A DNA stretch of 52,067 nucleotides from a virus: positions 1 through 52,067 of the IMG/VR virus record IMGVR_UViG_3300006108_000019; one strand, 5' to 3'. How positions within the stretch are numbered: the stretch's first letter is position 1; each line of letters starts with the position of its first letter. The position numbers and the translations under genes are program-made. Positions 1 to 52,067 of this stretch are shown here, piece by piece. The notes below the pieces were generated by a model that saw nothing but the letters and a program-made list of their open reading frames with translations, searched no databases and had not been told where the DNA came from.

Positions 1-426
1 CCTAGCAGAAGCCAAAGCAGCGGCCCTAGCAGCAGCCACAGCAGAAGCCAAAGCAGCAGCCCCAGCAGTAACCCAAGTAGTAGCCCTAGCAGCAGGCCCA
101 GCAGCAGCCAAAGCAACATCTAATTCTTGTTGATCAGCTTCGCCATTTGCAAACCTTTCTACAACGTCTAAAGCATTAGTACTTCGCTCATCTTTCATTA
201 AATGCTGGACTTTTCTAGCGCACCATACAGCATATAATCTCAATTCTTTGTCTGTCATAAAATCATTACGACATAAAACCCACAAAATATCATCAATTGA
301 TTTTACTTTTGTTCTAAACTCAATAATAAAATTGACAATGGAATCCTCATAATTCTCAGACATCCCAATTTCAATGGGGTTATAACAAGGATTAAGACTC
401 TTTATCTGTTTATATGTAATATTCAT
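1..426 (-). CDS. Ala-rich repeat protein, paralogue of 3892-4464 (3' partial)
   Basis: The gene reads leftward off the window edge; its C-terminus is missing. The first ~95 residues (MNITYKQIK..., then ILWVLCRN, KELRLYAVWCARKVQHLM, ERFANGEA) match the protein at 3892-4464 almost residue for residue. An Ala-rich array follows (AAA, AASAR, AAAGPAAR) encoded mainly by GCT/GCC. The N-terminal domain plus Ala-rich helical repeats resembles proteins annotated as Imm-5-like in phages; that comparison is from memory. Start at 426 has AGGAG upstream and matches the paralogue's start. The frame is open further to an ATG at 513 that overlaps the stop of the preceding gene, so a 29-residue extension is possible. 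Confidence 0.75.
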   Translation of the reverse strand, partial: MNITYKQIKSLNPCYNPIEIGMSENYEDSIVNFIIEFRTKVKSIDDILWVLCRNDFMTDKELRLYAVWCARKVQHLMKDERSTNALDVVERFANGEADQQELDVALAAAGPAARATTWVTAGAAALASAVAAARAAALASAR

Positions 427-509
427 TTTCTCTTTCTCCTGTCGATTTAAACTAAAAATATAATTGATTGCCCATTCCCACACGGTGTTACATGCGTTGT
501 AAGGAAGCT

Positions 510-623
510 TCATTCCCCATACCCTATTGCTTCATGAATGTCTAAGCGCGTATTGCATAACATTTCTTTGCATGGACAAACTTTGTCATGCGCTGTTTGT
601 ATATACTTCTCAATGTCCTTCAT
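510..623 (-). CDS. Small Cys-containing protein, 37 aa
   Basis: This 37-codon frame starts MKDIEKYIQTAHDKVCPC and has a strong GGAGG Shine-Dalgarno 8 nt before the ATG. Its TGA overlaps a downstream ATG (513) in the frame of the next gene, as in the rest of this operon. CPC and a later Cys could bind metal. No family is recognised. Confidence 0.6.
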   Translation of the reverse strand: MKDIEKYIQTAHDKVCPCKEMLCNTRLDIHEAIGYGE

Positions 624-660
624 AGTTTATCCCCCTCCGTTTAATTTGGTGTAATTCCAT

Positions 661-816
661 CTAATTAGACTCCTTGAATTCGTGGCAATTGCAGGCTTCA
701 TCTTGAAATAAATTTCTCCATGCTGGAGCATTCCAAAAACAAACATTTCTACGTCCATCAACTTCAACCATGTGCTTTATTTTAGAATGCCCACACTCAC
801 ATAGTTGTTGTTTCAT
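661..816 (-). CDS. Zn-knuckle microprotein (CxCGH...CxCxxF), 51 aa
   Basis: Starts MKQQLCECGHSKIKH with GGAG at the right distance. Cys6, Cys8, His10, His15 and the C-terminal Cys26 and CNCHEF cluster give a small treble-clef-like metal site; CxCGH...CxCxxF is a common pattern in tiny phage proteins of unknown role. A second copy of the pattern is at 9810-9920. The longer frame back to 936 is not used, because it is out of phase with the better protein described at 797-976. Confidence 0.7.
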   Translation of the reverse strand: MKQQLCECGHSKIKHMVEVDGRRNVCFWNAPAWRNLFQDEACNCHEFKESN

Positions 817-976
817 TTTCGCTCCAATTTTTAAATGCCTGGATGAACTCTTTGTCGTTGAACAAATCATCAAGAATTCTAGCAAATAAATTTTATTGAT
901 CCTCAGGAAGCTCATAGCCTTTGATGTGATCAGCAATGTAGAAGCTTAAATATTGAGTTCTTAATTCATTGCTCAT
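797..976 (-). pseudogene. Small early protein interrupted by an in-frame TAA (nonsense mutation or readthrough)
   Basis: Starts at 976 with GGAGG and reads MSNELRTQYLSF...GYELPEDQ, then meets TAA at 893-895. The same frame continues with natural-looking sequence (NLFARILDDLFNDKEF, then IQAFKNWSENETTTM) to TGA at 797-799, overlapping the next gene's ATG as is usual here. Both halves have the operon's codon use and together give a 59-codon product plus the TAA. The context EDQ-stop-NLF suggests a Gln codon lost by one C-to-T change. Either only a 27-aa peptide is made, or the stop is read through. Confidence 0.6.
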
Positions 977-1122
977 ATTTCCTCCAGTATGCGTTGTTTA
1001 ATTTCATCAATCACAATGTCAGCACCATTTACTTCAGCAGGAAGCAAGCCGTTATTTAGTCTCAAACGAAGCCCATTTTGAGCTTCATTAATAATCGCCA
1101 AAATTTCATCTTTTGTTTTCAT
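973..1122 (-). CDS. Small helical protein, 49 aa
   Basis: Starts MKTKDEILAIINEAQNG and ends with a helix DIVIDEIKQRILEEI. The ATG overlaps the TGA of the membrane microprotein upstream, and its own TGA overlaps the ATG at 976, so translation is probably coupled on both sides. Function unknown. Confidence 0.6.
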   Translation of the reverse strand: MKTKDEILAIINEAQNGLRLRLNNGLLPAEVNGADIVIDEIKQRILEEI

Positions 1123-1205
1123 ACAAAAACACCCAGAACAATTATCGCCCCAATTAAACAAAGCCCCGTTAAATATAAAATATATTTTTTATCATCTTTT
1201 TTCAA
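1119..1205 (-). CDS. Single-pass membrane microprotein, 28 aa (TTG start)
   Basis: AGGAG lies 7 nt before a TTG at 1205; the product begins MKKDDKKYILYLTG and continues as one hydrophobic helix (LCLIGAIIVLGVFV). This is the first gene after the leftward promoter at 1284-1311. An ATGA overlap joins it to the next gene. The charged N-terminus predicts N-in topology. Role unknown. Confidence 0.5.
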   Translation of the reverse strand: MKKDDKKYILYLTGLCLIGAIIVLGVFV

Positions 1206-1283
1206 AATAATTCTCCTAAAATCAATAAAGAGTATTATTATATAATTCAACCCTTTGTCACGTGCGCGTAAATCAATAACAAT

Positions 1284-1311
1284 ATTATACAGTATTAGCA
1301 TAGTTTGTCAA
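1284..1311 (-). promoter_or_regulatory. Leftward sigma70 promoter, TTGACA-16-TATAAT
   Basis: TTGACA reads 1311-1306 and TATAAT 1289-1284 on the minus strand, with a 16-bp spacer. The spacer end reads TAATACTG, close to the TAATACCATAT element seen in the 10.6-13.1 kb promoters. It would drive genes from 1205 leftward. Confidence 0.75.
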
Positions 1312-1314
1312 GGA

Positions 1315-1458
1315 TTATTTTATCACTCCACATAAAGTATAAATACAGAACCATAGAATAATCATTGACACAAGATACCTATCAAAAATATCTTGCTTTC
1401 CAGGCATCACATTTATCACGGCAACAATAATAGACAAAATAACTCCAATAATAATCAT
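1315..1458 (-). CDS. Two-pass membrane protein, 47 aa
   Basis: Frame MIIIGVILSIIVAV, then NVMPGKQDIFDRY, then a second hydrophobic stretch LVSMIILWFCIYTLCG. AAGGA sits 8 nt before this ATG; an upstream in-frame ATG at 1476 has no Shine-Dalgarno and lies in the opposite-strand promoter. Function unknown. Confidence 0.5.
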   Translation of the reverse strand: MIIIGVILSIIVAVINVMPGKQDIFDRYLVSMIILWFCIYTLCGVIK

Positions 1459-1469
1459 AAAAATATTCC

Positions 1470-1497
1470 TTGACATTTAATTAATAATTGCTATAAT
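1470..1497 (+). promoter_or_regulatory. Rightward sigma70 promoter for the HTH gene
   Basis: TTGACA 1470-1475, 16-bp spacer, TATAAT 1492-1497, about 30 bp before the start of 1529-1738. It overlaps the beginning of the opposing small membrane gene, so the two units are antagonistic. Confidence 0.75.
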
Positions 1498-1528
1498 ATA
1501 AATTCAAATAATTTTTAAAGGAAAAAAT

Positions 1529-1738
1529 ATGAATTTTATTAAACGATTAACTGATGGTGAACATTATAACCAATCAACCTTGGCGAAAACTATTGGCTGT
1601 TCTCGCCAGCTAGTAAGCCTATGGATTAATGGCGATGTCCGCATCAATAGACAACACACAAAGCTAATATTACAACTAGCAAAGCAAGTGGGGTTAAAGC
1701 CCACTTACGAAGAGCTTCTTGAGATTGCCTCTGCTTAA
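1529..1738 (+). CDS. Cro/CI-like helix-turn-helix regulator, 69 aa
   Basis: Residues 14-37 (YNQSTLAKTIGCSRQLVSLW) form a textbook HTH: Leu-Ala-X-X-hydrophobic-Gly-Cys-Ser-Arg-Gln-hydrophobic-Val-Ser. At 69 aa it has the size of a Cro-type DNA-binding domain with no oligomerisation or cleavage domain. It is the only rightward gene in the first 10 kb and has its own consensus promoter and an AAAGGA ribosome site. It is a candidate to bind the repeated promoter element TAATACCATAT; no integrase or CI partner is visible, so a lysogeny role is not implied. Confidence 0.85.
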   Translation: MNFIKRLTDGEHYNQSTLAKTIGCSRQLVSLWINGDVRINRQHTKLILQLAKQVGLKPTYEELLEIASA

Positions 1739-1773
1739 TTGTATAATATAAATCGCTTTTAAAAACTGAATAT

Positions 1774-2001
1774 TTATACATAGCCTACCCCGCAACAATC
1801 TTCGGATTCAAATTCACAGCTATAGACTTCACCACACCCAGCGCATTGAAATAAAAATGGCTCTTCCCCTCTTATTTCATTCTGCTTAGAAAGCACAAGC
1901 CAGTCGCCTTTATACAAGCCTTGATTGATATAGGTGTGAATTCTGCTGAATTCATTTGTCGTTATGCTTGCCATTTTTTCAGACATTAATTCTAACTTCA
2001 T
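1774..2001 (-). CDS. Small Cys-rich protein, 75 aa
   Basis: MKLELMSEKMASITTNEFSR leads to a C-terminal CAGCGEVYSCEFE...DCCGVG segment with five to six Cys that could form a zinc site. The ATG directly follows the TAA of the ribbon-helix-helix gene upstream. Function unknown. Confidence 0.65.
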   Translation of the reverse strand: MKLELMSEKMASITTNEFSRIHTYINQGLYKGDWLVLSKQNEIRGEEPFLFQCAGCGEVYSCEFESEDCCGVGYV

Positions 2002-2196
2002 TTACTTTTCCTCTTTGCATAATTCAATTAAATGAGCGATTAATTGGGTTCTTGTTAATGAGTATTTGGCACACATTTTCCCCAGAAGGTCGTCATGCTC
2101 TTTTAACAGCCAAAATTGTTTTACAACATATCCATTGGATTTCATCTTTTCAGCTAATCGTTTTTGAGGTGTTTTCCCATCATTTTTTTTAATCAT
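2002..2196 (-). CDS. Ribbon-helix-helix-like DNA-binding protein, 64 aa
   Basis: The segment YVVKQFWLLKEHDDLLG followed by KYSLTRTQLIAHLIELC has the strand-helix-turn-helix pattern of Arc/CopG-type proteins: a beta strand, then helix 1, a Thr-Arg turn, then helix 2. N-terminal residues are basic (KKNDGKTPQKRLAEK). The start overlaps the stop of the RRM-like gene. It could be an autoregulator or act on the early promoters; that is inference. Confidence 0.6.
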   Translation of the reverse strand: MIKKNDGKTPQKRLAEKMKSNGYVVKQFWLLKEHDDLLGKMCAKYSLTRTQLIAHLIELCKEEK

Positions 2197-2449
2197 TTAT
2201 TTTTTCCTTAAATTCTCTTATCATTAATTTTAAATGCTCCGCTTGCTTTCCATGAAGGCTTAAAAACTCATCTTTAAAGTCTTCATCAATCATTATGCTA
2301 CCATGCCCCCTTGGTTTTCCGTTATCAAAATAATTTATGACAAGGTTTTCAGCCATCGGAAATCTTATCATGGTATTGTCATAGATAAAATCTATTAGCT
2401 TATTTTCATTCCAATCATAGGGAATATTTCCAATCCACATTTTAATCAT
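2189..2449 (-). CDS. RNA-recognition-motif (RRM)-like protein, 86 aa
   Basis: The whole protein fits one RRM. Residues 4-9 MWIGNI match RNP2 (hydrophobic-aromatic-hydrophobic-Gly-Asn-hydrophobic). Then comes a helix NENKLIDFIYDN, a second strand LVINYFDNGKPRG, RNP1-like RGHGSIMI, helix EDFKDEFLSLHGK and last strand LKLMIREF, in the canonical beta-alpha-beta-beta-alpha-beta order. Two RNP1 aromatics are replaced (His, Ser/Ile). A role binding phage or host RNA is inference. RRMs are common in eukaryotes and cyanobacteria but unusual as stand-alone phage genes. Confidence 0.7.
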   Translation of the reverse strand: MIKMWIGNIPYDWNENKLIDFIYDNTMIRFPMAENLVINYFDNGKPRGHGSIMIDEDFKDEFLSLHGKQAEHLKLMIREFKEKIND

Positions 2450-2679
2450 TTTATTACCTCATTTAGTTTAACTTCAACGTTTGTAACCATTAAATCAATC
2501 TGTCGATTATATTCGTCTGCTACTTCGTTTATGGTTTTATTTTCAAAGTTTGCAACCCAAATAAAAGGCTGCTCTAAACACGGTGTATTCACGCAAAGTC
2601 TTGTCAAGTCGCCATCTTTGATTATGGTAAAATCAGGATGAAGACATTGACCGAATACGTTTATAAATTTAACTTGCAT
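2446..2679 (-). CDS. Unknown small protein, 77 aa
   Basis: Starts MQVKFINVFGQ and overlaps its neighbours on both sides (ATGA type). Mixed alpha/beta character with a helical C-terminal half (INEVADEYNRQIDLMV). No family recognised; likely an early gene co-translated with the RRM-like protein. Confidence 0.6.
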   Translation of the reverse strand: MQVKFINVFGQCLHPDFTIIKDGDLTRLCVNTPCLEQPFIWVANFENKTINEVADEYNRQIDLMVTNVEVKLNEVIK

Positions 2680-3118
2680 CGTTATCTCCTTTATTGATCA
2701 TTTCTTCATGCCCTAGTGTTGGAGTTAATCTCATAAACTCTAGCACAAATTCTTTGTATTTACTCAAAGGCAATTTAAGAATAATTTCCTTTGTTTGCTT
2801 GATACCTTCTTTTGACCGCACCACAAATCCTTGAATAAAAGCATTGACTCCTTCGCCAGATTCCTCATCAATTAATTTATATTTAACGGCTTTAATATGG
2901 CTTCCTTTAACGTATATTGTAAAATAAGCCATGTCTTCCTCTCTGTCTCGCATCGCTAAATAATATTTACCTTTTGCCTCATGAGATGTCAACCATTTCC
3001 CAAAGCTCGTAATGTCACTATGCTGAATATAATTTTTTTTCTCTTCTTCATCAAAATAATTATATTGATAGCTATAATTTAGTATATATTTCATAATGGC
3101 TTTTCGATTAATATGCAT
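2669..3118 (-). CDS. Unknown early protein, 149 aa
   Basis: MHINRKAIMKYIL start chosen because a GGGG ribosome site precedes it; Met9 is a possible alternative. Contains FTIYVKGSHIKAVKYKLID and a helical end YKEFVLEFMRLTP. Soluble, no recognised motif. Overlaps the downstream gene by 11 nt. Confidence 0.65.
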   Translation of the reverse strand: MHINRKAIMKYILNYSYQYNYFDEEEKKNYIQHSDITSFGKWLTSHEAKGKYYLAMRDREEDMAYFTIYVKGSHIKAVKYKLIDEESGEGVNAFIQGFVVRSKEGIKQTKEIILKLPLSKYKEFVLEFMRLTPTLGHEEMINKGDNDAS

Positions 3119-3121
3119 TAT

Positions 3122-3280
3122 TTACCCCGCATTTATTATCTGTCTACAAACTTCGATTAACCTCTCGGCATAAGGTTTTTCTTCATTGTTTAAGCCATCA
3201 AGCCCGTCTACAACAAGGATCCTTTTACATTGCTCAAGATCTAAAAGGGCGTTTCTAAAAGCGCAATATGTCATGTTCAT
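3122..3280 (-). CDS. Unknown small protein, 52 aa
   Basis: Frame MNMTYCAFRNALLDLEQCKR, then ILVVDGLDGLNNEEKPYAER. The ATG overlaps the TGA of the gene upstream (ATGA) and the stop lies 4 nt before the next ATG. Codon use matches the operon. No family recognised. Confidence 0.6.
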   Translation of the reverse strand: MNMTYCAFRNALLDLEQCKRILVVDGLDGLNNEEKPYAERLIEVCRQIINAG

Positions 3281-3498
3281 GCCGCATCCTCCATTGCAAA
3301 CTCTTCATCTTGGCTTAATATTGTAATTCCTTCTTCTTTAAGGTCTTTATAGTATTGTTGCAAATCTTGTTCGTACTGTTCCGAGTTTAAATATATGTCA
3401 AGAGCATAATATTCACACCACGATTCAAACGCATCGTCTAACGCGCCTGATTTCTCAAACAATCTTTGAGCCTGCGATGTTGTTAATGTTTTATTCAT
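3277..3498 (-). CDS. Unknown acidic protein, 73 aa
   Basis: MNKTLTTSQAQRLFEKSG start; rich in Glu/Asp/Tyr (EQYEQDLQQYYKDLKEE), predicted all-helical. Overlaps genes on both sides. The strong negative charge is typical of early phage host-interaction or DNA-mimic proteins, but nothing specific is recognised. Confidence 0.6.
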   Translation of the reverse strand: MNKTLTTSQAQRLFEKSGALDDAFESWCEYYALDIYLNSEQYEQDLQQYYKDLKEEGITILSQDEEFAMEDAA

Positions 3499-3691
3499 TT
3501 GCCCCCCGCTCTATTTTTCTAATTTCTTCAATGGCGTCTTCTATATCATCAATAAATACTTTATTATCACCTTTTGACTCTAACAATTCAAAAACCTTAT
3601 TAGAGAAGTCTTCAGGAAAATAGCCGCCGAATTCAAAATTAATAAATCTAAAAAATTGCTCTTCATTCATTTGAGTTATTATGCTAATCAT
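3491..3691 (-). CDS. Unknown acidic protein, 66 aa
   Basis: MISIITQMNEEQFFRFINFE start; ends with helix FIDDIEDAIEEIRKIERG. Overlaps both neighbours. Met8 could also be the start. Confidence 0.55.
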   Translation of the reverse strand: MISIITQMNEEQFFRFINFEFGGYFPEDFSNKVFELLESKGDNKVFIDDIEDAIEEIRKIERGANE

Positions 3692-3891
3692 TTTTCACCC
3701 TCAATCTCAAATGCTTCAATTGCATCATTTAAAAATCCCCAGCCAATCTCATGGCAAACATCAATATATTTTGAGTTATCTAGCCTGTCTAATATTTTTA
3801 GACACTCTTCTTGCGTATAATCAGGGTTTAAATGCAATACATCATCAATTGACCAAACCACCTCCAAAACTGATTGATTGTCTTTAATCAT
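3688..3891 (-). CDS. Small conserved-type phage protein, 67 aa
   Basis: Contains VWSIDDVLHLNPDYTQEECL and IGWGFLNDAIEAF. The pattern VWS-x-DDV-x6-DLT-x-EQ... followed by GxxWxxL is seen in many small phage early proteins of unknown role. It starts immediately after the Ala-rich protein's stop codon on the leftward unit. Confidence 0.6.
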   Translation of the reverse strand: MIKDNQSVLEVVWSIDDVLHLNPDYTQEECLKILDRLDNSKYIDVCHEIGWGFLNDAIEAFEIEGEK

Positions 3892-4464
3892 TTAATCCTC
3901 CTTAAAAATTTCAATTAAGCGATCTATTTGAGCATTCCAAGCAGCATCCCAAGCAGCATCCCGAGTATCCCGAGCAGCATCCCAAGCAGCATCCCGAGCA
4001 GCGCAAGCAGCATTCCGAGCAGCGCCCCGAGCAGCGCAAGCATCCTGATCACCGCAAGCATCCCAAGCAGCAGCCCGAGCATCCCGAGCAGCAGCCTGAG
4101 CATCCCGAGCAGCATCCTGAGCATCCCGAGCAGCAGCCTGAGCATCCCGAGCAGCATCTAACTCTTGTTGAGTAGCTTCGCCATTAGCAAACCTTTCTGC
4201 AACGTCTAAAGCATTAATACTTCGCTGATCATTCATTAAATGCTGAACTTTTCTAGCGCACCATACAGCATATAGTCTCAATTCTTTGTCTTTCATAAAA
4301 TAATTTCTACATAAAACCCATAAAATATCATCCATTGATTCTACTTTTGATCTAAACTCAGCAATAAAATTAATCACAGAATCATCATAATGTTCTAACA
4401 TCCCAATTTTTTTGGGGTCATAACATGGATTAAAGCTTTTTATTTGCTTATATGTTATATTCAT
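3892..4464 (-). CDS. Ala-rich repeat protein (AARDAQ repeats), 190 aa
   Basis: Residues 1-95 form a globular helical domain (MNITYKQIK..., ILWVLCRNYF, LRLYAVWCARKVQHLM, ALDVAERFANGEAT). About 75 residues of degenerate five-residue repeats follow (AARDAQ, AARDA, AAWDA), then the amphipathic end QIDRLIEIFKED. The repeats should form a long charged helix or helical solenoid. The same N-terminal domain starts the gene at 1-426. The array DNA is about 60% GC in an AT-rich genome and is open in several frames. An Imm-5-like relationship is possible; activity unknown. Confidence 0.8.
   Translation of the reverse strand: MNITYKQIKSFNPCYDPKKIGMLEHYDDSVINFIAEFRSKVESMDDILWVLCRNYFMKDKELRLYAVWCARKVQHLMNDQRSINALDVAERFANGEATQQELDAARDAQAAARDAQDAARDAQAAARDARAAAWDACGDQDACAARGAARNAACAARDAAWDAARDTRDAAWDAAWNAQIDRLIEIFKED
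3924..4161 (-). repeat. Low-complexity codon array in the Ala-rich gene
   Basis: Degenerate 15-bp units of the type GCAGCATCCCGAGCA are repeated with substitutions. The array is GC-rich relative to the genome and stays open in at least three frames over both strands. It encodes the AARDAQ repeats on the minus strand. Confidence 0.8.
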
Positions 4465-4778
4465 TCTGCCACCTCATCGCTTGCTTGATATTCTTCCCAT
4501 AACCCCGAAACCTCATCAACATCATAATAAAGTCCACCAATCTTGACCCAAACATCCTCTAGCTGACTTGAAACATAATCAGAATGACCAATGTTATAAG
4601 CATTAATGTCAATTTGCTTTAAAGCCCAGCTTGCATCATATTCATATCCACAAATATTTATTGGTCCATAGCATTCATCAAGTAAATAAGAATAACAATT
4701 TTCAGTGTCAATTGGCGTTAATTTTCCTTCAAACCACTCTATAAACTCTTTCGTATTGTATTTTTCGTAATCAGTCAT
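4461..4778 (-). CDS. Unknown acidic Tyr-rich protein, 105 aa
   Basis: MTDYEKYNTKEFIEWFEGK start is preceded by GGGGG; an ATG four codons earlier has no ribosome site. Rich in Asp, Glu and Tyr (EYDASWALKQIDINAYNIGH). First gene after the promoter at 4806-4834, and its stop overlaps the Ala-rich gene's ATG. Confidence 0.65.
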   Translation of the reverse strand: MTDYEKYNTKEFIEWFEGKLTPIDTENCYSYLLDECYGPINICGYEYDASWALKQIDINAYNIGHSDYVSSQLEDVWVKIGGLYYDVDEVSGLWEEYQASDEVAE

Positions 4779-4805
4779 AAATACCCCCATTAATTAAGTA
4801 TGATA

Positions 4806-4834
4806 ATCATATCATGATATGGTTATATTGTCAA
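4806..4834 (-). promoter_or_regulatory. Leftward promoter TTGACA-17-TATGAT with ACCATAT element
   Basis: TTGACA at 4834-4829 and TATGAT at 4811-4806 on the minus strand. The spacer contains ATAACCATATCATGA, a relative of the TAATACCATAT element of other early promoters, inside an ATATCATGATAT palindrome. Confidence 0.75.
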
Positions 4835-4869
4835 GAGATTTTTTAACCGGACTGTTATAAATATTAGGC

Positions 4870-5067
4870 TCATAAGCACACTACCTTTAATTTGTTAATA
4901 GTAAATTCTAACGGCATTTTTTTCTCGCCAATCTTTCCATTAAACACCTCATAAGCCATTATGTATTCTCTCGACCTTAGGCGCGTGACATTAGGAACGC
5001 CGTGCTTGTTAAGGTGTTCTTCAAGGTCTAATAGGTCTTTCTTAAGCTTATCACTGATTCTGCTCAT
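4870..5067 (-). CDS. Unknown basic helical protein, 65 aa
   Basis: MSRISDKLKKDLLDLEEHLN start overlaps the stop of 5064-5231. Basic middle (VTRLRSREYIMAYEVF). Last gene of its unit; its stop lies about 35 bp upstream of the next leftward promoter. Function unknown. Confidence 0.6.
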   Translation of the reverse strand: MSRISDKLKKDLLDLEEHLNKHGVPNVTRLRSREYIMAYEVFNGKIGEKKMPLEFTINKLKVVCL

Positions 5068-5231
5068 ACTGATAAATCCTGGAGATCTCCATTTAAATCT
5101 TTAACATGAATTTTTAATTGCGCAAAATCCGCATTGTCACGGTTTAATTTAATATCTCTTATAGTAAAATTATCTAACAATTGCTGTACCTCTAAAATTT
5201 TTATAATCATTCTATTTAAATCTTCTTTCAT
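5064..5231 (-). CDS. Unknown small protein, 55 aa
   Basis: Frame MKEDLNRMIIKILEVQQLLD with later TIRDIKLNRDNADFAQ. ATGA overlaps on both sides place it in the unit. Predicted helix then beta strands; no family recognised. Confidence 0.6.
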   Translation of the reverse strand: MKEDLNRMIIKILEVQQLLDNFTIRDIKLNRDNADFAQLKIHVKDLNGDLQDLSV

Positions 5232-5488
5232 GCATTAACCTCCATCTGTGGTTTTTCATTTAAAATACAAAGCTCAAATGCCTCTTTTTTAACATAAGAG
5301 AATAGATTACCGTCTGGATATTTTATAATTTCAATTAAAAGCCAAGTATCGGGCTTCGTTGTTTCCGTGTCGCATTCTGAAAGAACAGCCTGAAGCTTGC
5401 TTATATCAATATATTTAACATCTTTGTTAAACTTATCGTTATAAGTATTTATCAATTTTTCTACATGCCAATTTGTAAGCGCAGTCAT
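5228..5488 (-). CDS. Tandem paralogue A of a small NWH-motif protein, 86 aa
   Basis: Shares TNWHVEKLINTYNDK, VKYIDISKL, WLLIEIIKYPDGNLFSYV and NEKPQMEV with the adjacent 5488-5751 product, with about the same length. The two abut (stop overlaps start), which shows a local gene duplication. Function unknown. Confidence 0.7.
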   Translation of the reverse strand: MTALTNWHVEKLINTYNDKFNKDVKYIDISKLQAVLSECDTETTKPDTWLLIEIIKYPDGNLFSYVKKEAFELCILNEKPQMEVNA

Positions 5489-5751
5489 TACTCTATTACC
5501 TCCATGCTTGGCTTCTCTTTAAGAATAAGCATTTCAAAATTATTTTTTAAAATGTATCTATGAAGCTTTTCTTCACCATAAACAACAGACTCAATCAATA
5601 AGTAGTTATCTTCATTTTCAAATTTTGAAAACACCTCCACTATTAATTCGCTGGAAAAAATATCTTCGACATTGATATATTCAACATTCTTTCCAGTTTT
5701 TTCATTATATTTCTTAATTAAGGCATCTATGTGCCAGTTAGTTACATTCAT
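5488..5751 (-). CDS. Tandem paralogue B of a small NWH-motif protein, 87 aa
   Basis: Has TNWHIDALIKKYNEK, VEYINVEDI, YLLIESVVYGEEKLHRYI and KEKPSMEV, aligned end to end with paralogue A. Divergence is substantial, so the duplication is old or selected for difference. Confidence 0.7.
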   Translation of the reverse strand: MNVTNWHIDALIKKYNEKTGKNVEYINVEDIFSSELIVEVFSKFENEDNYLLIESVVYGEEKLHRYILKNNFEMLILKEKPSMEVIE

Positions 5752-5753
5752 TT

Positions 5754-5897
5754 TTAATTTTCCTCTTTATCTATAAAAAACCTTTTAAAATCTTTTTCAA
5801 ATTTATTTTTAATTTTTCCATGGCATATTTTACATATTAAAATATTACCCAATAAAAAATTACCCCCAGCATGATCGCATTCGTAACACATACTCAT
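5754..5897 (-). CDS. Zinc-ribbon microprotein, 47 aa
   Basis: MSMCYECDHAGG and LICKICHGK give two CxxC pairs (Cys4, Cys7, Cys22, Cys25) followed by a basic Phe-rich tail (KFEKDFKRFF). The start overlaps the stop of the upstream gene and the end lies 2 nt before the next ATG. Likely a small RNA/DNA- or protein-binding zinc ribbon. Confidence 0.65.
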   Translation of the reverse strand: MSMCYECDHAGGNFLLGNILICKICHGKIKNKFEKDFKRFFIDKEEN

Positions 5898-6184
5898 TAA
5901 AAGGTACTCTCTGCAAAGTCAGAGCCGTTTGACTCTACAACTGACAAGCTTAAAAGTAAAGCCTTATATTTTTTTTCTATCTCCTCAATAAGCCTTAAAT
6001 CATCTTGTGTTCTTATTTTTATAAAATAAGCAAAATCTACATATACCTTTCGATTTAAATCATCAGCATCATCAAACATGGAATGATATTGACCAAAAAA
6101 ATTTATAGCGAGATCTTTACGTAGGCTTTCTAATATATGCGCGTTTCTTTTTAGGCAATGACCGCTTACCATTTTAATCTTCAT
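5897..6184 (-). CDS. Unknown protein, 95 aa
   Basis: Starts MKIKMVSGHCLKRNAHILES; contains VYVDFAYFIKIRTQDDLRLI then a long helix. No motif recognised. Sits within the tightly packed leftward unit. Confidence 0.6.
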   Translation of the reverse strand: MKIKMVSGHCLKRNAHILESLRKDLAINFFGQYHSMFDDADDLNRKVYVDFAYFIKIRTQDDLRLIEEIEKKYKALLLSLSVVESNGSDFAESTF

Positions 6185-6185
6185 T

Positions 6186-6383
6186 TTAAATCTTAACCCC
6201 CCTTTCTAGTATATTTTCAAAAACACGTAAAAGCTCGTTTCTATAACTTCCCCACAAGGTACTATATATTTCCCCATATTTTTCAGTAGAAACCCTATCA
6301 TCAAGCATGATTAACGTTATAGCCTCATCAAAGGCTTCTACTGTTAAATCATAAGCCCTGTCTTTTATTTCATTTTCTGTCAT
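6186..6383 (-). CDS. Unknown helical protein, 65 aa
   Basis: MTENEIKDRAYDLTVEAFDE start, entirely helical and acidic; overlaps the gene upstream by ATGA. Unknown. Confidence 0.6.
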   Translation of the reverse strand: MTENEIKDRAYDLTVEAFDEAITLIMLDDRVSTEKYGEIYSTLWGSYRNELLRVFENILERGVKI

Positions 6384-6628
6384 CTTGAAGACTCCTTTAA
6401 TGCTAAATTAAATCCACACATGAAATTATATATTTTTTTAATATCAAAAAATGTATATTCTCCATTGCTTGCATTTTTAAATATTGGCTCGTAGCCAGGA
6501 GTTTCGAGCAGAATTTCCTCTTCATTAAATCCATCAGTTAAGAAATATCTTGTGCTATCTTCTGATTTCTCCATTCTAAACTCTATTACGCCTTCTTCGT
6601 CATCAAATTTATATAGTAATTCGCTCAT
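6380..6628 (-). CDS. Unknown acidic protein, 82 aa
   Basis: Begins MSELLYKFDDEEGVIEFRME, with beta-rich FLTDGFNEEEILL and a C-terminal helix. A good AGGAG precedes the ATG. Unknown. Confidence 0.6.
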   Translation of the reverse strand: MSELLYKFDDEEGVIEFRMEKSEDSTRYFLTDGFNEEEILLETPGYEPIFKNASNGEYTFFDIKKIYNFMCGFNLALKESSR

Positions 6629-6644
6629 TCTTTAATCTCCTTTT

Positions 6645-7049
6645 TTATAAAAGCTTTAATTTTTGAACAATATGTAAAGCTAAAACTCTTAACTGCCTTT
6701 TAGCCTCTTCTAAAACGTCTCTATAGCCTTCGTCTTCTTCGTCCTCTAATAGCATATCTTTAATTCCTTCAAGTGTATCGCACAAAGAGCAACTTCCATA
6801 ATCAACTTTGACAAACCAATATTTTTCAGGCTGGTATTCATCACATGCAATTATAAATAATTGATTTCCTTGGTAGTGTCCATGGTCAATTAATGTTATT
6901 CTTTCATCGTCAAAATTCAAATCATCATCATCTTCATCTTTTATTAAATTAATAACGTCCTTAACAATATCACAATAACAATCAGGAAGCCCTTCATTAA
7001 ATAATAAATCTTTTTTCTTTATAAACTTGTCTACTGCTTTTTGTATCAC
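6645..7049 (-). CDS. Unknown acidic protein, 134 aa
   Basis: MIQKAVDKFIKKKDLLFNEG start; very acidic centre (KDEDDDDLNFDDERITLIDH) and LEDEEDEG. The YWFVKVDYGSCSLCDTLEGI region resembles small phage proteins that handle a ligand or partner with a CxxC, but no function can be assigned. ATGA overlap with the gene upstream. Confidence 0.6.
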   Translation of the reverse strand: MIQKAVDKFIKKKDLLFNEGLPDCYCDIVKDVINLIKDEDDDDLNFDDERITLIDHGHYQGNQLFIIACDEYQPEKYWFVKVDYGSCSLCDTLEGIKDMLLEDEEDEGYRDVLEEAKRQLRVLALHIVQKLKLL

Positions 7050-7396
7050 TTTGCCACATACTCCTTAAATTGATCAATCCATTCCTTATCCTCATTGCTC
7101 ATGTATTCATATTCCCCCATCAAATCATCCAAAAACCCTTCACACGTTAAATCTGGACTGCTTAGCCACAAATCTAGTTTATCACCATTAAGCATCAATA
7201 CATTGCATTCATCATCAACTAAAAACACATTACCTGAGTTAGCATTAAATGCAAATTTAACATTCTCACCTACAAAATAATCATTGGCTAATTGTGTAAC
7301 CTTACCCTCAGCATAAGCTTTTAATGTTTCAGCAAGAATATAATGCTCTCTTGCCCCCATAACCGCTAAATTGTTTTCAAAATATGTCTCTTTCAT
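7046..7396 (-). CDS. Unknown protein, 116 aa
   Basis: Starts MKETYFENNLAVMGAREHYI; beta-rich centre NVFLVDDECNVLMLNGDKLD and C-terminal DDLMGEYEYMSNEDKEW. The short-loop pattern V-x-LVDDE-x-NV-x-MLNG is familiar from phage early genes of unknown role. Overlaps both neighbours. Confidence 0.6.
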   Translation of the reverse strand: MKETYFENNLAVMGAREHYILAETLKAYAEGKVTQLANDYFVGENVKFAFNANSGNVFLVDDECNVLMLNGDKLDLWLSSPDLTCEGFLDDLMGEYEYMSNEDKEWIDQFKEYVAK

Positions 7397-7800
7397 TTTA
7401 AATTCCCCTCTTTATGTTGTTTAATCCAATTTTTAAATTCGTTAAAAATAAAAATTATTTTCTTTTTTTGAATTTCTAAATAATCTTTTTCTTTTAACAT
7501 CTTTTCTATTTCTTTTATTTCATTTCCCCCAAAGCTTTCTGAAATAGGTGTATTTTGAAGCTTTATTTTGTAGCTCCTTATTCTTTCTAGTATAGTATTA
7601 AGGCCATACTTTATATTTATTTTGTACGCATCAATGCGAATATATTCATAAGCCAAACCTTCGCCTAAAAAATCAAGCTCGGTTCCCTTGAAATCATGCT
7701 TTGCACTGTAAAAAACCTGCTCATGTTCAAATTTGTTATTAACGCTTTCTCTGTATCCTACGCTTTTTACATCGTTCGGCATTCCACCAATTGCATACAT
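7393..7800 (-). CDS. Unknown protein, 135 aa
   Basis: MYAIGGMPNDVKSVGYRES start; ends in a Lys-rich helix. Coding is more A/T-rich than its neighbours. Unknown function. Confidence 0.6.
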   Translation of the reverse strand: MYAIGGMPNDVKSVGYRESVNNKFEHEQVFYSAKHDFKGTELDFLGEGLAYEYIRIDAYKINIKYGLNTILERIRSYKIKLQNTPISESFGGNEIKEIEKMLKEKDYLEIQKKKIIFIFNEFKNWIKQHKEGNLK

Positions 7801-7802
7801 AA

Positions 7803-8075
7803 TTAAACCACCTCATAGTTAAATTTACGAACTGTTTTTTGTTGCCTATCAGGGCTTTTAGAGACTAACTCAATTAGATTATAGCCCATACAGGTATAAC
7901 CCATGGTTTTATGCTCGGAGCCACCAAGACTTTTAAAAAAAGGTATCGAATCAATGATATTATTAACCTGTTTTTCAGAGATCTCCTTTTTACTGGTATC
8001 AATTAATTTGTAAGCAGTTTTGCAACCATCTTTTAACTTCCAAGACTCCCGAGTCATTGTGATTTTAATTTGCAT
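7803..8075 (-). CDS. Unknown basic protein, 90 aa
   Basis: Start MQIKITMTRESWKLKDGCK was chosen because GGAG lies 8 nt upstream; two in-frame ATGs at 8090 and 8084 overlap that ribosome site. Ends KTVRKFNYEVV. Unknown. Confidence 0.6.
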   Translation of the reverse strand: MQIKITMTRESWKLKDGCKTAYKLIDTSKKEISEKQVNNIIDSIPFFKSLGGSEHKTMGYTCMGYNLIELVSKSPDRQQKTVRKFNYEVV

Positions 8076-8136
8076 TTTTTTCATCTCCATAAAATTGACG
8101 TTGATTTGAATTTAAGCCGTCTGTATACCATATATA

Positions 8137-8589
8137 TTAACCATTTTTATAATAATCCTTTGATGTTTCTTCTGCTATAAAATCATTTTTAGATCGACCA
8201 TAACCATACTTAAAACCTTCTTCTATTAAATCTTTTGCATTATTAAAACAAACATCGCTTATATCTTCTTTTTTATAAAGTAAAAAATTATATGATGCAA
8301 AATATACGAGATTTCCAACCTCTAAGTGATAATTAAAATCTTCTTCTGTTAATCCATAAGAGCCTCCTGAGTCTTCATTCCTTGAAAAAGAAAAAAACTG
8401 CCCATTTTTTTTAATATCATTAATATCTACTTTAAAATGATTACAAAAAATTTCTAATACACCTTCTAATTTTTCAGATTCAATTGATAAATTATAATTT
8501 ATTTTAGATAATGAATTATTTTTAGCAACGAACCCCATATAGTCAACATTCTCTATATTTTTTTGAATATTATTAATAATATACTTCAT
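8137..8589 (-). CDS. Unknown protein, 150 aa
   Basis: Starts MKYIINNIQKNIENVDYMG with GGGGGT upstream. Contains GGSYGLTEEDFNYHLEVG and a C-terminal KYGYGRSKNDFIAEE. Poorly recognised; AT-rich even for this genome. Confidence 0.6.
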   Translation of the reverse strand: MKYIINNIQKNIENVDYMGFVAKNNSLSKINYNLSIESEKLEGVLEIFCNHFKVDINDIKKNGQFFSFSRNEDSGGSYGLTEEDFNYHLEVGNLVYFASYNFLLYKKEDISDVCFNNAKDLIEEGFKYGYGRSKNDFIAEETSKDYYKNG

Positions 8590-8591
8590 AA

Positions 8592-8624
8592 TCAATTACC
8601 CCCAAATACTTCATCTAATTTCAT
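8592..8624 (-). CDS. Possible 10-codon leader peptide
   Basis: A reading frame MKLDEVFGGN follows GAGGAG and ends 3 nt before the next gene's ATG region. The codons for GGN supply that gene's ribosome site. It may simply be a leader that positions ribosomes, or chance. Confidence 0.3.
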   Translation of the reverse strand: MKLDEVFGGN

Positions 8625-8657
8625 TTCAACATCTCCTCTTATTTAATCTACATAATA

Positions 8658-8686
8658 ATATTACCATAATAATGGTATGGTGTCAA
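8658..8686 (-). promoter_or_regulatory. Leftward promoter TTGACA-17-TAATAT with CCATACCAT element
   Basis: TTGACA 8686-8681 and TAATAT 8663-8658 on the minus strand. The spacer reads CCATACCATTATTATGG, containing ATACCAT and an inverted CCAT/ATGG. It starts within the last codon and stop of 8683-8865. Confidence 0.7.
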
Positions 8687-8865
8687 GAGATATTTTTAAT
8701 CTTGTTGATAAAATATTGACAAGATTCCTCGCTTTCAAAATATAATTTTTCAGGATTTTCTTCATGAATTTCTTCACTGCAAAAATCAAAGCATGACAAG
8801 CACGGCTTACCATTTTCAATCGTCCAATAATTATCTCCGTCTTTTAAATCTTTGTAATTAAGCAT
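8683..8865 (-). CDS. Small DGDxYWTI-type phage protein, 60 aa
   Basis: MLNYKDLKDGDNYWTIENGK followed by a Cys-containing middle and SEESCQYFINKIKN. The DGDxYWxI opening is frequent in tiny phage proteins of unknown function. Directly downstream of 8867-9088. Confidence 0.6.
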   Translation of the reverse strand: MLNYKDLKDGDNYWTIENGKPCLSCFDFCSEEIHEENPEKLYFESEESCQYFINKIKNIS

Positions 8866-8866
8866 A

Positions 8867-9088
8867 TTAGTTTGCTCCTAGTTTTTTAATTTCACCATTT
8901 ACGATTTTAAAGTGGGATGCAGTTACTTTTGATAAATCGTTGTATTGACATATAATTAACTTATGTCCTTCGTACCCATTTAATAAAGCCCAGTTTTTTA
9001 TTGATTTAATGCTGTTGAAAACGTTAATACTGTACGGTTTATCATCCGCCCCACACAATCCAGCACTGTATAATTTTTTTGTACTCAT
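8867..9088 (-). CDS. Unknown protein, 73 aa
   Basis: Start taken at MSTKKLYSAGLCGADDKPYS (9088), with GGTGAG upstream; a GTG at 9103 is too close to the same ribosome site. Contains INVFNSIKSIKNWALLNGY. First gene after the promoter at 9134-9162. Confidence 0.6.
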   Translation of the reverse strand: MSTKKLYSAGLCGADDKPYSINVFNSIKSIKNWALLNGYEGHKLIICQYNDLSKVTASHFKIVNGEIKKLGAN

Positions 9089-9133
9089 CTTTAATACACT
9101 CACCTTTTAATACAGCCTTTATTGACTGTGTGT

Positions 9134-9162
9134 ATTCTATCATAATAACATGATTATGTCAA
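9134..9162 (-). promoter_or_regulatory. Leftward early promoter TTGACA-17-TAGAAT
   Basis: TTGACA 9162-9157 and TAGAAT 9139-9134 on the minus strand. It would drive the long microgene operon from 9088 leftward. It faces the rightward promoter at 9296. Confidence 0.7.
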
Positions 9163-9295
9163 TAGATATTATGACATTACTTTAATCAGGTGTAATACTA
9201 CAAAATTAACTTTTTTATTTTGAATTTTATTATTGCATTTGTTAGATATGTAATTTCCTATACGCATAAATATTTTCTAATAATAAAAATATAGC

Positions 9296-9324
9296 TTGAC
9301 TTTTCGCTCAAAACGTGATATAAT
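9296..9324 (+). promoter_or_regulatory. Perfect sigma70 promoter without a downstream gene
   Basis: TTGACT 9296-9301, 17-bp spacer, TATAAT 9319-9324. No credible rightward gene follows for 1.3 kb, so the transcript (from about 9331) is probably noncoding. The -10 box overlaps the left arm of the inverted repeat at 9322-9407. Confidence 0.75.
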
Positions 9325-9407
9325 TTGCTTATCAAATGTATTGATTTGATTGAGACAAATCGCATTAAGCGATTTTTCACAATCAACATTTGGCAGATAA
9401 GCAAATT
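9322..9407 (+). ncRNA. 86-nt nested inverted repeat; candidate structured RNA or DNA hairpin
   Basis: Three nested stems are visible. 9322-9333 pairs perfectly with 9396-9407 (AATTTGCTTATC/GATAAGCAAATT). 9334-9339 pairs with 9386-9391 (AAATGT/ACATTT). 9347-9352 pairs with 9380-9385 (TGATTG/CAATCA). A terminal hairpin 9357-9363/9369-9375 (AAATCGC/GCGATTT) has loop ATTAA. Because transcription should begin near 9331, the outer stem exists fully only in DNA or in a transcript from elsewhere; the inner three stems could form in the RNA. Alternatives are an origin hairpin or a protein-binding site. Confidence 0.55.
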
Positions 9408-9492
9408 AGGTCGAATATACTTGCCAGAGGTCTAGCTTTTTAAAAATTATGTTCATTTCTTATACATACAAAATAAAATAACCTTAAATATC

Positions 9493-9516
9493 AATAACTT
9501 ACAGTTAGTTATTTTT
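9493..9516 (+). terminator. Weak AT-rich hairpin plus T-run
   Basis: AATAACT 9493-9499 pairs with AGTTATT 9507-9513, followed by TTT. It could end the transcript from 9296 (about 185 nt). The stem has few G/C pairs, so confidence is low. 9517-9809 holds no credible gene; ATTATTAGTTAAA is repeated at 9565-9577 and 9624-9636. Confidence 0.3.
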
Positions 9517-9809
9517 ATATTAATTATAATTTGAATATCTATTGAATGGGGTAGATTAAACTTGATTATTAGTTAAAACAAGGAAAAAACTTGGTAGTTT
9601 TATTTAAAAAACGTGTAAATCTCATTATTAGTTAAATTTCATTCAGCGCACATACTATCATATATATGCTTATACTCTGCCGTACTGTTTTACTTTCTAA
9701 AAAAATCGTTGCTATTACTCAACGCATTGTGTTGATAACTTGTTTACTAACTTGAGATGTTCAGCACAATTTAAAACAGCTCAATGAAGCCATAATTATC
9801 TCATACATT

Positions 9810-9920
9810 TTAAGAAATGTCAATAAATTTAAAACATTTGCACCTACACTTTTTATCATTGCAAGATTCAGGCTCTGACCAATGGTGCATAGCTCTAATG
9901 TGTCCGCATTGGCAAATCAT
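9810..9920 (-). CDS. Zn-knuckle microprotein (CxCGH...CRCKCFKF), 36 aa
   Basis: MICQCGHIRAMHHWSEPESC then NDKKCRCKCFKFIDIS. Cys3, Cys5, His7 and the CRCKC cluster repeat the pattern of the 661-816 product, so the two are probably paralogues. GGGGGTG sits upstream of the ATG. Confidence 0.65.
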   Translation of the reverse strand: MICQCGHIRAMHHWSEPESCNDKKCRCKCFKFIDIS

Positions 9921-9922
9921 AA

Positions 9923-9973
9923 TCACCCCCAAACTGCGCAAATAATAAATACACCAACGGCTAAATATAACAT
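9923..9973 (-). CDS. Possible 16-aa membrane peptide
   Basis: The ATG overlaps the TAA of the gene upstream; the product MLYLAVGVFIICAVWG is one short hydrophobic segment. The last codons supply the ribosome site of the Zn-knuckle gene. Too short to be sure. Confidence 0.35.
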   Translation of the reverse strand: MLYLAVGVFIICAVWG

Positions 9974-10110
9974 TAAGCATTGTGTGGCTTATATATCTCT
10001 ATTTTCACCTCTCTATCGGCTAAACGCCATCTGTAGGTGTTGATTAAAAAATCTTTGTTGCGATGCAACATTAATATTTTTTTAGTCTTAATTTCTATAG
10101 CTTGGTACAT
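9973..10110 (-). CDS. Unknown small basic protein, 45 aa
   Basis: MYQAIEIKTKKILMLHRNKD then FLINTYRWRLADREVKIEIY. It starts 5 nt after the stop of 10116-10268. A shorter start at Met14 (10071) is possible. Predicted beta-rich and basic; unknown. Confidence 0.5.
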   Translation of the reverse strand: MYQAIEIKTKKILMLHRNKDFLINTYRWRLADREVKIEIYKPHNA

Positions 10111-10115
10111 ATTAA

Positions 10116-10268
10116 TCAATCCATGTCCGAATATTGAGCAGATGCGCAATCATTATTTAATGATGGCACACAAAAATTACATGTATTATCATACATGTCC
10201 AAGTCGTCATAGTCTAGCTCTACTCTATGTGATGTGCTGAATAGATTGTTTACGTTAAATTCGTTCAT
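10116..10268 (-). CDS. Unknown small acidic protein, 50 aa
   Basis: Start MNEFNVNNLFSTSHRVELDY has GGAG 9 nt upstream; a longer start at 10286 lacks a good site. Contains a CNFC pair and a third Cys. First gene of the unit from promoter 10315-10343. Confidence 0.55.
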   Translation of the reverse strand: MNEFNVNNLFSTSHRVELDYDDLDMYDNTCNFCVPSLNNDCASAQYSDMD

Positions 10269-10314
10269 TTTTAAATACTCCGTCATTAATATACTCACTA
10301 TTGAGTATGCTGTA

Positions 10315-10343
10315 ATCATACTATAAAAATGGTATTCTGTCAA
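10315..10343 (-). promoter_or_regulatory. Leftward promoter TTGACA-17-TATGAT with GAATACCAT element
   Basis: TTGACA 10343-10338, TATGAT 10320-10315 on the minus strand; spacer GAATACCATTTTTATAG carries the AATACCAT core. Drives the four small genes 10268-9810. Confidence 0.75.
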
Positions 10344-10383
10344 GTAATATTATGACAATATATCAAATATATTTAATCAATAG

Positions 10384-10503
10384 CAATACACTTATAGGTG
10401 TATTGGCTAACAACAATGGACTGATCAAGCAATGTTAATAAATACAACTACAAGTGTATTTTGTTTATATTGATAATTATATTTGCATGACTAATTGGTT
10501 AGT
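10384..10503. repeat. Three palindromes in the divergent control region
   Basis: CAATACAC/GTGTATTG (10384-10391/10398-10405, loop TTATAG) and AAATACA/TGTATTT (10440-10446/10455-10461) share the arms AATACA/TGTATT. ACTAATTGGTTAGT (10490-10503) is a third palindrome. The stretch 10344-10614 has no credible gene, so these are candidate operators or origin elements. Confidence 0.5.
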
Positions 10504-10563
10504 TATCGAATTAATTGCTTGAATAAAAGGGGGGTATAGGAGACAACGGTCCAAACCAAGCTC

Positions 10564-10590
10564 ACCATATACTACCCAATAATACCATAT
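10564..10590 (+). promoter_or_regulatory. Extra copies of the TAATACCATAT element
   Basis: ACCATAT at 10564-10570 and an exact TAATACCATAT at 10580-10590 lie upstream of the 10615 promoter, which carries another exact copy. The arrangement looks like an upstream operator. Confidence 0.6.
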
Positions 10591-10614
10591 GCCTAACAAC
10601 ATAATAATACAATA

Positions 10615-10643
10615 TTGACATAATACCATATATGTAGTATAAT
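10615..10643 (+). promoter_or_regulatory. Rightward promoter TTGACA-17-TATAAT with TAATACCATAT spacer
   Basis: TTGACA 10615-10620, TAATACCATAT 10621-10631 fills most of the spacer, TATAAT 10638-10643. An AAGGAG site and ATG follow 20 nt later. Confidence 0.85.
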
Positions 10644-10664
10644 AAGCGCATAAGGAGTTGCAAA

Positions 10665-10919
10665 ATGACAAACAAAGAAACGGCTGGAATAATAAAAGAG
10701 TTTACAGATGGAAGCTTATTTTATAAAAAGAATTATTCTGATTTTTATATTTTGACGTCTGACGGTGTCCGCTTAGAGATAAGATTTACAATGTTTGAAG
10801 ATAGGGTTTTTAAGCATTTAAAAATATTTGGCGGCGCCGATATAAATGATGAAAAAAAAGAATTTATTCTTTCATACCTTTTAAAAGAATTTCCATTAGA
10901 AAAGTTTAAATTTATTTAA
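10665..10919 (+). CDS. Unknown early protein, 84 aa
   Basis: MTNKETAGIIKEFTDGSLFY start with AAGGAG upstream. Alternating strands (DFYILTSDGVRLEIRFTMF) and an acidic C-terminal helix. First rightward gene, under the TAATACCATAT promoter. No family recognised. Confidence 0.75.
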   Translation: MTNKETAGIIKEFTDGSLFYKKNYSDFYILTSDGVRLEIRFTMFEDRVFKHLKIFGGADINDEKKEFILSYLLKEFPLEKFKFI

Positions 10920-10928
10920 ATTCTAATA

Positions 10929-11176
10929 ATGCAATATATTACTGTCCATGATATAATTCCCCACCAAATGAACCATTAGATTTATATAAGGAAGATGATA
11001 AAGTCACCCCTTGGTGGAGCTTTCCAAACATTAAATCAGATAGTCTTCTTTTACGAGCACAGCAACTCACGCCAATAATTGATGGGTTATTGATGGGTTG
11101 CTGTGCGAGGTTTTTAGCTGCAGAAAAAAAACACAATAACTATGGCGGCAGAAAAAACCGTTCCCGTTATTTTTAA
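10929..11176 (+). pseudogene. Probable gene broken by a 1-nt frameshift at CCCC
   Basis: An ATG 10 nt after the previous stop begins MQYITVHDIIP and soon hits TAG. In the -1 frame from CCCC (10959-10962) the reading continues NEPLDLYKEDDKVTPWWSFP then SDSLLLRAQQLTPIIDGLLM to TAA 11174-11176, with coding-like sequence and no ATG of its own until late. The junction fits one missing C in a C-run. It may be a real mutation, a sequencing error or a slip site. No ribosome site is visible before the ATG. Confidence 0.4.
11057..11106 (+). repeat. 10-bp perfect inverted repeat with nested inner stem
   Basis: GCACAGCAAC 11057-11066 pairs with GTTGCTGTGC 11097-11106. Inside, CAATAA 11073-11078 pairs with TTATTG 11087-11092, and GATGGGTTATTGATGGGTT is a direct repeat. 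GAGG then TTTTT follow on the plus strand, so it could end rightward transcription from 10615. It lies within the broken gene above. Confidence 0.55.
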
Positions 11177-11290
11177 TCCTAAAAGACCAGCCTCATATAG
11201 TTTAGACAGTATTAATCTTTCTGGAATAAAAAGCATTCCAAGGGCGATTAAAAAGAATAAAGCAAAGTCTAGCTTAAGTAAATATATCAT
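11114..11290 (-). CDS. Two-pass membrane protein, 58 aa
   Basis: MIYLLKLDFALFFLIALGML then a loop FIPERLILSKLYEAG and a second segment VFSAAIVIVFFFCS. GGGAG precedes the ATG, which overlaps the TAA of the 18-codon frame upstream. Hydrophobic profile is clear; function unknown. A rightward frame over the same DNA is rejected. Confidence 0.65.
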   Translation of the reverse strand: MIYLLKLDFALFFLIALGMLFIPERLILSKLYEAGLLGLKITGTVFSAAIVIVFFFCS

Positions 11291-11346
11291 TAGGTACTCC
11301 CACCAAGTTCATTTTCTTTCATTGTAAAAAATTCTTCTTTAGTCAT
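11290..11346 (-). CDS. Possible 18-aa peptide between coupled genes
   Basis: MTKEEFFTMKENELGGST begins by overlapping the stop of 11339-11593 and ends by overlapping the membrane gene's ATG. Its last codons (GGTGGGAG) are that gene's ribosome site. It may be only a coupling frame. Confidence 0.4.
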   Translation of the reverse strand: MTKEEFFTMKENELGGST

Positions 11347-11593
11347 TCACTTTATCCCCATCAACAACTGCAAGCCTAATATATCTATACATATTTAATT
11401 TTTTACTAAAAAACGCATCGCCCGTTATGCGTAGAAGCTTTTGAAGCTGAGGTCCAAAAGCAATCTCCTCTGGCTCGGGGCAAACATTTTTATCGTAATA
11501 AAAATAAAAATAATGGTCAATTAATGACCTAGCTTTTTCTCTATCCTCTTCTATTAAGGAATCCAACACCTCATTGCTTGGCTTTAATTTCAT
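11339..11593 (-). CDS. Unknown helical protein, 84 aa
   Basis: MKLKPSNEVLDSLIEEDREK start with GAGGTGAG upstream; later LIDHYFYFYYDKNVCPEPEE and LRITGDAFFSKKLN. Leftward gene under the promoter at 11619-11647, in a region otherwise transcribed rightward. Unknown. Confidence 0.65.
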   Translation of the reverse strand: MKLKPSNEVLDSLIEEDREKARSLIDHYFYFYYDKNVCPEPEEIAFGPQLQKLLRITGDAFFSKKLNMYRYIRLAVVDGDKVND

Positions 11594-11618
11594 AACTCAC
11601 CTCTTTAATTAGAAACGT

Positions 11619-11647
11619 ATAATACCATATCCTTGACAATTTGTCAA
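11619..11647 (-). promoter_or_regulatory. Leftward promoter TTGACA-17-TATTAT overlapping TAATACCATAT
   Basis: TTGACA 11647-11642 and TATTAT 11624-11619 on the minus strand. The exact element TAATACCATAT at 11620-11630 covers the -10 box. It interlocks with the divergent promoter at 11633-11661. Confidence 0.75.
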
Positions 11648-11661
11648 TAATACCATATACT
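11633..11661 (+). promoter_or_regulatory. Rightward promoter TTGACA-17-TATACT with TAATACCATAT
   Basis: TTGACA 11633-11638 and TATACT 11656-11661; the element occupies 11648-11658. The predicted transcription start is at or 1 nt before the ATG at 11669, and no Shine-Dalgarno exists, so the mRNA should be leaderless. Confidence 0.8.
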
Positions 11662-11668
11662 ATTATTT

Positions 11669-12127
11669 ATGATATTTGAAAAGCCAAAAAGCATTGAAAG
11701 CCTATACGGACTTAGCGCAATAAAGTCTTGCGTTAGGAGGTGCGCTAGCTTTGTTGATGATGAGGGGTTAAGTCGCTCTGAAGCGCATGAAAAATTTCCA
11801 CTTGCTAAAATAAGCAATATTTTTGAGTTTATAATACCAAATATTATTAAAAACAGGGAGGAATTTTACAGCTCTTTGCGTTCGCCATCTGCTGAAGAAG
11901 TTCGCAACGAGGAATATTTTATAAAATACAAGGCTGAGATTGAAGAAAAAATAAAAAAAGAAAACATTTTTTATGAAGAAATTCTGCATTTTATAGAGAT
12001 TGCGGCTATAGAAATAAACAATTATTGTTGTAATAACAAAGTTGGGGATGACGATGTTGTTAAATATTGGATGTCGGTATTTTTAAAAAACTACAAAACT
12101 GTAGCCGACATTTCTCTTTTGTGGTGA
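11669..12127 (+). CDS. Unknown early protein, 152 aa (leaderless)
   Basis: MIFEKPKSIESLYGLSAIKS start lies 7 nt after the -10 box. Helical protein with IEEKIKKENIFYEEILHFIE and a Cys pair INNYCCNN. No family recognised. Alone in its unit, followed at once by the next TAATACCATAT promoter. Confidence 0.75.
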   Translation: MIFEKPKSIESLYGLSAIKSCVRRCASFVDDEGLSRSEAHEKFPLAKISNIFEFIIPNIIKNREEFYSSLRSPSAEEVRNEEYFIKYKAEIEEKIKKENIFYEEILHFIEIAAIEINNYCCNNKVGDDDVVKYWMSVFLKNYKTVADISLLW

Positions 12128-12146
12128 TAAAGTAATACCATATCTC

Positions 12147-12174
12147 TTGACAAATATTAAATTTACTGTATAAT
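12147..12174 (+). promoter_or_regulatory. Rightward promoter TTGACA-16-TATAAT flanked by two TAATACCATAT
   Basis: TTGACA 12147-12152 and TATAAT 12169-12174. Exact element copies lie at 12133-12143 and 12171-12181, the second running from the -10 directly to the ATG at 12182. A repressor here would cover both ends of the promoter. Confidence 0.85.
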
Positions 12175-12181
12175 ACCATAT

Positions 12182-12718
12182 ATGTTAAATTTTATTTACA
12201 ACAGTCCTACATTTACCTATTTAGAAGCGTCAGAGATATTTGATATTGATATTGACTCTGTTATTTTTGTGGGTCATTTTTATGATCCTTTTACACCAAC
12301 TTTAAACAAGGCTCAAAAAATAAAATTTGGAAAGCTTTGCGCGTGTGGAGATTATCATGCTGATGATTTTAATCCAGTGGAGCATAAGCACATATTTTAT
12401 ATGTCTGATTGCGAGTGGGTGGCGGGCTGCCTTTATAACCTTATAAATTATAGCGCCGAACGCGGAATAAAAAATCTTTGTGACCACAAAAAGGAAAAAG
12501 ATGATTTTCTAAAACGCATTAAAAATTTTAATAATATGGTGTGTGGTACATTTGATAGTCAGATTAATGGAGCTATAAACTCTAAAGGCGAAAAAAGAGA
12601 GGCGGGTGAGTGCAGAAAGCTTTTAACTGAATCTGGGGTATATGTTCCAGACTATTGGGATTTTAGAATGAATGGATTTAAAACCATTTCTGTTTTTAAA
12701 GATAAAATTGAGCTATAA
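12182..12718 (+). CDS. Unknown early protein, 178 aa (leaderless)
   Basis: MLNFIYNSPTFTYLEASEIF start coincides with the expected +1 of the promoter and has no ribosome site. Cys/His-rich centre (KLCACGDYHADDF, EHKHIFYMSDCEW, NLCDHKK) suggests metal binding. End resembles RKLLTESGVYVPDYWDFR. No known family. Confidence 0.75.
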   Translation: MLNFIYNSPTFTYLEASEIFDIDIDSVIFVGHFYDPFTPTLNKAQKIKFGKLCACGDYHADDFNPVEHKHIFYMSDCEWVAGCLYNLINYSAERGIKNLCDHKKEKDDFLKRIKNFNNMVCGTFDSQINGAINSKGEKREAGECRKLLTESGVYVPDYWDFRMNGFKTISVFKDKIEL

Positions 12719-12726
12719 TACCATAT
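12716..12726 (+). promoter_or_regulatory. TAATACCATAT element at gene end
   Basis: An exact copy overlaps the stop codon of 12182-12718. A weak TTGAGC-17-TATCCA promoter could be centred on it, with the element in the spacer as elsewhere. Confidence 0.5.
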
Positions 12727-12776
12727 TAATTATCCAGAAGGAGAAGGCGTTGATAGTTATGAGATATAGGTGGAAA

Positions 12777-13070
12777 ATGAGTGAAAACAAAACAGAGTCA
12801 GTGATAATGGTTGAGCGTTCAGCGCAACTTATTATTAATGATATATTTAATATGAAATATGATGAGCATAGCCAAATAGACTCGAAAGTTATTTCAGACT
12901 TAGTTGGATTGCTTTGTTCAATTTTAGAATTGAGAGAAAAATATAAATATATAATTAGGGATGAAATAAGTGAAAAAAAGCTAACAGACCCTGTTTTTAC
13001 GAACGAAGATCAGGAATTGGGGTTTGCTGGGTCTCTTTCGTTAGCGTTGGAGAAGCCACAAATCCTTTAA
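12777..13070 (+). CDS. Unknown early protein, 97 aa
   Basis: Start MSENKTESVIMVERSAQLII follows AGGTGG. A TTG at 12750 after AAGGAG would add nine residues. Helical: DSKVISDLVGLLCSILELRE. Unknown. Confidence 0.65.
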   Translation: MSENKTESVIMVERSAQLIINDIFNMKYDEHSQIDSKVISDLVGLLCSILELREKYKYIIRDEISEKKLTDPVFTNEDQELGFAGSLSLALEKPQIL

Positions 13071-13103
13071 ACATCGTAAAGATTTTTATTCTGCTTTCCA
13101 GTC

Positions 13104-13132
13104 TTGACTTATAATACCATATAGTGTATGAT
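13104..13132 (+). promoter_or_regulatory. Promoter TTGACT-17-TATGAT with TAATACCATAT spacer
   Basis: TTGACT 13104-13109, exact element 13112-13122, TATGAT 13127-13132. The expected start is G13139, exactly the first base of the 7-bp closing stem of the RNA below. Confidence 0.8.
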
Positions 13133-13138
13133 TCATTC

Positions 13139-13265
13139 GTTCTCGTGGCGGAATTAGACGCAATATAATTTAATATACAGCATTGTTGAATTATATTTAA
13201 TCATGACACTTAAATTGTGCTATTTTGTGCTTGACTGATTGTCCAGGTAAAATCTTGGCGAGAAC
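13139..13265 (+). ncRNA. Promoter-anchored 127-nt RNA with tRNA-Leu-like ends
   Basis: GTTCTCG 13139-13145 pairs perfectly with CGAGAAC 13259-13265, like an acceptor stem. TG and GCG-GAATTAGA-CGC follow, matching the tRNA-Leu 5' region TGGCGGAATTGGTAGACGC with GGT missing. Before the 3' arm, CCAGG-TAAAAT-CTTGG (13243-13258) sits where the T-arm should be, but the loop is 6 nt and not TTCRA. Between them is a 10-bp hairpin 13163-13172/13187-13196 and an AT-rich segment; no standard anticodon arm and no CCA. It is tRNA-like but too long and too degenerate for a working tRNA. Confidence 0.6.
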
Positions 13266-13287
13266 ATTAATTAATTAGAGGGTATTT

Positions 13288-13734
13288 ATGTTAACATCAA
13301 TTTTAATAGTTTCAGTGATAATTTTAATAGTTTTGGTCTTGCTTATGACTGAAAGCAATAAAGGTTACAAAATTCTTGATGCAAAAATACAAAGAAATTA
13401 TGATGATCAATCAAGGCTTGCTAAACATTTAAATAATCAGTTTTCATGCCGGCAGGAAGAGATTTTGAAAAACATACAATCTTTGCGAGATAACAAATGG
13501 ATTACAGGCAGTATTGCTGAGGCGCAGCATGTCCATTCATTTAAGCCTAGCACAGAAATTAATGATGTCCGAAAAGAATTAAGAGACTTAAAAAATGATT
13601 TTTTTATGGAAAAAAACGGAATTAGTAAGTTTAGCTGTTTTAAATGCAGTAAAGAGCTTGGGGTTTTTAATATTTCAGATGCTGCAAAACACAAGGCTGC
13701 TCTATTTTGTTCGCTAGAATGTTGTAAAAAATAA
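13288..13734 (+). CDS. Membrane-anchored protein with C-terminal zinc finger, 148 aa
   Basis: Residues 3-20 (TSILIVSVIILIVLVLLM) are one transmembrane segment. A predicted coiled coil follows (DVRKELRDLKNDFFME), then FSCFKCSKELG ... FCSLECCKK, a CxxC-CxxxC zinc site. Topology is probably N-out/C-in. GAGGG precedes the ATG. Function unknown. Confidence 0.7.
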   Translation: MLTSILIVSVIILIVLVLLMTESNKGYKILDAKIQRNYDDQSRLAKHLNNQFSCRQEEILKNIQSLRDNKWITGSIAEAQHVHSFKPSTEINDVRKELRDLKNDFFMEKNGISKFSCFKCSKELGVFNISDAAKHKAALFCSLECCKK

Positions 13735-13753
13735 ATTTTAAGGAAAAACTGAA

Positions 13754-14053
13754 ATGATAAGTGAAAAAGAAGTTATGATTGATTCAATATTAGCTTTATT
13801 TAAACAAAGGCTTATGGACAAAGATTTTGAATTGGATATTAGATACATTGTTTGTGGAGTTATGGGGTTGACCTACGTTGACTCAAGCAACAAAGCCCAA
13901 AATTCCTTTGGAATTATATCTGATTGCGAAGATTTTCAATCGCTTTTAGCAAGCCATATGCTATGCTCTTACATGGATGCTTGCTCAAAGGACGCTCTTG
14001 TTAGTAATGAGGGCGCTCTACAATGGGCTGGCTTCAGAAGAAATAAATTTTAG
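13754..14053 (+). CDS. Unknown protein, 99 aa
   Basis: MISEKEVMIDSILALFKQRL start after AAGGAAAA. Cys-containing middle (YIVCGVMGLTYVDSS, MLCSYMDACSKD). Co-directional with the gene before; ends just before the tRNA-type elements. Unknown. Confidence 0.65.
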   Translation: MISEKEVMIDSILALFKQRLMDKDFELDIRYIVCGVMGLTYVDSSNKAQNSFGIISDCEDFQSLLASHMLCSYMDACSKDALVSNEGALQWAGFRRNKF

Positions 14054-14064
14054 TTTTGCTTTTT

Positions 14065-14136
14065 CAGGGAGTAGCTCAGTGGAAGAACGTAGAATTTATT
14101 CTGCGGGCGAAGGTTCGATTCCTTCCTCCTTGACCA
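14065..14136 (+). tRNA. Aberrant tRNA-like gene with encoded CCA
   Basis: Acceptor CAGGGAG 14065-14071 pairs with CTCCTTG 14126-14132, then ACCA. The T-arm GAAGG-TTCGATT-CCTTC is canonical. The D-arm GCTC-AGTGGAA-GAAC has one mismatch. The anticodon stem GTAGA/TCTGC leaves only a 6-nt loop ATTTAT, one short. With U33 at 14095 the anticodon would be TTA (reads UAA); TAT is the other reading. Either a decaying tRNA, or one with an altered anticodon loop. Confidence 0.55.
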
Positions 14137-14142
14137 GAACCG

Positions 14143-14173
14143 CTTCGCAGATGCATAAAATAGAAGTGCGAAG
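14143..14173 (+). repeat. Stable hairpin between tRNA-type elements
   Basis: CTTCGCA 14143-14149 pairs with TGCGAAG 14167-14173 around a 17-nt loop. No T-run follows. The stretch 14174-14272 carries a further T-arm-like hairpin ATGGG-TGCGAT-CCCAT (14209-14224) but no complete tRNA fold. Confidence 0.45.
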
Positions 14174-14272
14174 ACTTTGTGGCGTTTTATGACGCATGAC
14201 AAGGGGTTATGGGTGCGATCCCATTCACGACAAATACCAAAGGATTTTTCCGTAGAAAAAGTTTGTCAACAT

Positions 14273-14347
14273 TGTCTTGTAGCTCAGAGGTAGAGCAGGA
14301 AACTGTTAATCTCTTGGTCGCTGGTTCGAGCCCAGCCGAGACAGCCA
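14273..14347 (+). tRNA. tRNA-Asn (anticodon GTT), CCA encoded
   Basis: Acceptor TGTCTTG/CGAGACA, D-arm GCTC-AGAGGTA-GAGC, anticodon loop CTGTTAA with GTT at 14305-14307, variable TGGTC, T-arm GCTGG-TTCGAGC-CCAGC, then GCCA. All arms pair except one A-C in the anticodon stem. It resembles bacterial tRNA-Asn closely. It may compensate for AAT/AAC use in this Asn-rich proteome or replace host tRNA cut by anticodon nucleases. Confidence 0.9.
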
Positions 14348-14367
14348 ATTTAATTGTAAGGAAAAAT

Positions 14368-14538
14368 ATGAAATTTAATATTTACTGTGAAAGGTGTAAA
14401 GAATCCTTGTTTGAGGCTGAATTGTTTGAGGCTGAAAAGCAATGCGCTTATATTAAGCCGCACGATTGTAGAAAAAGAAAAGATTTGGACGTTCCAAGAA
14501 GAAGGGTTTCTATAGACACATTTGGTCGTTGCAAATAA
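14368..14538 (+). CDS. Small Cys-rich protein, 56 aa
   Basis: Start MKFNIYCERCKESLFEAELF follows AAGGAAAA just after tRNA-Asn. CxxC and a later Cys (KPHDCRKRKDL) could bind zinc; the end is basic. A longer frame running through the tRNA gene is not used. Confidence 0.6.
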   Translation: MKFNIYCERCKESLFEAELFEAEKQCAYIKPHDCRKRKDLDVPRRRVSIDTFGRCK

Positions 14539-14583
14539 GGTATTATTATGGTAATATAATTTTTTAACTAATTGGAGAATATT

Positions 14584-14898
14584 ATGAATATTATACCCTC
14601 AAGAGATAATTATTTAGTAGAAATACTTGAAGATGTCGCTGAAAAAACATCTTCTGGTGGTATTATTATTAAAGAAGCTAATGAATATCGGACAAAAACT
14701 ACAAAGTTTGGCAAAATTTTAGCTGTTGGAAATGGTTTTTTAGAAGAAAAAAACGAACATATCCACATGACCTATCAGGTAGACGCTGTTGTTATTTTCC
14801 CTCAATTTAGTGGTTCACAGGTTGATATTGATTACTCAAGAATTGGAAAACTTTATGTTATTAATCAAAGCCAAATTCAAGGCCATGTTGAAAAATAA
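14584..14898 (+). CDS. GroES-like co-chaperonin (Cpn10 family), 104 aa
   Basis: Begins MNIIPSRDNYLVEILEDV, then a mobile-loop-like AEKTSSGGIIIKEANE (about residues 18-34), KFGKILAVGNG, VDAVVIFPQFSGSQV and the closing IGKLYVINQSQIQGHV. These are the conserved blocks of GroES in order and at normal length. It should cap the host GroEL, as phage gp31-type proteins do, probably to fold the capsid or other phage proteins. GGAGA lies 6 nt before this ATG. A TTG at 14572 falls inside the ribosome site. Confidence 0.88.
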   Translation: MNIIPSRDNYLVEILEDVAEKTSSGGIIIKEANEYRTKTTKFGKILAVGNGFLEEKNEHIHMTYQVDAVVIFPQFSGSQVDIDYSRIGKLYVINQSQIQGHVEK

Positions 14899-15191
14899 TG
14901 TATAAAAACCCTTTTAAGCCATCGCAAGAAAATAGAAACCTTAGAAAAGAGTCGCTTCATTATTGTTCTCATTGGGGAATTGATATTGAGCGTGGCTCTT
15001 GTGACAATTTCAACTTTGATGATGAGCATTGTGATCTTTGTAAGATGTTTGAAGAAAGAGAAGGAAATAAGGTTATTTATTCAAAAAAATATAGAAGGTC
15101 TAAGTTTGAAAATGATATTTTGTTTCCAACTTTGGGCTCTATTTGTTGCGTTTTATTACCTATCTTGATTGGAGTTATTCTAATAAAATGA
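14898..15191 (+). CDS. Cys-rich protein with C-terminal membrane helix, 97 aa
   Basis: N-terminal MYKNPFKPSQENRN, a Cys/His block (YCSHWGID, GSCDNF, HCDLCKMF) and a C-terminal hydrophobic segment SICCVLLPILIGVILIK. The ATG overlaps the GroES-like stop and the end overlaps the RusA start (ATGA). Probably a tail-anchored membrane protein; role unknown. Confidence 0.65.
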   Translation: MYKNPFKPSQENRNLRKESLHYCSHWGIDIERGSCDNFNFDDEHCDLCKMFEEREGNKVIYSKKYRRSKFENDILFPTLGSICCVLLPILIGVILIK

Positions 15192-15601
15192 ACTTTTGGT
15201 TTATAGCCCCATACCCACCCTCTTTAAATAAGCTTTATGCTTATAATAAATTTTCAAAACAGAAATATTTAACTTCGGAAGGTAAAGAATATAAACTCAA
15301 GGTTGTTTCTATTATTAAGAGGCTCATGGAAGAGCAATCTATAAAAAAAATAACATCATTAATTGATTTTCAAGTTTATGATTTTCCTCCAGACATGAGA
15401 AAAAGAGACAAAGATAATATTTTAAAAATATTGCAAGATTCTATAACTTTGTCTGGGTTGTGGGAGGATGATAGCTTAATAGGAAACTTAATGGTCTTTA
15501 AAGGTGGGCAAAAAGTTTCTGGGGGAAGACTGGTTATTTTTATTTCAGGTTTTGAACAAAAATATATTTCTCCGGAAATTGAGGAAGAAATATTTTCATA
15601 A
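15188..15601 (+). CDS. RusA-like Holliday-junction resolvase, 137 aa
   Basis: PPSLNKLYAYN near the N-terminus, KYLTSEGKEYK, then KRDKDNILKILQDSITLSG and LWEDDSLI. The acidic residues Asp74, Asp76 and Asp94/95 are the RusA catalytic positions, and the length is typical. It would resolve branched phage DNA before packaging. Start coupled by ATGA to the preceding gene. Confidence 0.85.
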   Translation: MNFWFIAPYPPSLNKLYAYNKFSKQKYLTSEGKEYKLKVVSIIKRLMEEQSIKKITSLIDFQVYDFPPDMRKRDKDNILKILQDSITLSGLWEDDSLIGNLMVFKGGQKVSGGRLVIFISGFEQKYISPEIEEEIFS

Positions 15602-15672
15602 ATTATTTTTACTTAATATTTCCTTAAGGTTTGTGCAATATAATATAACCTCAATAATAAATGAGGTATTTT

Positions 15673-16245
15673 ATGAAAAAAATAATTTTAGGTGTTTTGT
15701 GTTTGACTTTTAGTTTTGGGGTTTTTGCTAGCAATGAATTTGCTTATCAAGATTCTTTTGTAAAAATTTATGATTCTTTTCAGTTTAATAACGCTAAATG
15801 CGGAAATCAGGCTGGAAGCGTAATAAATGGAGTTATTGTTTTGAATTCATCGCGTGGTTATGCGTCATGCCCAACCTTTTCAATTGCAATTTATAATAAT
15901 TATGCGTCATCTCCTGCGACTTTTAATTTTACTGGGAATACAAATTATTCTAGCCCTGGAATTAACTTGCCTCCATTGTATCAAAAAAAACTTTCTTTTG
16001 GAGACGTTCTTGGTGTTGACGATGGTGAATTTGTATCCACTAATCCCGCGCTCTACCCGCTCGGTGTTTTTGGGGTGCCTTTAGGGAGTGTTTATGTAAA
16101 TCAAAATGGCTACGATGTGTATTCTACTAATTTTTATATTAATGTTTGCTATACTCCAGATGGCTTGTGGAGAGACGTTTGCGCCGAAGCCCCTGTTGAG
16201 CCTGGTTGGGGGATACAAATACCAGTAAATGTAAATGGAAACTAA
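15673..16245 (+). CDS. Secreted protein with Sec signal peptide, 190 aa
   Basis: MKKIILGVLCLTFSFGVFA-SNEF is a classical signal peptide with an AxA-like cleavage site (FA/S). The mature part is beta-rich, Asn/Tyr/Ser-rich, with Cys pairs that could form disulphides (NAKCGNQ, YASCPTF, NVCYTPD, DVCAE). GAGG precedes this ATG; an ATG four codons upstream is out-competed. Periplasmic or surface location is expected. It might alter the infected cell surface, but no family is recognised. Confidence 0.75.
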   Translation: MKKIILGVLCLTFSFGVFASNEFAYQDSFVKIYDSFQFNNAKCGNQAGSVINGVIVLNSSRGYASCPTFSIAIYNNYASSPATFNFTGNTNYSSPGINLPPLYQKKLSFGDVLGVDDGEFVSTNPALYPLGVFGVPLGSVYVNQNGYDVYSTNFYINVCYTPDGLWRDVCAEAPVEPGWGIQIPVNVNGN

Positions 16246-16557
16246 TTACTTTTTAAACAATTCGCCGACATCATCTGGGAAGAAGCTTCCCAGATCGATG
16301 TTTTCAATAGCTTCCTGCATATTTTCAACGCATTTCATAAAAACTTTTAATTTTTCTACAGGTAATTCTGATAATGGTACGGAATTCTTTTTAAGTATAT
16401 AAGCTGCTAATTTTCTAGTTTTATTTTCTGATTTTTTTCTTTCCCTAACAATTTTAGTTGTTAATTGTTTTTTGGGCACAATGCTTTTTGACAACAATAA
16501 TTGTATTTTTGCAGCTTCTTTTTCGCCAAGAATTTCAGATAATTGTTTAATTTCCAT
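16246..16557 (-). CDS. Unknown basic helical protein, 103 aa (leftward)
   Basis: MEIKQLSEILGEKEAAKIQL then a basic centre (LTTKIVRERKKSENKTRK) and acidic end SFFPDDVGELFKK. It is the only leftward gene between 11.6 and 41 kb. It faces the next gene across the operator at 16558-16586. DNA-binding is plausible given charge and position. Confidence 0.65.
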   Translation of the reverse strand: MEIKQLSEILGEKEAAKIQLLLSKSIVPKKQLTTKIVRERKKSENKTRKLAAYILKKNSVPLSELPVEKLKVFMKCVENMQEAIENIDLGSFFPDDVGELFKK

Positions 16558-16586
16558 TTGTAATACCATTTTAGTTGTGGTATTAT
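16558..16586 (+). promoter_or_regulatory. Divergent promoter with TAATACCA/TGGTATTA inverted repeat
   Basis: TAATACCA 16561-16568 and TGGTATTA 16578-16585 are exact inverted copies around 9 bp. A rightward promoter TTGTAA 16558-16563, 17-bp spacer, TATTAT 16581-16586 would start at the ATG at 16593 (leaderless). The element core is that of the early promoters. Confidence 0.65.
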
Positions 16587-16592
16587 AATATC

Positions 16593-16916
16593 ATGGAATA
16601 TGTAAAGTTAAAAGACAAAGTATTTACCGTAGAATCTCTTGAGAGATGCAAAAAGGCTCATGAGGGGAAGATTCGTTGCGGCCACAATGGTTGCAGGCGA
16701 GTCCCAATGGGAAATGGAAAATGCTACAATCATGGCGGAGAAAACTCTGAGCAGGACATTATTGCTAAGCTTATGGAAAGAAAAAGAAAAAATAATGAAT
16801 GCAATCGAAAAAGGCAAGCTCAAAAACGTAAAAATCCTCGTGAATTTGAAATTGACATGAGAAACAGAGAGCTTTTAAGGAAGGGTTCAAATGAATCAGC
16901 CATCATCAATAGATAA
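16593..16916 (+). CDS. Zinc-finger protein next to the terminase (HGG motif), 107 aa
   Basis: KIRCGHNGCRRVPMGNGKCY then NHGG: Cys29, Cys34, Cys44, His47 form the C-C-C-H finger seen in small proteins beside phage terminases (RCxxHGG pattern). A long basic helix follows (ERKRKNNECNRKRQAQKRKN). Likely binds DNA and may take part in packaging or small-terminase function. Overlaps the next gene. Confidence 0.7.
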   Translation: MEYVKLKDKVFTVESLERCKKAHEGKIRCGHNGCRRVPMGNGKCYNHGGENSEQDIIAKLMERKRKNNECNRKRQAQKRKNPREFEIDMRNRELLRKGSNESAIINR

Positions 16917-17358
16917 AAAAACTCAAGAACTTATAAATAATCCATTAACTCCAAAAAGTCTTTGCAGAATGATTAAATCAGCTACGGATGAGCAAAAGGA
17001 GATGATGGAGCAAATAATGGTGATGTTCTCTCCAGATCCAAAAAGCAAGAACGCGCACACTCAAATGTTGTTTTCATCTGATATATCAAAGATTCACGTG
17101 CTTATTGAGATTTGCATGGACAGGGTTCTGAACTCCCTTAATCATGGCGTTGATAGAGAGGAAGCGCATAATAGGGCAGAAAAATACATGAAGCAGTTGG
17201 TTTTATTGACTCGTGCAAAATCTGAGGTTTTGCTTAATATGAAAAAACATGGATATGTTGGAAAGCCATCATTACATGTGCATATCAACGCGAGTGGGAA
17301 ATCCTATAGAGAGCTTAAAGAGGACTCCGTTATTATCTCTAATGAGGAGCTAGATTAA
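16891..17358 (+). CDS. Candidate terminase small subunit, 155 aa
   Basis: MNQPSSIDKKTQELINNPLT, helical N-terminal half (LCRMIKSATDEQKEMMEQIM) and central DISKIHVLIEICMDRVLNSL. Its place two genes before TerL and all-helical character are the evidence; no sequence motif is decisive. Either neighbour could be the small subunit instead. Confidence 0.45.
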   Translation: MNQPSSIDKKTQELINNPLTPKSLCRMIKSATDEQKEMMEQIMVMFSPDPKSKNAHTQMLFSSDISKIHVLIEICMDRVLNSLNHGVDREEAHNRAEKYMKQLVLLTRAKSEVLLNMKKHGYVGKPSLHVHINASGKSYRELKEDSVIISNEELD

Positions 17359-17762
17359 TGAAAAAACAAGATATTATTAAGGGTGTTGACAAAGATTTGC
17401 TTTTTAGGGCGTTTAAGGCTTCTCAAAGAAACAGTCTCGCAATTGCCAATCCCGCACTGCATGACAAAGAAATATTAAAATTTTCAAATAAGCTAGAAAT
17501 AGACCCAACCGAATTAACTTGTTGGCAATTTTTGTCCTGCAAGTACGAGATTAATGACGATGACGTTAAAAATTTATTTACTTATGCCGTTATTCTTATG
17601 CACGACCTAGCTATTATGCAATCTTCAAATCAAAACGTTCTTAGATTTTTAAGTATGCTCTCAGAAATTGATGATGGAAAAGAAGGGATGAAAGATATTT
17701 TTGGAAGTTTATTAGAGTCCGATGGAGAGATTGATGCAAAAGACCTTATTAATATCAGATAA
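17358..17762 (+). CDS. Unknown protein upstream of TerL, 134 aa
   Basis: MKKQDIIKGVDKDLLFRAFK; helical, with LEIDPTELTCWQFLSCKYEI and an acidic end. Starts on the stop codon of the preceding gene and overlaps TerL by about 40 nt. May be a packaging accessory protein. Confidence 0.6.
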   Translation: MKKQDIIKGVDKDLLFRAFKASQRNSLAIANPALHDKEILKFSNKLEIDPTELTCWQFLSCKYEINDDDVKNLFTYAVILMHDLAIMQSSNQNVLRFLSMLSEIDDGKEGMKDIFGSLLESDGEIDAKDLINIR

Positions 17763-19464
17763 TAATATTATTCCTAAAAAAATAATTAAAGGAGAGGTTT
17801 CAAGAGGGTTTGATCCAGATTTTAAATATAAGTATTTTGATTGGCTTAAAAAACTCAATGACAACCCTTCCGAAGCTTTAGATGAAATAAAACGAGATCC
17901 CATTAAATTTATCAGCTATTCTTGTAAAACGGACTCTCGAGATAAACAAACAGGTCTCGATACCACCATGCTTCTTGAGCTTCATGAACACCAAAAAGAT
18001 TTTGTGAAGCTTTTACATAAATGTGTAGTTAAAGCAAAGCCAATGATATTGGGAAAGTCTCGCCAACAGGGCGCGTCTTGGATAACGGCCGCTTATATAT
18101 TTTATAGGTGTGTTTGCTATAAAAAACAAAAAATATTAATTACATCTAAGAATGAAAAAACGTTGCATGTTTTAGGCGATCTAAATTCTTATATGGAAAA
18201 AATAACTTTTTTTATGGATAACATGCATGAATATGTTCGCGCATGTTTATTTACATCAGACGAAATAAATGATTTCTATAAAAATAAAAAAAGATTTTTC
18301 TTTAAAATAAAAACAAGTCAAATAAGAGGCGGAGATGATTTAAAAGACCCCGGACGTGGGGGGCATCATACTTTGACTATAAACGATGAATTTTCTTTTA
18401 ACAATTATCAAGAAGAGGTAATTAAATCAATAAGTCCAGGATGTAAGGCAAACATATATATCTCTACGCTTAGAAGGCCCATGGATTTGTTTAATATCAT
18501 GTGGAATGATAATAATGGAAGCCATGAAAAGTTTATATTGCACTGGTCTAAAGACCCGCAAATATTAAATAAAGAAGACTGGAAAATGAGAACAATAGCG
18601 GAAGTTGGAAAGCCAACATTTGATATTGAGTATGATATGAAATTCACAACAACGGGTGAGCTTTATGTATTTCCTCTTGATTTGCTTGATCCCGCAAGGT
18701 TAATGACAACAGACAAAAAACCTTATGGGAAAAGAATAGCTGGCTGGGACGTTGCGTTTGAAGGAAACGACTATAATTGCTTGACCGTCAGACAAGGAAC
18801 GCAAATAATCTTCAAGAAAAAATGGCGCGGCGTAAATGTTTTCGAATCGCTGGATATGATATTAAGACTTAATAGAACCTCAGAGTGCGTTATTGATTAC
18901 CTTATATATGATGACTTGGGAGCGGGCATTTCAGTGACTAATGAAATAAGAAGGCGAATTGCCCATCATCAAACGATACCGTTTCCAATTAAGGGGGTTA
19001 CAGCCCTTTGGAAGACAGGGCATGAATTGAATAAGCGTTCTAAAAAGAAGATCAAAATATCTGATGAGGTTCTTTCCGAAGATACCAATATTGTATTTTT
19101 AAACAAAAGAGCCATGCTCCATTGGAAGCTAAAACGCATTATAGAAAACATGAACGTCCCCGAGAAATATAGAGATCCCAATATGATGATATACGGCATA
19201 GATAATGACCTCTACAATGAGATGAGCGTTATAACTGGATCTTGGGAGAACGGTAAAATTAAGATAATATCAAAGGAAAACTTAAGAAATTCCGTTTCAA
19301 AGGGCGGCATAGGGAGGTCGCCAGATAGTTTAGACTCCTTATTGCTAACTTATGCCGCAGACGATATAATGCGCCGTCAGGAAAAACTACAAAAATTGTA
19401 TTTAAGTCCTCAACAAATTGCGAACAGGAATAGATTTAATGGGCAAGCTCAACCGTTTTTTTAA
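17722..19464 (+). CDS. terL: Terminase large subunit (ATPase-nuclease), 580 aa
   Basis: ATPase: Walker-A-like GKSRQQGASW (111-120), the deviant form of phage terminases; Walker B LTINDE (218-223). Nuclease: GWDVAFEGND (Asp343), YLIYDDLGAG (Asp397/398) and SPDSLDSLLLTYA near residue 550 supply the RNase-H-fold acidic triad. Full length. It cuts and pumps DNA into the prohead through the portal. Start is uncertain: the 5' end overlaps the previous gene and Met5 or a later start is possible. Confidence 0.95.
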   Translation: MERLMQKTLLISDNNIIPKKIIKGEVSRGFDPDFKYKYFDWLKKLNDNPSEALDEIKRDPIKFISYSCKTDSRDKQTGLDTTMLLELHEHQKDFVKLLHKCVVKAKPMILGKSRQQGASWITAAYIFYRCVCYKKQKILITSKNEKTLHVLGDLNSYMEKITFFMDNMHEYVRACLFTSDEINDFYKNKKRFFFKIKTSQIRGGDDLKDPGRGGHHTLTINDEFSFNNYQEEVIKSISPGCKANIYISTLRRPMDLFNIMWNDNNGSHEKFILHWSKDPQILNKEDWKMRTIAEVGKPTFDIEYDMKFTTTGELYVFPLDLLDPARLMTTDKKPYGKRIAGWDVAFEGNDYNCLTVRQGTQIIFKKKWRGVNVFESLDMILRLNRTSECVIDYLIYDDLGAGISVTNEIRRRIAHHQTIPFPIKGVTALWKTGHELNKRSKKKIKISDEVLSEDTNIVFLNKRAMLHWKLKRIIENMNVPEKYRDPNMMIYGIDNDLYNEMSVITGSWENGKIKIISKENLRNSVSKGGIGRSPDSLDSLLLTYAADDIMRRQEKLQKLYLSPQQIANRNRFNGQAQPFF

Positions 19465-21379
19465 AAAACATCGCACTCACATAGCTGATTTTGGTTTTTT
19501 TGGGTGGATTAAATTTTTGGCATTTAATCGTAAAAATTTAAGAAAACAAAGACAATTAAATAGGGAGCTACACTACAAAAGAGTTGTTTTAGTTGAAAAA
19601 GAAAAAACAGTCGGAATGAAAATCTCAGGGGTTCTTGAGCAGTTATTTGATTTTAATATTCAAAATCTGCCTGTAGCAACCTACACCAAAAACCTATTCA
19701 CAACCCTCCTTCCTTCTTTTAACTTTACGAGTTATAAAAACGAGGCATATGATGCTTTTTCAAATATTGATACTGAAAACCTGTCTGCAAAAGTTAATTC
19801 TGGAGTATTTGACGCGATAGTTTATTCAGACTTTGAAAATACCGCAAAGATAAATACAGGCTCTTTTGATGCTATTTCAAATCCTGGATACGCCATCGGG
19901 GGAGTCAACAACCCATCCTTTAATATTGGCACTCAAATATCTGCATTTGCTAAGACATTTTTAAACTCTCCTCAATACATGGGCATGATATTTCTTACTA
20001 CCTTATATCAGACAAATTCAATAGCATTTAGGCTGGCGAATGTAATGGTACAGCTTTTTATGTCAAAATGGGTATCTTTTTATTCGGATGCAACCGATAA
20101 GGACCAAAATATTAACATAAAGAAAATGGAAGAGTTTATTGAAAAGCGCGGCATAAAAAATATTATGTCTCGGCATATACTCCAAATGCTTATTCACGGT
20201 GGGGTGGCTCTTTATATTGAAACCACAGATGATGACGTTGCAGTTACTCAGCCATTAAAAAAAGAATTGCTTTGGGTTAATTTTAAATCCTATAAGATAG
20301 TTGATATTGCACTTCTCGTTCCCGTGGGATTTACAGGTGTATTTGATTTTAGCTCTAAAAACTTTAATACGCCCGAGCAGTGGCAAATTATATTTCCAAA
20401 CGGAAGAAAAAGTGGACCAATACACAGGACCAGATTTATATTCGGCATACCACAAGAACTTCCTTATGATGCTAAAATTAACGCGCAATGGTGGGGGAAT
20501 TCAATATTTGTTCCCGTTTATGGTGATTTGATAAATATTGATTTAGGATTTAAATCCAGTGGGCAACAGGTTCAGCAAGCATCCATGGCTATTCTTTCTC
20601 AAAACACCCGAGACGAAGGGCTTACTGCTAATATTCAAGCGGGAAAGAACATTGATTTTCAATCTGCAGTTCAAGGGAGCGTAGCATCTCAGAACGGAAG
20701 TTTTACTGTTATTGATGCAGAAGACGAGGTTAAGCGTCTTGAGGTTTCAAATTTAAAAGATCAGGTAGCGGTTATCATTGCTCAAGTTAATAAAGTATAT
20801 GCAACTTGGGGTATAAATCTTGTTAGAGCCTGGGGAAACCCTTTGGAGGGTTTTTCTTCGGGAGACGCTGAATTAAAAATGTCTTATGAATCCACGCAAT
20901 ATTCTCAAGAAATATTTTTGCGCCCTATATTTAATCAATTGTTTGAAACGAATCAGTGGATACTATTTCATGACAAAATGATAGAAGCTCGAAAAGATGA
21001 GAATGGAAAGTTTAATGAAGATTCTAAAGCTACGGTTCTTAAATGGAAATTTAATCCTGTTTATGATGAAAGCGAGACCCAAAGAGTTCAAGATTTGGTA
21101 ACGCTTGCGCAAGCGTGCTCAACATTTATTGACGCTGGAGTTCCTAGAAATATTATTTATAAATATTTAGCCAGAGAGGGCGTATTTCCAGATATGGTAT
21201 TCGATGATTGCGATGAATATGAAAAAGATTATTATGATAAGGTTGAAGATGGCTTAATTGCTGGTGGAAAAACCGATAATTTAGAAACTAAAGACTTAAA
21301 GGGTGAACGGTCAAAAGGTAAAAAACCTAGCGCATCCGAGAGCCAAAAGCCAAAAGCGGGGAAGTCAAAACTTAAATAA
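19439..21379 (+). CDS. Portal protein, DUF1073-like, 646 aa
   Basis: IHRTRFIFGIPQELPYD, WWGNSIFVPVYGDLINID and WGNPLEGFSSGDAELKMSYE are the conserved portal blocks (IH-x-SR, WG-S, NPxGxxxxGE/D). An unusually long ~110-residue N-terminal lead precedes the core. C-terminus is Lys-rich (KGERSKGKKPSASESQKPK). Forms the dodecameric DNA channel. Start chosen at MGKLNRFFKK after AGGAAT; it overlaps TerL by 26 nt. Confidence 0.88.
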   Translation: MGKLNRFFKKHRTHIADFGFFGWIKFLAFNRKNLRKQRQLNRELHYKRVVLVEKEKTVGMKISGVLEQLFDFNIQNLPVATYTKNLFTTLLPSFNFTSYKNEAYDAFSNIDTENLSAKVNSGVFDAIVYSDFENTAKINTGSFDAISNPGYAIGGVNNPSFNIGTQISAFAKTFLNSPQYMGMIFLTTLYQTNSIAFRLANVMVQLFMSKWVSFYSDATDKDQNINIKKMEEFIEKRGIKNIMSRHILQMLIHGGVALYIETTDDDVAVTQPLKKELLWVNFKSYKIVDIALLVPVGFTGVFDFSSKNFNTPEQWQIIFPNGRKSGPIHRTRFIFGIPQELPYDAKINAQWWGNSIFVPVYGDLINIDLGFKSSGQQVQQASMAILSQNTRDEGLTANIQAGKNIDFQSAVQGSVASQNGSFTVIDAEDEVKRLEVSNLKDQVAVIIAQVNKVYATWGINLVRAWGNPLEGFSSGDAELKMSYESTQYSQEIFLRPIFNQLFETNQWILFHDKMIEARKDENGKFNEDSKATVLKWKFNPVYDESETQRVQDLVTLAQACSTFIDAGVPRNIIYKYLAREGVFPDMVFDDCDEYEKDYYDKVEDGLIAGGKTDNLETKDLKGERSKGKKPSASESQKPKAGKSKLK

Positions 21380-21391
21380 CAATCTTTGTTG

Positions 21392-21420
21392 TTGATTTTA
21401 ATTTTTTTTTAGCATAAAAT
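21392..21420 (+). promoter_or_regulatory. Possible late promoter TTGATT-17-TAAAAT
   Basis: TTGATT 21392-21397 and TAAAAT 21415-21420 in the only gap of the head module, before AGGAG. ATACAATTATAG just after recurs at 37490-37500 before the fibre genes. No TAATACCATAT is present, so late control would differ from early. Confidence 0.4.
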
Positions 21421-21438
21421 ACAATTATAGGAGTGAAT

Positions 21439-21966
21439 ATGGAAACCGTAAGCTTTAAAGTCCTTTCAGATACTGTCAAAAATAACTTTGGCGGCCATGT
21501 TATGGCTGGTGAATTTTTAGTTAAAAAGTGCGGTGATGAGGCGTTTGGTATATTTACTTCGCAAGGCTTAAAGCTGGATGAATTTTATGGAAAGGGTAAT
21601 GCGCTAATTCGTGCAGAAAAAATAGCTACGGAATATTGCGAAAAAATAAATGAAATCGCAACAAGAGAATTTAAAAATATGGATGCCAATGAAGTTTATT
21701 CTATGGAATTTTTAGATGTTCCTTCCGTTGGGGGTGTTTGGTCGGAGCTTCATCCTGGCGGGTTTGCAACACAGCGTGTTCCCAGTATGAATAATGTTAC
21801 ATTTCAGAGTAGTTATAAGACTATTCGCGGAGGTGATATTTTCTTTGATTTTGTGATTGCTGCATATCCTACTATTGATCAAGCATGTTCATTTATGCAG
21901 CAAACTATGCTCTCAGGCAATTGGAAAGTTGTTATTGAGCCCTGGGAAAGGGATGTGACGCTTTAA
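21439..21966 (+). CDS. Unknown head-module protein, 175 aa
   Basis: METVSFKVLSDTVKNNFGGH start has AGGAG 5 nt upstream. Contains ALIRAEKIATEYCEKINEIA and PGGFATQRVPSMNNVTFQS. It sits between portal and protease. No motif recognised; head-assembly role inferred from position. Confidence 0.6.
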   Translation: METVSFKVLSDTVKNNFGGHVMAGEFLVKKCGDEAFGIFTSQGLKLDEFYGKGNALIRAEKIATEYCEKINEIATREFKNMDANEVYSMEFLDVPSVGGVWSELHPGGFATQRVPSMNNVTFQSSYKTIRGGDIFFDFVIAAYPTIDQACSFMQQTMLSGNWKVVIEPWERDVTL

Positions 21967-21967
21967 A

Positions 21968-23098
21968 ATGTACATGAAGTTTTCAAGGGATGGGTTTAAG
22001 TTAAATGATAAGCCTGATCACATAGGTCGGGATAAATCAAAAACCTATGAAGACTACATGGAATTTTATAATGTTGTAGTCGCAAGAACGGGGCTGCAAG
22101 ATTGGGCTGTTCATGAGCTTGTTAAAAGTGGTGCTGTAAAGGCTGGCTATAAAAATCTTAATCAAATGATTAAGGTGTATAGACCTAAAGAGTCTTTTTC
22201 GGAAGCAGTTTTAAAAAGCTTTGACTCAAAGCCAATTATGATAGGGCATCCTTCTCGCGGCTATACCAGTGGGAAAGACAATGATAAACATCATGGAACT
22301 ATGAGTGGAATAGCCTATCTTGCTCCAAATCCTGATGATGAGGGCGAGTTTCTTTGTGTTATTCCGAAAATAACGCTTTGGACTAGGGAAGCTATTGAAT
22401 CATATAACAAAGGTCTTAGAGAAGTATCTATTGGATATTTTGATAAAAATCCAATGGTTTGGGTTAAAGATAAGAATTATGCTGCTGAAGAATGGTTAAT
22501 TACGATTAATCATCTTGGCATAGTAGAGAAAGGCAGGGGTGGCTCTGTCTGTAAGTTAAACAATAAAAGTGAAGGTAAAAAAACTATGGATTTAGATATT
22601 GCAGTACAAAAGTTACAGCAAGATATGATCGGCGTAGTCGCTCATGTTAATGCTAGTACAAAATCGGTGGCGGAATTGGCTAAAGCTATTCCATCCATCA
22701 CTGACAGTCTTACTTCTCTCACTTCCAAATTAAATGAAAAAATGGAAAAAGACGAAGCCAAAGAAAAAGAAATGGAAGAAAAAGCTAAAGAAAACGCTAT
22801 GGAAGAAGAAAAGAAAAAGAAAATGGAAGAAGAATCAAAGAAAAATGACGTCTTCATGAGCCCACTGAAATTTCGTAATTTGCTTGATATGTTCACAATG
22901 GAGCAAATGGTTGTTATGAGCACTCCAGGCGGCTGGATGGATCAACAAACAGATGTAAATATTAAATCTATTTACAAAGATGTTTATGGTACAAAATCAG
23001 GCATGGGTTTAGAATCAAAAACAAATGAAGTTACTGCTAAAGTAAATGTTGCGCCAGTCGTTAAAAAAGCATTTAGCACAGCAGAAATAGGAGCTTAA
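21968..23098 (+). CDS. Prohead protease fused to scaffold, DUF2213-like, 376 aa
   Basis: N-terminal ~195 residues have VVVARTGLQDWAVHEL, VYRPKESFSEAVLKSFDSKP, IMIGHPSRGYTSGK, REVSIGYF and NHLGIVEKGRGGSV, the block order of DUF2213-type capsid proteases. The middle is a charged coiled coil (MEKDEAKEKEMEEKAKENAM), a scaffold. The last ~80 residues are globular. One chain would template the shell and then cleave it; it lies directly before the capsid genes. Confidence 0.82.
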   Translation: MYMKFSRDGFKLNDKPDHIGRDKSKTYEDYMEFYNVVVARTGLQDWAVHELVKSGAVKAGYKNLNQMIKVYRPKESFSEAVLKSFDSKPIMIGHPSRGYTSGKDNDKHHGTMSGIAYLAPNPDDEGEFLCVIPKITLWTREAIESYNKGLREVSIGYFDKNPMVWVKDKNYAAEEWLITINHLGIVEKGRGGSVCKLNNKSEGKKTMDLDIAVQKLQQDMIGVVAHVNASTKSVAELAKAIPSITDSLTSLTSKLNEKMEKDEAKEKEMEEKAKENAMEEEKKKKMEEESKKNDVFMSPLKFRNLLDMFTMEQMVVMSTPGGWMDQQTDVNIKSIYKDVYGTKSGMGLESKTNEVTAKVNVAPVVKKAFSTAEIGA

Positions 23099-23100
23099 TT

Positions 23101-23724
23101 ATGAGTTATACAAACGTAGATAATGGCCAACCAGTTTTACCAGTTGGCGTTGTACAGAGTACAGATTTTTTAGGTAGAGATCCTCGCAAAGGTTATAATG
23201 GTTCTAGCTCAAGATGGCCCGCCGCAATGGCCGCTGTTGATTCTAGCATTACTGTGGGTCAATTTATTGGTCGAGATTTAACATTGGATAATTTGAACCA
23301 AGTAACAAGTTTAGATCAAATAGATAGCCCAACCATCGCAAATGTCGTTGGCGCAACTCCAAGAAATGCCATCAACGGCTACCCACAACCAATCACGGTT
23401 GCAAATGTTGCGATTAATGGATTTGTTCCTGCTGGTTACAACCAAGCCGTGAGCATTTATCAAGAAGGCGTTCTTTATATTGGATGTTGCGATACAATTT
23501 CAGCCGCAGCAATTCAGGGAACCCTGCACATTGCAACAGTAAATTTTGGACTTGATACAGATACTCCAATCTATGCTGGAATGCTTGTTGCAGCCGGAAC
23601 GACTGACGCAGCACCGCTTGCGCTTACTGGCGTAGCTTCTTTATCGGCTTTTGCTGGCGATGTAACTGGCGGATATGTATGGGGCGATGTAGTTCCTGTT
23701 CAATTTAATTTTATTAATAGTTAA
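23101..23724 (+). CDS. Head decoration/cement-type protein, 207 aa
   Basis: MSYTNVDNGQPVLPVGVVQS; beta-rich, Gly/Ala/Thr-rich with few charges, starts 2 nt after the protease. In DUF2213/DUF2184 phages this slot encodes a structural cement protein (DUF2190-like). Assigned on position and composition. Confidence 0.6.
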   Translation: MSYTNVDNGQPVLPVGVVQSTDFLGRDPRKGYNGSSSRWPAAMAAVDSSITVGQFIGRDLTLDNLNQVTSLDQIDSPTIANVVGATPRNAINGYPQPITVANVAINGFVPAGYNQAVSIYQEGVLYIGCCDTISAAAIQGTLHIATVNFGLDTDTPIYAGMLVAAGTTDAAPLALTGVASLSAFAGDVTGGYVWGDVVPVQFNFINS

Positions 23725-23737
23725 GAGGTTTTTATAA

Positions 23738-25177
23738 ATGAGTGAAAATTTAACTGCTGATTACGGTCAGCCTTGGATTAAGAATCCAAAAACATATTTT
23801 GAATCTATTGCCTCACCAGAAATGCAAGCTAAAGTTAAGCGCGCAAAAAATAATGGTATGGCTGTAGATTTTCCAAGTTCAATTGATGAATTTCTTGATG
23901 AAAGAAAAGACGCAAAGATTAATAAAATTGCCTCTGTAATTAAAGATGCTTTTAGCAATCCAGCAATTTCTAGTCAAAAAGAATTTATTGCTTCAAAAAT
24001 TAACCATGCTGTTGAGTTGCTTAGAAATAGCTCTGAAGCATCGGCGCATGATTTTGTTGCAAAATTTAATACAATTTATGGTGAAGATGCTTCGGTGAAA
24101 ACAAATGCGATTGCTCAAGATTTGGGCGGATCGGTATTGCCTAATCAGCTAGAGTTCTTTTTACCTTATTTCATTACGCAACCAATGCGTGCGGCAGCAT
24201 ATCCATTCCTTCCCACTATCGGTGTAGGCGGATTGCAATTTAATCAATTTAAATTGATGTCTTACTTGCCTGGCGATTTGCAATGGTACGCTACTGATGA
24301 ATTAAATCAATTCACAGACAACATTGAGGTTAGCGCAAATAATTCTGTTGCAAATATCTATCAATTGAAAAAAGGTATTAATATTACTTATTTAGAGTCA
24401 GCATATTTATTAGAACAAAATAAAATTGCTAAATATCCTAATAGCATTGCTCCATTCAACCCGACCTCTGGTTTTGCGGCTGAATTGGCGGCTCGCATGA
24501 AATATTTAATGATTTCAAATGAGTTGTTGTTAGACAGTGTTGCAACTATTGGTAGTACATTGCCAACAGGGCAAGAAAACGGATTTTTAACAAATATTGT
24601 TACGACCACTCAAATTCCTACGGTAACTCCTGCGGTTTCTGGTGATTGGGATACTTTAAATGTTATTCAACAGTATCAAGTGTTGGCAAATCTTTCTAAT
24701 ACCGTTGGTCGTCAATCCTTCGGCTCTATGAACGGAGCAACATTATTTGTTGACTTGTACACTTTCTATGGATTCATTGAAAAGATGGGGCCATCTCCAA
24801 GCAACGCAACGTTAATGAACTTGTTGCAAACGTCTGGTGTATTTACTGCAATATTCCCTGTGGCAAATTGGTCTGAGGCTTTCCCTGGTCAAGCTACTTT
24901 TATTGTTGCAAACAATACAAACCAAGTTTGGGCTAACAACATTCCTTTTGCAATGGGAACTCCTCCAGATTTCCATCCAATTGTAAATGGTCAAGGCATT
25001 ACAATTCCTTGCTTGTCTCGTTTCTCTGGTGTTCAAATTAACCAACAAAACGGGCTTGGAAGATTAGTGTCTACATTAAGCTCTGACTCTGTTGCAATGA
25101 GAACTCAATGGGCAAAAGATGCAAAAACTGGTCTGGCAGTTAAAAAACCTGCTGGAAGACCAAGAAAAGCAGCTTAA
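23738..25177 (+). CDS. Major capsid protein, DUF2184-like, 479 aa
   Basis: A helical ~130-residue N-terminal part precedes LGGSVLPNQLEFFLPYFITQ, PMRAAAYPFLPTIGVGG, LKKGINITYLESAYLLEQNK and a C-terminal GITIPCLSRFSGVQINQQNG. These blocks and the neighbours (DUF1073 portal, DUF2213 protease) identify the HK97-fold capsid protein of this group. Ends with a basic tail KKPAGRPRKAA. The N-terminal part may be a delta domain removed by the protease. Confidence 0.85.
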   Translation: MSENLTADYGQPWIKNPKTYFESIASPEMQAKVKRAKNNGMAVDFPSSIDEFLDERKDAKINKIASVIKDAFSNPAISSQKEFIASKINHAVELLRNSSEASAHDFVAKFNTIYGEDASVKTNAIAQDLGGSVLPNQLEFFLPYFITQPMRAAAYPFLPTIGVGGLQFNQFKLMSYLPGDLQWYATDELNQFTDNIEVSANNSVANIYQLKKGINITYLESAYLLEQNKIAKYPNSIAPFNPTSGFAAELAARMKYLMISNELLLDSVATIGSTLPTGQENGFLTNIVTTTQIPTVTPAVSGDWDTLNVIQQYQVLANLSNTVGRQSFGSMNGATLFVDLYTFYGFIEKMGPSPSNATLMNLLQTSGVFTAIFPVANWSEAFPGQATFIVANNTNQVWANNIPFAMGTPPDFHPIVNGQGITIPCLSRFSGVQINQQNGLGRLVSTLSSDSVAMRTQWAKDAKTGLAVKKPAGRPRKAA

Positions 25178-25209
25178 GGAAAAATTATAGTTAAGGCGGG
25201 GTAAGTAAA

Positions 25210-25692
25210 ATGTCATATAATCCGACTATTGCGAATCCCGCCAACTATGCTACCTATACAGATGCATTATCATTGCTTCCTTCTTTGGCTAATTTAGTTA
25301 CTATAGAAGGGGTTTTCGTTGGCGAAGGCCTTTATAATTTTGTTAGTAATTTTATGGTTCAGCCACAACTCCCTAAATCAAGGTGGGCTAGGCTAAATCC
25401 ATGTCCTCTTGGCGTTCTTTCTTTATATTTAACACTCCATTATTTTACATTAAGTATTAGAACAACATTGAATCCGTTGTTCGATCCAAATGACGCGGAA
25501 GCTACATCAGGCAGTATTAATGAAATATTAGCAGAGGATTTTAAAGTTAGATATTCAGAGGATAAAGTTGCAAATTCATTACAATCAAGCTATTTTCAAA
25601 CCGATTACGGAAGAACTTATTGGTCAATATTGTATCCATTGAATTTAGCAATTGGCATTGGTGGACAAGGTGTTCCTTTCCAGAGTATTTAA
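25210..25692 (+). CDS. Probable head-tail connector, 160 aa
   Basis: MSYNPTIANPANYATYTDAL, LYLTLHYFTLSIRTTLNP and TDYGRTYWSILYPLNLAIG. Its slot right after the capsid gene and size fit the DUF4054-type adaptor, but sequence evidence is thin. Confidence 0.55.
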   Translation: MSYNPTIANPANYATYTDALSLLPSLANLVTIEGVFVGEGLYNFVSNFMVQPQLPKSRWARLNPCPLGVLSLYLTLHYFTLSIRTTLNPLFDPNDAEATSGSINEILAEDFKVRYSEDKVANSLQSSYFQTDYGRTYWSILYPLNLAIGIGGQGVPFQSI

Positions 25693-25693
25693 T

Positions 25694-26209
25694 ATGCTTA
25701 AATTATCTATTGATATTAAAAAATTAGAGTCAACTTTAAAAAACTCAAAAACATTTAAGATGCTAAAAGAGTTAGATAAAAAGAAAGTTGAAATAGGTTT
25801 TTTTTCAGACGTTCAATTACCTGTTTCTCAAACTGGTAAAAAGTTTGCTGCATTAATGGGTTATGCTGAGGACTCTATTGGGCCTAATGCCGCTCAATTA
25901 GCGGCATGGATGAATTACGGAACATATAATTCTCATGGCTATCATACTCCCGCAAGACCATTTTTTGATTACGCAACTCAAGAAATAAAAGATAATTTAT
26001 CATCAATTGTTTCAACCGTTAAAATAACGGAAAAATTTTATGATTCGTTTGGAAATTATGCAGTAAAAATAATACACGAAACTATTAATGATAGTTCTAA
26101 ATATGAAGCTAACGCTCCAATCACTATTGAATTAAAGGGGAGCGATAAGCCATTAATTGATGAGGGAAATTTAATTTCATCTGTGGAGGCGAGAGTAGTT
26201 AATGGCTAA
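25694..26209 (+). CDS. Neck/tail-completion protein, 171 aa
   Basis: KKKVEIGFFSDVQLPVSQTG, AAQLAAWMNYGTYNSHG and TPARPFFDYATQE match the pattern VxIGFF-x-AAxxEFGT-x-PxRPFF of virion-morphogenesis neck proteins (HK97 gp10-like fold). Starts just after the previous stop. Confidence 0.7.
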   Translation: MLKLSIDIKKLESTLKNSKTFKMLKELDKKKVEIGFFSDVQLPVSQTGKKFAALMGYAEDSIGPNAAQLAAWMNYGTYNSHGYHTPARPFFDYATQEIKDNLSSIVSTVKITEKFYDSFGNYAVKIIHETINDSSKYEANAPITIELKGSDKPLIDEGNLISSVEARVVNG

Positions 26210-26813
26210 TTTTGGTGCTGGTTATTTTAATGCGTTAAATGTTGCCGTTAATAAGATGGGCGTTCCATATATTGCTCAATTCTCTACTGTTCAGCAAAAC
26301 ATCATGGGTCAATTGCAAACATTAAGTCCTAATTTTTCAATTAGTGGAATAACATTATCTAATGGCATTGCCATAGCAACATCATTGATGCCAAATATAT
26401 TTCAAGCGGGTCAAGTAACAACCATTTCAGGCGCGGACCAAGACGCATATAACGGAACTTTTTTAATATTTTTCACCCCCGACCCCTATACGTTTTGGTT
26501 TAGGGTTTCAGGCTCCCCAGACAGTCCTGCAACTGGGACAATAACCGCAACATATTCAGCAAAATTTAATGGGATAATTCAAAACAGAAGAAAAAAAGAA
26601 ATTGAATTAACGGCAGATTTTTCACCAATAAAACAAATAATTCATCTTCAAACCTCTTATCATTTTGATGAGTTTAGCACATCGCCCGATCAAAATATAA
26701 AAGTAAGAATATTAATTTCATATCTTGGCAAACCGTATCAAATTATGAATAAAAAACTTGTCGCAAACTCCGTGTACGAATATAATTTGGAGCTATACAA
26801 TGGAACACCCTAA
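26202..26813 (+). CDS. Neck protein carrying an Ig-like module, 203 aa
   Basis: Residues about 55-117 (QVTTISGADQDAYNGTF, then WFRVSGSPDSPATGTITATY) form a module that recurs twice in the sheath. Flanking parts look like a tail-completion protein (FNGIIQNRRKKEIELTADFS). The module appears inserted into it. Confidence 0.65.
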   Translation: MANFGAGYFNALNVAVNKMGVPYIAQFSTVQQNIMGQLQTLSPNFSISGITLSNGIAIATSLMPNIFQAGQVTTISGADQDAYNGTFLIFFTPDPYTFWFRVSGSPDSPATGTITATYSAKFNGIIQNRRKKEIELTADFSPIKQIIHLQTSYHFDEFSTSPDQNIKVRILISYLGKPYQIMNKKLVANSVYEYNLELYNGTP

Positions 26814-27426
26814 AAGAATTGTTACAGCACCCAAAAACACACCCACAGAAGCGGTTAGAATTACCGCTATACGTGATTATTTAATATCATCATTTTTAGG
26901 AAATGATTTTGGATTTATAGTGAGAGCTGATAATTCTCATGTAAAATTTTCAAACCCACAACAAATCCCCGACAATAATGCGCTTATTCAAATAACGCCC
27001 TACGCGCCAAACACTTATAAATTTATGAAGGTTAATAGTTATGCCCCTTCCAGCAATGGTGATGGAACATATACTATTACCGCTTACATCTCAAAATTAG
27101 CTCGATATAATATTGATTGTATCGCAACAAACTATTTAAGTGAACAAGTTTTAGAATTGGCATCAATATATTTAGATATGTCAGGAAATACATTCGCGCC
27201 GTATTCCATGGGATACAATGCTCGCAATACCATATTAGATTTATCGAGCACAAAAGAAAGCCAATCTTTTATCGCAACTCGACATAGAATGGTTGCTTTA
27301 TTTCAACAAAATGATACAATTAATATTGTAAGCAATTCCCCTGAAGTTAGTGAGACTACTGTAATACTTTCGTGGAATGAATTAGGAACAACAGAGGTAA
27401 TAGATAATGACACTATCACTCGCTAA
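26800..27426 (+). CDS. Neck/tail terminator-like protein, 208 aa
   Basis: MEHPKRIVTAPKNTPTEAVR, AIRDYLISSFLGNDFGFIVR and MVALFQQNDTINIVSNSPEV. The slot before the sheath and the content resemble LIC_12616-type tail terminators. TTGGAG lies before this ATG. Overlaps both neighbours. Confidence 0.6.
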   Translation: MEHPKRIVTAPKNTPTEAVRITAIRDYLISSFLGNDFGFIVRADNSHVKFSNPQQIPDNNALIQITPYAPNTYKFMKVNSYAPSSNGDGTYTITAYISKLARYNIDCIATNYLSEQVLELASIYLDMSGNTFAPYSMGYNARNTILDLSSTKESQSFIATRHRMVALFQQNDTINIVSNSPEVSETTVILSWNELGTTEVIDNDTITR

Positions 27427-29059
27427 TCAGGTCGTAACTGAATTAACGCTAACATCGCCAACGGCGAGCTCTAACGCCATTGGGAATGCCGCAATGGTTA
27501 CAATCTCCCCGTTGCCTGGAAGCAACCCCTTGTGGACTTCATTTTCAGATTTTACTACTTTCTCAGCTTATTTTACTGAAGAAGATTATCCTGATGACTA
27601 CGGTTTTGGATTAGCATTTTTTTCAAACAATGGTGGCGTTGGATTGCTCTATGTTATTAATTGTACTCAACCATCCTCCGCAGAATCCACAAACGTTTCC
27701 ACAGCCATCTTGAATGCTCAAACTCAAATTTGGGGGATTGGCCAAAGTTTTTTTGGTGTTGGATTTTCTACTGGATTTAATACCCAAACTTATGATGCGA
27801 CTGTTTATGATATTTCATCATTAACTTCCTCTCCATACACTTTAGATATACTTAATTTGACCTCTGTTGGCACAACGGCAACAGCAACGGTTGCATCTAC
27901 CACAGGATTAATTAATGGTCAAACCTTCACTATAAGTGGAGCAGATCAAGCTCCTTATAATGTTACAAATGCTTTAATTACCGTTCTGAATGGAACACAA
28001 TTTACATATACGTTTTCCGGCGATATTACGTCTCCTGCAACAGGTCTTATTACCGCTACAAATACCGCTCCTTTGGCTACGGCTACCGTAGCTTCTACAG
28101 CAGGGTTGGCAACAGGAAGCAAAGTAACAATTACTGGAGCGAGCCAAGCTTCTTATAATGTAATAGACATAGCAATTACTGTAATTAGCCCCACTCAATT
28201 TACTTATTTATTTACTGGAGACAATACAAGCCCAGCAACAGGAACAATTATTGCTACAAACGTCACGGTTGACTCTAATAATATTTTTTATAGTGCAACA
28301 CAATTAACGGGTGAATTAGAGGCTTTAGCCGCTGCGCTTCCCGGTATTAATGTTTATATGGATGTTATTGGTCGCTCATACTCTCCTGATTTTTTAAATT
28401 CTAATTTTTTAACTTACCCCCCTTTTGCGTCTCAAAAGACTCAATTATCTAAATATTTATCAGTTTATTTTGAATGTGTTCCTATTAATTCTGGCGCACA
28501 ACAATATGGTGATCATGACGCAGCAATTCTGGGTTATGGGTGCACATTCTCAAAAGTTAATGTCAATGGACAAACATTTAATGGAATAACACTTTCAGGA
28601 GTATTTCCAATTACATCTGGAGATACAGATATTTATGGGCAAACATATACGGTGTTTGGGATTATGCAGACTTTCACAAACGCCCAGTTAAATTGTTATT
28701 ACACATACAACCAAGATACTCAATTAAATTGGGCATGGTTAGCCGCGACAGGAGCATCTGGTCCAGCAAATATTTCATTAAGCTCAACCTATTTAAGATT
28801 ATTGATTGTTCAAGATTGTAATAATTTTATGAAAAACAATGTTCTAAACCAACCTTATAGTCATAATACGGGGGCGGTTGGACGTGCAGGGCTTGAAAAT
28901 ATATTTAAAAGTTATTCTGCTATTCAAAGCTATATTATTACAGATCCAATTATTGTTACTCCAGCTCCAGTGCCAGCAACATTAACTTGGTCGGTTGCAT
29001 TAATTATTAACGGCATTGTTTATAATGTAAACATTGGCGGAACAATTACAGAAAGTTAG
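27407..29059 (+). CDS. Contractile tail sheath, DUF3383-like, 550 aa, with two Ig-like inserts
   Basis: N-terminal LANQVVTELTLTSPTASS and FSDFTTFSAYFTEEDYPDDY, with AYYFG-type sheath features, and C-terminal SSTYLRLLIVQDCNNFMKNN. Its place before the tube identifies the sheath. Two tandem ~62-residue modules (nt about 27875-28060 and 28071-28260; FTISGADQAPYNV, VTITGASQASYNV) interrupt it and should decorate the tail exterior. Confidence 0.82.
   Translation: MTLSLANQVVTELTLTSPTASSNAIGNAAMVTISPLPGSNPLWTSFSDFTTFSAYFTEEDYPDDYGFGLAFFSNNGGVGLLYVINCTQPSSAESTNVSTAILNAQTQIWGIGQSFFGVGFSTGFNTQTYDATVYDISSLTSSPYTLDILNLTSVGTTATATVASTTGLINGQTFTISGADQAPYNVTNALITVLNGTQFTYTFSGDITSPATGLITATNTAPLATATVASTAGLATGSKVTITGASQASYNVIDIAITVISPTQFTYLFTGDNTSPATGTIIATNVTVDSNNIFYSATQLTGELEALAAALPGINVYMDVIGRSYSPDFLNSNFLTYPPFASQKTQLSKYLSVYFECVPINSGAQQYGDHDAAILGYGCTFSKVNVNGQTFNGITLSGVFPITSGDTDIYGQTYTVFGIMQTFTNAQLNCYYTYNQDTQLNWAWLAATGASGPANISLSSTYLRLLIVQDCNNFMKNNVLNQPYSHNTGAVGRAGLENIFKSYSAIQSYIITDPIIVTPAPVPATLTWSVALIINGIVYNVNIGGTITES
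27875..28260 (+). repeat. Tandem Ig-like module in sheath gene
   Basis: Two in-frame copies of ATATVAST-x-GL...G-x-(F/V)TI(S/T)GA-x-QAxYNV...FTY-x-F(S/T)GD-x-TSPATG-x-I-x-AT. A third, diverged copy lies in the neck gene at about 26365-26550. Confidence 0.8.
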
Positions 29060-29070
29060 GAGACTAAATA

Positions 29071-29586
29071 ATGTCATACACACAAGTTCAAAATCCATCA
29101 GGTATAGTCCTTAACATTTCCGGCATACCTATTACAGATTTCGACCCAGAAGCTGGTATCGTATTGGACGACACTGTTCGCTCAATGCTTGCGCTTGGAA
29201 CAACAGCCACCCAACCAACATTTGCTGGCACTGTAAAAACAACTATTTCGTTTTCATTAATGTCATGGTCTCCTCAATCGGGATATTTAAGTGCATTATT
29301 GCAGGCATTGCAAGATTTAAGCGGAGTATTACCATCGGTATTATCATCCATTCCCGGCGTTACCGCGGCTAGTGTTTTTCAAACGCCATTTTTTACACTT
29401 GGCTTTAAAAATAACCCCAGTTTTTTGGTTCTTTCAGGCACATATACTATTCAGAAACAATTTAGTAATTTTAAAATCCCCACCGGCGCGGAAAACACTC
29501 CTCCACGCGAATGGGTTTTTGAAATACAACAAGCCATTCCTTCGTTGCTTGGCGCTACTGGCTCTAATTATGGCTCAGGATCATAA
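29071..29586 (+). CDS. Tail tube protein, DUF3277-like, 171 aa
   Basis: MSYTQVQNPSGIVLNISGIP, ITDFDPEAGIVLDDTVRSML, FSLMSWSPQSGYLSALLQAL and NFKIPTGAENTPPREWVFEI. Size, beta-rich content and position after the sheath fit the inner tube. Confidence 0.8.
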   Translation: MSYTQVQNPSGIVLNISGIPITDFDPEAGIVLDDTVRSMLALGTTATQPTFAGTVKTTISFSLMSWSPQSGYLSALLQALQDLSGVLPSVLSSIPGVTAASVFQTPFFTLGFKNNPSFLVLSGTYTIQKQFSNFKIPTGAENTPPREWVFEIQQAIPSLLGATGSNYGSGS

Positions 29587-29589
29587 AAC

Positions 29590-29970
29590 ATGAATGAAGA
29601 ATTAAATGAATTAATTGAAGAGCTAAAGAAACAATACAAGATTGAAGCTAGTGGTCGTTATGCTTTATTTAATAAAGATGCTTCTGGCCCAGTGTTTGAA
29701 TTACTTCCTTTTGATGCCATGACTTACTATGAGGTTTCTCAAAATATCGAAACAGAAGATGTTCAAAAACTTATTGAATTGGTAGGTTCTTGTGGCTTGC
29801 TTGTTTATACTGATGCAAGAGGGGCTATTGCAAAATTAAATACAATTTATTTAAGAAATTATTTGAAATCGCCAAGTTGCCCTAAAGATTTTTTATTTAA
29901 ATTAAAAGCATTTCTTAGCTTTGGTCTTTATTTGACGATGCAGGAAATGGACGATTCAAAAAAAAACTAG
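29590..29970 (+). CDS. Tape-measure chaperone, short (zero-frame) form, 126 aa
   Basis: MNEELNELIEELKKQYKIEA; helical, ends QEMDDSKKN at TAG 29968-29970. Located between tube and tape measure. The last codons A-AAA-AAC form a slip site producing the longer form below. Confidence 0.85.
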   Translation: MNEELNELIEELKKQYKIEASGRYALFNKDASGPVFELLPFDAMTYYEVSQNIETEDVQKLIELVGSCGLLVYTDARGAIAKLNTIYLRNYLKSPSCPKDFLFKLKAFLSFGLYLTMQEMDDSKKN

Positions 29971-30173
29971 ACTCAGCAAAAGTAACGATTAGTTATTGGG
30001 AGCAGGGCGAGCAAAAGGAAAAAACAATTCCTTTTAAAAACGTGCTTTTTGAGGCGGTTAGATATAGACTATTAACTCTTGACGAGATTGAAACATTTCC
30101 AGCGGCTAAAATAAAGCTGCTCTATGAAGCCATAGAGTTTGCTCGTTCAGGAAAAACGGCGGAAGATGTTTAA
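29590..30173 (+). CDS. Tape-measure chaperone, -1 frameshift form, about 194 aa
   Basis: At heptamer A-AAA-AAC (29961-29967) a -1 slip puts ribosomes in a frame that is open for 68 codons (CTA GAC TCA ...: LDSAKVTISYWEQGEQKEK ... LLTLDEIETFPAAKIKLLYE) and ends at TAA 30171-30173, directly before the tape-measure ATG. This is the G/GT arrangement of lambda and E/E' of P2. The extension has no start codon of its own near the junction. Confidence 0.85.
29961..29967 (+). promoter_or_regulatory. Programmed -1 frameshift site A-AAA-AAC
   Basis: Canonical X-XXY-YYZ heptamer in zero frame, extended to nine A residues, 1 nt before the TAG. P- and A-site tRNAs re-pair fully after slipping. Confidence 0.85.
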
Positions 30174-31463
30174 ATGTCAGAAGATTTAAAGATTGGATTA
30201 CAGGTAGAGTTCGATGAAAAATCGGCATTAGCTGCCATATCAGCCAAAGTTCAAGAATTCAATAGCAAATTATCTTCAATATCTTCATCTGCCGCATCAT
30301 CTGTCCGACAACAATATGAAAGAATATCTCCAAAATTAAAAAGTCGCTCTTATGATAGCGTTTCAGGTTCAAGAAGTTCAAAATCAGAACCTAAGGATGA
30401 TGAAGATTCTAAGGGAATTAATAAGACAACAAAAGCCTATATAAAATCACTTGATAAATCAACTAAAGCCCAGGAGAAAGTCACTAAGCAATTAAATAAG
30501 CTCGCTGGGGCGGATACAAATGAACCATTATTTAGAAGAAGAAATAAATGGGAACGATTAAGCACATTCTTTGGTGGAAGTTTATTAAATGCGGATAAAT
30601 CAACAACCATAAAAGGCGCGGCAGGACTCGCGGCAGGTGGCGCATCAATTCTTTCATCTGGCGCAGGTGTCGGCTCTTTTGTGAGTGCTTTATTTTCAAA
30701 TCCAGTTACAGCGGCCGTAGCTGTAGCAGTTGCTACCGCAGCTCTTGCAACCCTTGGAACATACAAGGCTGCAAAGCAAGACTTTGTTTATTATTCTAAC
30801 GAAGGCAATACAGGGCTCTCTGCTGGCGCATTAAAAATATTAGATAAGGGATTGCCTGGGCAAGCTGGACAGGAATTGACCGCCGGATTTAATGCTAATG
30901 CCATTAATTACGCCTCATCAAATCGTTTTGCACCTTCAAATATTGCCCAAAATCTTGCGATGACAACGGCGAAATTTAAAGGCTCACAATATCTTTTAAA
31001 AATATTAGGGAAAAATGAAACAGGAACAAAATTAATACAAGATGTATTGACGCAAACATTACAAAATTATCAATCAGGAGCGTTTGGAAAGTTTGGAAGC
31101 CCAGAGGCAAAGTTAACCGCAAATGGAATATTACAAGGCGCATTGCCTGGCACTAACTATTCTGATTTTATTGAAGCAGCATCACAAAAGGGGGGCGGTA
31201 ATGTTTCACAACTCATTAAAAACATTAATAATCCTGATTATCTGAATAAACACGCAAAGCTATTAAGCCAATCTAGCGTTCTTACTGACACCCAAGCCGG
31301 AGCAAATATAAATTTAGAAGCATCGAATATATTACATGAGACAGCAAATTCTATTCAAAATTCCGTTAACAAATTTGGAAGGTATGTCGATAAATTAGCA
31401 GCAAATCAACCGCAAAACTTTAATCCTTATGGGTTTTCCGGACTTGGAGTAAATGGCTCATGA
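30174..31463 (+). CDS. Tail tape measure protein, 429 aa
   Basis: Starts MSEDLKIGLQVEFDEKSALA; Ser/Lys-rich helical N-terminus, an Ala/Gly/Val hydrophobic stretch at about 148-195 (TAAVAVAVATAALATLGTY), then GLSAGALKILDKGLPGQAG. Preceded by the frameshifted chaperone. It is short for a myovirus, predicting a short tail. Confidence 0.8.
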   Translation: MSEDLKIGLQVEFDEKSALAAISAKVQEFNSKLSSISSSAASSVRQQYERISPKLKSRSYDSVSGSRSSKSEPKDDEDSKGINKTTKAYIKSLDKSTKAQEKVTKQLNKLAGADTNEPLFRRRNKWERLSTFFGGSLLNADKSTTIKGAAGLAAGGASILSSGAGVGSFVSALFSNPVTAAVAVAVATAALATLGTYKAAKQDFVYYSNEGNTGLSAGALKILDKGLPGQAGQELTAGFNANAINYASSNRFAPSNIAQNLAMTTAKFKGSQYLLKILGKNETGTKLIQDVLTQTLQNYQSGAFGKFGSPEAKLTANGILQGALPGTNYSDFIEAASQKGGGNVSQLIKNINNPDYLNKHAKLLSQSSVLTDTQAGANINLEASNILHETANSIQNSVNKFGRYVDKLAANQPQNFNPYGFSGLGVNGS

Positions 31464-32014
31464 GCTTATTTCAATTAGATAATATAGTGTCACTTCAAGA
31501 AGAGCTTTATCCAGCAGGCCCGATTGTTGTCGGAGGATTGAGTTTTCAAATAGCAATACCGCAAAGAGAGGTGTTTGTATATGATAATGTCAAAACAAGC
31601 TATACTGTGCCACAGCAAGCAGATAGAGCAGATAGTATTTATAGAAACCCAAATGGGTTTGTCCTTGAGGGAATAATGGCTTTTTCCCTCATCAATGGGA
31701 ATCCTGTAACCGTGCTTGACTTGTTACCAAGTTTAGGTCAGGCTGCCCTTGGAATAAATCAGGCTGGAAATATTTTATCCACTATTCAAGCTCAGTTTCA
31801 AACCTGCGTAAACTCAAGCTCAACTTTTTTACTTTCTACGACATGCAGCCAAGAACAGCAATCATTTTCAATAACTCATGCGGAGCTTGAAAGAAATTAC
31901 AAAATGGCAAATTGCTTTTTAGTAAGATTATTTCTTGATGAGGTTATCGTTGGCGCAACCCCAATTTCAAATACATTGGTTTCACCATCAGCCGGAAGAG
32001 ATTACGCATCATGA
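31460..32014 (+). CDS. Baseplate/tail-hub accessory protein, 184 aa
   Basis: MSLFQLDNIVSLQEELYPAG, IAIPQREVFVYDNVKTSYTV and ITHAELERNYKMANCFLVRL. First gene after the tape measure, ATGA-coupled on both sides. Function inferred from position. Confidence 0.6.
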   Translation: MSLFQLDNIVSLQEELYPAGPIVVGGLSFQIAIPQREVFVYDNVKTSYTVPQQADRADSIYRNPNGFVLEGIMAFSLINGNPVTVLDLLPSLGQAALGINQAGNILSTIQAQFQTCVNSSSTFLLSTTCSQEQQSFSITHAELERNYKMANCFLVRLFLDEVIVGATPISNTLVSPSAGRDYAS

Positions 32015-32328
32015 GCTATACAAATATCACATCCCCTTATAAAATAGTTACTAGATTAGCCAATGGAAATAATAATGTAACACTTTCAACAAAAACAGGC
32101 TTAGTACTTAATTTTTATTTTTTCTGGAATCGTCAAAATAATTCAATTACTTTTGATTTAACAAGCCCATCAATATCTGGCCCTATACAGAATGTTTTAT
32201 TCAATTTAACGCCCAACATGATATATCCATTTCAGTCATCCATCGGCACTCTTTTTGTTAGCGGAAGCTTTCCAACAATAGACACCATTGATAAAAGTGC
32301 AATATTATATTTTGAGGAGGCTATATGA
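32011..32328 (+). CDS. Baseplate plug-like protein (DUF6983-like), 105 aa
   Basis: MSYTNITSPYKIVTRLANGN, LNFYFFWNRQNNSITFDLTS and IGTLFVSGSFPTI. Size and pattern resemble the small plug protein between tube and hub in Pam3-type baseplates. Confidence 0.6.
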   Translation: MSYTNITSPYKIVTRLANGNNNVTLSTKTGLVLNFYFFWNRQNNSITFDLTSPSISGPIQNVLFNLTPNMIYPFQSSIGTLFVSGSFPTIDTIDKSAILYFEEAI

Positions 32329-33311
32329 GTATGCCGCCTTGGTCAAGAGGTTGGTCTTTTGAGGTGTATACCGATCAAACATTAACCACATTGGTTTGGA
32401 GTTTTAACTCTATTGATTACGCAATCAATAGCATGGGCTATTATAAAATGAAGAATACAAACTATATGAACATGGATTTCACGGTAATTCCCATAGCTTA
32501 TAACGGTGTCCCAGCGTCTGGCTCTTGGAGTTTTTATAATATGCCTACTCAGATAGCACAATCTATCGCGGAGGGAATGTACGTTGTTTTTGGTGTTGGT
32601 CAATTAGACCCATCAACAATTCTTACGGCATTCCAAGGGTTTGTTAGGACAAATGTAACTTGGTTTAATAAATATCCAAGCCCTAATGCCGTTACAAATA
32701 TTACAGCTTTATCTGGAACAGTATTTCAATATTCTTTAACCAAGCAAGGTATCACGATAGACCTTCCTAAAGGAACGGTAGCGTCTGCATTAAGTCCGTT
32801 GATAAATGCTCTTGGTATATCTGGTTTTAATACGTTTGGCGGTGTTGGTGATTATCCATTTCCACCAACAAAAATAGTGGCTCAAGAATGGTTTAATGCT
32901 TTGAATCAATTTACTTATATTGCACAAGCAAACTATACTTATGATCCCATAAAAAATTTTCTGAATGTTTACCCAACACATAAGATACCAAGCCAGAACT
33001 ATGGTGATGAAACGCAGATACCAATACCACTAACAAACCTTGTTGAATATCCGGTAATTGATGGATACACCTATTTATTAACATGCTCAAAACTTATAGA
33101 CACAAATTTGATAAAGTTTGGAGATGTTATCCAAGTGGATACAAGTCTTATTCAATATCAAAATGTTGGTGCAACAACCTCGTCTCAACAAGGTCTAAAT
33201 AATGCTATCCAAACTAGTAATTTTTTTGTTTATGGCATTCAATTTTCTGGCCAATTAAGAGGCGGAGATAATTCATGGCTTCAAAATATAACTGGCGTCC
33301 TTCAGGAGTAA
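32325..33311 (+). CDS. Baseplate hub protein (gp27-like), 328 aa
   Basis: MSMPPWSRGWSFEVYTDQTL, TVASALSPLINALGISGFNT, WFNALNQFTYIAQANYTYDP and GIQFSGQLRGGDNSWLQNIT. Beta-rich hub-type domains located just before the spike gene. Would form the trimer joining tube and spike. Confidence 0.65.
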   Translation: MSMPPWSRGWSFEVYTDQTLTTLVWSFNSIDYAINSMGYYKMKNTNYMNMDFTVIPIAYNGVPASGSWSFYNMPTQIAQSIAEGMYVVFGVGQLDPSTILTAFQGFVRTNVTWFNKYPSPNAVTNITALSGTVFQYSLTKQGITIDLPKGTVASALSPLINALGISGFNTFGGVGDYPFPPTKIVAQEWFNALNQFTYIAQANYTYDPIKNFLNVYPTHKIPSQNYGDETQIPIPLTNLVEYPVIDGYTYLLTCSKLIDTNLIKFGDVIQVDTSLIQYQNVGATTSSQQGLNNAIQTSNFFVYGIQFSGQLRGGDNSWLQNITGVLQE

Positions 33312-33314
33312 ATT

Positions 33315-34031
33315 ATGTTATCTAGCAACGCACCAAAATTTCAAGGAATACGATCAAGAACCATAAGCTATGAGCAGATAAATGAAATAATGGCATCTTA
33401 TATAAACACTATTTTTATAGGTGATGTTTTATCTTTCGACCCAACAACATCAACTGCGGTGATTGATGTCCATAACTCAAAGCCATTCAACTCTCAAATC
33501 GTTGAAAATAATAGCAATCCATCGGGCGTTCCTGGATTTTGGTTTCAGCCAATTGGGCAGATAACGCTAAGATGTTTTTGTCCTGCATTTATCGAGGCAA
33601 CACCACAAGTTAATGATACTGTAATATGCTTTGTTCCTCAAAGCTCTATTGAAGCTTACTTTGATGGCTCTGTAAGCAATTATGGTGGAAGATATAATAT
33701 TGGAGAGGCTCTAGTTTTCCCAATAAAGACGGGGTATTCAACATCAAATACCTTAACAATAAATCCTAATTATGCTAATATAACAAATGTAATTGTTAAT
33801 GCGGAAAACCTAACCATTAATCCTAGTGAAGAATTAGCTTTAGCGGCTGTCACAAAAATTAATACGAACAAGTTTTCAGTAACAAATGAAACGGGAGAAT
33901 TAATAACAATTCTCTCTACGGTTTTGAATGCTATAGCTGCGATTGTTCCAGTGCCGGGAACTCCCCTAGATACAACAGCGGGGGGCGCAATAACTTTGGC
34001 CGCAACAGAATTAGAGACTTTTATATCATGA
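33315..34031 (+). CDS. Central spike protein (Gp138/gpV-type), 238 aa
   Basis: IFIGDVLSFDPTTSTAVIDV and LRCFCPAFIEATPQVNDTVI are OB-fold segments. The C-terminal half (LTINPNYANITNVIVNAENL ...) looks like a repetitive beta-helix. Place between hub and gp25 fits the membrane-piercing spike. Confidence 0.72.
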   Translation: MLSSNAPKFQGIRSRTISYEQINEIMASYINTIFIGDVLSFDPTTSTAVIDVHNSKPFNSQIVENNSNPSGVPGFWFQPIGQITLRCFCPAFIEATPQVNDTVICFVPQSSIEAYFDGSVSNYGGRYNIGEALVFPIKTGYSTSNTLTINPNYANITNVIVNAENLTINPSEELALAAVTKINTNKFSVTNETGELITILSTVLNAIAAIVPVPGTPLDTTAGGAITLAATELETFIS

Positions 34032-34381
34032 TAGATTTTTTAACATCGCAAGGGTTTTATGTGTATAACAATACAACCAATGATTTTAAAATTATTGATA
34101 ACGATCAAGAAATTCTTCAGAGAATGACAAACTCTATTACCGTAGAGTCTTCTCAATGGAAAATATATCCAGAAGCAGGGCTTCCTTGGAAAGAACTTCA
34201 ATCAAAAAGAGCATCTTTTAATACTGTTCAAAATACGGTGACAGCGCAATTAAAAAAAGACCAAAACTATACAAAGATAAAGTCTATAAAAAGGTATTAT
34301 GAAAATGGAGTTTTTTCAATGAATATAAATATTGTTATTAATAATACAGATTACAATATAAATGCGAGCACCCTATTATGA
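34028..34381 (+). CDS. Baseplate wedge protein (gp25/gpW-like), 117 aa
   Basis: NTTNDFKIIDNDQEILQRMT, WKIYPEAGLPWKELQSKRAS and YYENGVFSMNINIVINN. Length and order (spike, gp25-like, J-like) are canonical. Confidence 0.72.
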   Translation: MIDFLTSQGFYVYNNTTNDFKIIDNDQEILQRMTNSITVESSQWKIYPEAGLPWKELQSKRASFNTVQNTVTAQLKKDQNYTKIKSIKRYYENGVFSMNINIVINNTDYNINASTLL

Positions 34382-35580
34382 TAAGTTATCCAAAGTTACT
34401 ACAACAAATTCAAGATATATTTAAAACAACTATTTCCGAGGATATTGATTTTACTTCAACTTCTAGCGCTTCATTTTTATGTGGTTCTATTGCTGAATGC
34501 GCTTTTTTAATACAGCAACAACAAAATATATTTCAAAACACTTGGAACGTTAATACTGTTTCTGGCGCAGCGCAAGATATGAATACTGGCTGGTTATTTA
34601 ATCTCCCTAGAGTTTGTCAAAATATTAAATTTACAGCAACTCTATTTAATAATGGATCTGGAAGCACAATAAATATAACAACATCAGATTTGTTTACCTA
34701 TACAAACTCAAATGGAGTTTATAATTTTACAGTTACACAAAATGTTGCTATTGCAAACAACGCAACTGAAAATGCTGTAATGATTTTTGTTGGCATTAAT
34801 TATACTAATTTACCAATAATTCCATCAGGAACTTTGTTCTTCAATGCTAATAACCCACTTTTACAGTGCACTTCAACCGAGGAATTTGACCCATCCTTCG
34901 AGTCTGACGAAGAATATAGAATAAAACAAGAGACTATTTTTGACAGAGGACTTTATGGAATGCCGTTGGCAATTAAATATGCCCTTGAATATAGCTTGTA
35001 TGTTAATAAGTGCGAGGTTTATTTTGGAAACATAGTTAATGGGCCATACAATATAGATGGAAGTGCTGGAACGTACTCACTTCCTTATGGGCAAATATTG
35101 GTTCTGGCATCAGGAGATTATATTGGAGTTGGCAAAGTTTTAGCCGTGCAAAATCAAGTGGCTAACTTAATATTAGGCGCAATAGATCCATTGAACATAA
35201 CTTATGTAGCAGATGATTTTGAAAATCAAGTTAATACTACGGCGACATCACCAAACGGACAGCCATGGGATATAACTTATTACACATCAATACCAAACAA
35301 TACTTCTATTGAAATAACTTTTAGTACCCAAGAAATTCCACAGTATTCAAGTAGTGATGTTGAAAACCTAACCGCATTAATACAAGCTTATGTTGATGGA
35401 ATAAGGATTGGCTATCCAATCTATACAGGTCAAATTTCAACGATATTTGCAAATTATAATCCATCAATAAATGCCCCTATAATTTCTATCGTAATTAATT
35501 CTGTTGAAGTCTCTGATTTATTTACACAAGACCCAGACCAAGAGTTTATTTTTGAATCACTAAGCTTGGTATATGAATAA
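34378..35580 (+). CDS. Baseplate J-like wedge protein, 400 aa
   Basis: AAQDMNTGWLFNLPRVCQNI, ESDEEYRIKQETIFDRGLYG, MPLAIKYALEYSLYVNKCEV and LIQAYVDGIRIGYPIYTGQI are the conserved blocks of the J/gp6 family. ATGA coupling on both sides. Confidence 0.85.
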   Translation: MISYPKLLQQIQDIFKTTISEDIDFTSTSSASFLCGSIAECAFLIQQQQNIFQNTWNVNTVSGAAQDMNTGWLFNLPRVCQNIKFTATLFNNGSGSTINITTSDLFTYTNSNGVYNFTVTQNVAIANNATENAVMIFVGINYTNLPIIPSGTLFFNANNPLLQCTSTEEFDPSFESDEEYRIKQETIFDRGLYGMPLAIKYALEYSLYVNKCEVYFGNIVNGPYNIDGSAGTYSLPYGQILVLASGDYIGVGKVLAVQNQVANLILGAIDPLNITYVADDFENQVNTTATSPNGQPWDITYYTSIPNNTSIEITFSTQEIPQYSSSDVENLTALIQAYVDGIRIGYPIYTGQISTIFANYNPSINAPIISIVINSVEVSDLFTQDPDQEFIFESLSLVYE

Positions 35581-36362
35581 TGTATATATATTTTCAAAAA
35601 TCATTAAGTAATTTCATTCCAACATATTGGAATACACAAGCTCCAAACCCATTGCCAAAGCCATACCAAGAAGGGTTTACTTTTTATACTCTGAACGACA
35701 TAGTATCAACTCTTTATATTTGGCTTCAGACACAGCAGTCAGGGCAAGTTGTTGAGGATATTGTTCCTAATACAGATTTGAATTATGGAATAACCTGCTG
35801 GGAAGCCACAGTAAATGCTATATATAATAAAACATTTCCTAATGCGCCAGTTCCAGAATGGATTAATCCAAGTAACGATCCAATAATTACTGAAAAAACA
35901 CAGGAGGAATGGAGGCTCCAAATACTTTCATTTATTGGAAATATAATAAATCTCCCACCGTTTTTCATAAAAATATTCATTGGATTTACATTATCCGTTG
36001 CTCCAAAAGACATGCTAGGATTTCCAAATTCAAATTACAAATTAGGACACGGAACAGCAAGAGATTATCTATATGATTATCTAACCTCACAACAATATGC
36101 TGGAGCAATATTAGCTAGAAAACTAACAATTTACTCTACAGCGAGCATCCCAAATATTATTTTGGCCGTATCATACATTACTCTTCTTCCGGCAGAAAAT
36201 ATTTCCATTTCATTACTTGGGAACGAGATAACGGTTTCAATCACTGGGACGGCAACAAACCTAGTCTATATAGAAGCAATTATTAATTATAGAGACCAAT
36301 TTGGCGCACCTTTATATCCACTTCCCTCTTATGGGAACTTAATATTCGAGTATTTACCATGA
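35580..36362 (+). CDS. Baseplate protein, DUF2612/tail-protein-I-like, 260 aa
   Basis: FIPTYWNTQAPNPLPKPYQE, TEKTQEEWRLQILSFIGNII and ARDYLYDYLTSQQYAGAILA. Follows J-like and precedes the fibre, the usual position for the protein that links wedge to fibre. Confidence 0.65.
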   Translation: MYIYFQKSLSNFIPTYWNTQAPNPLPKPYQEGFTFYTLNDIVSTLYIWLQTQQSGQVVEDIVPNTDLNYGITCWEATVNAIYNKTFPNAPVPEWINPSNDPIITEKTQEEWRLQILSFIGNIINLPPFFIKIFIGFTLSVAPKDMLGFPNSNYKLGHGTARDYLYDYLTSQQYAGAILARKLTIYSTASIPNIILAVSYITLLPAENISISLLGNEITVSITGTATNLVYIEAIINYRDQFGAPLYPLPSYGNLIFEYLP

Positions 36363-37483
36363 AAAAAAAATTAGATCTAAATGAAAATAAACCATTAACA
36401 AAGCTTGCAAAAGTTAAAGCTAAAAAACCAAAATCAATTGGTAGCGGTCCATATACGTTAAAAATTACACCTAGCGAATTTGACGCAGGACAATTAAACC
36501 TTGGAAGTCCCATATTAAATCAATTACAAACTGAAGGATGGAAAGGTGGGGATGGATTAGACGCTTTATCATTAAATAATTTCATTTTGCAAGGATCTAA
36601 TTTTGGAACATCTTTTAAGCCATTAAAAATTGTAAATGCAAATATTAATATCCCAAGCGTTGACACTGGAAATAACTATAAGGCAGACTGGTACTATCTA
36701 TTTAATATTATAGCAACAGGATTAACCATAAATCTTAATATTGATATATTGGTTGATAGCTCTACGGTTACATTTTTTAATGCCACAGGATTAAATGTAA
36801 CAATCAATATTTTATCTGACAATGGAAATTCTACGGCATTAATACCTCCAGCGGCATACCTAGATATTACCCTGGTCACCTCCTCCCCATATCTCTATAC
36901 CACAATCTATAGGCAAGTGGGAATACAAGGTATTTTAGTTGGAGATTGCAAAGTTAGCAGTGTTCCTGGAGATCAATTACCGAACTTTATGATGATGGAT
37001 GGAAGAGCTATTAGCAGAGAAACTTATGCTTATTATTTTAGTTTAGTTGGAACAACTTATGGAGGGGGGGATGGTTCTACAACGTTTAATATTCCTACCC
37101 AAACTGGCAATATGATAATTGGCTATAATGAGACGTATCTACTAGGGTCTCCTGGAGGCTCTGCTACAAGTGCATTAACATCACCTAGCCAGCTAGTTTC
37201 CCATACACATGCAGTTAACGATCCAACACATCCTCATGCTGTAACTCAAACACCACATACACATGATGTTGACCCAATCGGATCCGCTGGTGGAGTCTCT
37301 GGAAACCAAGTTGGAAATGGTAATAGTGGCGACAAAGGACTTCAAGCGGTAACGGCCTCAAACGCTAACATAACAATTAATAATGCAGCCACAGGGATAA
37401 CCATTGACTCAACGGGGTCAGGCGCCCCATTTGACACAATTAGCCCATACAACCCATTAAATACGCTTGTGCGCGTGCTTTAA
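36359..37483 (+). CDS. Tail fibre/collar protein with HxH metal motifs, 374 aa
   Basis: A basic N-terminus (KLAKVKAKKPKSIGSGP) and beta-rich shaft precede a tail-collar domain: DGRAISRETYAYYFSLVGTT, YGGGDGSTTFNIPTQTGNMI. HTHAVNDPTHPHAV and TPHTHDV are His clusters that bind iron in trimeric fibre tips. End LNTLVRVL is typical. Likely the receptor-contacting fibre or short fibre. Confidence 0.8.
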   Translation: MKKKLDLNENKPLTKLAKVKAKKPKSIGSGPYTLKITPSEFDAGQLNLGSPILNQLQTEGWKGGDGLDALSLNNFILQGSNFGTSFKPLKIVNANINIPSVDTGNNYKADWYYLFNIIATGLTINLNIDILVDSSTVTFFNATGLNVTINILSDNGNSTALIPPAAYLDITLVTSSPYLYTTIYRQVGIQGILVGDCKVSSVPGDQLPNFMMMDGRAISRETYAYYFSLVGTTYGGGDGSTTFNIPTQTGNMIIGYNETYLLGSPGGSATSALTSPSQLVSHTHAVNDPTHPHAVTQTPHTHDVDPIGSAGGVSGNQVGNGNSGDKGLQAVTASNANITINNAATGITIDSTGSGAPFDTISPYNPLNTLVRVL

Positions 37484-37516
37484 ACTTGATACAATTATAG
37501 TAGTTAGGAGATTATT

Positions 37517-38059
37517 ATGGCATTATTAGATTTTACGCCCTTTGATACAACGCTATCTCAGTCTACGCTTTCTGTTCAGGAGGGTATTTTACCCCCCCCA
37601 CAAAATGGAAATGCGATTGCTGTTTATTTAACAGCAACAGCTACCGCGACTCCAGTGGTCTCAGAAACGCCTATTCTATTAAACATAGCCTCTGGCAGCG
37701 TTTATTTTTCACTCCAAGGCTCTCAACCTATTTATGTTTCATTTATTAGTGGCGATTTAGCTGGATTTCCTACAGAGAACGGACAGTCTGTTTCTACCCA
37801 AGGGCAATGGGTATATCCCAATACTCCACCTACGAAATGTGGATTTTCATTACAGGCAGGAAATTACAGTTTTTCAAGTCCCCCAACAATATTTGCTTCT
37901 ATTGAAGCCCCTATAGGTACAACGGTAATAAATATATTAAATGTCTACCAATATCCCAATACACAAGCCACGCAACAAATTAATGTTCTTGGGAATGTTT
38001 TTACAGACCACGAAGGTCGCGTAGTTGAAGATTTTAACAACAATACTTTTATAGATTAA
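37517..38059 (+). CDS. Unknown tail-associated protein, 180 aa
   Basis: MALLDFTPFDTTLSQSTLSV with AGGAG upstream; beta-rich, few charges. Lies between two fibre genes, so likely a fibre connector or virion component. The ATACAATTATAG motif before it matches the one before 21439. Confidence 0.6.
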   Translation: MALLDFTPFDTTLSQSTLSVQEGILPPPQNGNAIAVYLTATATATPVVSETPILLNIASGSVYFSLQGSQPIYVSFISGDLAGFPTENGQSVSTQGQWVYPNTPPTKCGFSLQAGNYSFSSPPTIFASIEAPIGTTVINILNVYQYPNTQATQQINVLGNVFTDHEGRVVEDFNNNTFID

Positions 38060-38070
38060 AGAGGTTTTTT

Positions 38071-39975
38071 ATGAATGATGAAAATACAGAATTATATGAT
38101 TTACAGGAAAAAAGATTAACAAAAACTAAGGGTGGAAAAAGTTTTGTTAAGTCAGCCCCAACAAGTCGCTCAGGTGCTGGAACAGTAAATCTTAACGCAA
38201 CTATTATTGAATATCCTCAAGCAAATTTAACTGCGATTCAAGCTCTTCCTGAGCCAATGACGGCTGGAGTTTTAGCTTTTTCTATCGCGGACAATGCTTT
38301 TTATCAGTGGAATGGCTCTTCTTGGGTTGTTTCAACAATTTTAGCAAATCTTCCACAATCACAAATTACAGGTTTAGTAACGGCATTGTCTGGAAAAATG
38401 GCGCTAATATCTGCGCCAACAAACAATCACGTTTTGATAACGAATAATTCTGGTCAAGGGGTTGATTCTGGGGTTCTTTTAACGCAATTTACCCAGCAAG
38501 GCAATACATTTAATACTACAGGTAAGTTGGTGCAATTAACGAGCGATGTTTATCCTACATTGCCTATAGTAGATTCTGGAGCGACTACTGTTAATGATCC
38601 GACCACATCCTCTCCTGCGGAGCTTAACGTAGCTCTTGCCAATATTCATGCGGGCGGTGGGGCTGGAACGGTAACAAACGTTTCAGTAGCTTCAGCTAAT
38701 GGAATGGGCGGGACGGTTGCTACATCAACCACAACGCCAGACATCACATTAACCACTAGCGTAAATGGCGTTGTTAAAGGAAATGGCACGGCATTTGTGG
38801 CCGCGGTAGCAAATACCGATTATCTTCCTGTTGCATCTCCCACCTCGACTGGAACCTTGTCCGCCGAAACATATCAAGGTTCATCCAATATGAACGTAGA
38901 AAGCACTATTCGAGCAACAGGTCAAAACCCTCCTGTCTCTGGAAGCGGTTTAGAGATTGCGTGGGACGGCGCATCTTCACAAATTAGGGCATACAACAGA
39001 ACAACTCCGGGATATTTACCAGGAGCAATTGACGCAAGCACTCTGAATATTAATGCTGCATCTGGTGGTAGTATAAAGCTAGGTGGAAGCCTCGCCCTGT
39101 CAGGGGCGTTAGGGACAGGTATTTTAAAAAATACAACATCAACAGGGGAATTAAGCATTGCTAGCGCAGGCGACTTCCCCACGCTCAATCAAAATACCAC
39201 GGGTTCCGCCGCGCAAATTGGATCGAGTACGTTTGTGGCGCAAGTTGACACCTCTTCACTCACTGCGAATAGAAGCATAGCGATGGGAGATGTTGATGGG
39301 CTTGTTATTCCTCAAGCATTTGAAGCTGAGGCAGGGTATTTAGTCACTGGAATTAATATAGACTCAACCCCCCAAGTAATTGAATTTACCACAGACGGTA
39401 GCGCCACACTTGATACTGGTTCAGGTCCTGGATTGTGGCAATTGCGAGTTAACCAAGCGACAACCTCACAACTTGGAGGCTCTGCGATTGCAACTGACTC
39501 AGCAACTTTGGACGGCCAGGATGAGTCAAGTATTGTCACTCCAAATACATTAAACTCATCGGGGTGCTTATCAAATTTCAAAGCTGTTGCATGGGCTTCT
39601 GGCTTTTCAAGCGGAGTGGTAACAAATGGAGCAATAAATATTACTACTGGAGCTACGCAAGTTTTTGGCAATGGAACCTCTCCTGACGGAACTACTGGCA
39701 TAGTATTAACTCCACAAAGACAATTTGATGTTTTTGTATTGCTAAATTTAAGCTCTGCAGCGGCATCAAGTGTAAATTTTATTATCACAGGCACAAACTG
39801 CACCGTAATTACCGAGGCGCGCGGCATAGGTGCGTCCACAAATAAAGATTTGATTCTGAAGGCTACTGTTATAACGTCAAACCTATCCTCACCAACTATT
39901 ACGGTTGTCGCCAGTGGTTTGTTGGGGGGCGTTCAGATTATAAATGATTCATTTTTACATATTTTAGAACAATAG
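38071..39975 (+). CDS. Long tail fibre protein, 634 aa
   Basis: Contains the fibre-type repeat GTVTNVSVASANGMGGTVAT ... TTSVNGVVKGNGTAFVAAVA NTDYL, plus QITGLVTALSGKM. Ser/Thr/Gly-rich shaft, N-terminus basic and probably virion-bound; the C-terminal third lacks a known tip. No chaperone gene is evident. Confidence 0.78.
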   Translation: MNDENTELYDLQEKRLTKTKGGKSFVKSAPTSRSGAGTVNLNATIIEYPQANLTAIQALPEPMTAGVLAFSIADNAFYQWNGSSWVVSTILANLPQSQITGLVTALSGKMALISAPTNNHVLITNNSGQGVDSGVLLTQFTQQGNTFNTTGKLVQLTSDVYPTLPIVDSGATTVNDPTTSSPAELNVALANIHAGGGAGTVTNVSVASANGMGGTVATSTTTPDITLTTSVNGVVKGNGTAFVAAVANTDYLPVASPTSTGTLSAETYQGSSNMNVESTIRATGQNPPVSGSGLEIAWDGASSQIRAYNRTTPGYLPGAIDASTLNINAASGGSIKLGGSLALSGALGTGILKNTTSTGELSIASAGDFPTLNQNTTGSAAQIGSSTFVAQVDTSSLTANRSIAMGDVDGLVIPQAFEAEAGYLVTGINIDSTPQVIEFTTDGSATLDTGSGPGLWQLRVNQATTSQLGGSAIATDSATLDGQDESSIVTPNTLNSSGCLSNFKAVAWASGFSSGVVTNGAINITTGATQVFGNGTSPDGTTGIVLTPQRQFDVFVLLNLSSAAASSVNFIITGTNCTVITEARGIGASTNKDLILKATVITSNLSSPTITVVASGLLGGVQIINDSFLHILEQ

Positions 39976-39986
39976 GAGATAAAATA

Positions 39987-40268
39987 ATGGGTTTAAATTT
40001 AAGTCTTTCAAATTTTGAAGAAGTCGTGCAAGGAATTGTGTCGGCTGTCACAGTAAATCCAATTGCTGGAAGCATCAACATCATAAAAGGTGTTGCTGAT
40101 ATTTTTGGATGGGAGCAAGAAACGACAACGCAAGCAAAAGTGGCGACAGAATTACCAGCGGCTGCAGCTATTGCCACGCCAACCGAAAAAGAACAACTTT
40201 TGCAATTAGCTTTACAATTGCAAACTCAACAAGCAGCACTTGATCAAAATATTTTAAATCAGGGGTAA
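39987..40268 (+). CDS. Unknown small protein, 93 aa
   Basis: MGLNLSLSNFEEVVQGIVSA, then NPIAGSINIIKGVADIFGWE and an Ala/Gln-rich helix. Amphipathic rather than transmembrane. Next to two membrane proteins in a lysis-like slot. Confidence 0.6.
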   Translation: MGLNLSLSNFEEVVQGIVSAVTVNPIAGSINIIKGVADIFGWEQETTTQAKVATELPAAAAIATPTEKEQLLQLALQLQTQQAALDQNILNQG

Positions 40269-40328
40269 AATGTATTGCTTGGAATACTATTGACTGGGTT
40301 AAGACAATTATTGCTAGGAAGATAAAGA

Positions 40329-40604
40329 TTGGAAAAAAAAGATGAACAATTAAATGTTAAAAAGCTATTAAAAAATAAAATTGTTTTATTTGGCATTGGC
40401 GTTGCGTTCGCTATTTATGGAATATTTCAACTCGGCGTTCATGTTGCGCCAATAATGCCAGTGCAGAGCGGTGTAGATGTTGCTCAAGATTTTGAAAGTC
40501 GATTGGACGCGCAGGACACAGAAATACAGGAGATACAGGCTCAATTAAATGCTACAAACGAGGTTTTGATTGAGCTACAACAAGAGAACAAAAAAGGTAA
40601 TTAA
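40329..40604 (+). CDS. Membrane protein with coiled-coil tail, 91 aa (TTG start)
   Basis: TTG at 40329 is 7 nt after AGGAAG and no in-frame ATG is near. A membrane helix (KIVLFGIGVAFAIYGIFQL) is followed by an acidic coiled coil (DAQDTEIQEIQAQLNATNEV). The shape resembles inner-membrane spanins or small holins; neither can be proven. Confidence 0.55.
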   Translation: MEKKDEQLNVKKLLKNKIVLFGIGVAFAIYGIFQLGVHVAPIMPVQSGVDVAQDFESRLDAQDTEIQEIQAQLNATNEVLIELQQENKKGN

Positions 40605-40605
40605 T

Positions 40606-41046
40606 ATGAAAAAAATACTAAATAAAATTGCTAATGCAAGCATTACAAAAGAAACCATTCTTAAGCTTTTAATAGGGCTTGGACTTGGCTTTACCACAAT
40701 ACTAATTGGTGAGGCATTAAGCATGCTGGTTTTGGAGCGACAGATAGCCGTTTATTATGGAACATCATTTGCTACAGCAATGCTGCTTATGGTAATCCTT
40801 GCCTGGGGATTTATTGTCATTAAAGACTGGAAAGATTTGTTCATGTTTTCGCTAAACGCTCCAATCACTGTTTGTTATATTGGGTTTGTATTTGAGATAT
40901 TTAAAACAGGACTTGGACCAGCATTATTATTTGGCATATTTGATGCTGAAGTATCTGGAATACTGTTCAATTATTCAACATGTTTATCAATAATTTCTGT
41001 TGGATATTTTGTAATTAAGCGGTTATATTCTAGCGCCCTCAAGTGA
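40606..41046 (+). CDS. Four-helix membrane protein, holin candidate, 146 aa
   Basis: MKKILNKIANASITKETILK then hydrophobic segments LLIGLGLGFTTILIGEALSM, FATAMLLMVILAWGFIVI, FSLNAPITVCYIGFVFEIF and LFNYSTCLSIISVGYFVI. AAGG precedes this ATG. Ends the rightward module and overlaps the opposing helicase gene by 24 bp. Confidence 0.6.
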   Translation: MKKILNKIANASITKETILKLLIGLGLGFTTILIGEALSMLVLERQIAVYYGTSFATAMLLMVILAWGFIVIKDWKDLFMFSLNAPITVCYIGFVFEIFKTGLGPALLFGIFDAEVSGILFNYSTCLSIISVGYFVIKRLYSSALK

Positions 41047-42636
41047 CCATTCCCTGTCAAGAATTTTTGGATATTTTCCATTAAAATTTACCAATATTTT
41101 GTCTGGAATAAATATCTCTGTTTTCTCCGCTTCTGATACGGTGGATGGTGGCAGCCTTCCCATTTTATTATAAAAATTGAAAACATTTTTCTTTGAGTAT
41201 GGGTCATTATGCTCAATGCAAAGATATTCTGAATAAGGTTTTTTATTATCACAAATATAAGTTACCCGAAGACAGTCGGGCTTCCCCTCTTTTTTATGGC
41301 GATTTTTTGTTACGAACTTAACCCCAATCCACTCGGGAGGCTTTATTGATGATATTAAATCACCAACCGCCGCCTCTTTTTCAATCTTACGAGTTATCAT
41401 AAATCCATGACCGCAAAACGGACAAGTCTCACATTTTGCGCCAACTTCCTGTCCGCACTTCAAGCATTCTTTTTTGGAGCTTTCAACAACTTCTTTACCT
41501 TCTTTATTACGCTTAACTTTTTCTGGTGGAGGCTCAATTTTATCAATAGCTCCATGTCGATCGAAATTTTGACCGTAATCTAAAATTAAACAATTATGTT
41601 TGTTTTCGTATAGCCTAAATCCCCTACCATACATTTGAAGCAATAGGTTTGTTGAGTGTATTGCCCTTAAAATAATGATAACGTCTAATATAGGGCAATC
41701 TGTGCCTGTTGTTAGTGCGTCTACAGTTATAAGCCATCTCACCTTTCCCGATTTAAATCGAGCCAAAGAGCCTAGCCTATCCTTTGTTTTAGATGTGACC
41801 AATTCGCAAGATTCGCCAATCTCTCTTAGGAATTTCAAGACATCATCGCACATACGAAGCGAGGGACAGAATATAAATCCAGCCTTTCTGTCTCTGCCCA
41901 GAGAGACAGCCTCTTTCAATGCTGGGTAAATAATCTTTAACATTGAAGCCTCAACTGATGAGGTTGTATATTCATTATTCATTTTGTTTATTTTTAAATC
42001 AGTAAAATCTCCAACAATTTTTTTATCTTCTTCTGAGGGTGTAACTACCGGACAAATTCTGCCCTCCTCAAACATTTTCTTTAGCGGTATTTCATAAACT
42101 ATAGCATCAAACAATGAGTCATCGCCGTTTAGCAATGATCCATTATCCATGCGCCACGGCGTACCAGTCATTCCTGCAATTCGCATTTGTGGGTTTATTT
42201 TAAGAAGTTCATTGATGAAATCCCTGTATTGTCCTTGGCTTGAGCTTGGTATTAAGTGAGCCTCATCAATGATGAGCAAATCAATTTTACCAACAAATAA
42301 ATGTTTACCATGCAATGATTGTATGCTTCCAAATATTACATTGTGTTGAAGGCATTTCTTTTTGAGCCCCGCATTGTAAATGCTAAATTTAATATCAGGG
42401 CATACGGATTTAAAGGCTTTTGAATTATGATCAACCAAATCCATTTTATGAACAATAGACAAAATCCTGCATTCTGGCTTTCTTTTTAAAAGGTATTGAA
42501 TTATCCCTGCTCCAATGATTGATTTACCGCCTGCTGGTGGAACAACAATCAATCCGCTTCTATTTTCTTTATTAGCGCGGTAGTACTGGAATAAAGCATC
42601 AATAGCTTCTTGTTGTTCTGGTCTAAATTCAATCAT
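41023..42636 (-). CDS. SF2 DEAH-type helicase with zinc-ribbon tail, 537 aa
   Basis: Motif I PPAGGKS (33-39), II DEAH (124-127), III TGTP (157-160), VI QMYGRGFR (334-341). A C-terminal ribbon CLKCGQE...CETCPFCGH (391-410) follows, then a ~120-residue domain. This layout is that of phage UvsW/ResIII-like helicases acting in recombination or replication restart. Overlaps the next gene by ATGA. Confidence 0.9.
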   Translation of the reverse strand: MIEFRPEQQEAIDALFQYYRANKENRSGLIVVPPAGGKSIIGAGIIQYLLKRKPECRILSIVHKMDLVDHNSKAFKSVCPDIKFSIYNAGLKKKCLQHNVIFGSIQSLHGKHLFVGKIDLLIIDEAHLIPSSSQGQYRDFINELLKINPQMRIAGMTGTPWRMDNGSLLNGDDSLFDAIVYEIPLKKMFEEGRICPVVTPSEEDKKIVGDFTDLKINKMNNEYTTSSVEASMLKIIYPALKEAVSLGRDRKAGFIFCPSLRMCDDVLKFLREIGESCELVTSKTKDRLGSLARFKSGKVRWLITVDALTTGTDCPILDVIIILRAIHSTNLLLQMYGRGFRLYENKHNCLILDYGQNFDRHGAIDKIEPPPEKVKRNKEGKEVVESSKKECLKCGQEVGAKCETCPFCGHGFMITRKIEKEAAVGDLISSIKPPEWIGVKFVTKNRHKKEGKPDCLRVTYICDNKKPYSEYLCIEHNDPYSKKNVFNFYNKMGRLPPSTVSEAEKTEIFIPDKILVNFNGKYPKILDREWSLEGARI

Positions 42637-42869
42637 TTTTCAAATATCAATTTAAGATTAAGCGATTTGATTCTGTTATTTCCAAAATCAAAACCAGCCT
42701 CGGTCAATAAGGCAATTCCTTGAGTTTTTTCAAGCTCTTTAATATATTTTTCAATATCATCAATATATCTTTCGATCACAAACTTAATTGAATGGTCTCC
42801 AATAATTAAATGTCCATGCTTAATTTTATACTCTTCATCCCTCTTTAAAAAATATGAATCACTCATCAA
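42633..42869 (-). CDS. Unknown small protein, 78 aa
   Basis: MMSDSYFLKRDEEYKIKHGH, then FVIERYIDDIEKYIKELEKT. Coupled to helicase and to the gene upstream. Possibly a replication accessory; no motif. Confidence 0.6.
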   Translation of the reverse strand: MMSDSYFLKRDEEYKIKHGHLIIGDHSIKFVIERYIDDIEKYIKELEKTQGIALLTEAGFDFGNNRIKSLNLKLIFEK

Positions 42870-43162
42870 CGATTCTCCTCATAAAGACCCTTTGGATTAT
42901 TTTTTTTAACGCACAAAAGCTCTTTTTCTAAACTTAATATTTTTTCGTTTAATAAACTAATTTCACTCCTAATTTTTTTCTCTTCACTACTAATTTCTTG
43001 CTCTTCACTTTCTAAAAAATAAACGCCACAAGAAATTGAATTTTCTATAGACTCTATTTGCTCTTTAGTTGGAAACATGATAAATGTTACTTTGTTGGTT
43101 TTTTTATCAACATCACAAGATAACACGTATGGTCTCACAATATTTTCATCTTTAAATTTCAT
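42866..43162 (-). CDS. Coiled-coil protein, 98 aa
   Basis: MKFKDENIVRPYVLSCDVDK start with GGGAGA before it; beta-rich half, then a coiled coil (EKKIRSEISLLNEKILSLEK). An ATG at 43177 has no ribosome site. Overlaps the nuclease gene. Confidence 0.6.
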   Translation of the reverse strand: MKFKDENIVRPYVLSCDVDKKTNKVTFIMFPTKEQIESIENSISCGVYFLESEEQEISSEEKKIRSEISLLNEKILSLEKELLCVKKNNPKGLYEENR

Positions 43163-44201
43163 CAACAATTCTCCCATTAAATTTCTCTTTAATTATCTTA
43201 ATATTTTCATCCTCAATCATTTCATAGCCAACGCCTTTTAACTCCCAAGAACTAAAATGCATTCCATCTTTTTGATTGCCAAGAATAATAGCAATATCAT
43301 TTTTTGTTTTCATCAATACTTCAATATCATCTAAATCATCAGATTCTTCAATAGCCTCAAACTTTAACCCTGTTAATAAATCATAACGATAAATATGGTG
43401 AGAGCAACCCTTATCTTGAATATTTCTTGGTATTTGGGAGCCTGCATCTCTGAATTTTTGATTCTTCTGCTCATGGTAAAGACAAGTCCAGCCGCCATCC
43501 TTTGTTGGCTCTGAAAATATACATGTTCTGCAATTAATGTCTGGCACTTTTCGTCCTCGGCATATTTCTTTCATGGGACACATATTTTTGCATCTGTAAT
43601 CATCTTCGTCTTCATTAATGACGGGAGGAATATCACCAAATACCAATTCAGAACCAGTTAAATCATCAAACACAATGCGCTCATCGCGCTCAAATATAAT
43701 TTCATGAATTTCTTTGCTGTTTTCGTCTCTGGCAACAAAATAGCAATATTTAATTCCAAGCTTGTACATATAGAATTGACATTGCATGAAGTATTGATAT
43801 TCTTTGGCAACAATGCCATGCTTAACAAGCGCATTAAATCTTGTTTGCGACATTGTTTTGCATTCCCACAAAATGCGTTCATCCGGCATGTCTGGCAATC
43901 CAGACTCTATCACACCATCAGGTATTCCGACTAGATGTCCATTTAAAGACTCTAGTCGCTCGCCTTTTTTTATTTTAACGCAGATAGCCAAAAGATTATT
44001 GAAGAACTCTTCTTCAAATAAATTTCCAGCTTTAAATCTTGCTAATTTGTTAGCCGTAAAGGTAGCTTTCTCAACGTTTCTAAATTTAAGAAAACGATAA
44101 CGTTTACAATCATGACCTAAGTCTCCCGCATGGAGAGAATTATCATATTTTAATTCTTGATATTTTTCAATGTACTGATTAATTAATTCTAGTGTTTTCA
44201 T
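43152..44201 (-). CDS. PD-(D/E)XK nuclease, Cas4/RecB-like with Cys cluster, 349 aa
   Basis: GHLVGIPDGVIE (Asp95) and LWECKTMSQT (Glu113-x-Lys115) give the PD-ExK core, followed by QYFMQCQFYMYKLG (motif QxxxY). Cys32 before it and CKNMCPMKEIC ... NCRTC (204-227) after it could hold an Fe-S cluster as in Cas4/AddB. An extra CLYH segment follows. Likely 5'-3' exonuclease partner of the RecA-like ATPase and helicase. Confidence 0.8.
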   Translation of the reverse strand: MKTLELINQYIEKYQELKYDNSLHAGDLGHDCKRYRFLKFRNVEKATFTANKLARFKAGNLFEEEFFNNLLAICVKIKKGERLESLNGHLVGIPDGVIESGLPDMPDERILWECKTMSQTRFNALVKHGIVAKEYQYFMQCQFYMYKLGIKYCYFVARDENSKEIHEIIFERDERIVFDDLTGSELVFGDIPPVINEDEDDYRCKNMCPMKEICRGRKVPDINCRTCIFSEPTKDGGWTCLYHEQKNQKFRDAGSQIPRNIQDKGCSHHIYRYDLLTGLKFEAIEESDDLDDIEVLMKTKNDIAIILGNQKDGMHFSSWELKGVGYEMIEDENIKIIKEKFNGRIVDEI

Positions 44202-44514
44202 TTAATATCACCTTGTTTCCTTCTAAATCTATTTCATAAACCCCAAAAACCGCTTTGCAAATCCGCGCTGGATCTCCCATTCCAAAAGGATAATCAGTAA
44301 AAAACCTAACAGACAAATAAGAATTATCATCAAATAAATAAATAATTGATTTTTTATAACAGCCATGGGTTATTTTTTGCAATTCAATTTCTTCTATAAT
44401 CCTGTAGTCAACGCCTCTTGTTTCATTAAAAAAACACATAGAATTATATCCAAAAGAAAACCCATTATTATATTTTTCAAATATTATTTCTGCTTTAGAT
44501 TTAGAAACCCTCAT
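44179..44514 (-). CDS. Unknown protein, 111 aa
   Basis: MRVSKSKAEIIFEKYNNGFS, TRGVDYRIIEEIELQKITHG, YLSVRFFTDYPFGMGDPARI. Overlaps the nuclease gene. Beta-rich, no known family. Confidence 0.6.
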   Translation of the reverse strand: MRVSKSKAEIIFEKYNNGFSFGYNSMCFFNETRGVDYRIIEEIELQKITHGCYKKSIIYLFDDNSYLSVRFFTDYPFGMGDPARICKAVFGVYEIDLEGNKVILNENTRIN

Positions 44515-44516
44515 TC

Positions 44517-44609
44517 TTAATAACCCCCTTTTTCAAAATTGTCTTTTTTGCTTACTTTAAAGCAAGTGAGCTGAACATCCTCTTCCTCTACCTCAACCAT
44601 TTCACTCAT
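44517..44609 (-). CDS. Acidic microprotein, 30 aa
   Basis: MSEMVEVEEEDVQLTCFKVS after GAGGGTGAC. Ends 3 nt before the next gene. Short but well placed; function unknown. Confidence 0.5.
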   Translation of the reverse strand: MSEMVEVEEEDVQLTCFKVSKKDNFEKGGY

Positions 44610-44668
44610 GTCACCCTCAATTCGCCCCTTGCGGGGCGATAATAATTAATCTTCCTTTTTTGATCCCA

Positions 44669-44887
44669 TCAAGAGCCAGAGCCATCGCCAGAGCCAGAGC
44701 CATCGCCAGAGCCATAGCCAAAGCCAGAGCCATCGCCATAGCCAAAGCCAGAGCCATCGCCATCGCCAGAGCCAAAGCCAGAGCCATCGCCATCGCCATA
44801 GCCAAAGCCAGAGCCATCGCCAGAGCCAGAGCCATCGCCAGAGCCAGAGCCATGATGTCGAGTTTTAATCTTCAATAAATTTGACAT
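44669..44887 (-). CDS. Gly-dipeptide repeat protein (GS/GD/GY/GF), 72 aa, frame uncertain
   Basis: MSNLLKIKTRHH then about 30 Gly-X dipeptides with X = Ser, Asp, Tyr or Phe. The ATG overlaps the gene upstream. A competing minus frame 44853-44617 reads ALALAM repeats and ends DGIKKGRLIIIAPQ next to the following ribosome site. I favour the Gly-X frame because the variable codon changes the residue type only there, but neither has a good ribosome site. Confidence 0.4.
   Translation of the reverse strand: MSNLLKIKTRHHGSGSGDGSGSGDGSGFGYGDGDGSGFGSGDGDGSGFGYGDGSGFGYGSGDGSGSGDGSGS
44675..44854. repeat. Hexanucleotide array, 30 units of GCCANN
   Basis: Thirty exact-length 6-bp units GCCAGA, GCCATC, GCCATA or GCCAAA (last GCCATG) without a gap, about 55-60% GC. 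Open in all but one frame. A GC-rich GCAA-loop hairpin CGCCCC/GGGGCG lies just left (44623-44638). Confidence 0.85.
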
Positions 44888-45233
44888 AAGTTGATTCAGC
44901 CTCTATTGTGGTTGTAATAAATTCAATAACGTTTGTTAAATAAACTTCTCCTGTTTTATTTAATCTGCCGCCTTTGATTCCGTTATTTGCAACAGAGCTT
45001 AAGGATAAACCACCGTCAGTCCATTTCCATAATCTAATAGCATTAGATAGTTTAACTTCCATTCCGTTTGCATATACAACATCCCCAATATGTACCCCAG
45101 CACTATAGGTGCGGATCAAGCATCTTTTGCCTAGCATTGGATGTGAACACGATATTTCACTTTCCTTTTTACTGCTGTCATCGTTTAATAATTTCATTAA
45201 TTCAATAGCTTCTTTTAATTTTTCAATATTCAT
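44865..45233 (-). CDS. DUF6948-like phage protein, 122 aa
   Basis: HPMLGKRCLIRTYSAGVHIG, DVVYANGMEVKLSNAIRLWK and WTDGGLSLSSVANNGIKG are the conserved blocks of a widespread phage family of unknown role. Start MNIEKLKEAIELMK chosen for GGAAGAG upstream. Sits beside DUF669, as often seen. Confidence 0.75.
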   Translation of the reverse strand: MNIEKLKEAIELMKLLNDDSSKKESEISCSHPMLGKRCLIRTYSAGVHIGDVVYANGMEVKLSNAIRLWKWTDGGLSLSSVANNGIKGGRLNKTGEVYLTNVIEFITTTIEAESTYVKFIED

Positions 45234-45235
45234 AA

Positions 45236-45733
45236 TTACTCTTCCCAAGGCTCTTCAACATCATCAGATATTGAGCCAGTTGCAGTTGACGGAAAAGATG
45301 TGCTTGGTTTTTTCACATCCTTAACTTCTGAGTACCCCTCGTTATTTATTTTTGTCTCAAACTTTCCTGTCTCTTTATTTTTCCAGGGTTTTGAAGCTTT
45401 GCGATGTAGAATTACTTCCATATTGCCAAACTCCGCCGTATCTCCAACAACCTTTCCATGAATATCATATAGGTCATAAAGTCTTTTGTTTGAATTTTTA
45501 ACAAGCCATGATTGATTGTGGCTTGTAAAGATTAAGTCAGAAATAACCTTGCCTTGCAATTCACCATCAACTACTTGCCATTTAAATAAAACTCCTGATC
45601 CATTAGCGCTGGACCAATCTGTTGCCTCCGTTAGAAAGCAATGGTAATCTCCCGCTGGGTATTCTTCAAAATCATTTTTATTAGCCTCTTCTCTGCTCAT
45701 TAAGTTTTTTGTATCAATTAACGCCATTTTCAT
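45236..45733 (-). CDS. DUF669-like single-strand-binding candidate, 165 aa
   Basis: DFEEYPAGDYHCFLTEATDW, GVLFKWQVVDGELQGKVISD, HRKASKPWKNKETGKFETKI and the acidic end DDVEEPWEE. OB-like with SSB-type acidic tail; DUF669 genes flank RecA-like ATPases in many phages. Start at 45733 or 45727. Confidence 0.78.
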   Translation of the reverse strand: MKMALIDTKNLMSREEANKNDFEEYPAGDYHCFLTEATDWSSANGSGVLFKWQVVDGELQGKVISDLIFTSHNQSWLVKNSNKRLYDLYDIHGKVVGDTAEFGNMEVILHRKASKPWKNKETGKFETKINNEGYSEVKDVKKPSTSFPSTATGSISDDVEEPWEE

Positions 45734-46634
45734 TTACCTCTTTTGTTTTGTTAAAGTTGCTTATATAGTTTTTTATTGCTGGTAATAATGGATTCTCACC
45801 TACGGTATAAAGAATCTTATTTTCACCTGACAATCTGTTTTTTGCATTGTGATAATTAATGTTATCACCCATAATTAAATATTTAGCATAGTTTCCAAGC
45901 GCTGTAGGCTTCTCGTAGTTAGAATCCTTAATTCCATCAATGCTTGCCTTTGAGACCTGAACCGACATGTCAATATAGGCAACAATATCAGAGATTGATG
46001 TATATGCTTGTGTTGCCATTTGCTGGTCATTCTTTCCAGCAGAAATCAAACTAAACGATGTGACATCATAAGATTGACCTTCTGCCGTTTTAATCTCGAT
46101 CCTACTGGTTTGAAATAAAAGAACAAATGAAACGCCTTTTGCTGAAATAGCTTTAATTAAATTAGCAACACGAGTATTGTAATTCTTCACCATGCCAGCA
46201 GCTTTAAAGAAACCGCCATTCGCTCCGCCAACTGTCATTTTTTTCAATGCTTCTTTTTTATCAGCCTCTACAGTTATTTTCTGCATCTCGTCTGCGTTGG
46301 CGAGCATTTCTGTTTCATACATATTGCTAAATTGCGTTACGGTGTCAATGACAACTGTTTTATATTCTATTTTTTCTTGCTTATTTAATTCTTCTAATGT
46401 TTCAATTAATTGATCTGAATTTGTACCTACATCAGTTTTAAATACTGTTTTACCAATTTTTTCAACCAATTTTGGATGCTTAACGCCATCCTCACCCTGA
46501 ATTAACAGGATTGGCGAACGCCAGCCCGTTAATGCTAAAGGAGTTTTTCCCATACCATTTGCTCCAGCAATACTAATTACTAACCCGCTTGGTTTTAATT
46601 CATTTCCACTTTTTACTGTTTTTAATAAACTCAT
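45714..46634 (-). CDS. RecA-like recombinase/ATPase (Sak4/AAA_24 type), 306 aa
   Basis: Walker A GANGMGKT (24-31), Walker B KTVVIDTVT (92-100), then KALISAKGVSFVLLFQTSRI-like sensor region. This is the phage single-strand annealing/RecA-core ATPase class that works with an SSB (DUF669 next door). Start MSLLKTVKSGNELK follows AGGAGAAAAT. An upstream open frame is not used. Confidence 0.85.
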   Translation of the reverse strand: MSLLKTVKSGNELKPSGLVISIAGANGMGKTPLALTGWRSPILLIQGEDGVKHPKLVEKIGKTVFKTDVGTNSDQLIETLEELNKQEKIEYKTVVIDTVTQFSNMYETEMLANADEMQKITVEADKKEALKKMTVGGANGGFFKAAGMVKNYNTRVANLIKAISAKGVSFVLLFQTSRIEIKTAEGQSYDVTSFSLISAGKNDQQMATQAYTSISDIVAYIDMSVQVSKASIDGIKDSNYEKPTALGNYAKYLIMGDNINYHNAKNRLSGENKILYTVGENPLLPAIKNYISNFNKTKEVNENGVN

Positions 46635-46665
46635 TTTAATTTTCTCCTCTCTTTTTTCTATATAT

Positions 46666-46932
46666 TTAATCATTTTTACATTTATGATTCGGATAAGCAA
46701 CCTCAGTCTCAAATAATCCTGAATTAATATTTATATCCTCACCTATGTTCTCTTGTATTAATTTACAGCAAAAGCCACACCATATTTTTACATCTTGTTT
46801 AATTGTTTCTTTCCCTATCTCTCTCCACAAACAACTAGCAAGATTTTCTTCGCTACCTTTTTGAAATGACCAAAGATAATCTTCAAAAAAATTAAGTAAA
46901 TCGTTATAAGATATTAATTTTTTATCGATCAC
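46666..46932 (-). CDS. Unknown Cys-containing protein, 88 aa (GTG start)
   Basis: GTG overlaps the TGA of the gene upstream. Product MIDKKLISYNDLLNFFEDYL, SCLWREIGKETI and WCGFCCKLIQENIG. A CxxCC group and final HKC may bind metal. Unknown. Confidence 0.6.
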   Translation of the reverse strand: MIDKKLISYNDLLNFFEDYLWSFQKGSEENLASCLWREIGKETIKQDVKIWCGFCCKLIQENIGEDININSGLFETEVAYPNHKCKND

Positions 46933-47036
46933 TTCAACCCTCCAAAATACCCAGTTAATTCACAATATTCACATTCGTTATTTTCAATTTCATTTTCTTC
47001 AATTAATTCAACCTCACAATTTTTACAATTATTCAT
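46929..47036 (-). CDS. Double-CxxC zinc microprotein, 35 aa
   Basis: MNNCKNCEVELIEENE and NNECEYCELTGYFGG give CxxC pairs at 4/7 and 22/25, a minimal zinc ribbon. GAGGAAA precedes the ATG. Confidence 0.65.
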   Translation of the reverse strand: MNNCKNCEVELIEENEIENNECEYCELTGYFGGLK

Positions 47037-47083
47037 ATTAATTTCCTCATTAAATTTGTTTGATGAAGGGATTGTTTATCCAT
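47033..47083 (-). CDS. Possible 16-aa leader peptide
   Basis: MDKQSLHQTNLMRKLI follows AAGGA and its TGA overlaps the next ATG. It begins the unit transcribed from 47261. May couple or attenuate translation. Confidence 0.4.
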   Translation of the reverse strand: MDKQSLHQTNLMRKLI

Positions 47084-47232
47084 CAATATCCTTACCCTCA
47101 ACATTTTTACATGTTTTTAAATGTATTATTTAGGCGTTTCAATAAAATTATTGACCTCCCGCTTGACAAGAGGAATGGCCACAAGACCTAAAAACACATT
47201 GCATTTGTTTCTGCTACATCAAACAAGTCATT

Positions 47233-47261
47233 ATTATACGGTATTATAGATTAATTGTCAA
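47233..47261 (-). promoter_or_regulatory. Leftward promoter TTGACA-17-TATAAT with TAATACCGTAT
   Basis: TTGACA 47261-47256, TATAAT 47238-47233 on the minus strand. The spacer holds TAATACCG, one mismatch from the early element. About 140 nt of leader precede the first small frame; 47084-47232 has no other gene. Confidence 0.75.
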
Positions 47262-47269
47262 GAATTATT

Positions 47270-47401
47270 TTATATCCTTGAAAGCTCTTTTATGAATCCA
47301 TCATGACATTTTTTGTGAAAAAAAATAGGCTCTCCACCTCCTAACGGCTCTAAACTTCCAAAATTTTTCTTTATTGATTTTTGACAATATTGACAAACCA
47401 C
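47270..47401 (-). CDS. Zinc-finger microprotein, 43 aa (GTG start)
   Basis: MVCQYCQKSIKKNFG, then EPIFFHKKCHDGFI: Cys3, Cys6, His29 and Cys32 form a CxxC...HxxC site. GAGG lies 6 nt before the GTG. Just downstream of the primase-helicase. Confidence 0.6.
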   Translation of the reverse strand: MVCQYCQKSIKKNFGSLEPLGGGEPIFFHKKCHDGFIKELSRI

Positions 47402-47409
47402 GATGCACC

Positions 47410-49338
47410 TCACTTAATTATAAAATTATTAATCACTGGCGATAGCCCTAAGACGCCTTTCTTAATCATACGCTTAACATACTTCGCAGTCCAATCTTCA
47501 TCCGCTCCGATTTTTGATGAAATTCCTTTTAGTCTCTCAATGTTAATTTCTTCACCGTTAAATTCTTTAATTTCTATGAGCTCTTTTACAAGCTCTTTAT
47601 AATGATTGTGCGTGCCAATTTCATCTTTGCCAGTGATAGCTAGAGTCATTGGATGCAGCAATTTTAAAAACACAGAGTCATAATAAAGATGCTCTCTGAT
47701 TGCAAACGTATACGCCTCATCGGGAAACTCCATACCATTTTTTTGTTTTGTACAAAACATATTTACCACAAATTTATCTTTTTTGTTTTCAAAATGGTTT
47801 TCTGACTTGTTAACCCTAAATAGCGTATTAACATCGCCAGACAAAACAATTGACCCTCTTGGTAATTTTGGGTTTGCCTTGCTGACATGGTGCAAGACCA
47901 TAATATGGCAGCCATATTTTATTCTAAAATTATTTAAGGCTGTAACAAATTGGGTCATGTCCCCCGTATCGTTTTCATCGCCGTTACCAAAGTTTTTATT
48001 TAGCGTATCAATAATAATCATTTCAACTTTTTCATATTGTGAAATCTCTTCATCTAATTCTTTCACCCTAGACAGGTCAAGCATGTGCAATGGGTTATGA
48101 GACATTTTAAAATTTAATCCTGTCTTCATATCCTTGACGCCAATGTCTTCAGCAATTGCGAACAAACGAGAATGCGCCCCCCGCATGTCCTCTCCGCACA
48201 AATATAAAATAGTTCCAGTGCAGTTAACCTCCTTTCCAAACCATGATTTTTGAGCTGCGCAGGACATCGCCATAGATAAGGCTATGTGTGTTTTTCCGTG
48301 TCCAGGGTCTCCAAATATGCAGGACAAACTATTCTTTTCAAGAAGCCCCTCTATTAGCCAATCTGTTGGTTTAAATTCAATATCACCAATATCATGAAAT
48401 ATTTTTTCTTTCTTGTTAAGTCCACACTGATTTTTTAATTCTTCCAACCCTTTTTCAATAAACAAATCATTAAAGTCCGTGCCTTTAATTCCTTTTGGAA
48501 ACTTAACCGATGCCTTGTCTTTATGTTTTTCCCACGCTTTATTGGCGCAAGTTAATCCGGGGTTTCCATCAGTCATGTGGTCATTGTCTGCATAAATAAT
48601 AATGCTCTTAATATTGGAAAGAGAGGCGATATAATCGCACACAGTCTCAATATTGCCACAGCTTTGCGCCATCACTACAGGAATGCTTAAATGCTCATTT
48701 AGTGTTTTTGCTGTAGCGAACCCTTCTGTAATTGCTATTGTATTAACATCCTTTAAGGATTGATAATCAATACCAACTAATGAGAAGCAACCCTTAACCC
48801 GTCCTCCAGTGAGATATTTTTTATATCCATTTTCGTCTATGTGTTGAAGTGTTGTTATTTCTCCATCTTTATTCATAACAGGAATAACAATTCTTCCATC
48901 CTTTAATAGTATTGATTCTGGATTTTTAATACATTTATTTTTCAAATATGGATGGTCACAATTTTTTGCAGACTCACAAGAATCAATTATTTTTTTAGCT
49001 TCGTCCGAAGCTACGGCGTGTTTTAATTTTTCAGCTTCCTCATATTTTGACTGCAATTCTTTTCTGTAATATCCTACATTTTCAGGCTCTCCAGTAACGT
49101 TTTCAAATATTTCACATTTTCCTATTCGCCAATCCCCATATCGAGCAAATGTTCCAAATGGAGTTTCATAATAAACATACCAGCCCGCATCTTTTTTTAA
49201 TTTTCCATTAGAGTCGCTATTACATCTATTAACAATGTCTTCGCTACCCAATGAATCTATTTTAAATCCATAAGATTGCAATTCATTAAGTAGAGAACGG
49301 CTTTCCTTGTATTTCTGAGGCATGTTAATTTTTGCCAT
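47410..49338 (-). CDS. Primase-helicase (TOPRIM + RecA-fold), 642 aa
   Basis: TOPRIM: IAITEGFATAKTL (Glu205) and IIIYADNDHMTDGNPG (Asp251, Asp253). ATPase: FGDPGHGKT (Walker A 342-350), MIIIDTLNKNFG (Walker B 440-445) and the switch histidines MVLHHVSK. This is the RepA/TOPRIM fusion that drives phage replication forks. The zinc primase head is absent or very reduced, so initiation may use another protein. Confidence 0.88.
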   Translation of the reverse strand: MAKINMPQKYKESRSLLNELQSYGFKIDSLGSEDIVNRCNSDSNGKLKKDAGWYVYYETPFGTFARYGDWRIGKCEIFENVTGEPENVGYYRKELQSKYEEAEKLKHAVASDEAKKIIDSCESAKNCDHPYLKNKCIKNPESILLKDGRIVIPVMNKDGEITTLQHIDENGYKKYLTGGRVKGCFSLVGIDYQSLKDVNTIAITEGFATAKTLNEHLSIPVVMAQSCGNIETVCDYIASLSNIKSIIIYADNDHMTDGNPGLTCANKAWEKHKDKASVKFPKGIKGTDFNDLFIEKGLEELKNQCGLNKKEKIFHDIGDIEFKPTDWLIEGLLEKNSLSCIFGDPGHGKTHIALSMAMSCAAQKSWFGKEVNCTGTILYLCGEDMRGAHSRLFAIAEDIGVKDMKTGLNFKMSHNPLHMLDLSRVKELDEEISQYEKVEMIIIDTLNKNFGNGDENDTGDMTQFVTALNNFRIKYGCHIMVLHHVSKANPKLPRGSIVLSGDVNTLFRVNKSENHFENKKDKFVVNMFCTKQKNGMEFPDEAYTFAIREHLYYDSVFLKLLHPMTLAITGKDEIGTHNHYKELVKELIEIKEFNGEEINIERLKGISSKIGADEDWTAKYVKRMIKKGVLGLSPVINNFIIK

Positions 49339-49351
49339 TTAAAATCCTTGA

Positions 49352-50359
49352 TTAATCCTGATATTTTATTAAAAAATCATTATTTATGACTTTAAAAGAT
49401 ATATCGCCATATTTTAAAACAACGCCTTCTCGAATATCTGAATTCAAGCTTTTCCCTTTGGCAAACTCTAGTAATTCATCAATGGTATTAAAATCAGTTA
49501 TCTTATAATCCCCATAAATTGGAATATGTTTTATTCCGCATGATTTAAATAAAAAATCATTCACAATATCCATTCTCTCATTAGGGGTTAAGTATCTAAA
49601 ATTATCAATATCAAAAATATCAAACAAATAAAAATCTTGGGACCTAATATTTTCTTTGTTTCCCTGGATTCCTTCGCCAATAATTTCGCCTTGGAGAGCG
49701 ATATTTTTTCCATAGGATTTTAAAAAAGTAAATATATTTTTTTCTGTGCCTACGAAATTATACGTATTCCCCGAGTCCATTTTTAACTCCATGTTTCGAG
49801 AACAATAACCTAATTCTCCATCTTTATAGTAGTAGGTCGCGCTTGTTCCATCCAGCTTCAAAGATACTTCAAATAAAATATCTTTATGGTCTCTATTTAT
49901 TTCTTTCCAGCAATTTTGGATCCTTTCTTGATCAGTTTTTTTAATGAACGAAGGAAAATTTCCTCTACATAATCCGACAAGCTGCGCTGGAGTCGGGGGT
50001 TCGTATTTGATGACTCCAAGAGTCTCTGAAATATCATCATCAATTCCAATATCTTCAAAACTGTCGGGAATTGGTAATGCAAGCCCTTGGCTAACGCACC
50101 CCCTCAATTTAATAGTTCTCAATCTAAAACCTTCAGTCCCATCAACCAGCTTTTTATAACAGCCTTTTCTTAAAAATTCATATTCTGGCTTTATTGGCAA
50201 AAATGAATCTATCTCAAAATAAACGCACCAATCCTTTTCTTTAAATTCATCTTTTTTTACAATAACCTTCCAGCCTTTTATTGTTGCAATTTCCAATAAA
50301 TCGGCATTTGGGTGTTTTTCTAATTTCTCAATAACCTTGATCGTTGCAAGATTTCTCAT
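49352..50359 (-). CDS. RNA ligase, DRB0094/Rnl5 family, 335 aa
   Basis: N-terminal OB domain MRNLATIKVIEKLEKHPNAD and WKVIVKKDEFKEKDWCVYFE, then the ligase: SLKLDGTSAT (Lys168 nucleophile), motif IIIa-like NIALQGEIIG, IV REGVVLK and V SFKVINNDFLIK. This order is typical of Rnl5 ligases, which seal nicked RNA. With the phage tRNAs it suggests tRNA repair. No kinase-phosphatase is seen. Confidence 0.88.
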   Translation of the reverse strand: MRNLATIKVIEKLEKHPNADLLEIATIKGWKVIVKKDEFKEKDWCVYFEIDSFLPIKPEYEFLRKGCYKKLVDGTEGFRLRTIKLRGCVSQGLALPIPDSFEDIGIDDDISETLGVIKYEPPTPAQLVGLCRGNFPSFIKKTDQERIQNCWKEINRDHKDILFEVSLKLDGTSATYYYKDGELGYCSRNMELKMDSGNTYNFVGTEKNIFTFLKSYGKNIALQGEIIGEGIQGNKENIRSQDFYLFDIFDIDNFRYLTPNERMDIVNDFLFKSCGIKHIPIYGDYKITDFNTIDELLEFAKGKSLNSDIREGVVLKYGDISFKVINNDFLIKYQD

Positions 50360-50368
50360 ATTTTTATC

Positions 50369-50740
50369 CTATTTACAGTAAATTTCTTTTAAATACTTAA
50401 TTAAGTCAATTGTTTTTTCTGTCTTATTAGCTATCCACATTCTCCTTTCTGGATTCCACCTAAATCCAGCTTGTTTTAGCAAATATCTGTCTTCTGTATT
50501 TGGGATAACTGAAGAAGAAAAAGAAACTCTCTCAGCGCTTGCCTTTGGAGGCTCTGTCGCCTGTATTTGTAATGCAAATGCAATGGCATCGGCTGCTTTA
50601 TCACAATTTAGTGGCGCACGCCATTCTCTATGATGAGATTTATAAATATCTCGCTTGAATCCCAATTCATTTAATCTTACATTCATCTCCGTGGACGGGG
50701 TGTAAGGGACGGTAACCACTATGTAGGCTTGGTGTATCAT
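50369..50740 (-). CDS. Unknown protein with GFRWNPERRMW motif, 123 aa
   Basis: Two similar halves: VRLNELGFKRDIYKSHHREW and LKQAGFRWNPERRMWIANKT. The LxxxGFxWxxxxxxW motif is DUF5710-like. An internal duplication is possible. Coupled to 50737-50877 by ATGA. Confidence 0.65.
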   Translation of the reverse strand: MIHQAYIVVTVPYTPSTEMNVRLNELGFKRDIYKSHHREWRAPLNCDKAADAIAFALQIQATEPPKASAERVSFSSSVIPNTEDRYLLKQAGFRWNPERRMWIANKTEKTIDLIKYLKEIYCK

Positions 50741-50877
50741 TGAGCCTCCTTTATTTTTAAGATTGTTTTTTTTAAAAAATCTAATTGCTCCATAATTTTC
50801 TCAGGATATTTAAATCCATGAATTTTTATAAAAAGCTGGATTCCATCGACAACATCAATAGAAAGTTTTTTACTCAT
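50737..50877 (-). CDS. Small helical protein, 46 aa
   Basis: MSKKLSIDVVDGIQLFIKIH, then PEKIMEQLDFLKKTILKIKE. GGAG(TG) precedes the ATG and the TGA overl0aps the next start. First gene from promoter 50901-50928. Confidence 0.6.
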   Translation of the reverse strand: MSKKLSIDVVDGIQLFIKIHGFKYPEKIMEQLDFLKKTILKIKEAQ

Positions 50878-50900
50878 CTTCACTCCTTATAAGGTCGGTT

Positions 50901-50928
50901 ATAATACCAATCTATTGTTTTTTGTCAA
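50901..50928 (-). promoter_or_regulatory. Leftward promoter TTGACA-16-TATTAT with TAATACCA
   Basis: TTGACA 50928-50923 and TATTAT 50906-50901 on the minus strand; plus-strand TAATACCA (50902-50909) overlaps the -10. It overlaps no gene and would drive the RNA-ligase/primase unit. Confidence 0.7.
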
Positions 50929-50931
50929 AAA

Positions 50932-51099
50932 TTATTTTGTCATTGTTGGGAAATCATTGTCATGCTTTCCCTGCAGACAATCAGCGGTATAATTAAATCC
51001 AGCCTTGCGCATTTGTTCAGTCGTTATTAAACCCATAGCATTTAACTCATCAATTAAATGTTGTGGCACAGGGACTTTATTTTTTGGCACTTGCATCAT
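50932..51099 (-). CDS. Unknown small protein, 55 aa
   Basis: MMQVPKNKVPVPQHLIDELN, then AMGLITTEQMRKAGFNYTAD. GGAG lies upstream of this ATG. Looks like a short helix pair; unknown. Overlaps the membrane gene. Confidence 0.6.
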   Translation of the reverse strand: MMQVPKNKVPVPQHLIDELNAMGLITTEQMRKAGFNYTADCLQGKHDNDFPTMTK

Positions 51100-51334
51100 T
51101 TGCACTTCTCCACGCTCTATAATATTTTTTTGCATTTTCCTCATCTTCTAATTCTTGTTTTGATTTTAATATTGAATCATAAACGTATAGTGGCAAATAT
51201 GCTAAAAAAGCAATTGATAACATAATATACGGAAACATATATAAATGAAACGCACAATAAAACATTCCAGCACTAAAACTTAGCAAAAATATAAATTTAA
51301 ATATTAATCTCAATAATGGATAATTAATCTTCAT
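51077..51334 (-). CDS. Two-pass membrane protein, 85 aa
   Basis: Hydrophobic segments IFKFIFLLSFSAGMFYCAF and YIMLSIAFLAYLPLYVYDSI, then an acidic/basic cytosolic tail (LEDEENAKKYYRAWRSAN). Role unknown. Confidence 0.65.
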   Translation of the reverse strand: MKINYPLLRLIFKFIFLLSFSAGMFYCAFHLYMFPYIMLSIAFLAYLPLYVYDSILKSKQELEDEENAKKYYRAWRSANDASAKK

Positions 51335-51816
51335 TTTTCAACCACCACTTTCTCACCGAATAACTCATCAAAAGTAATTCTATTCCCAAGCATAACGGAG
51401 CCTGTTATTGAGAAATCCCCAACCAAAAGATAAGTTGCATTATTTATTTTTTCGCAAAACTTATCTCTAATTTCTTGCTTTGTAACAACCCTAACTTTTT
51501 CTTCTGGCTGTTCGCATTCTCGTATAATGGTGTAATAAACAAAGACCTCGCTACCATCTAAAGTATGTTTCGTTTTAAATGGGGATTGAATATCATCACC
51601 AATCTGAGAAAGATTTTTAGGTTTTCCCCATCCTGTTCCAGCCCACGGTTCGTACCATTTACCCTCAGAGGCTTCATCTCTGTTTTGATGATGATAAACT
51701 TTAGGTTCTTTTTTAGTTTTGCAACGCTCATGAACCAATCCAAAACTATATGATTGACTATGAGCGCATTCATTATCACAAATAACGCATATACTGTTTA
51801 AATTTTTTGTCGTCAT
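51331..51816 (-). CDS. Protein with N-terminal Cys/His site, 161 aa
   Basis: ICVICDNECAHSQSYSFGLV then HERCKTKK: C-x2-C-x3-C-x-H and HxxC may bind zinc. C-terminal YYTIIRECEQPEEKVRVVTK and LLVGDFSITGSVMLG. No family recognised. Confidence 0.6.
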   Translation of the reverse strand: MTTKNLNSICVICDNECAHSQSYSFGLVHERCKTKKEPKVYHHQNRDEASEGKWYEPWAGTGWGKPKNLSQIGDDIQSPFKTKHTLDGSEVFVYYTIIRECEQPEEKVRVVTKQEIRDKFCEKINNATYLLVGDFSITGSVMLGNRITFDELFGEKVVVEK

Positions 51817-51822
51817 AATTAT

Positions 51823-52067
51823 TTACCCCTCCCAGCCAAGAAGCTTGGCTATTGCTTGTTGCGTTTCTAAAGATTGTTCGTTAAAGTTTTTTGTGAAATC
51901 CCAGTTAAATTCTCTATCGATATCGCTATTTTGAAGTTTTAATATATTTAAATAAAAATCACCCCATGCATCAATAATAAAATCAGAACAAATTATAGGG
52001 TCTTTATCATTAAAAGCACTTTCTCTTAACGCTTTCAAAACATGCGCCAAGGTTATTTCAGATGCAT
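51823..52067 (-). CDS. ITLAHVLKAL-type small phage protein (5' partial)
   Basis: The frame is open to the window edge and reads ASEITLAHVLKALRESAFND, later IIDAWGDFYLNILKLQ and AIAKLLGWEG. The SEITLA(H/D)VLxAL opening is typical near the N-terminus of a common phage family, so the true start is probably just outside. A TTG at 52050 is the only internal start and lacks a ribosome site. If joined to base 1 the frame would meet TAG. Confidence 0.6.
   Translation of the reverse strand, partial: ASEITLAHVLKALRESAFNDKDPIICSDFIIDAWGDFYLNILKLQNSDIDREFNWDFTKNFNEQSLETQQAIAKLLGWEG

Follow-up and report, generated by a model that had tools for sequence, protein, structure and literature searches.

We describe a short word, TAATACCATAT, that occurs in eight exact copies within 2.5 kb of the genome record of an uncultured bacterial virus, all of them on the plus strand and none elsewhere in the record. 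The window analyzed here is the whole record of 52,067 bases. Our main reading, to which we assign a probability of about 0.68, is that TAATACCATAT, or its longer form ATAATACCATAT, is the operator of one sequence-specific regulator in a set of short early units, and that this regulator is most likely encoded by the phage. Most likely, one regulatory protein switches the neighboring small genes together through the repeated word. On the copy number, the noncoding location and the position of the copies within promoters, operator-type sites in an early promoter set, as proposed in the initial annotation, are the best reading of the array. The coordinates of the copies, promoters and candidate products are collected in Table 1.

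Table 1. Copies of the repeated word, promoters and dyads that carry it or its variants, and candidate products in the window
Feature	Positions	Strand	Description
64-aa protein, possible RHH fold	2002..2196	-	second candidate binder
69-aa Cro/C1-type HTH protein	1529..1738	+	candidate binder; own promoter P1470 without the motif
Dyad TTACCAT-N4-ATGGTAT	8661..8678	.	one mismatch; inside leftward P8686
Dyad ATACTAT-N4-ATGGTAT	10318..10335	.	one mismatch; inside leftward P10343
Exact TAATACCATAT copy 1	10580..10590	+	upstream of P10615, centre -65, 35 bp upstream of its -35
Promoter P10615	10615..10643	+	TTGACA-17-TATAAT, 12/12 consensus; copy 2 (10621-10631) in spacer, centre -24
Promoter P11647	11619..11647	-	TTGACA-17-TATTAT, TG before -10; promoter of ORF 11339-11593
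Exact copy 3	11620..11630	+	over -10 of leftward P11647; at -43 of rightward P11633
Promoter P11633	11633..11661	+	TTGACA-17-TATACT; copy 4 (11648-11658) runs into -10; drives ORF 11669-12127
Exact copy 5	12133..12143	+	just 5' of P12147 -35; centre -43
Promoter P12147	12147..12174	+	TTGACA-16-TATAAT, 12/12; copy 6 (12171-12181) overlaps -10, reaches +1; centre -5
Exact copy 7	12716..12726	+	between co-directional genes; begins with the 3-base stop codon of ORF 12182-12718
Promoter P13104	13104..13132	+	TTGACT-17-TATGAT; copy 8 (13112-13122) in spacer, centre -22
Structured RNA, tRNA-like ends	13139..13266	+	fold z-score -2.7; first base is the predicted +1 of P13104
Promoter P47261	47233..47261	-	one-mismatch copy TAATACCGTAT at 47236-47246 over -10

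The eight same-orientation copies listed in the initial annotation were reproduced at the same starts (10580, 10621, 11620, 11648, 12133, 12171, 12716 and 13112). The number expected in the window on both strands ranged from 0.08 (Markov order 1) to 0.14 (order 4), which agrees with the earlier estimate of far fewer than one exact copy in 52 kb. Dinucleotide shuffles of the genome gave an expectation of 0.12, and none of 100 shuffles reached eight copies. In seven of the eight copies position -1 is A and the word extends to ATAATACCATAT; the longer word, RTAATACCATAT, is asymmetric and 12 bp long. Beyond it the flanks are random, with mean pair identities of 0.29 on the left and 0.32 on the right versus 0.28 expected. 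At this level of similarity the copies do not represent visible remnants of the duplication of a longer cassette, and with no homology outside the word, it is the word that is preserved. Within the window, ATACCATAT is the most frequent 9-mer in noncoding DNA. The sole 11-mer that outnumbers TAATACCATAT is ATGGCTCTGGC with nine copies, apparently a repeat within genes. Of the TAATACCATAT copies, seven lie entirely in noncoding DNA, and the one at 12716 has 3 bases in common with a stop codon; noncoding DNA makes up 7.8% of the window and 33% of positions 10344-13287.

The array lies just to the right of the switch from leftward to rightward genes, where the sign of the GC skew also changes. 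The five best-defended promoters of the region (P10615, P11633, the divergent P11647, P12147 and P13104) hold five of the eight copies, two more are found just upstream of a promoter, and the copy at 12716 has no clear promoter. The earlier statement, which places most copies in the spacer or over the -10, is accurate for five of them (10621 and 13112 in the spacer; 11648, 12171 and, for leftward P11647, 11620 over the -10) and fails for 12133, 10580 and 12716. The divergent promoters P11633 and P11647 share a palindrome that contains both -35 boxes. Each of their -10 boxes is covered by a copy (centered at -15 and -13, respectively), and the same two copies serve as the -41/-43 copy of the opposite promoter. 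Relative to +1, the copy centers vary (-65, -43, -24, -22, -15, -13 and -5), and helical phasing judged by eye was not convincing. All copies are oriented like most of the downstream genes; the one at 11620 covers the leftward -10 in reverse, and reverse half-sites are present in leftward promoters.

P12147 drives ORF 12182-12718. The predicted +1 is located one base 5' of the ATG in ORFs 11669 and 12182, and therefore ORFs 11669-12127 and 12182-12718 are both probably leaderless. The tRNA-like reading of the structured RNA at 13139-13266 was made by inspection, and neither ARAGORN nor Rfam gave a call on it. Among the proteins of the array units that were examined, none had a convincing family match or relative.

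Outside the array the matches are looser than the list of one-mismatch or core versions in the initial annotation indicates. A single mismatch was confirmed only for the sites at 47236 and 16561; there are two mismatches at 8658, 10315 and 4806 and three at 50901. Against a null model that keeps the promoter hexamers and the intergenic composition, only P47261 was significant by itself (P=0.008). The other outlying promoters gave P=0.09-0.55, with P1311, P4834, P8686 and P10343 at about 0.09-0.13 and P50928 and P9162 unremarkable. For most of the outlying matches, AT-rich, promoter-like DNA would give an equally good match by chance. P8686 and P10343 each contain the dyad ATACCAT-N4-ATGGTAT with one mismatch, P10615 contains it with two, and the exact copies outside P10615 have no good second arm. 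Counting all spacers of 0-12, there are four dyad sites with no more than one mismatch versus 0.24 expected, and 0 of 300 simulated sequences reached four. The motif is absent from P1470, which precedes the HTH gene, and from P9296, which precedes a structured RNA at 9325. The proposal of a phage-wide set is supported only in part, by P47261 and by the dyads in P8686 and P10343, and goes too far, since the exact copies are confined to 2.5 kb and most outliers are close to chance.

From a conserved word in promoters we infer all that goes beyond it, namely protein binding, repression, and a 69-aa binder with ATACCAT-N4-ATGGTAT as its two-fold site. The near-consensus -35 and -10 boxes imply immediate activity of these promoters with the host RNA polymerase, which would start there as soon as the phage genome enters. 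A phage regulator would then accumulate and occupy the sites that overlap the polymerase footprint. By occupying the spacer, covering the -10 or reaching to +1, it would exclude polymerase and shut the units off together. The extra copies near -42 and -65 would raise occupancy, and the dyad in the two leftward promoters would be the two-fold site of the same regulator. The strength of the -35 and -10 boxes argues against a need for activation, and we leave open a minor activator role for the copies near -42 and -65.

An operator function of the word is likely on several grounds. Eight exact copies are present versus 0.08-0.14 expected, they fall in noncoding DNA, inside or next to the region's strongest promoters, and both -10 boxes of the divergent pair are covered. 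Core dyads in two leftward promoters and a one-mismatch copy over the -10 of P47261 add to this, as does the absence of the motif from P1470 and P9296, which precede the HTH gene and the 9325 RNA. The phage also encodes a protein with a predicted Cro/C1 fold, and there is a precedent in the Cro-type regulator SinR, which recognizes an asymmetric 7-bp word as a single copy, a tandem or an inverted pair (PMC3163267). Against this reading stand the varied positions of the copies relative to +1, the asymmetry of the exact word in light of the usual dyad sites of single-domain Cro proteins, the promoter of the HTH gene without a copy of its own, and the copy at 12716, which has no clear promoter near it.

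The 69-aa product of 1529-1738 is a plausible candidate binder on the basis of its predicted structure. It gave a confident five-helix Cro/C1 model (pLDDT 88) and a Pfam HTH_3 match slightly below the curated cut-off. Its Foldseek neighbors include P22 c2, 434 Cro, C.BclI and SinR, with E-values that are weak as the domain is short. Single-domain Cro proteins normally bind dyads. An HTH dimer fits the dyad sites, whose half-site centers are 11 bp apart, or about one helical turn. The single asymmetric copies would need binding by one arm, by analogy with SinR (PMC3163267), or another protein. Our assignment of the binder to this 69-aa Cro/C1-type protein is tentative. For the 64-aa product of 2002-2196, the RHH reading of the initial annotation was not confirmed: the protein matches a phage repressor family weakly, and its model is all-helical, of low confidence and without a strand, although in an RHH protein that strand forms in the dimer. 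A scan of the other 47 small proteins revealed no clear DNA-binding regulator.

Several other explanations of the array were considered. The copies could be activator sites, or an orientation-specific element, that make the promoters strong or phage-specific, rather than operators for repression. Those at -41 to -43 and at -65 occupy the usual positions of activators, and most copies are oriented with transcription. However, the promoter boxes are already near-consensus, most copies lie on polymerase contacts, the one at 11620 serves P11647 in reverse orientation, and the distance to +1 is not fixed; we regard such a role as unlikely. The sites might instead belong to a regulator of the host, put to use or necessarily evaded by the phage, which would suit phage promoters of the host sigma-70 type and a phage binder that is so far a candidate. 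In 84,980 species' genomes, paired exact copies were found at only six places, all of them unrelated repeats or coding sequence and none with an intervening TTGACA. We give a host regulator little probability.

Each small orphan gene has a single copy or a pair, which could point to boundary or shuffling repeats, which would mark mobile early-gene cassettes spread by recombination and would involve no regulator; the promoter-stem-loop cassettes of T4-type phages are a parallel. We consider this very improbable, because homology in the flanks ends at 12 bp, a length that is short for recombination, and because the copies stand at varying distances from the starts of genes. Chance words of AT-rich promoter DNA are refuted for the array by eight exact copies in 2.5 kb versus 0.08-0.14 expected in 52 kb. 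Single copies next to TTGACA do occur in many unrelated viral contigs at about the chance level, and chance may well account for most outlying sites; as an explanation of the repeated word as a whole it is scarcely credible. Replication iterons were ruled out by the irregular spacing and by the genes between copies.

We searched for relatives of the phage and for the motif elsewhere. In viral_contigs, paired exact motifs were found in 17 stretches, apparently by chance or in coding sequence, and none flanked a promoter. The arrangement TTGACA-N0-18-motif was detected there in at least 120 stretches, mostly at one recurrent coding-looking site that is probably a terminase codon run. Among the matches listed, real-looking promoters in unrelated phages (L026, L058, L060, L065, L072 and L106) had one copy each, which is about the chance level. 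The genome contigs had no promoter-flanked pairs, only the six unrelated plain pairs mentioned above. Searches with the terminase, helicase, ORF 12182, HTH and RHH proteins and with the terminase Walker peptide found no close relative. The viral and genome scans, which detect mostly close relatives and may miss those with 50-80% protein identity, revealed no relative with the motif array. At the DNA level, nothing in the phage collection matched the early region. The terminase is only about 25% identical to known phages, and an alignment of it with distant phages, at 20-24% identity, was too divergent for a profile scan. Acinetobacter phage Effie, which came up in a short blastn search, does not have an array. 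In the literature, the letters TAATACCATA appeared in unrelated contexts among the matches listed. No integrase was recognized among the proteins scanned, which include part of the late genes of a contig whose ends may be incomplete.

The layout is nearer to the SPBRE/MrpR system and the C1 operators of phage P1 than to the L5 stoperators to which it had been compared. In phage SPbeta, the 15-bp SPBRE is present in the promoter regions of about ten genes of a temperate Bacillus prophage; it was found first from sequence and later shown to be bound by MrpR/YopR, a 320-aa protein with a recombinase fold (PMC10516654). The likeness is one short word repeated in the promoters of one phage, with exact copies in five promoters here. 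The word differs, however, and no tyrosine-recombinase-fold repressor was seen among the proteins scanned, which include part of the late genes. The P1 C1 operators, 17-bp sites of the form ATTGCTCTAATAAATTT in a temperate plasmid-prophage (PMC8546580), also are asymmetric and serve many promoters of one phage in several copies, but there are 22 of them dispersed over the genome, in contrast to eight exact sites in 2.5 kb here.

The stoperators of L5 and the cluster A phages are 13 bp long and number more than 20 sites genome-wide, mostly outside promoters; the L5 repressor is a monomeric two-domain protein of 183 aa, the HTH of which does not bind alone (PMC9283540, PMC6550527). The part of this parallel that holds is an asymmetric, repeated intergenic word. 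Stoperators lie mostly in one orientation relative to transcription, and this may be shared as well, with the copy at 11620 over the leftward -10 and the reverse half-sites as exceptions. The parallel breaks down for the genome-wide spread, for sites mostly away from promoters and for a two-domain repressor: here the eight exact sites lie within 2.5 kb, 7/8 are in or just upstream of promoters, and we recognized just the 69-aa single-domain HTH protein and no two-domain repressor of about 180 aa, although one may be present among the proteins that have no family match. The lone candidate, at 12716, would be the site of a stoperator-like block of elongation outside promoters. SinR, a cellular biofilm regulator whose Cro-like domain reads GTTCTYT (PMC3163267), has a different word and is an analogy of mechanism only. 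With the Cro/C1 repressors that act at dyad operators, the phage shares the predicted HTH fold.

Taken to its full extent, our reading would describe a phage without recognized lysogeny genes in which a single-domain Cro-like protein reads an asymmetric 12-bp word in single, tandem, divergent or dyad form and so times a series of early units of one gene each, whose transcripts include leaderless mRNAs and a tRNA-like RNA; in all these details together it is doubtful. This kind of phage control is already known, and the array leaves the general understanding of it unchanged; what is new is the word and the phage. If confirmed, the system would yield a new word and a candidate protein for a lineage of phages that has no close relative in the collections searched, together with a compact set of operator-bearing promoters. 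As in the case of SPBRE and MrpR, repeats embedded in promoters allow a phage regulon and its master regulator to be found from sequence alone.

The RNA with tRNA-like ends, a reading made by inspection, has as its first base the predicted +1 of P13104, the rightward promoter that carries an exact copy of the 11-bp motif in its spacer. Its D-arm-like element is similar to tRNA-Leu, and a long AT hairpin lies at its centre in place of an anticodon arm; neither ARAGORN nor Rfam made a call for this RNA. The motif is absent from the strongly structured RNA, for which the Rfam search also gave no match. The surroundings of the latter comprise about 700 bp with few coding stretches.

Features located in the 52-kb phage
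Feature	Position	Strand	Remarks
AGC-rich tandem repeats (two mutually related stretches)	1-460 and 3892-4464		
Strongly structured RNA	9325-9440	+	Fold z-score -4.0; downstream of promoter P9296
RNA with tRNA-like ends	13139-13266	+	8-bp acceptor-like stem; D-arm-like GTGGCGGAATTAGACGC
tRNA gene	14065-14136	+	ARAGORN: ambiguous two-base anticodon reading, tt
tRNA-Asn gene	14273-14347	+	
RNA ligase	49352-50359	-	45% identity to closest, those of large cyanophages

The contig begins inside one of the two AGC-rich repeat stretches, and therefore the assembly may have broken there.

In Acinetobacter phage Effie a different word, AAATCAGAGCG, is highly repeated, with 17 copies distributed over both strands; it is unrelated to the motif of the 52-kb phage. 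The terminase of the 52-kb phage bears only a distant likeness to the terminases of Brunovirus SEN34 and related phages. Among 47 small ORFs scanned, one protein matched the GroES co-chaperonin (Pfam Cpn10, E=7e-13; PHROG, 7e-11), and the RNA ligase encoded by this 52-kb phage has its closest matches in large cyanophages.

Follow-up and report, generated by a model that had tools for sequence, protein, structure and literature searches.

A predicted small beta-barrel of the FCCH/endosialidase type recurs in the probable neck and contractile sheath proteins of a phage

Promiscuous accessory domains of the phage particle are usually called Ig-like, and such Ig-like phage domains were described by Fraser et al. 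2006, as cited in PMC9230969. They are accessory beta-domains common to unrelated virion proteins, as for example lambda gpV, T5 pb6 and SPP1 gp17.1*, and in the tail tubes of lambda and T5 they are found at the C-terminus (PMC8718954). An extra beta-domain is also present in type 2/3 contractile sheaths (PMC9230969) and in the DUF3383 sheaths of XM1, Pam3 and phi92, whose core combines an N-terminal with a C-terminal part. Structures have been solved for several of the DUF3383 sheaths. The additional sheath domains known so far are mostly Ig-like and, in general, accessory sheath domains are located away from the tube (PMC9230969), while the accessory domains of tail tubes point outwards (PMC8718954).

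In terms of fold, the systems closest to the module described here are the FCCH (first catalytic cysteine half-) domain of ubiquitin E1 enzymes (PF16190) and the beta-barrel of phage endosialidases (PF12195), represented by EndoNF of phage K1F and by phi92. FCCH is itself an insertion, located in the E1 adenylation domain. The endosialidase barrel, which binds polysialic acid, is a component of a phage particle protein, specifically a tailspike that forms a trimer. In EndoNF it provides one of three polysialic-acid sites, tolerates mutation and is a hotspot of host discrimination, with residues S460, S468 and G504 named in this context (PMC12632334).

The window, as the analysed stretch of DNA is called hereafter, comprises the 52,067 bases of a virus record, and its open reading frames of at least 40 codons (n=454) were searched with a module profile made of copies from other phages only, without window sequence. 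Three copies of one repeat unit were recovered, all on the + strand. The first is contained in an ORF of 203 aa (26202-26813), where it spans residues 46-120 (26337..26561), while the other two stand in tandem in an ORF of 550 aa (27407-29059), namely module A at residues 147-219 (27845..28063) and module B at residues 220-287 (28064..28267). Among the 454 ORFs the profile matches the neck copy at E 7.4e-20, module A at E 7.2e-24 and module B at E 2.1e-21; a fourth copy was not found in them, the next-best ORF reaching E 0.17, and the best of 9080 shuffled ORFs gave E 1.3. Comparison by tblastn inside the window returned 66% identity between modules A and B (E 1e-21), 50% between the neck copy and module A (E 4e-9) and 37% between the neck copy and module B (E 1e-7), and the pair scores of 98, 87 and 190 lie far above the respective maxima of 57, 51 and 61 in 2000 shuffles per pair. 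The neck copy and module A are supported by the profile and by AlphaFold, module B by the profile, by its identity to A and by its position as sister of A in the module tree. A first-pass annotation of this DNA had proposed that the neck and sheath proteins share a module, present twice in tandem in the sheath, and the tblastn, shuffle and profile results bear this out. As for the length of about 62 residues given there, the repeat is real and the length is wrong, with the first strand of the barrel left out; the full unit measures about 73-75 residues.

The identity of the two carrier proteins is suggested by their neighbourhood, which matches that of Salmonella phage SEN34, Elizabethkingia phage EKP1 and Burkholderia phage Magia in the order Neck1, head-tail adaptor, terminator, DUF3383 sheath and tube. 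Specifically, a tail completion/Neck1 protein (25652..26209, +; phrog_222, E 2.9e-26) precedes the 203-aa ORF, which is followed by a probable tail terminator of 222 aa (26758..27426, +) in the same position as SEN34 gp12, a member of PF23961 (Phage_tail_terminator_9); the real start of the window terminator may be an ATG near 26800. The 550-aa ORF is placed between this terminator and a probable tail tube protein of 171 aa (29071..29586, +), which occupies the DUF3277 position by gene order as in EKP1 and shows a weak match to phrog_280. As for sequence, the 203-aa ORF ranks first of 25 window proteins with the adaptor profile, in a weak match (E 0.016), and is weakly matched by phrog_939 (E 0.24). 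The 550-aa ORF ranks first of 25 window proteins with the DUF3383 profile in hmmsearch, at a non-significant E of 0.067; it has no Pfam match, and comparison of the sheath with DUF3383 (PF11863) by hhalign gave nothing (probability 0.1). Since gene order is the basis of both identities and the sequence support is weak, the former (+ strand; core residues 1-45 and 121-203) is designated only as a probable head-completion or head-tail adaptor (neck) protein, a class that includes SPP1 gp16 and XM1 gp4, and the latter (+ strand; core residues 1-146 and 288-550) as a probable contractile tail sheath in a DUF3383-like position. The description of these flanks as otherwise typical domains finds no support in the sequence, as neither of them has a convincing Pfam or NCBIfam match. 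Matches of window proteins to the Pfam families DUF3000, STN and QSregVF_b lie below their cut-offs, at chance level.

The lineage of this phage is poorly sampled. No close relatives of its sheath, portal and terminase were found in IMG/VR, and at the limits used none of 50,697 phage records matched the sheath core. Under the same conditions, tblastn returned no match for the probable major head protein (window 23738-25177) or for the ORF (window 34378-35580) that stands where baseplate J is expected. Further downstream, after the tail-collar fibre gene, an ORF of 634 aa (window 38071-39975), with no convincing match in Pfam and PHROG, is possibly a second fibre or spike.

To describe the fold of the module, AlphaFold models of both carriers were compared with solved structures by VIA-align. 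The alignments used for AlphaFold contained module rows only and the cores of both carriers stayed poor; in the sheath model pLDDT is 92-98 for module A, 52-75 for module B and below 50 for the core, and in the neck model it is 92-98 across residues 41-120. The best match of the sheath module A model is the FCCH domain of the E1 enzyme UBA6 (Z 11.3, 2.0 Å over 79 residues), and that of the neck copy model is again the FCCH of UBA6 (Z 11.7, 1.7 Å over 77-78 residues), so that E1 FCCH is the best fold match throughout, at Z 11-12 and 1.7-2.2 Å over about 78 residues; the isolated FCCH domain 2v31 scores Z 9.2-9.3. The phage endosialidase barrels follow at Z 8.4-10.6, with phi92 at Z 9.1 (sheath model) and 10.6 (neck model) and EndoNF at Z 8.4 and 9.9, respectively. 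Moreover, the same barrel fold is found in two solved neck or tube chains, neither of them a sheath and both without detectable sequence relation to the module, namely the head-to-tail chain of phage FCWL1 (9jlf_E; Z 8.7 with the sheath model, 9.0 with the neck model) and the Mystique tail tube (9n71_A; Z 7.3, sheath model only). According to these models, module A and the neck copy are predicted to be six-stranded small beta-barrels of the E1 FCCH/endosialidase fold, and module B, given its 66% identity to A, would adopt the same one.

Sequence families describe this relation in part. Among 62 members of the module family, 16 match E1_FCCH in Pfam and 8 match End_beta_barrel, with a best value of 8e-6. 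One relative (in L063) lies above the Pfam cut-off for E1_FCCH (31.5 vs 29.5 bits). For the window proteins and for module A no match to PF16190 (E1_FCCH) or PF12195 (End_beta_barrel) was reported, the curated cut-offs not being reached, and the window copies are therefore not assigned to either family. In other words, they share the fold without being filed as members, and other members of the phage family form the bridge. A PDB sequence search with the module profile gave no credible relative. Turning to the Ig fold, a Greek-key beta-sandwich, none is named among the 50 matches listed for each model, no match of the window proteins to Pfam Ig families was found, and the Ig-type families Big_1, Big_9 and Filamin each match 1 of the 62 family members, at E 0.026-0.096, that is at chance level. 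The Ig-like character assigned to the module in the first-pass annotation is thus not supported, another fold, that of E1 FCCH and the endosialidase barrels, matching clearly.

In comparison with the known systems, the module resembles the phage Ig-like domains in its probable outward position and in a proposed weak contact with glycans, but differs from them in fold and in Pfam families; in addition, the window modules are placed in loops, unlike the C-terminal domains of the lambda and T5 tubes. The window sheath would carry two tandem FCCH-type barrels instead of the mostly Ig-like extra domains. With respect to the endosialidases, the difference is one of location, as the barrel belongs there to a tailspike and here to neck and sheath proteins, whereas E1 FCCH is involved in ubiquitin chemistry, of which there is none here, where the context is that of virion proteins. 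A structurally different second module thus appears to act in the way for which Ig-like domains are known.

The distribution of the module was followed outside the window. A scan of IMG/VR gave 205 confirmed loci and a second one 198, the two overlapping, while annotated phages, mostly cyanophages, accounted for 346 records at a loose limit. In cellular genomes the module is rare: one scan of 84,980 species with a nearly identical search pattern returned 7 loci, among them several within phage-type genes, against the 205 of IMG/VR. The set of carrier proteins, made of the kept IMG/VR loci, to which six loci from Rhizobium phages and seven from genomes were added, comprises 163 proteins with 233 module copies, which fall into 36 clusters once the modules are masked. 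With the window sheath and the window adaptor the total is 38, these being BLAST clusters in which distant kin may be split; in the sample, no fewer than 38 protein clusters hence show the modular behaviour, one of them being a probable contractile sheath with a tandem pair. Carriers include Rhizobium-phage spikes of the SGNH/GDSL hydrolase type, in which the module is internal, baseplate J, head closure, head completion, SU10-type and other head-tail adaptors, tail tube, baseplate wedge and fibres. No sheath other than that of the window was recognised among the sampled carriers, part of which was covered by the family-library scans, and a sheath as divergent as that of the window would escape recognition. 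A search for FCCH in phages gave nothing relevant in the open-access literature, which does not show that the module is undescribed. The family represents a handle for the annotation of many 'hypothetical' neck, tube and baseplate proteins.

In baseplate J proteins one or two copies occupy fixed sites. In particular, the proteins L238 and L188, which share 62.6% identity over 139 aligned residues, differ by the clean presence or absence of one module, flanked by the motifs 'GVTRVFV.E' and 'G.V.VYFMRDND'. In the baseplate J cluster, two modules are found in 27 of the 50 proteins and one in the remaining 23. The module is thus a promiscuous insertion in unrelated virion proteins, which gain or lose it whole at a loop. 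The window is not the only case in which neighbouring particle genes share modules; in an IMG/VR contig (L198), each of two adjoining neck-type ORFs carries one, the first (2363-2869, 169 aa) looking like a gp6-type head-tail adaptor and the second (2200-3453) being a head-completion protein (PF05521).

The adaptor has 129 aa in SEN34 and 203 aa in the window, and the syntenic sheaths have 383 (SEN34), 381, 488 and 491 aa compared with 550 aa in the window; none of these adaptors and sheaths, whose kinship with the window proteins rests on gene order, scores significantly with the module profile. Together with the gain and loss of the module as a unit elsewhere, these relatives support the earlier proposal of an inserted module against that of an integral sheath domain. 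In the neck protein the adaptor profile picks up again directly behind the module, at window residue 116 and profile position 38, and the insertion is for this reason placed ahead of strand 2. Three lysines on the loop that joins strands 2 and 3 of XM1 gp4 line the inside of the neck channel (PMC10457771). The segment that follows the neck module in the window (26577-26627, NRRKKEIELTADFSPI) has a basic start (NRRKKE) and aligns to this lysine loop. As the XM1 gp4-like basic loop comes after the module, the latter seems to avoid the channel loop. The core of the window neck protein and that of a module-bearing head-completion protein show no local similarity.

In the sheath, the modules come after a segment aligned weakly to the DUF3383 strand 'WYGL'. 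Magia-type DUF3383 sheaths (L091 and L092, about residues 93-205) have an extra domain of another kind, about 110 aa long, which is missing from the SEN34 and window sheaths. From this weak alignment, the window modules and the Magia-type domain seem to occupy different sheath loops.

The two sheath copies are not of recent origin with respect to each other, and the recent copying put forward in the first-pass annotation is not supported. Modules A and B are sisters in the module tree (support 99/94), which indicates one acquisition followed by tandem duplication. The duplication is old, as at the 40 residues kept between A and B the same codon is used 16 times, compared with 15.5 expected from codon bias alone, third-position identity is 36% and silent sites are saturated. 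The best tree places the neck copy outside A and B by 21.9 log units, a single clade not being rejected (p-AU 0.198), and suggests that the neck copy was likely acquired separately from the sheath pair. The GC content of the modules (0.39-0.42) is slightly above that of the surroundings (0.35-0.37), and the GA..YNG and PATG.I motifs are strictly conserved in 62 sequences.

On these grounds, the working model we consider most likely, because of the placement of accessory sheath and tube domains and of the role of the EndoNF barrel, is that of an FCCH-type phage module which is carried in loops, projects outwards and makes accessory contacts of low affinity and high avidity with host glycans; we give it a probability of about 0.5. 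Over evolutionary time, the module would enter surface loops of unrelated virion proteins and leave their cores undisturbed; in the window phage, one copy would occupy a loop early in the neck protein, and the tandem pair, an old duplicate, would sit in a sheath-core loop. Each neck subunit would then expose one outward-pointing barrel and each sheath subunit two, all serving as weak multivalent contacts with glycans of the host surface, a role that this fold has in the K1F tailspike. By analogy with known sheath architecture (PMC9230969), display on the outside of the tail along its length is plausible, and glycan binding is plausible by analogy with the sialic-acid-binding barrel of EndoNF (PMC12632334), whose residues S460, S468 and G504 lie inside the stretch matched by the module models (424-508). 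A rough estimate from the probable tape measure, a product of 429 aa, gives some 100 sheath subunits and 200 barrels per tail, as orders of magnitude. Should the barrels bind glycans in the manner of K1F, the tail would be adhesive over a large part of its side, with a bearing on the search of the cell surface by tailed phages. Weighing against this model are the pLDDT below 50 of the sheath core and a DUF3383 kinship that is not significant by sequence and, for the glycan role, the fact that the top Z values among solved structures belong mostly to E1 enzymes, in which the barrel has no known glycan role. Moreover, the same sequence evidence is expected from structural cementing and from neutral carriage.

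According to the first of these alternatives, which has perhaps half the weight of the model just described, the module packs against neighbouring subunits and stiffens neck and sheath, with no contact with the host. Accessory sheath domains of phage 812 were proposed to cement discs (as cited in PMC9230969), the tail-tube ring of YSD1 is stabilised by an inserted domain (PMC8718954), and load-bearing proteins, namely connectors and those of the baseplate, often carry the module. However, it also occurs in SGNH hydrolase spikes and in fibres, where no lattice exists, and relatives may lack it at the same site, which implies that the lattice does not need it. Somewhat less probable again is a tolerated passenger, that is a small barrel that folds on its own, has its N- and C-termini near each other, does no harm in loops and has no selected function, and which would persist by recombination between short similar sequences. 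The dozens of unrelated carriers, the presence and absence within families and the retention of the fold in spite of a divergence to 30-40% identity would be expected of such an element; the strict conservation of GA..YNG and PATG.I in the presence of saturated synonymous sites speaks instead for long purifying selection on the fold, and it is costly for a major protein to keep a tandem pair. In addition, the family raises the question of the origin of the FCCH insertion of E1. A wider scenario, in which a phage-wide mobile barrel enters loops of nearly every kind of virion protein and coats contractile tails with glycan-binding barrels and the eukaryotic E1 FCCH belongs to the same lineage, maybe derived from the phage barrel, is a long shot. 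An Ig-like domain recently copied between the neck and sheath genes, as in the first-pass annotation, is very improbable in view of the fold matches, the chance-level Pfam Ig values and the saturated silent sites, even if the module is beta-rich, inserted and located in exposed virion proteins like Ig-like domains (PMC9230969). Equally improbable are segments integral and ancestral to the sheath lineage, with a secondary likeness to the neck copy: no close relative of the window sheath was found that could show presence or absence, but the syntenic sheaths (383, 381, 488 and 491 aa) are without the module, and in the tree the sister copies A and B fall within the modules of other proteins.

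Finally, the module was also observed in contexts that are not phage-like, in two large open proteins of planctomycete MAG contigs, one of Phycisphaerales with six copies (L179:2-4777) and one of Pirellulales with a single copy (L177).
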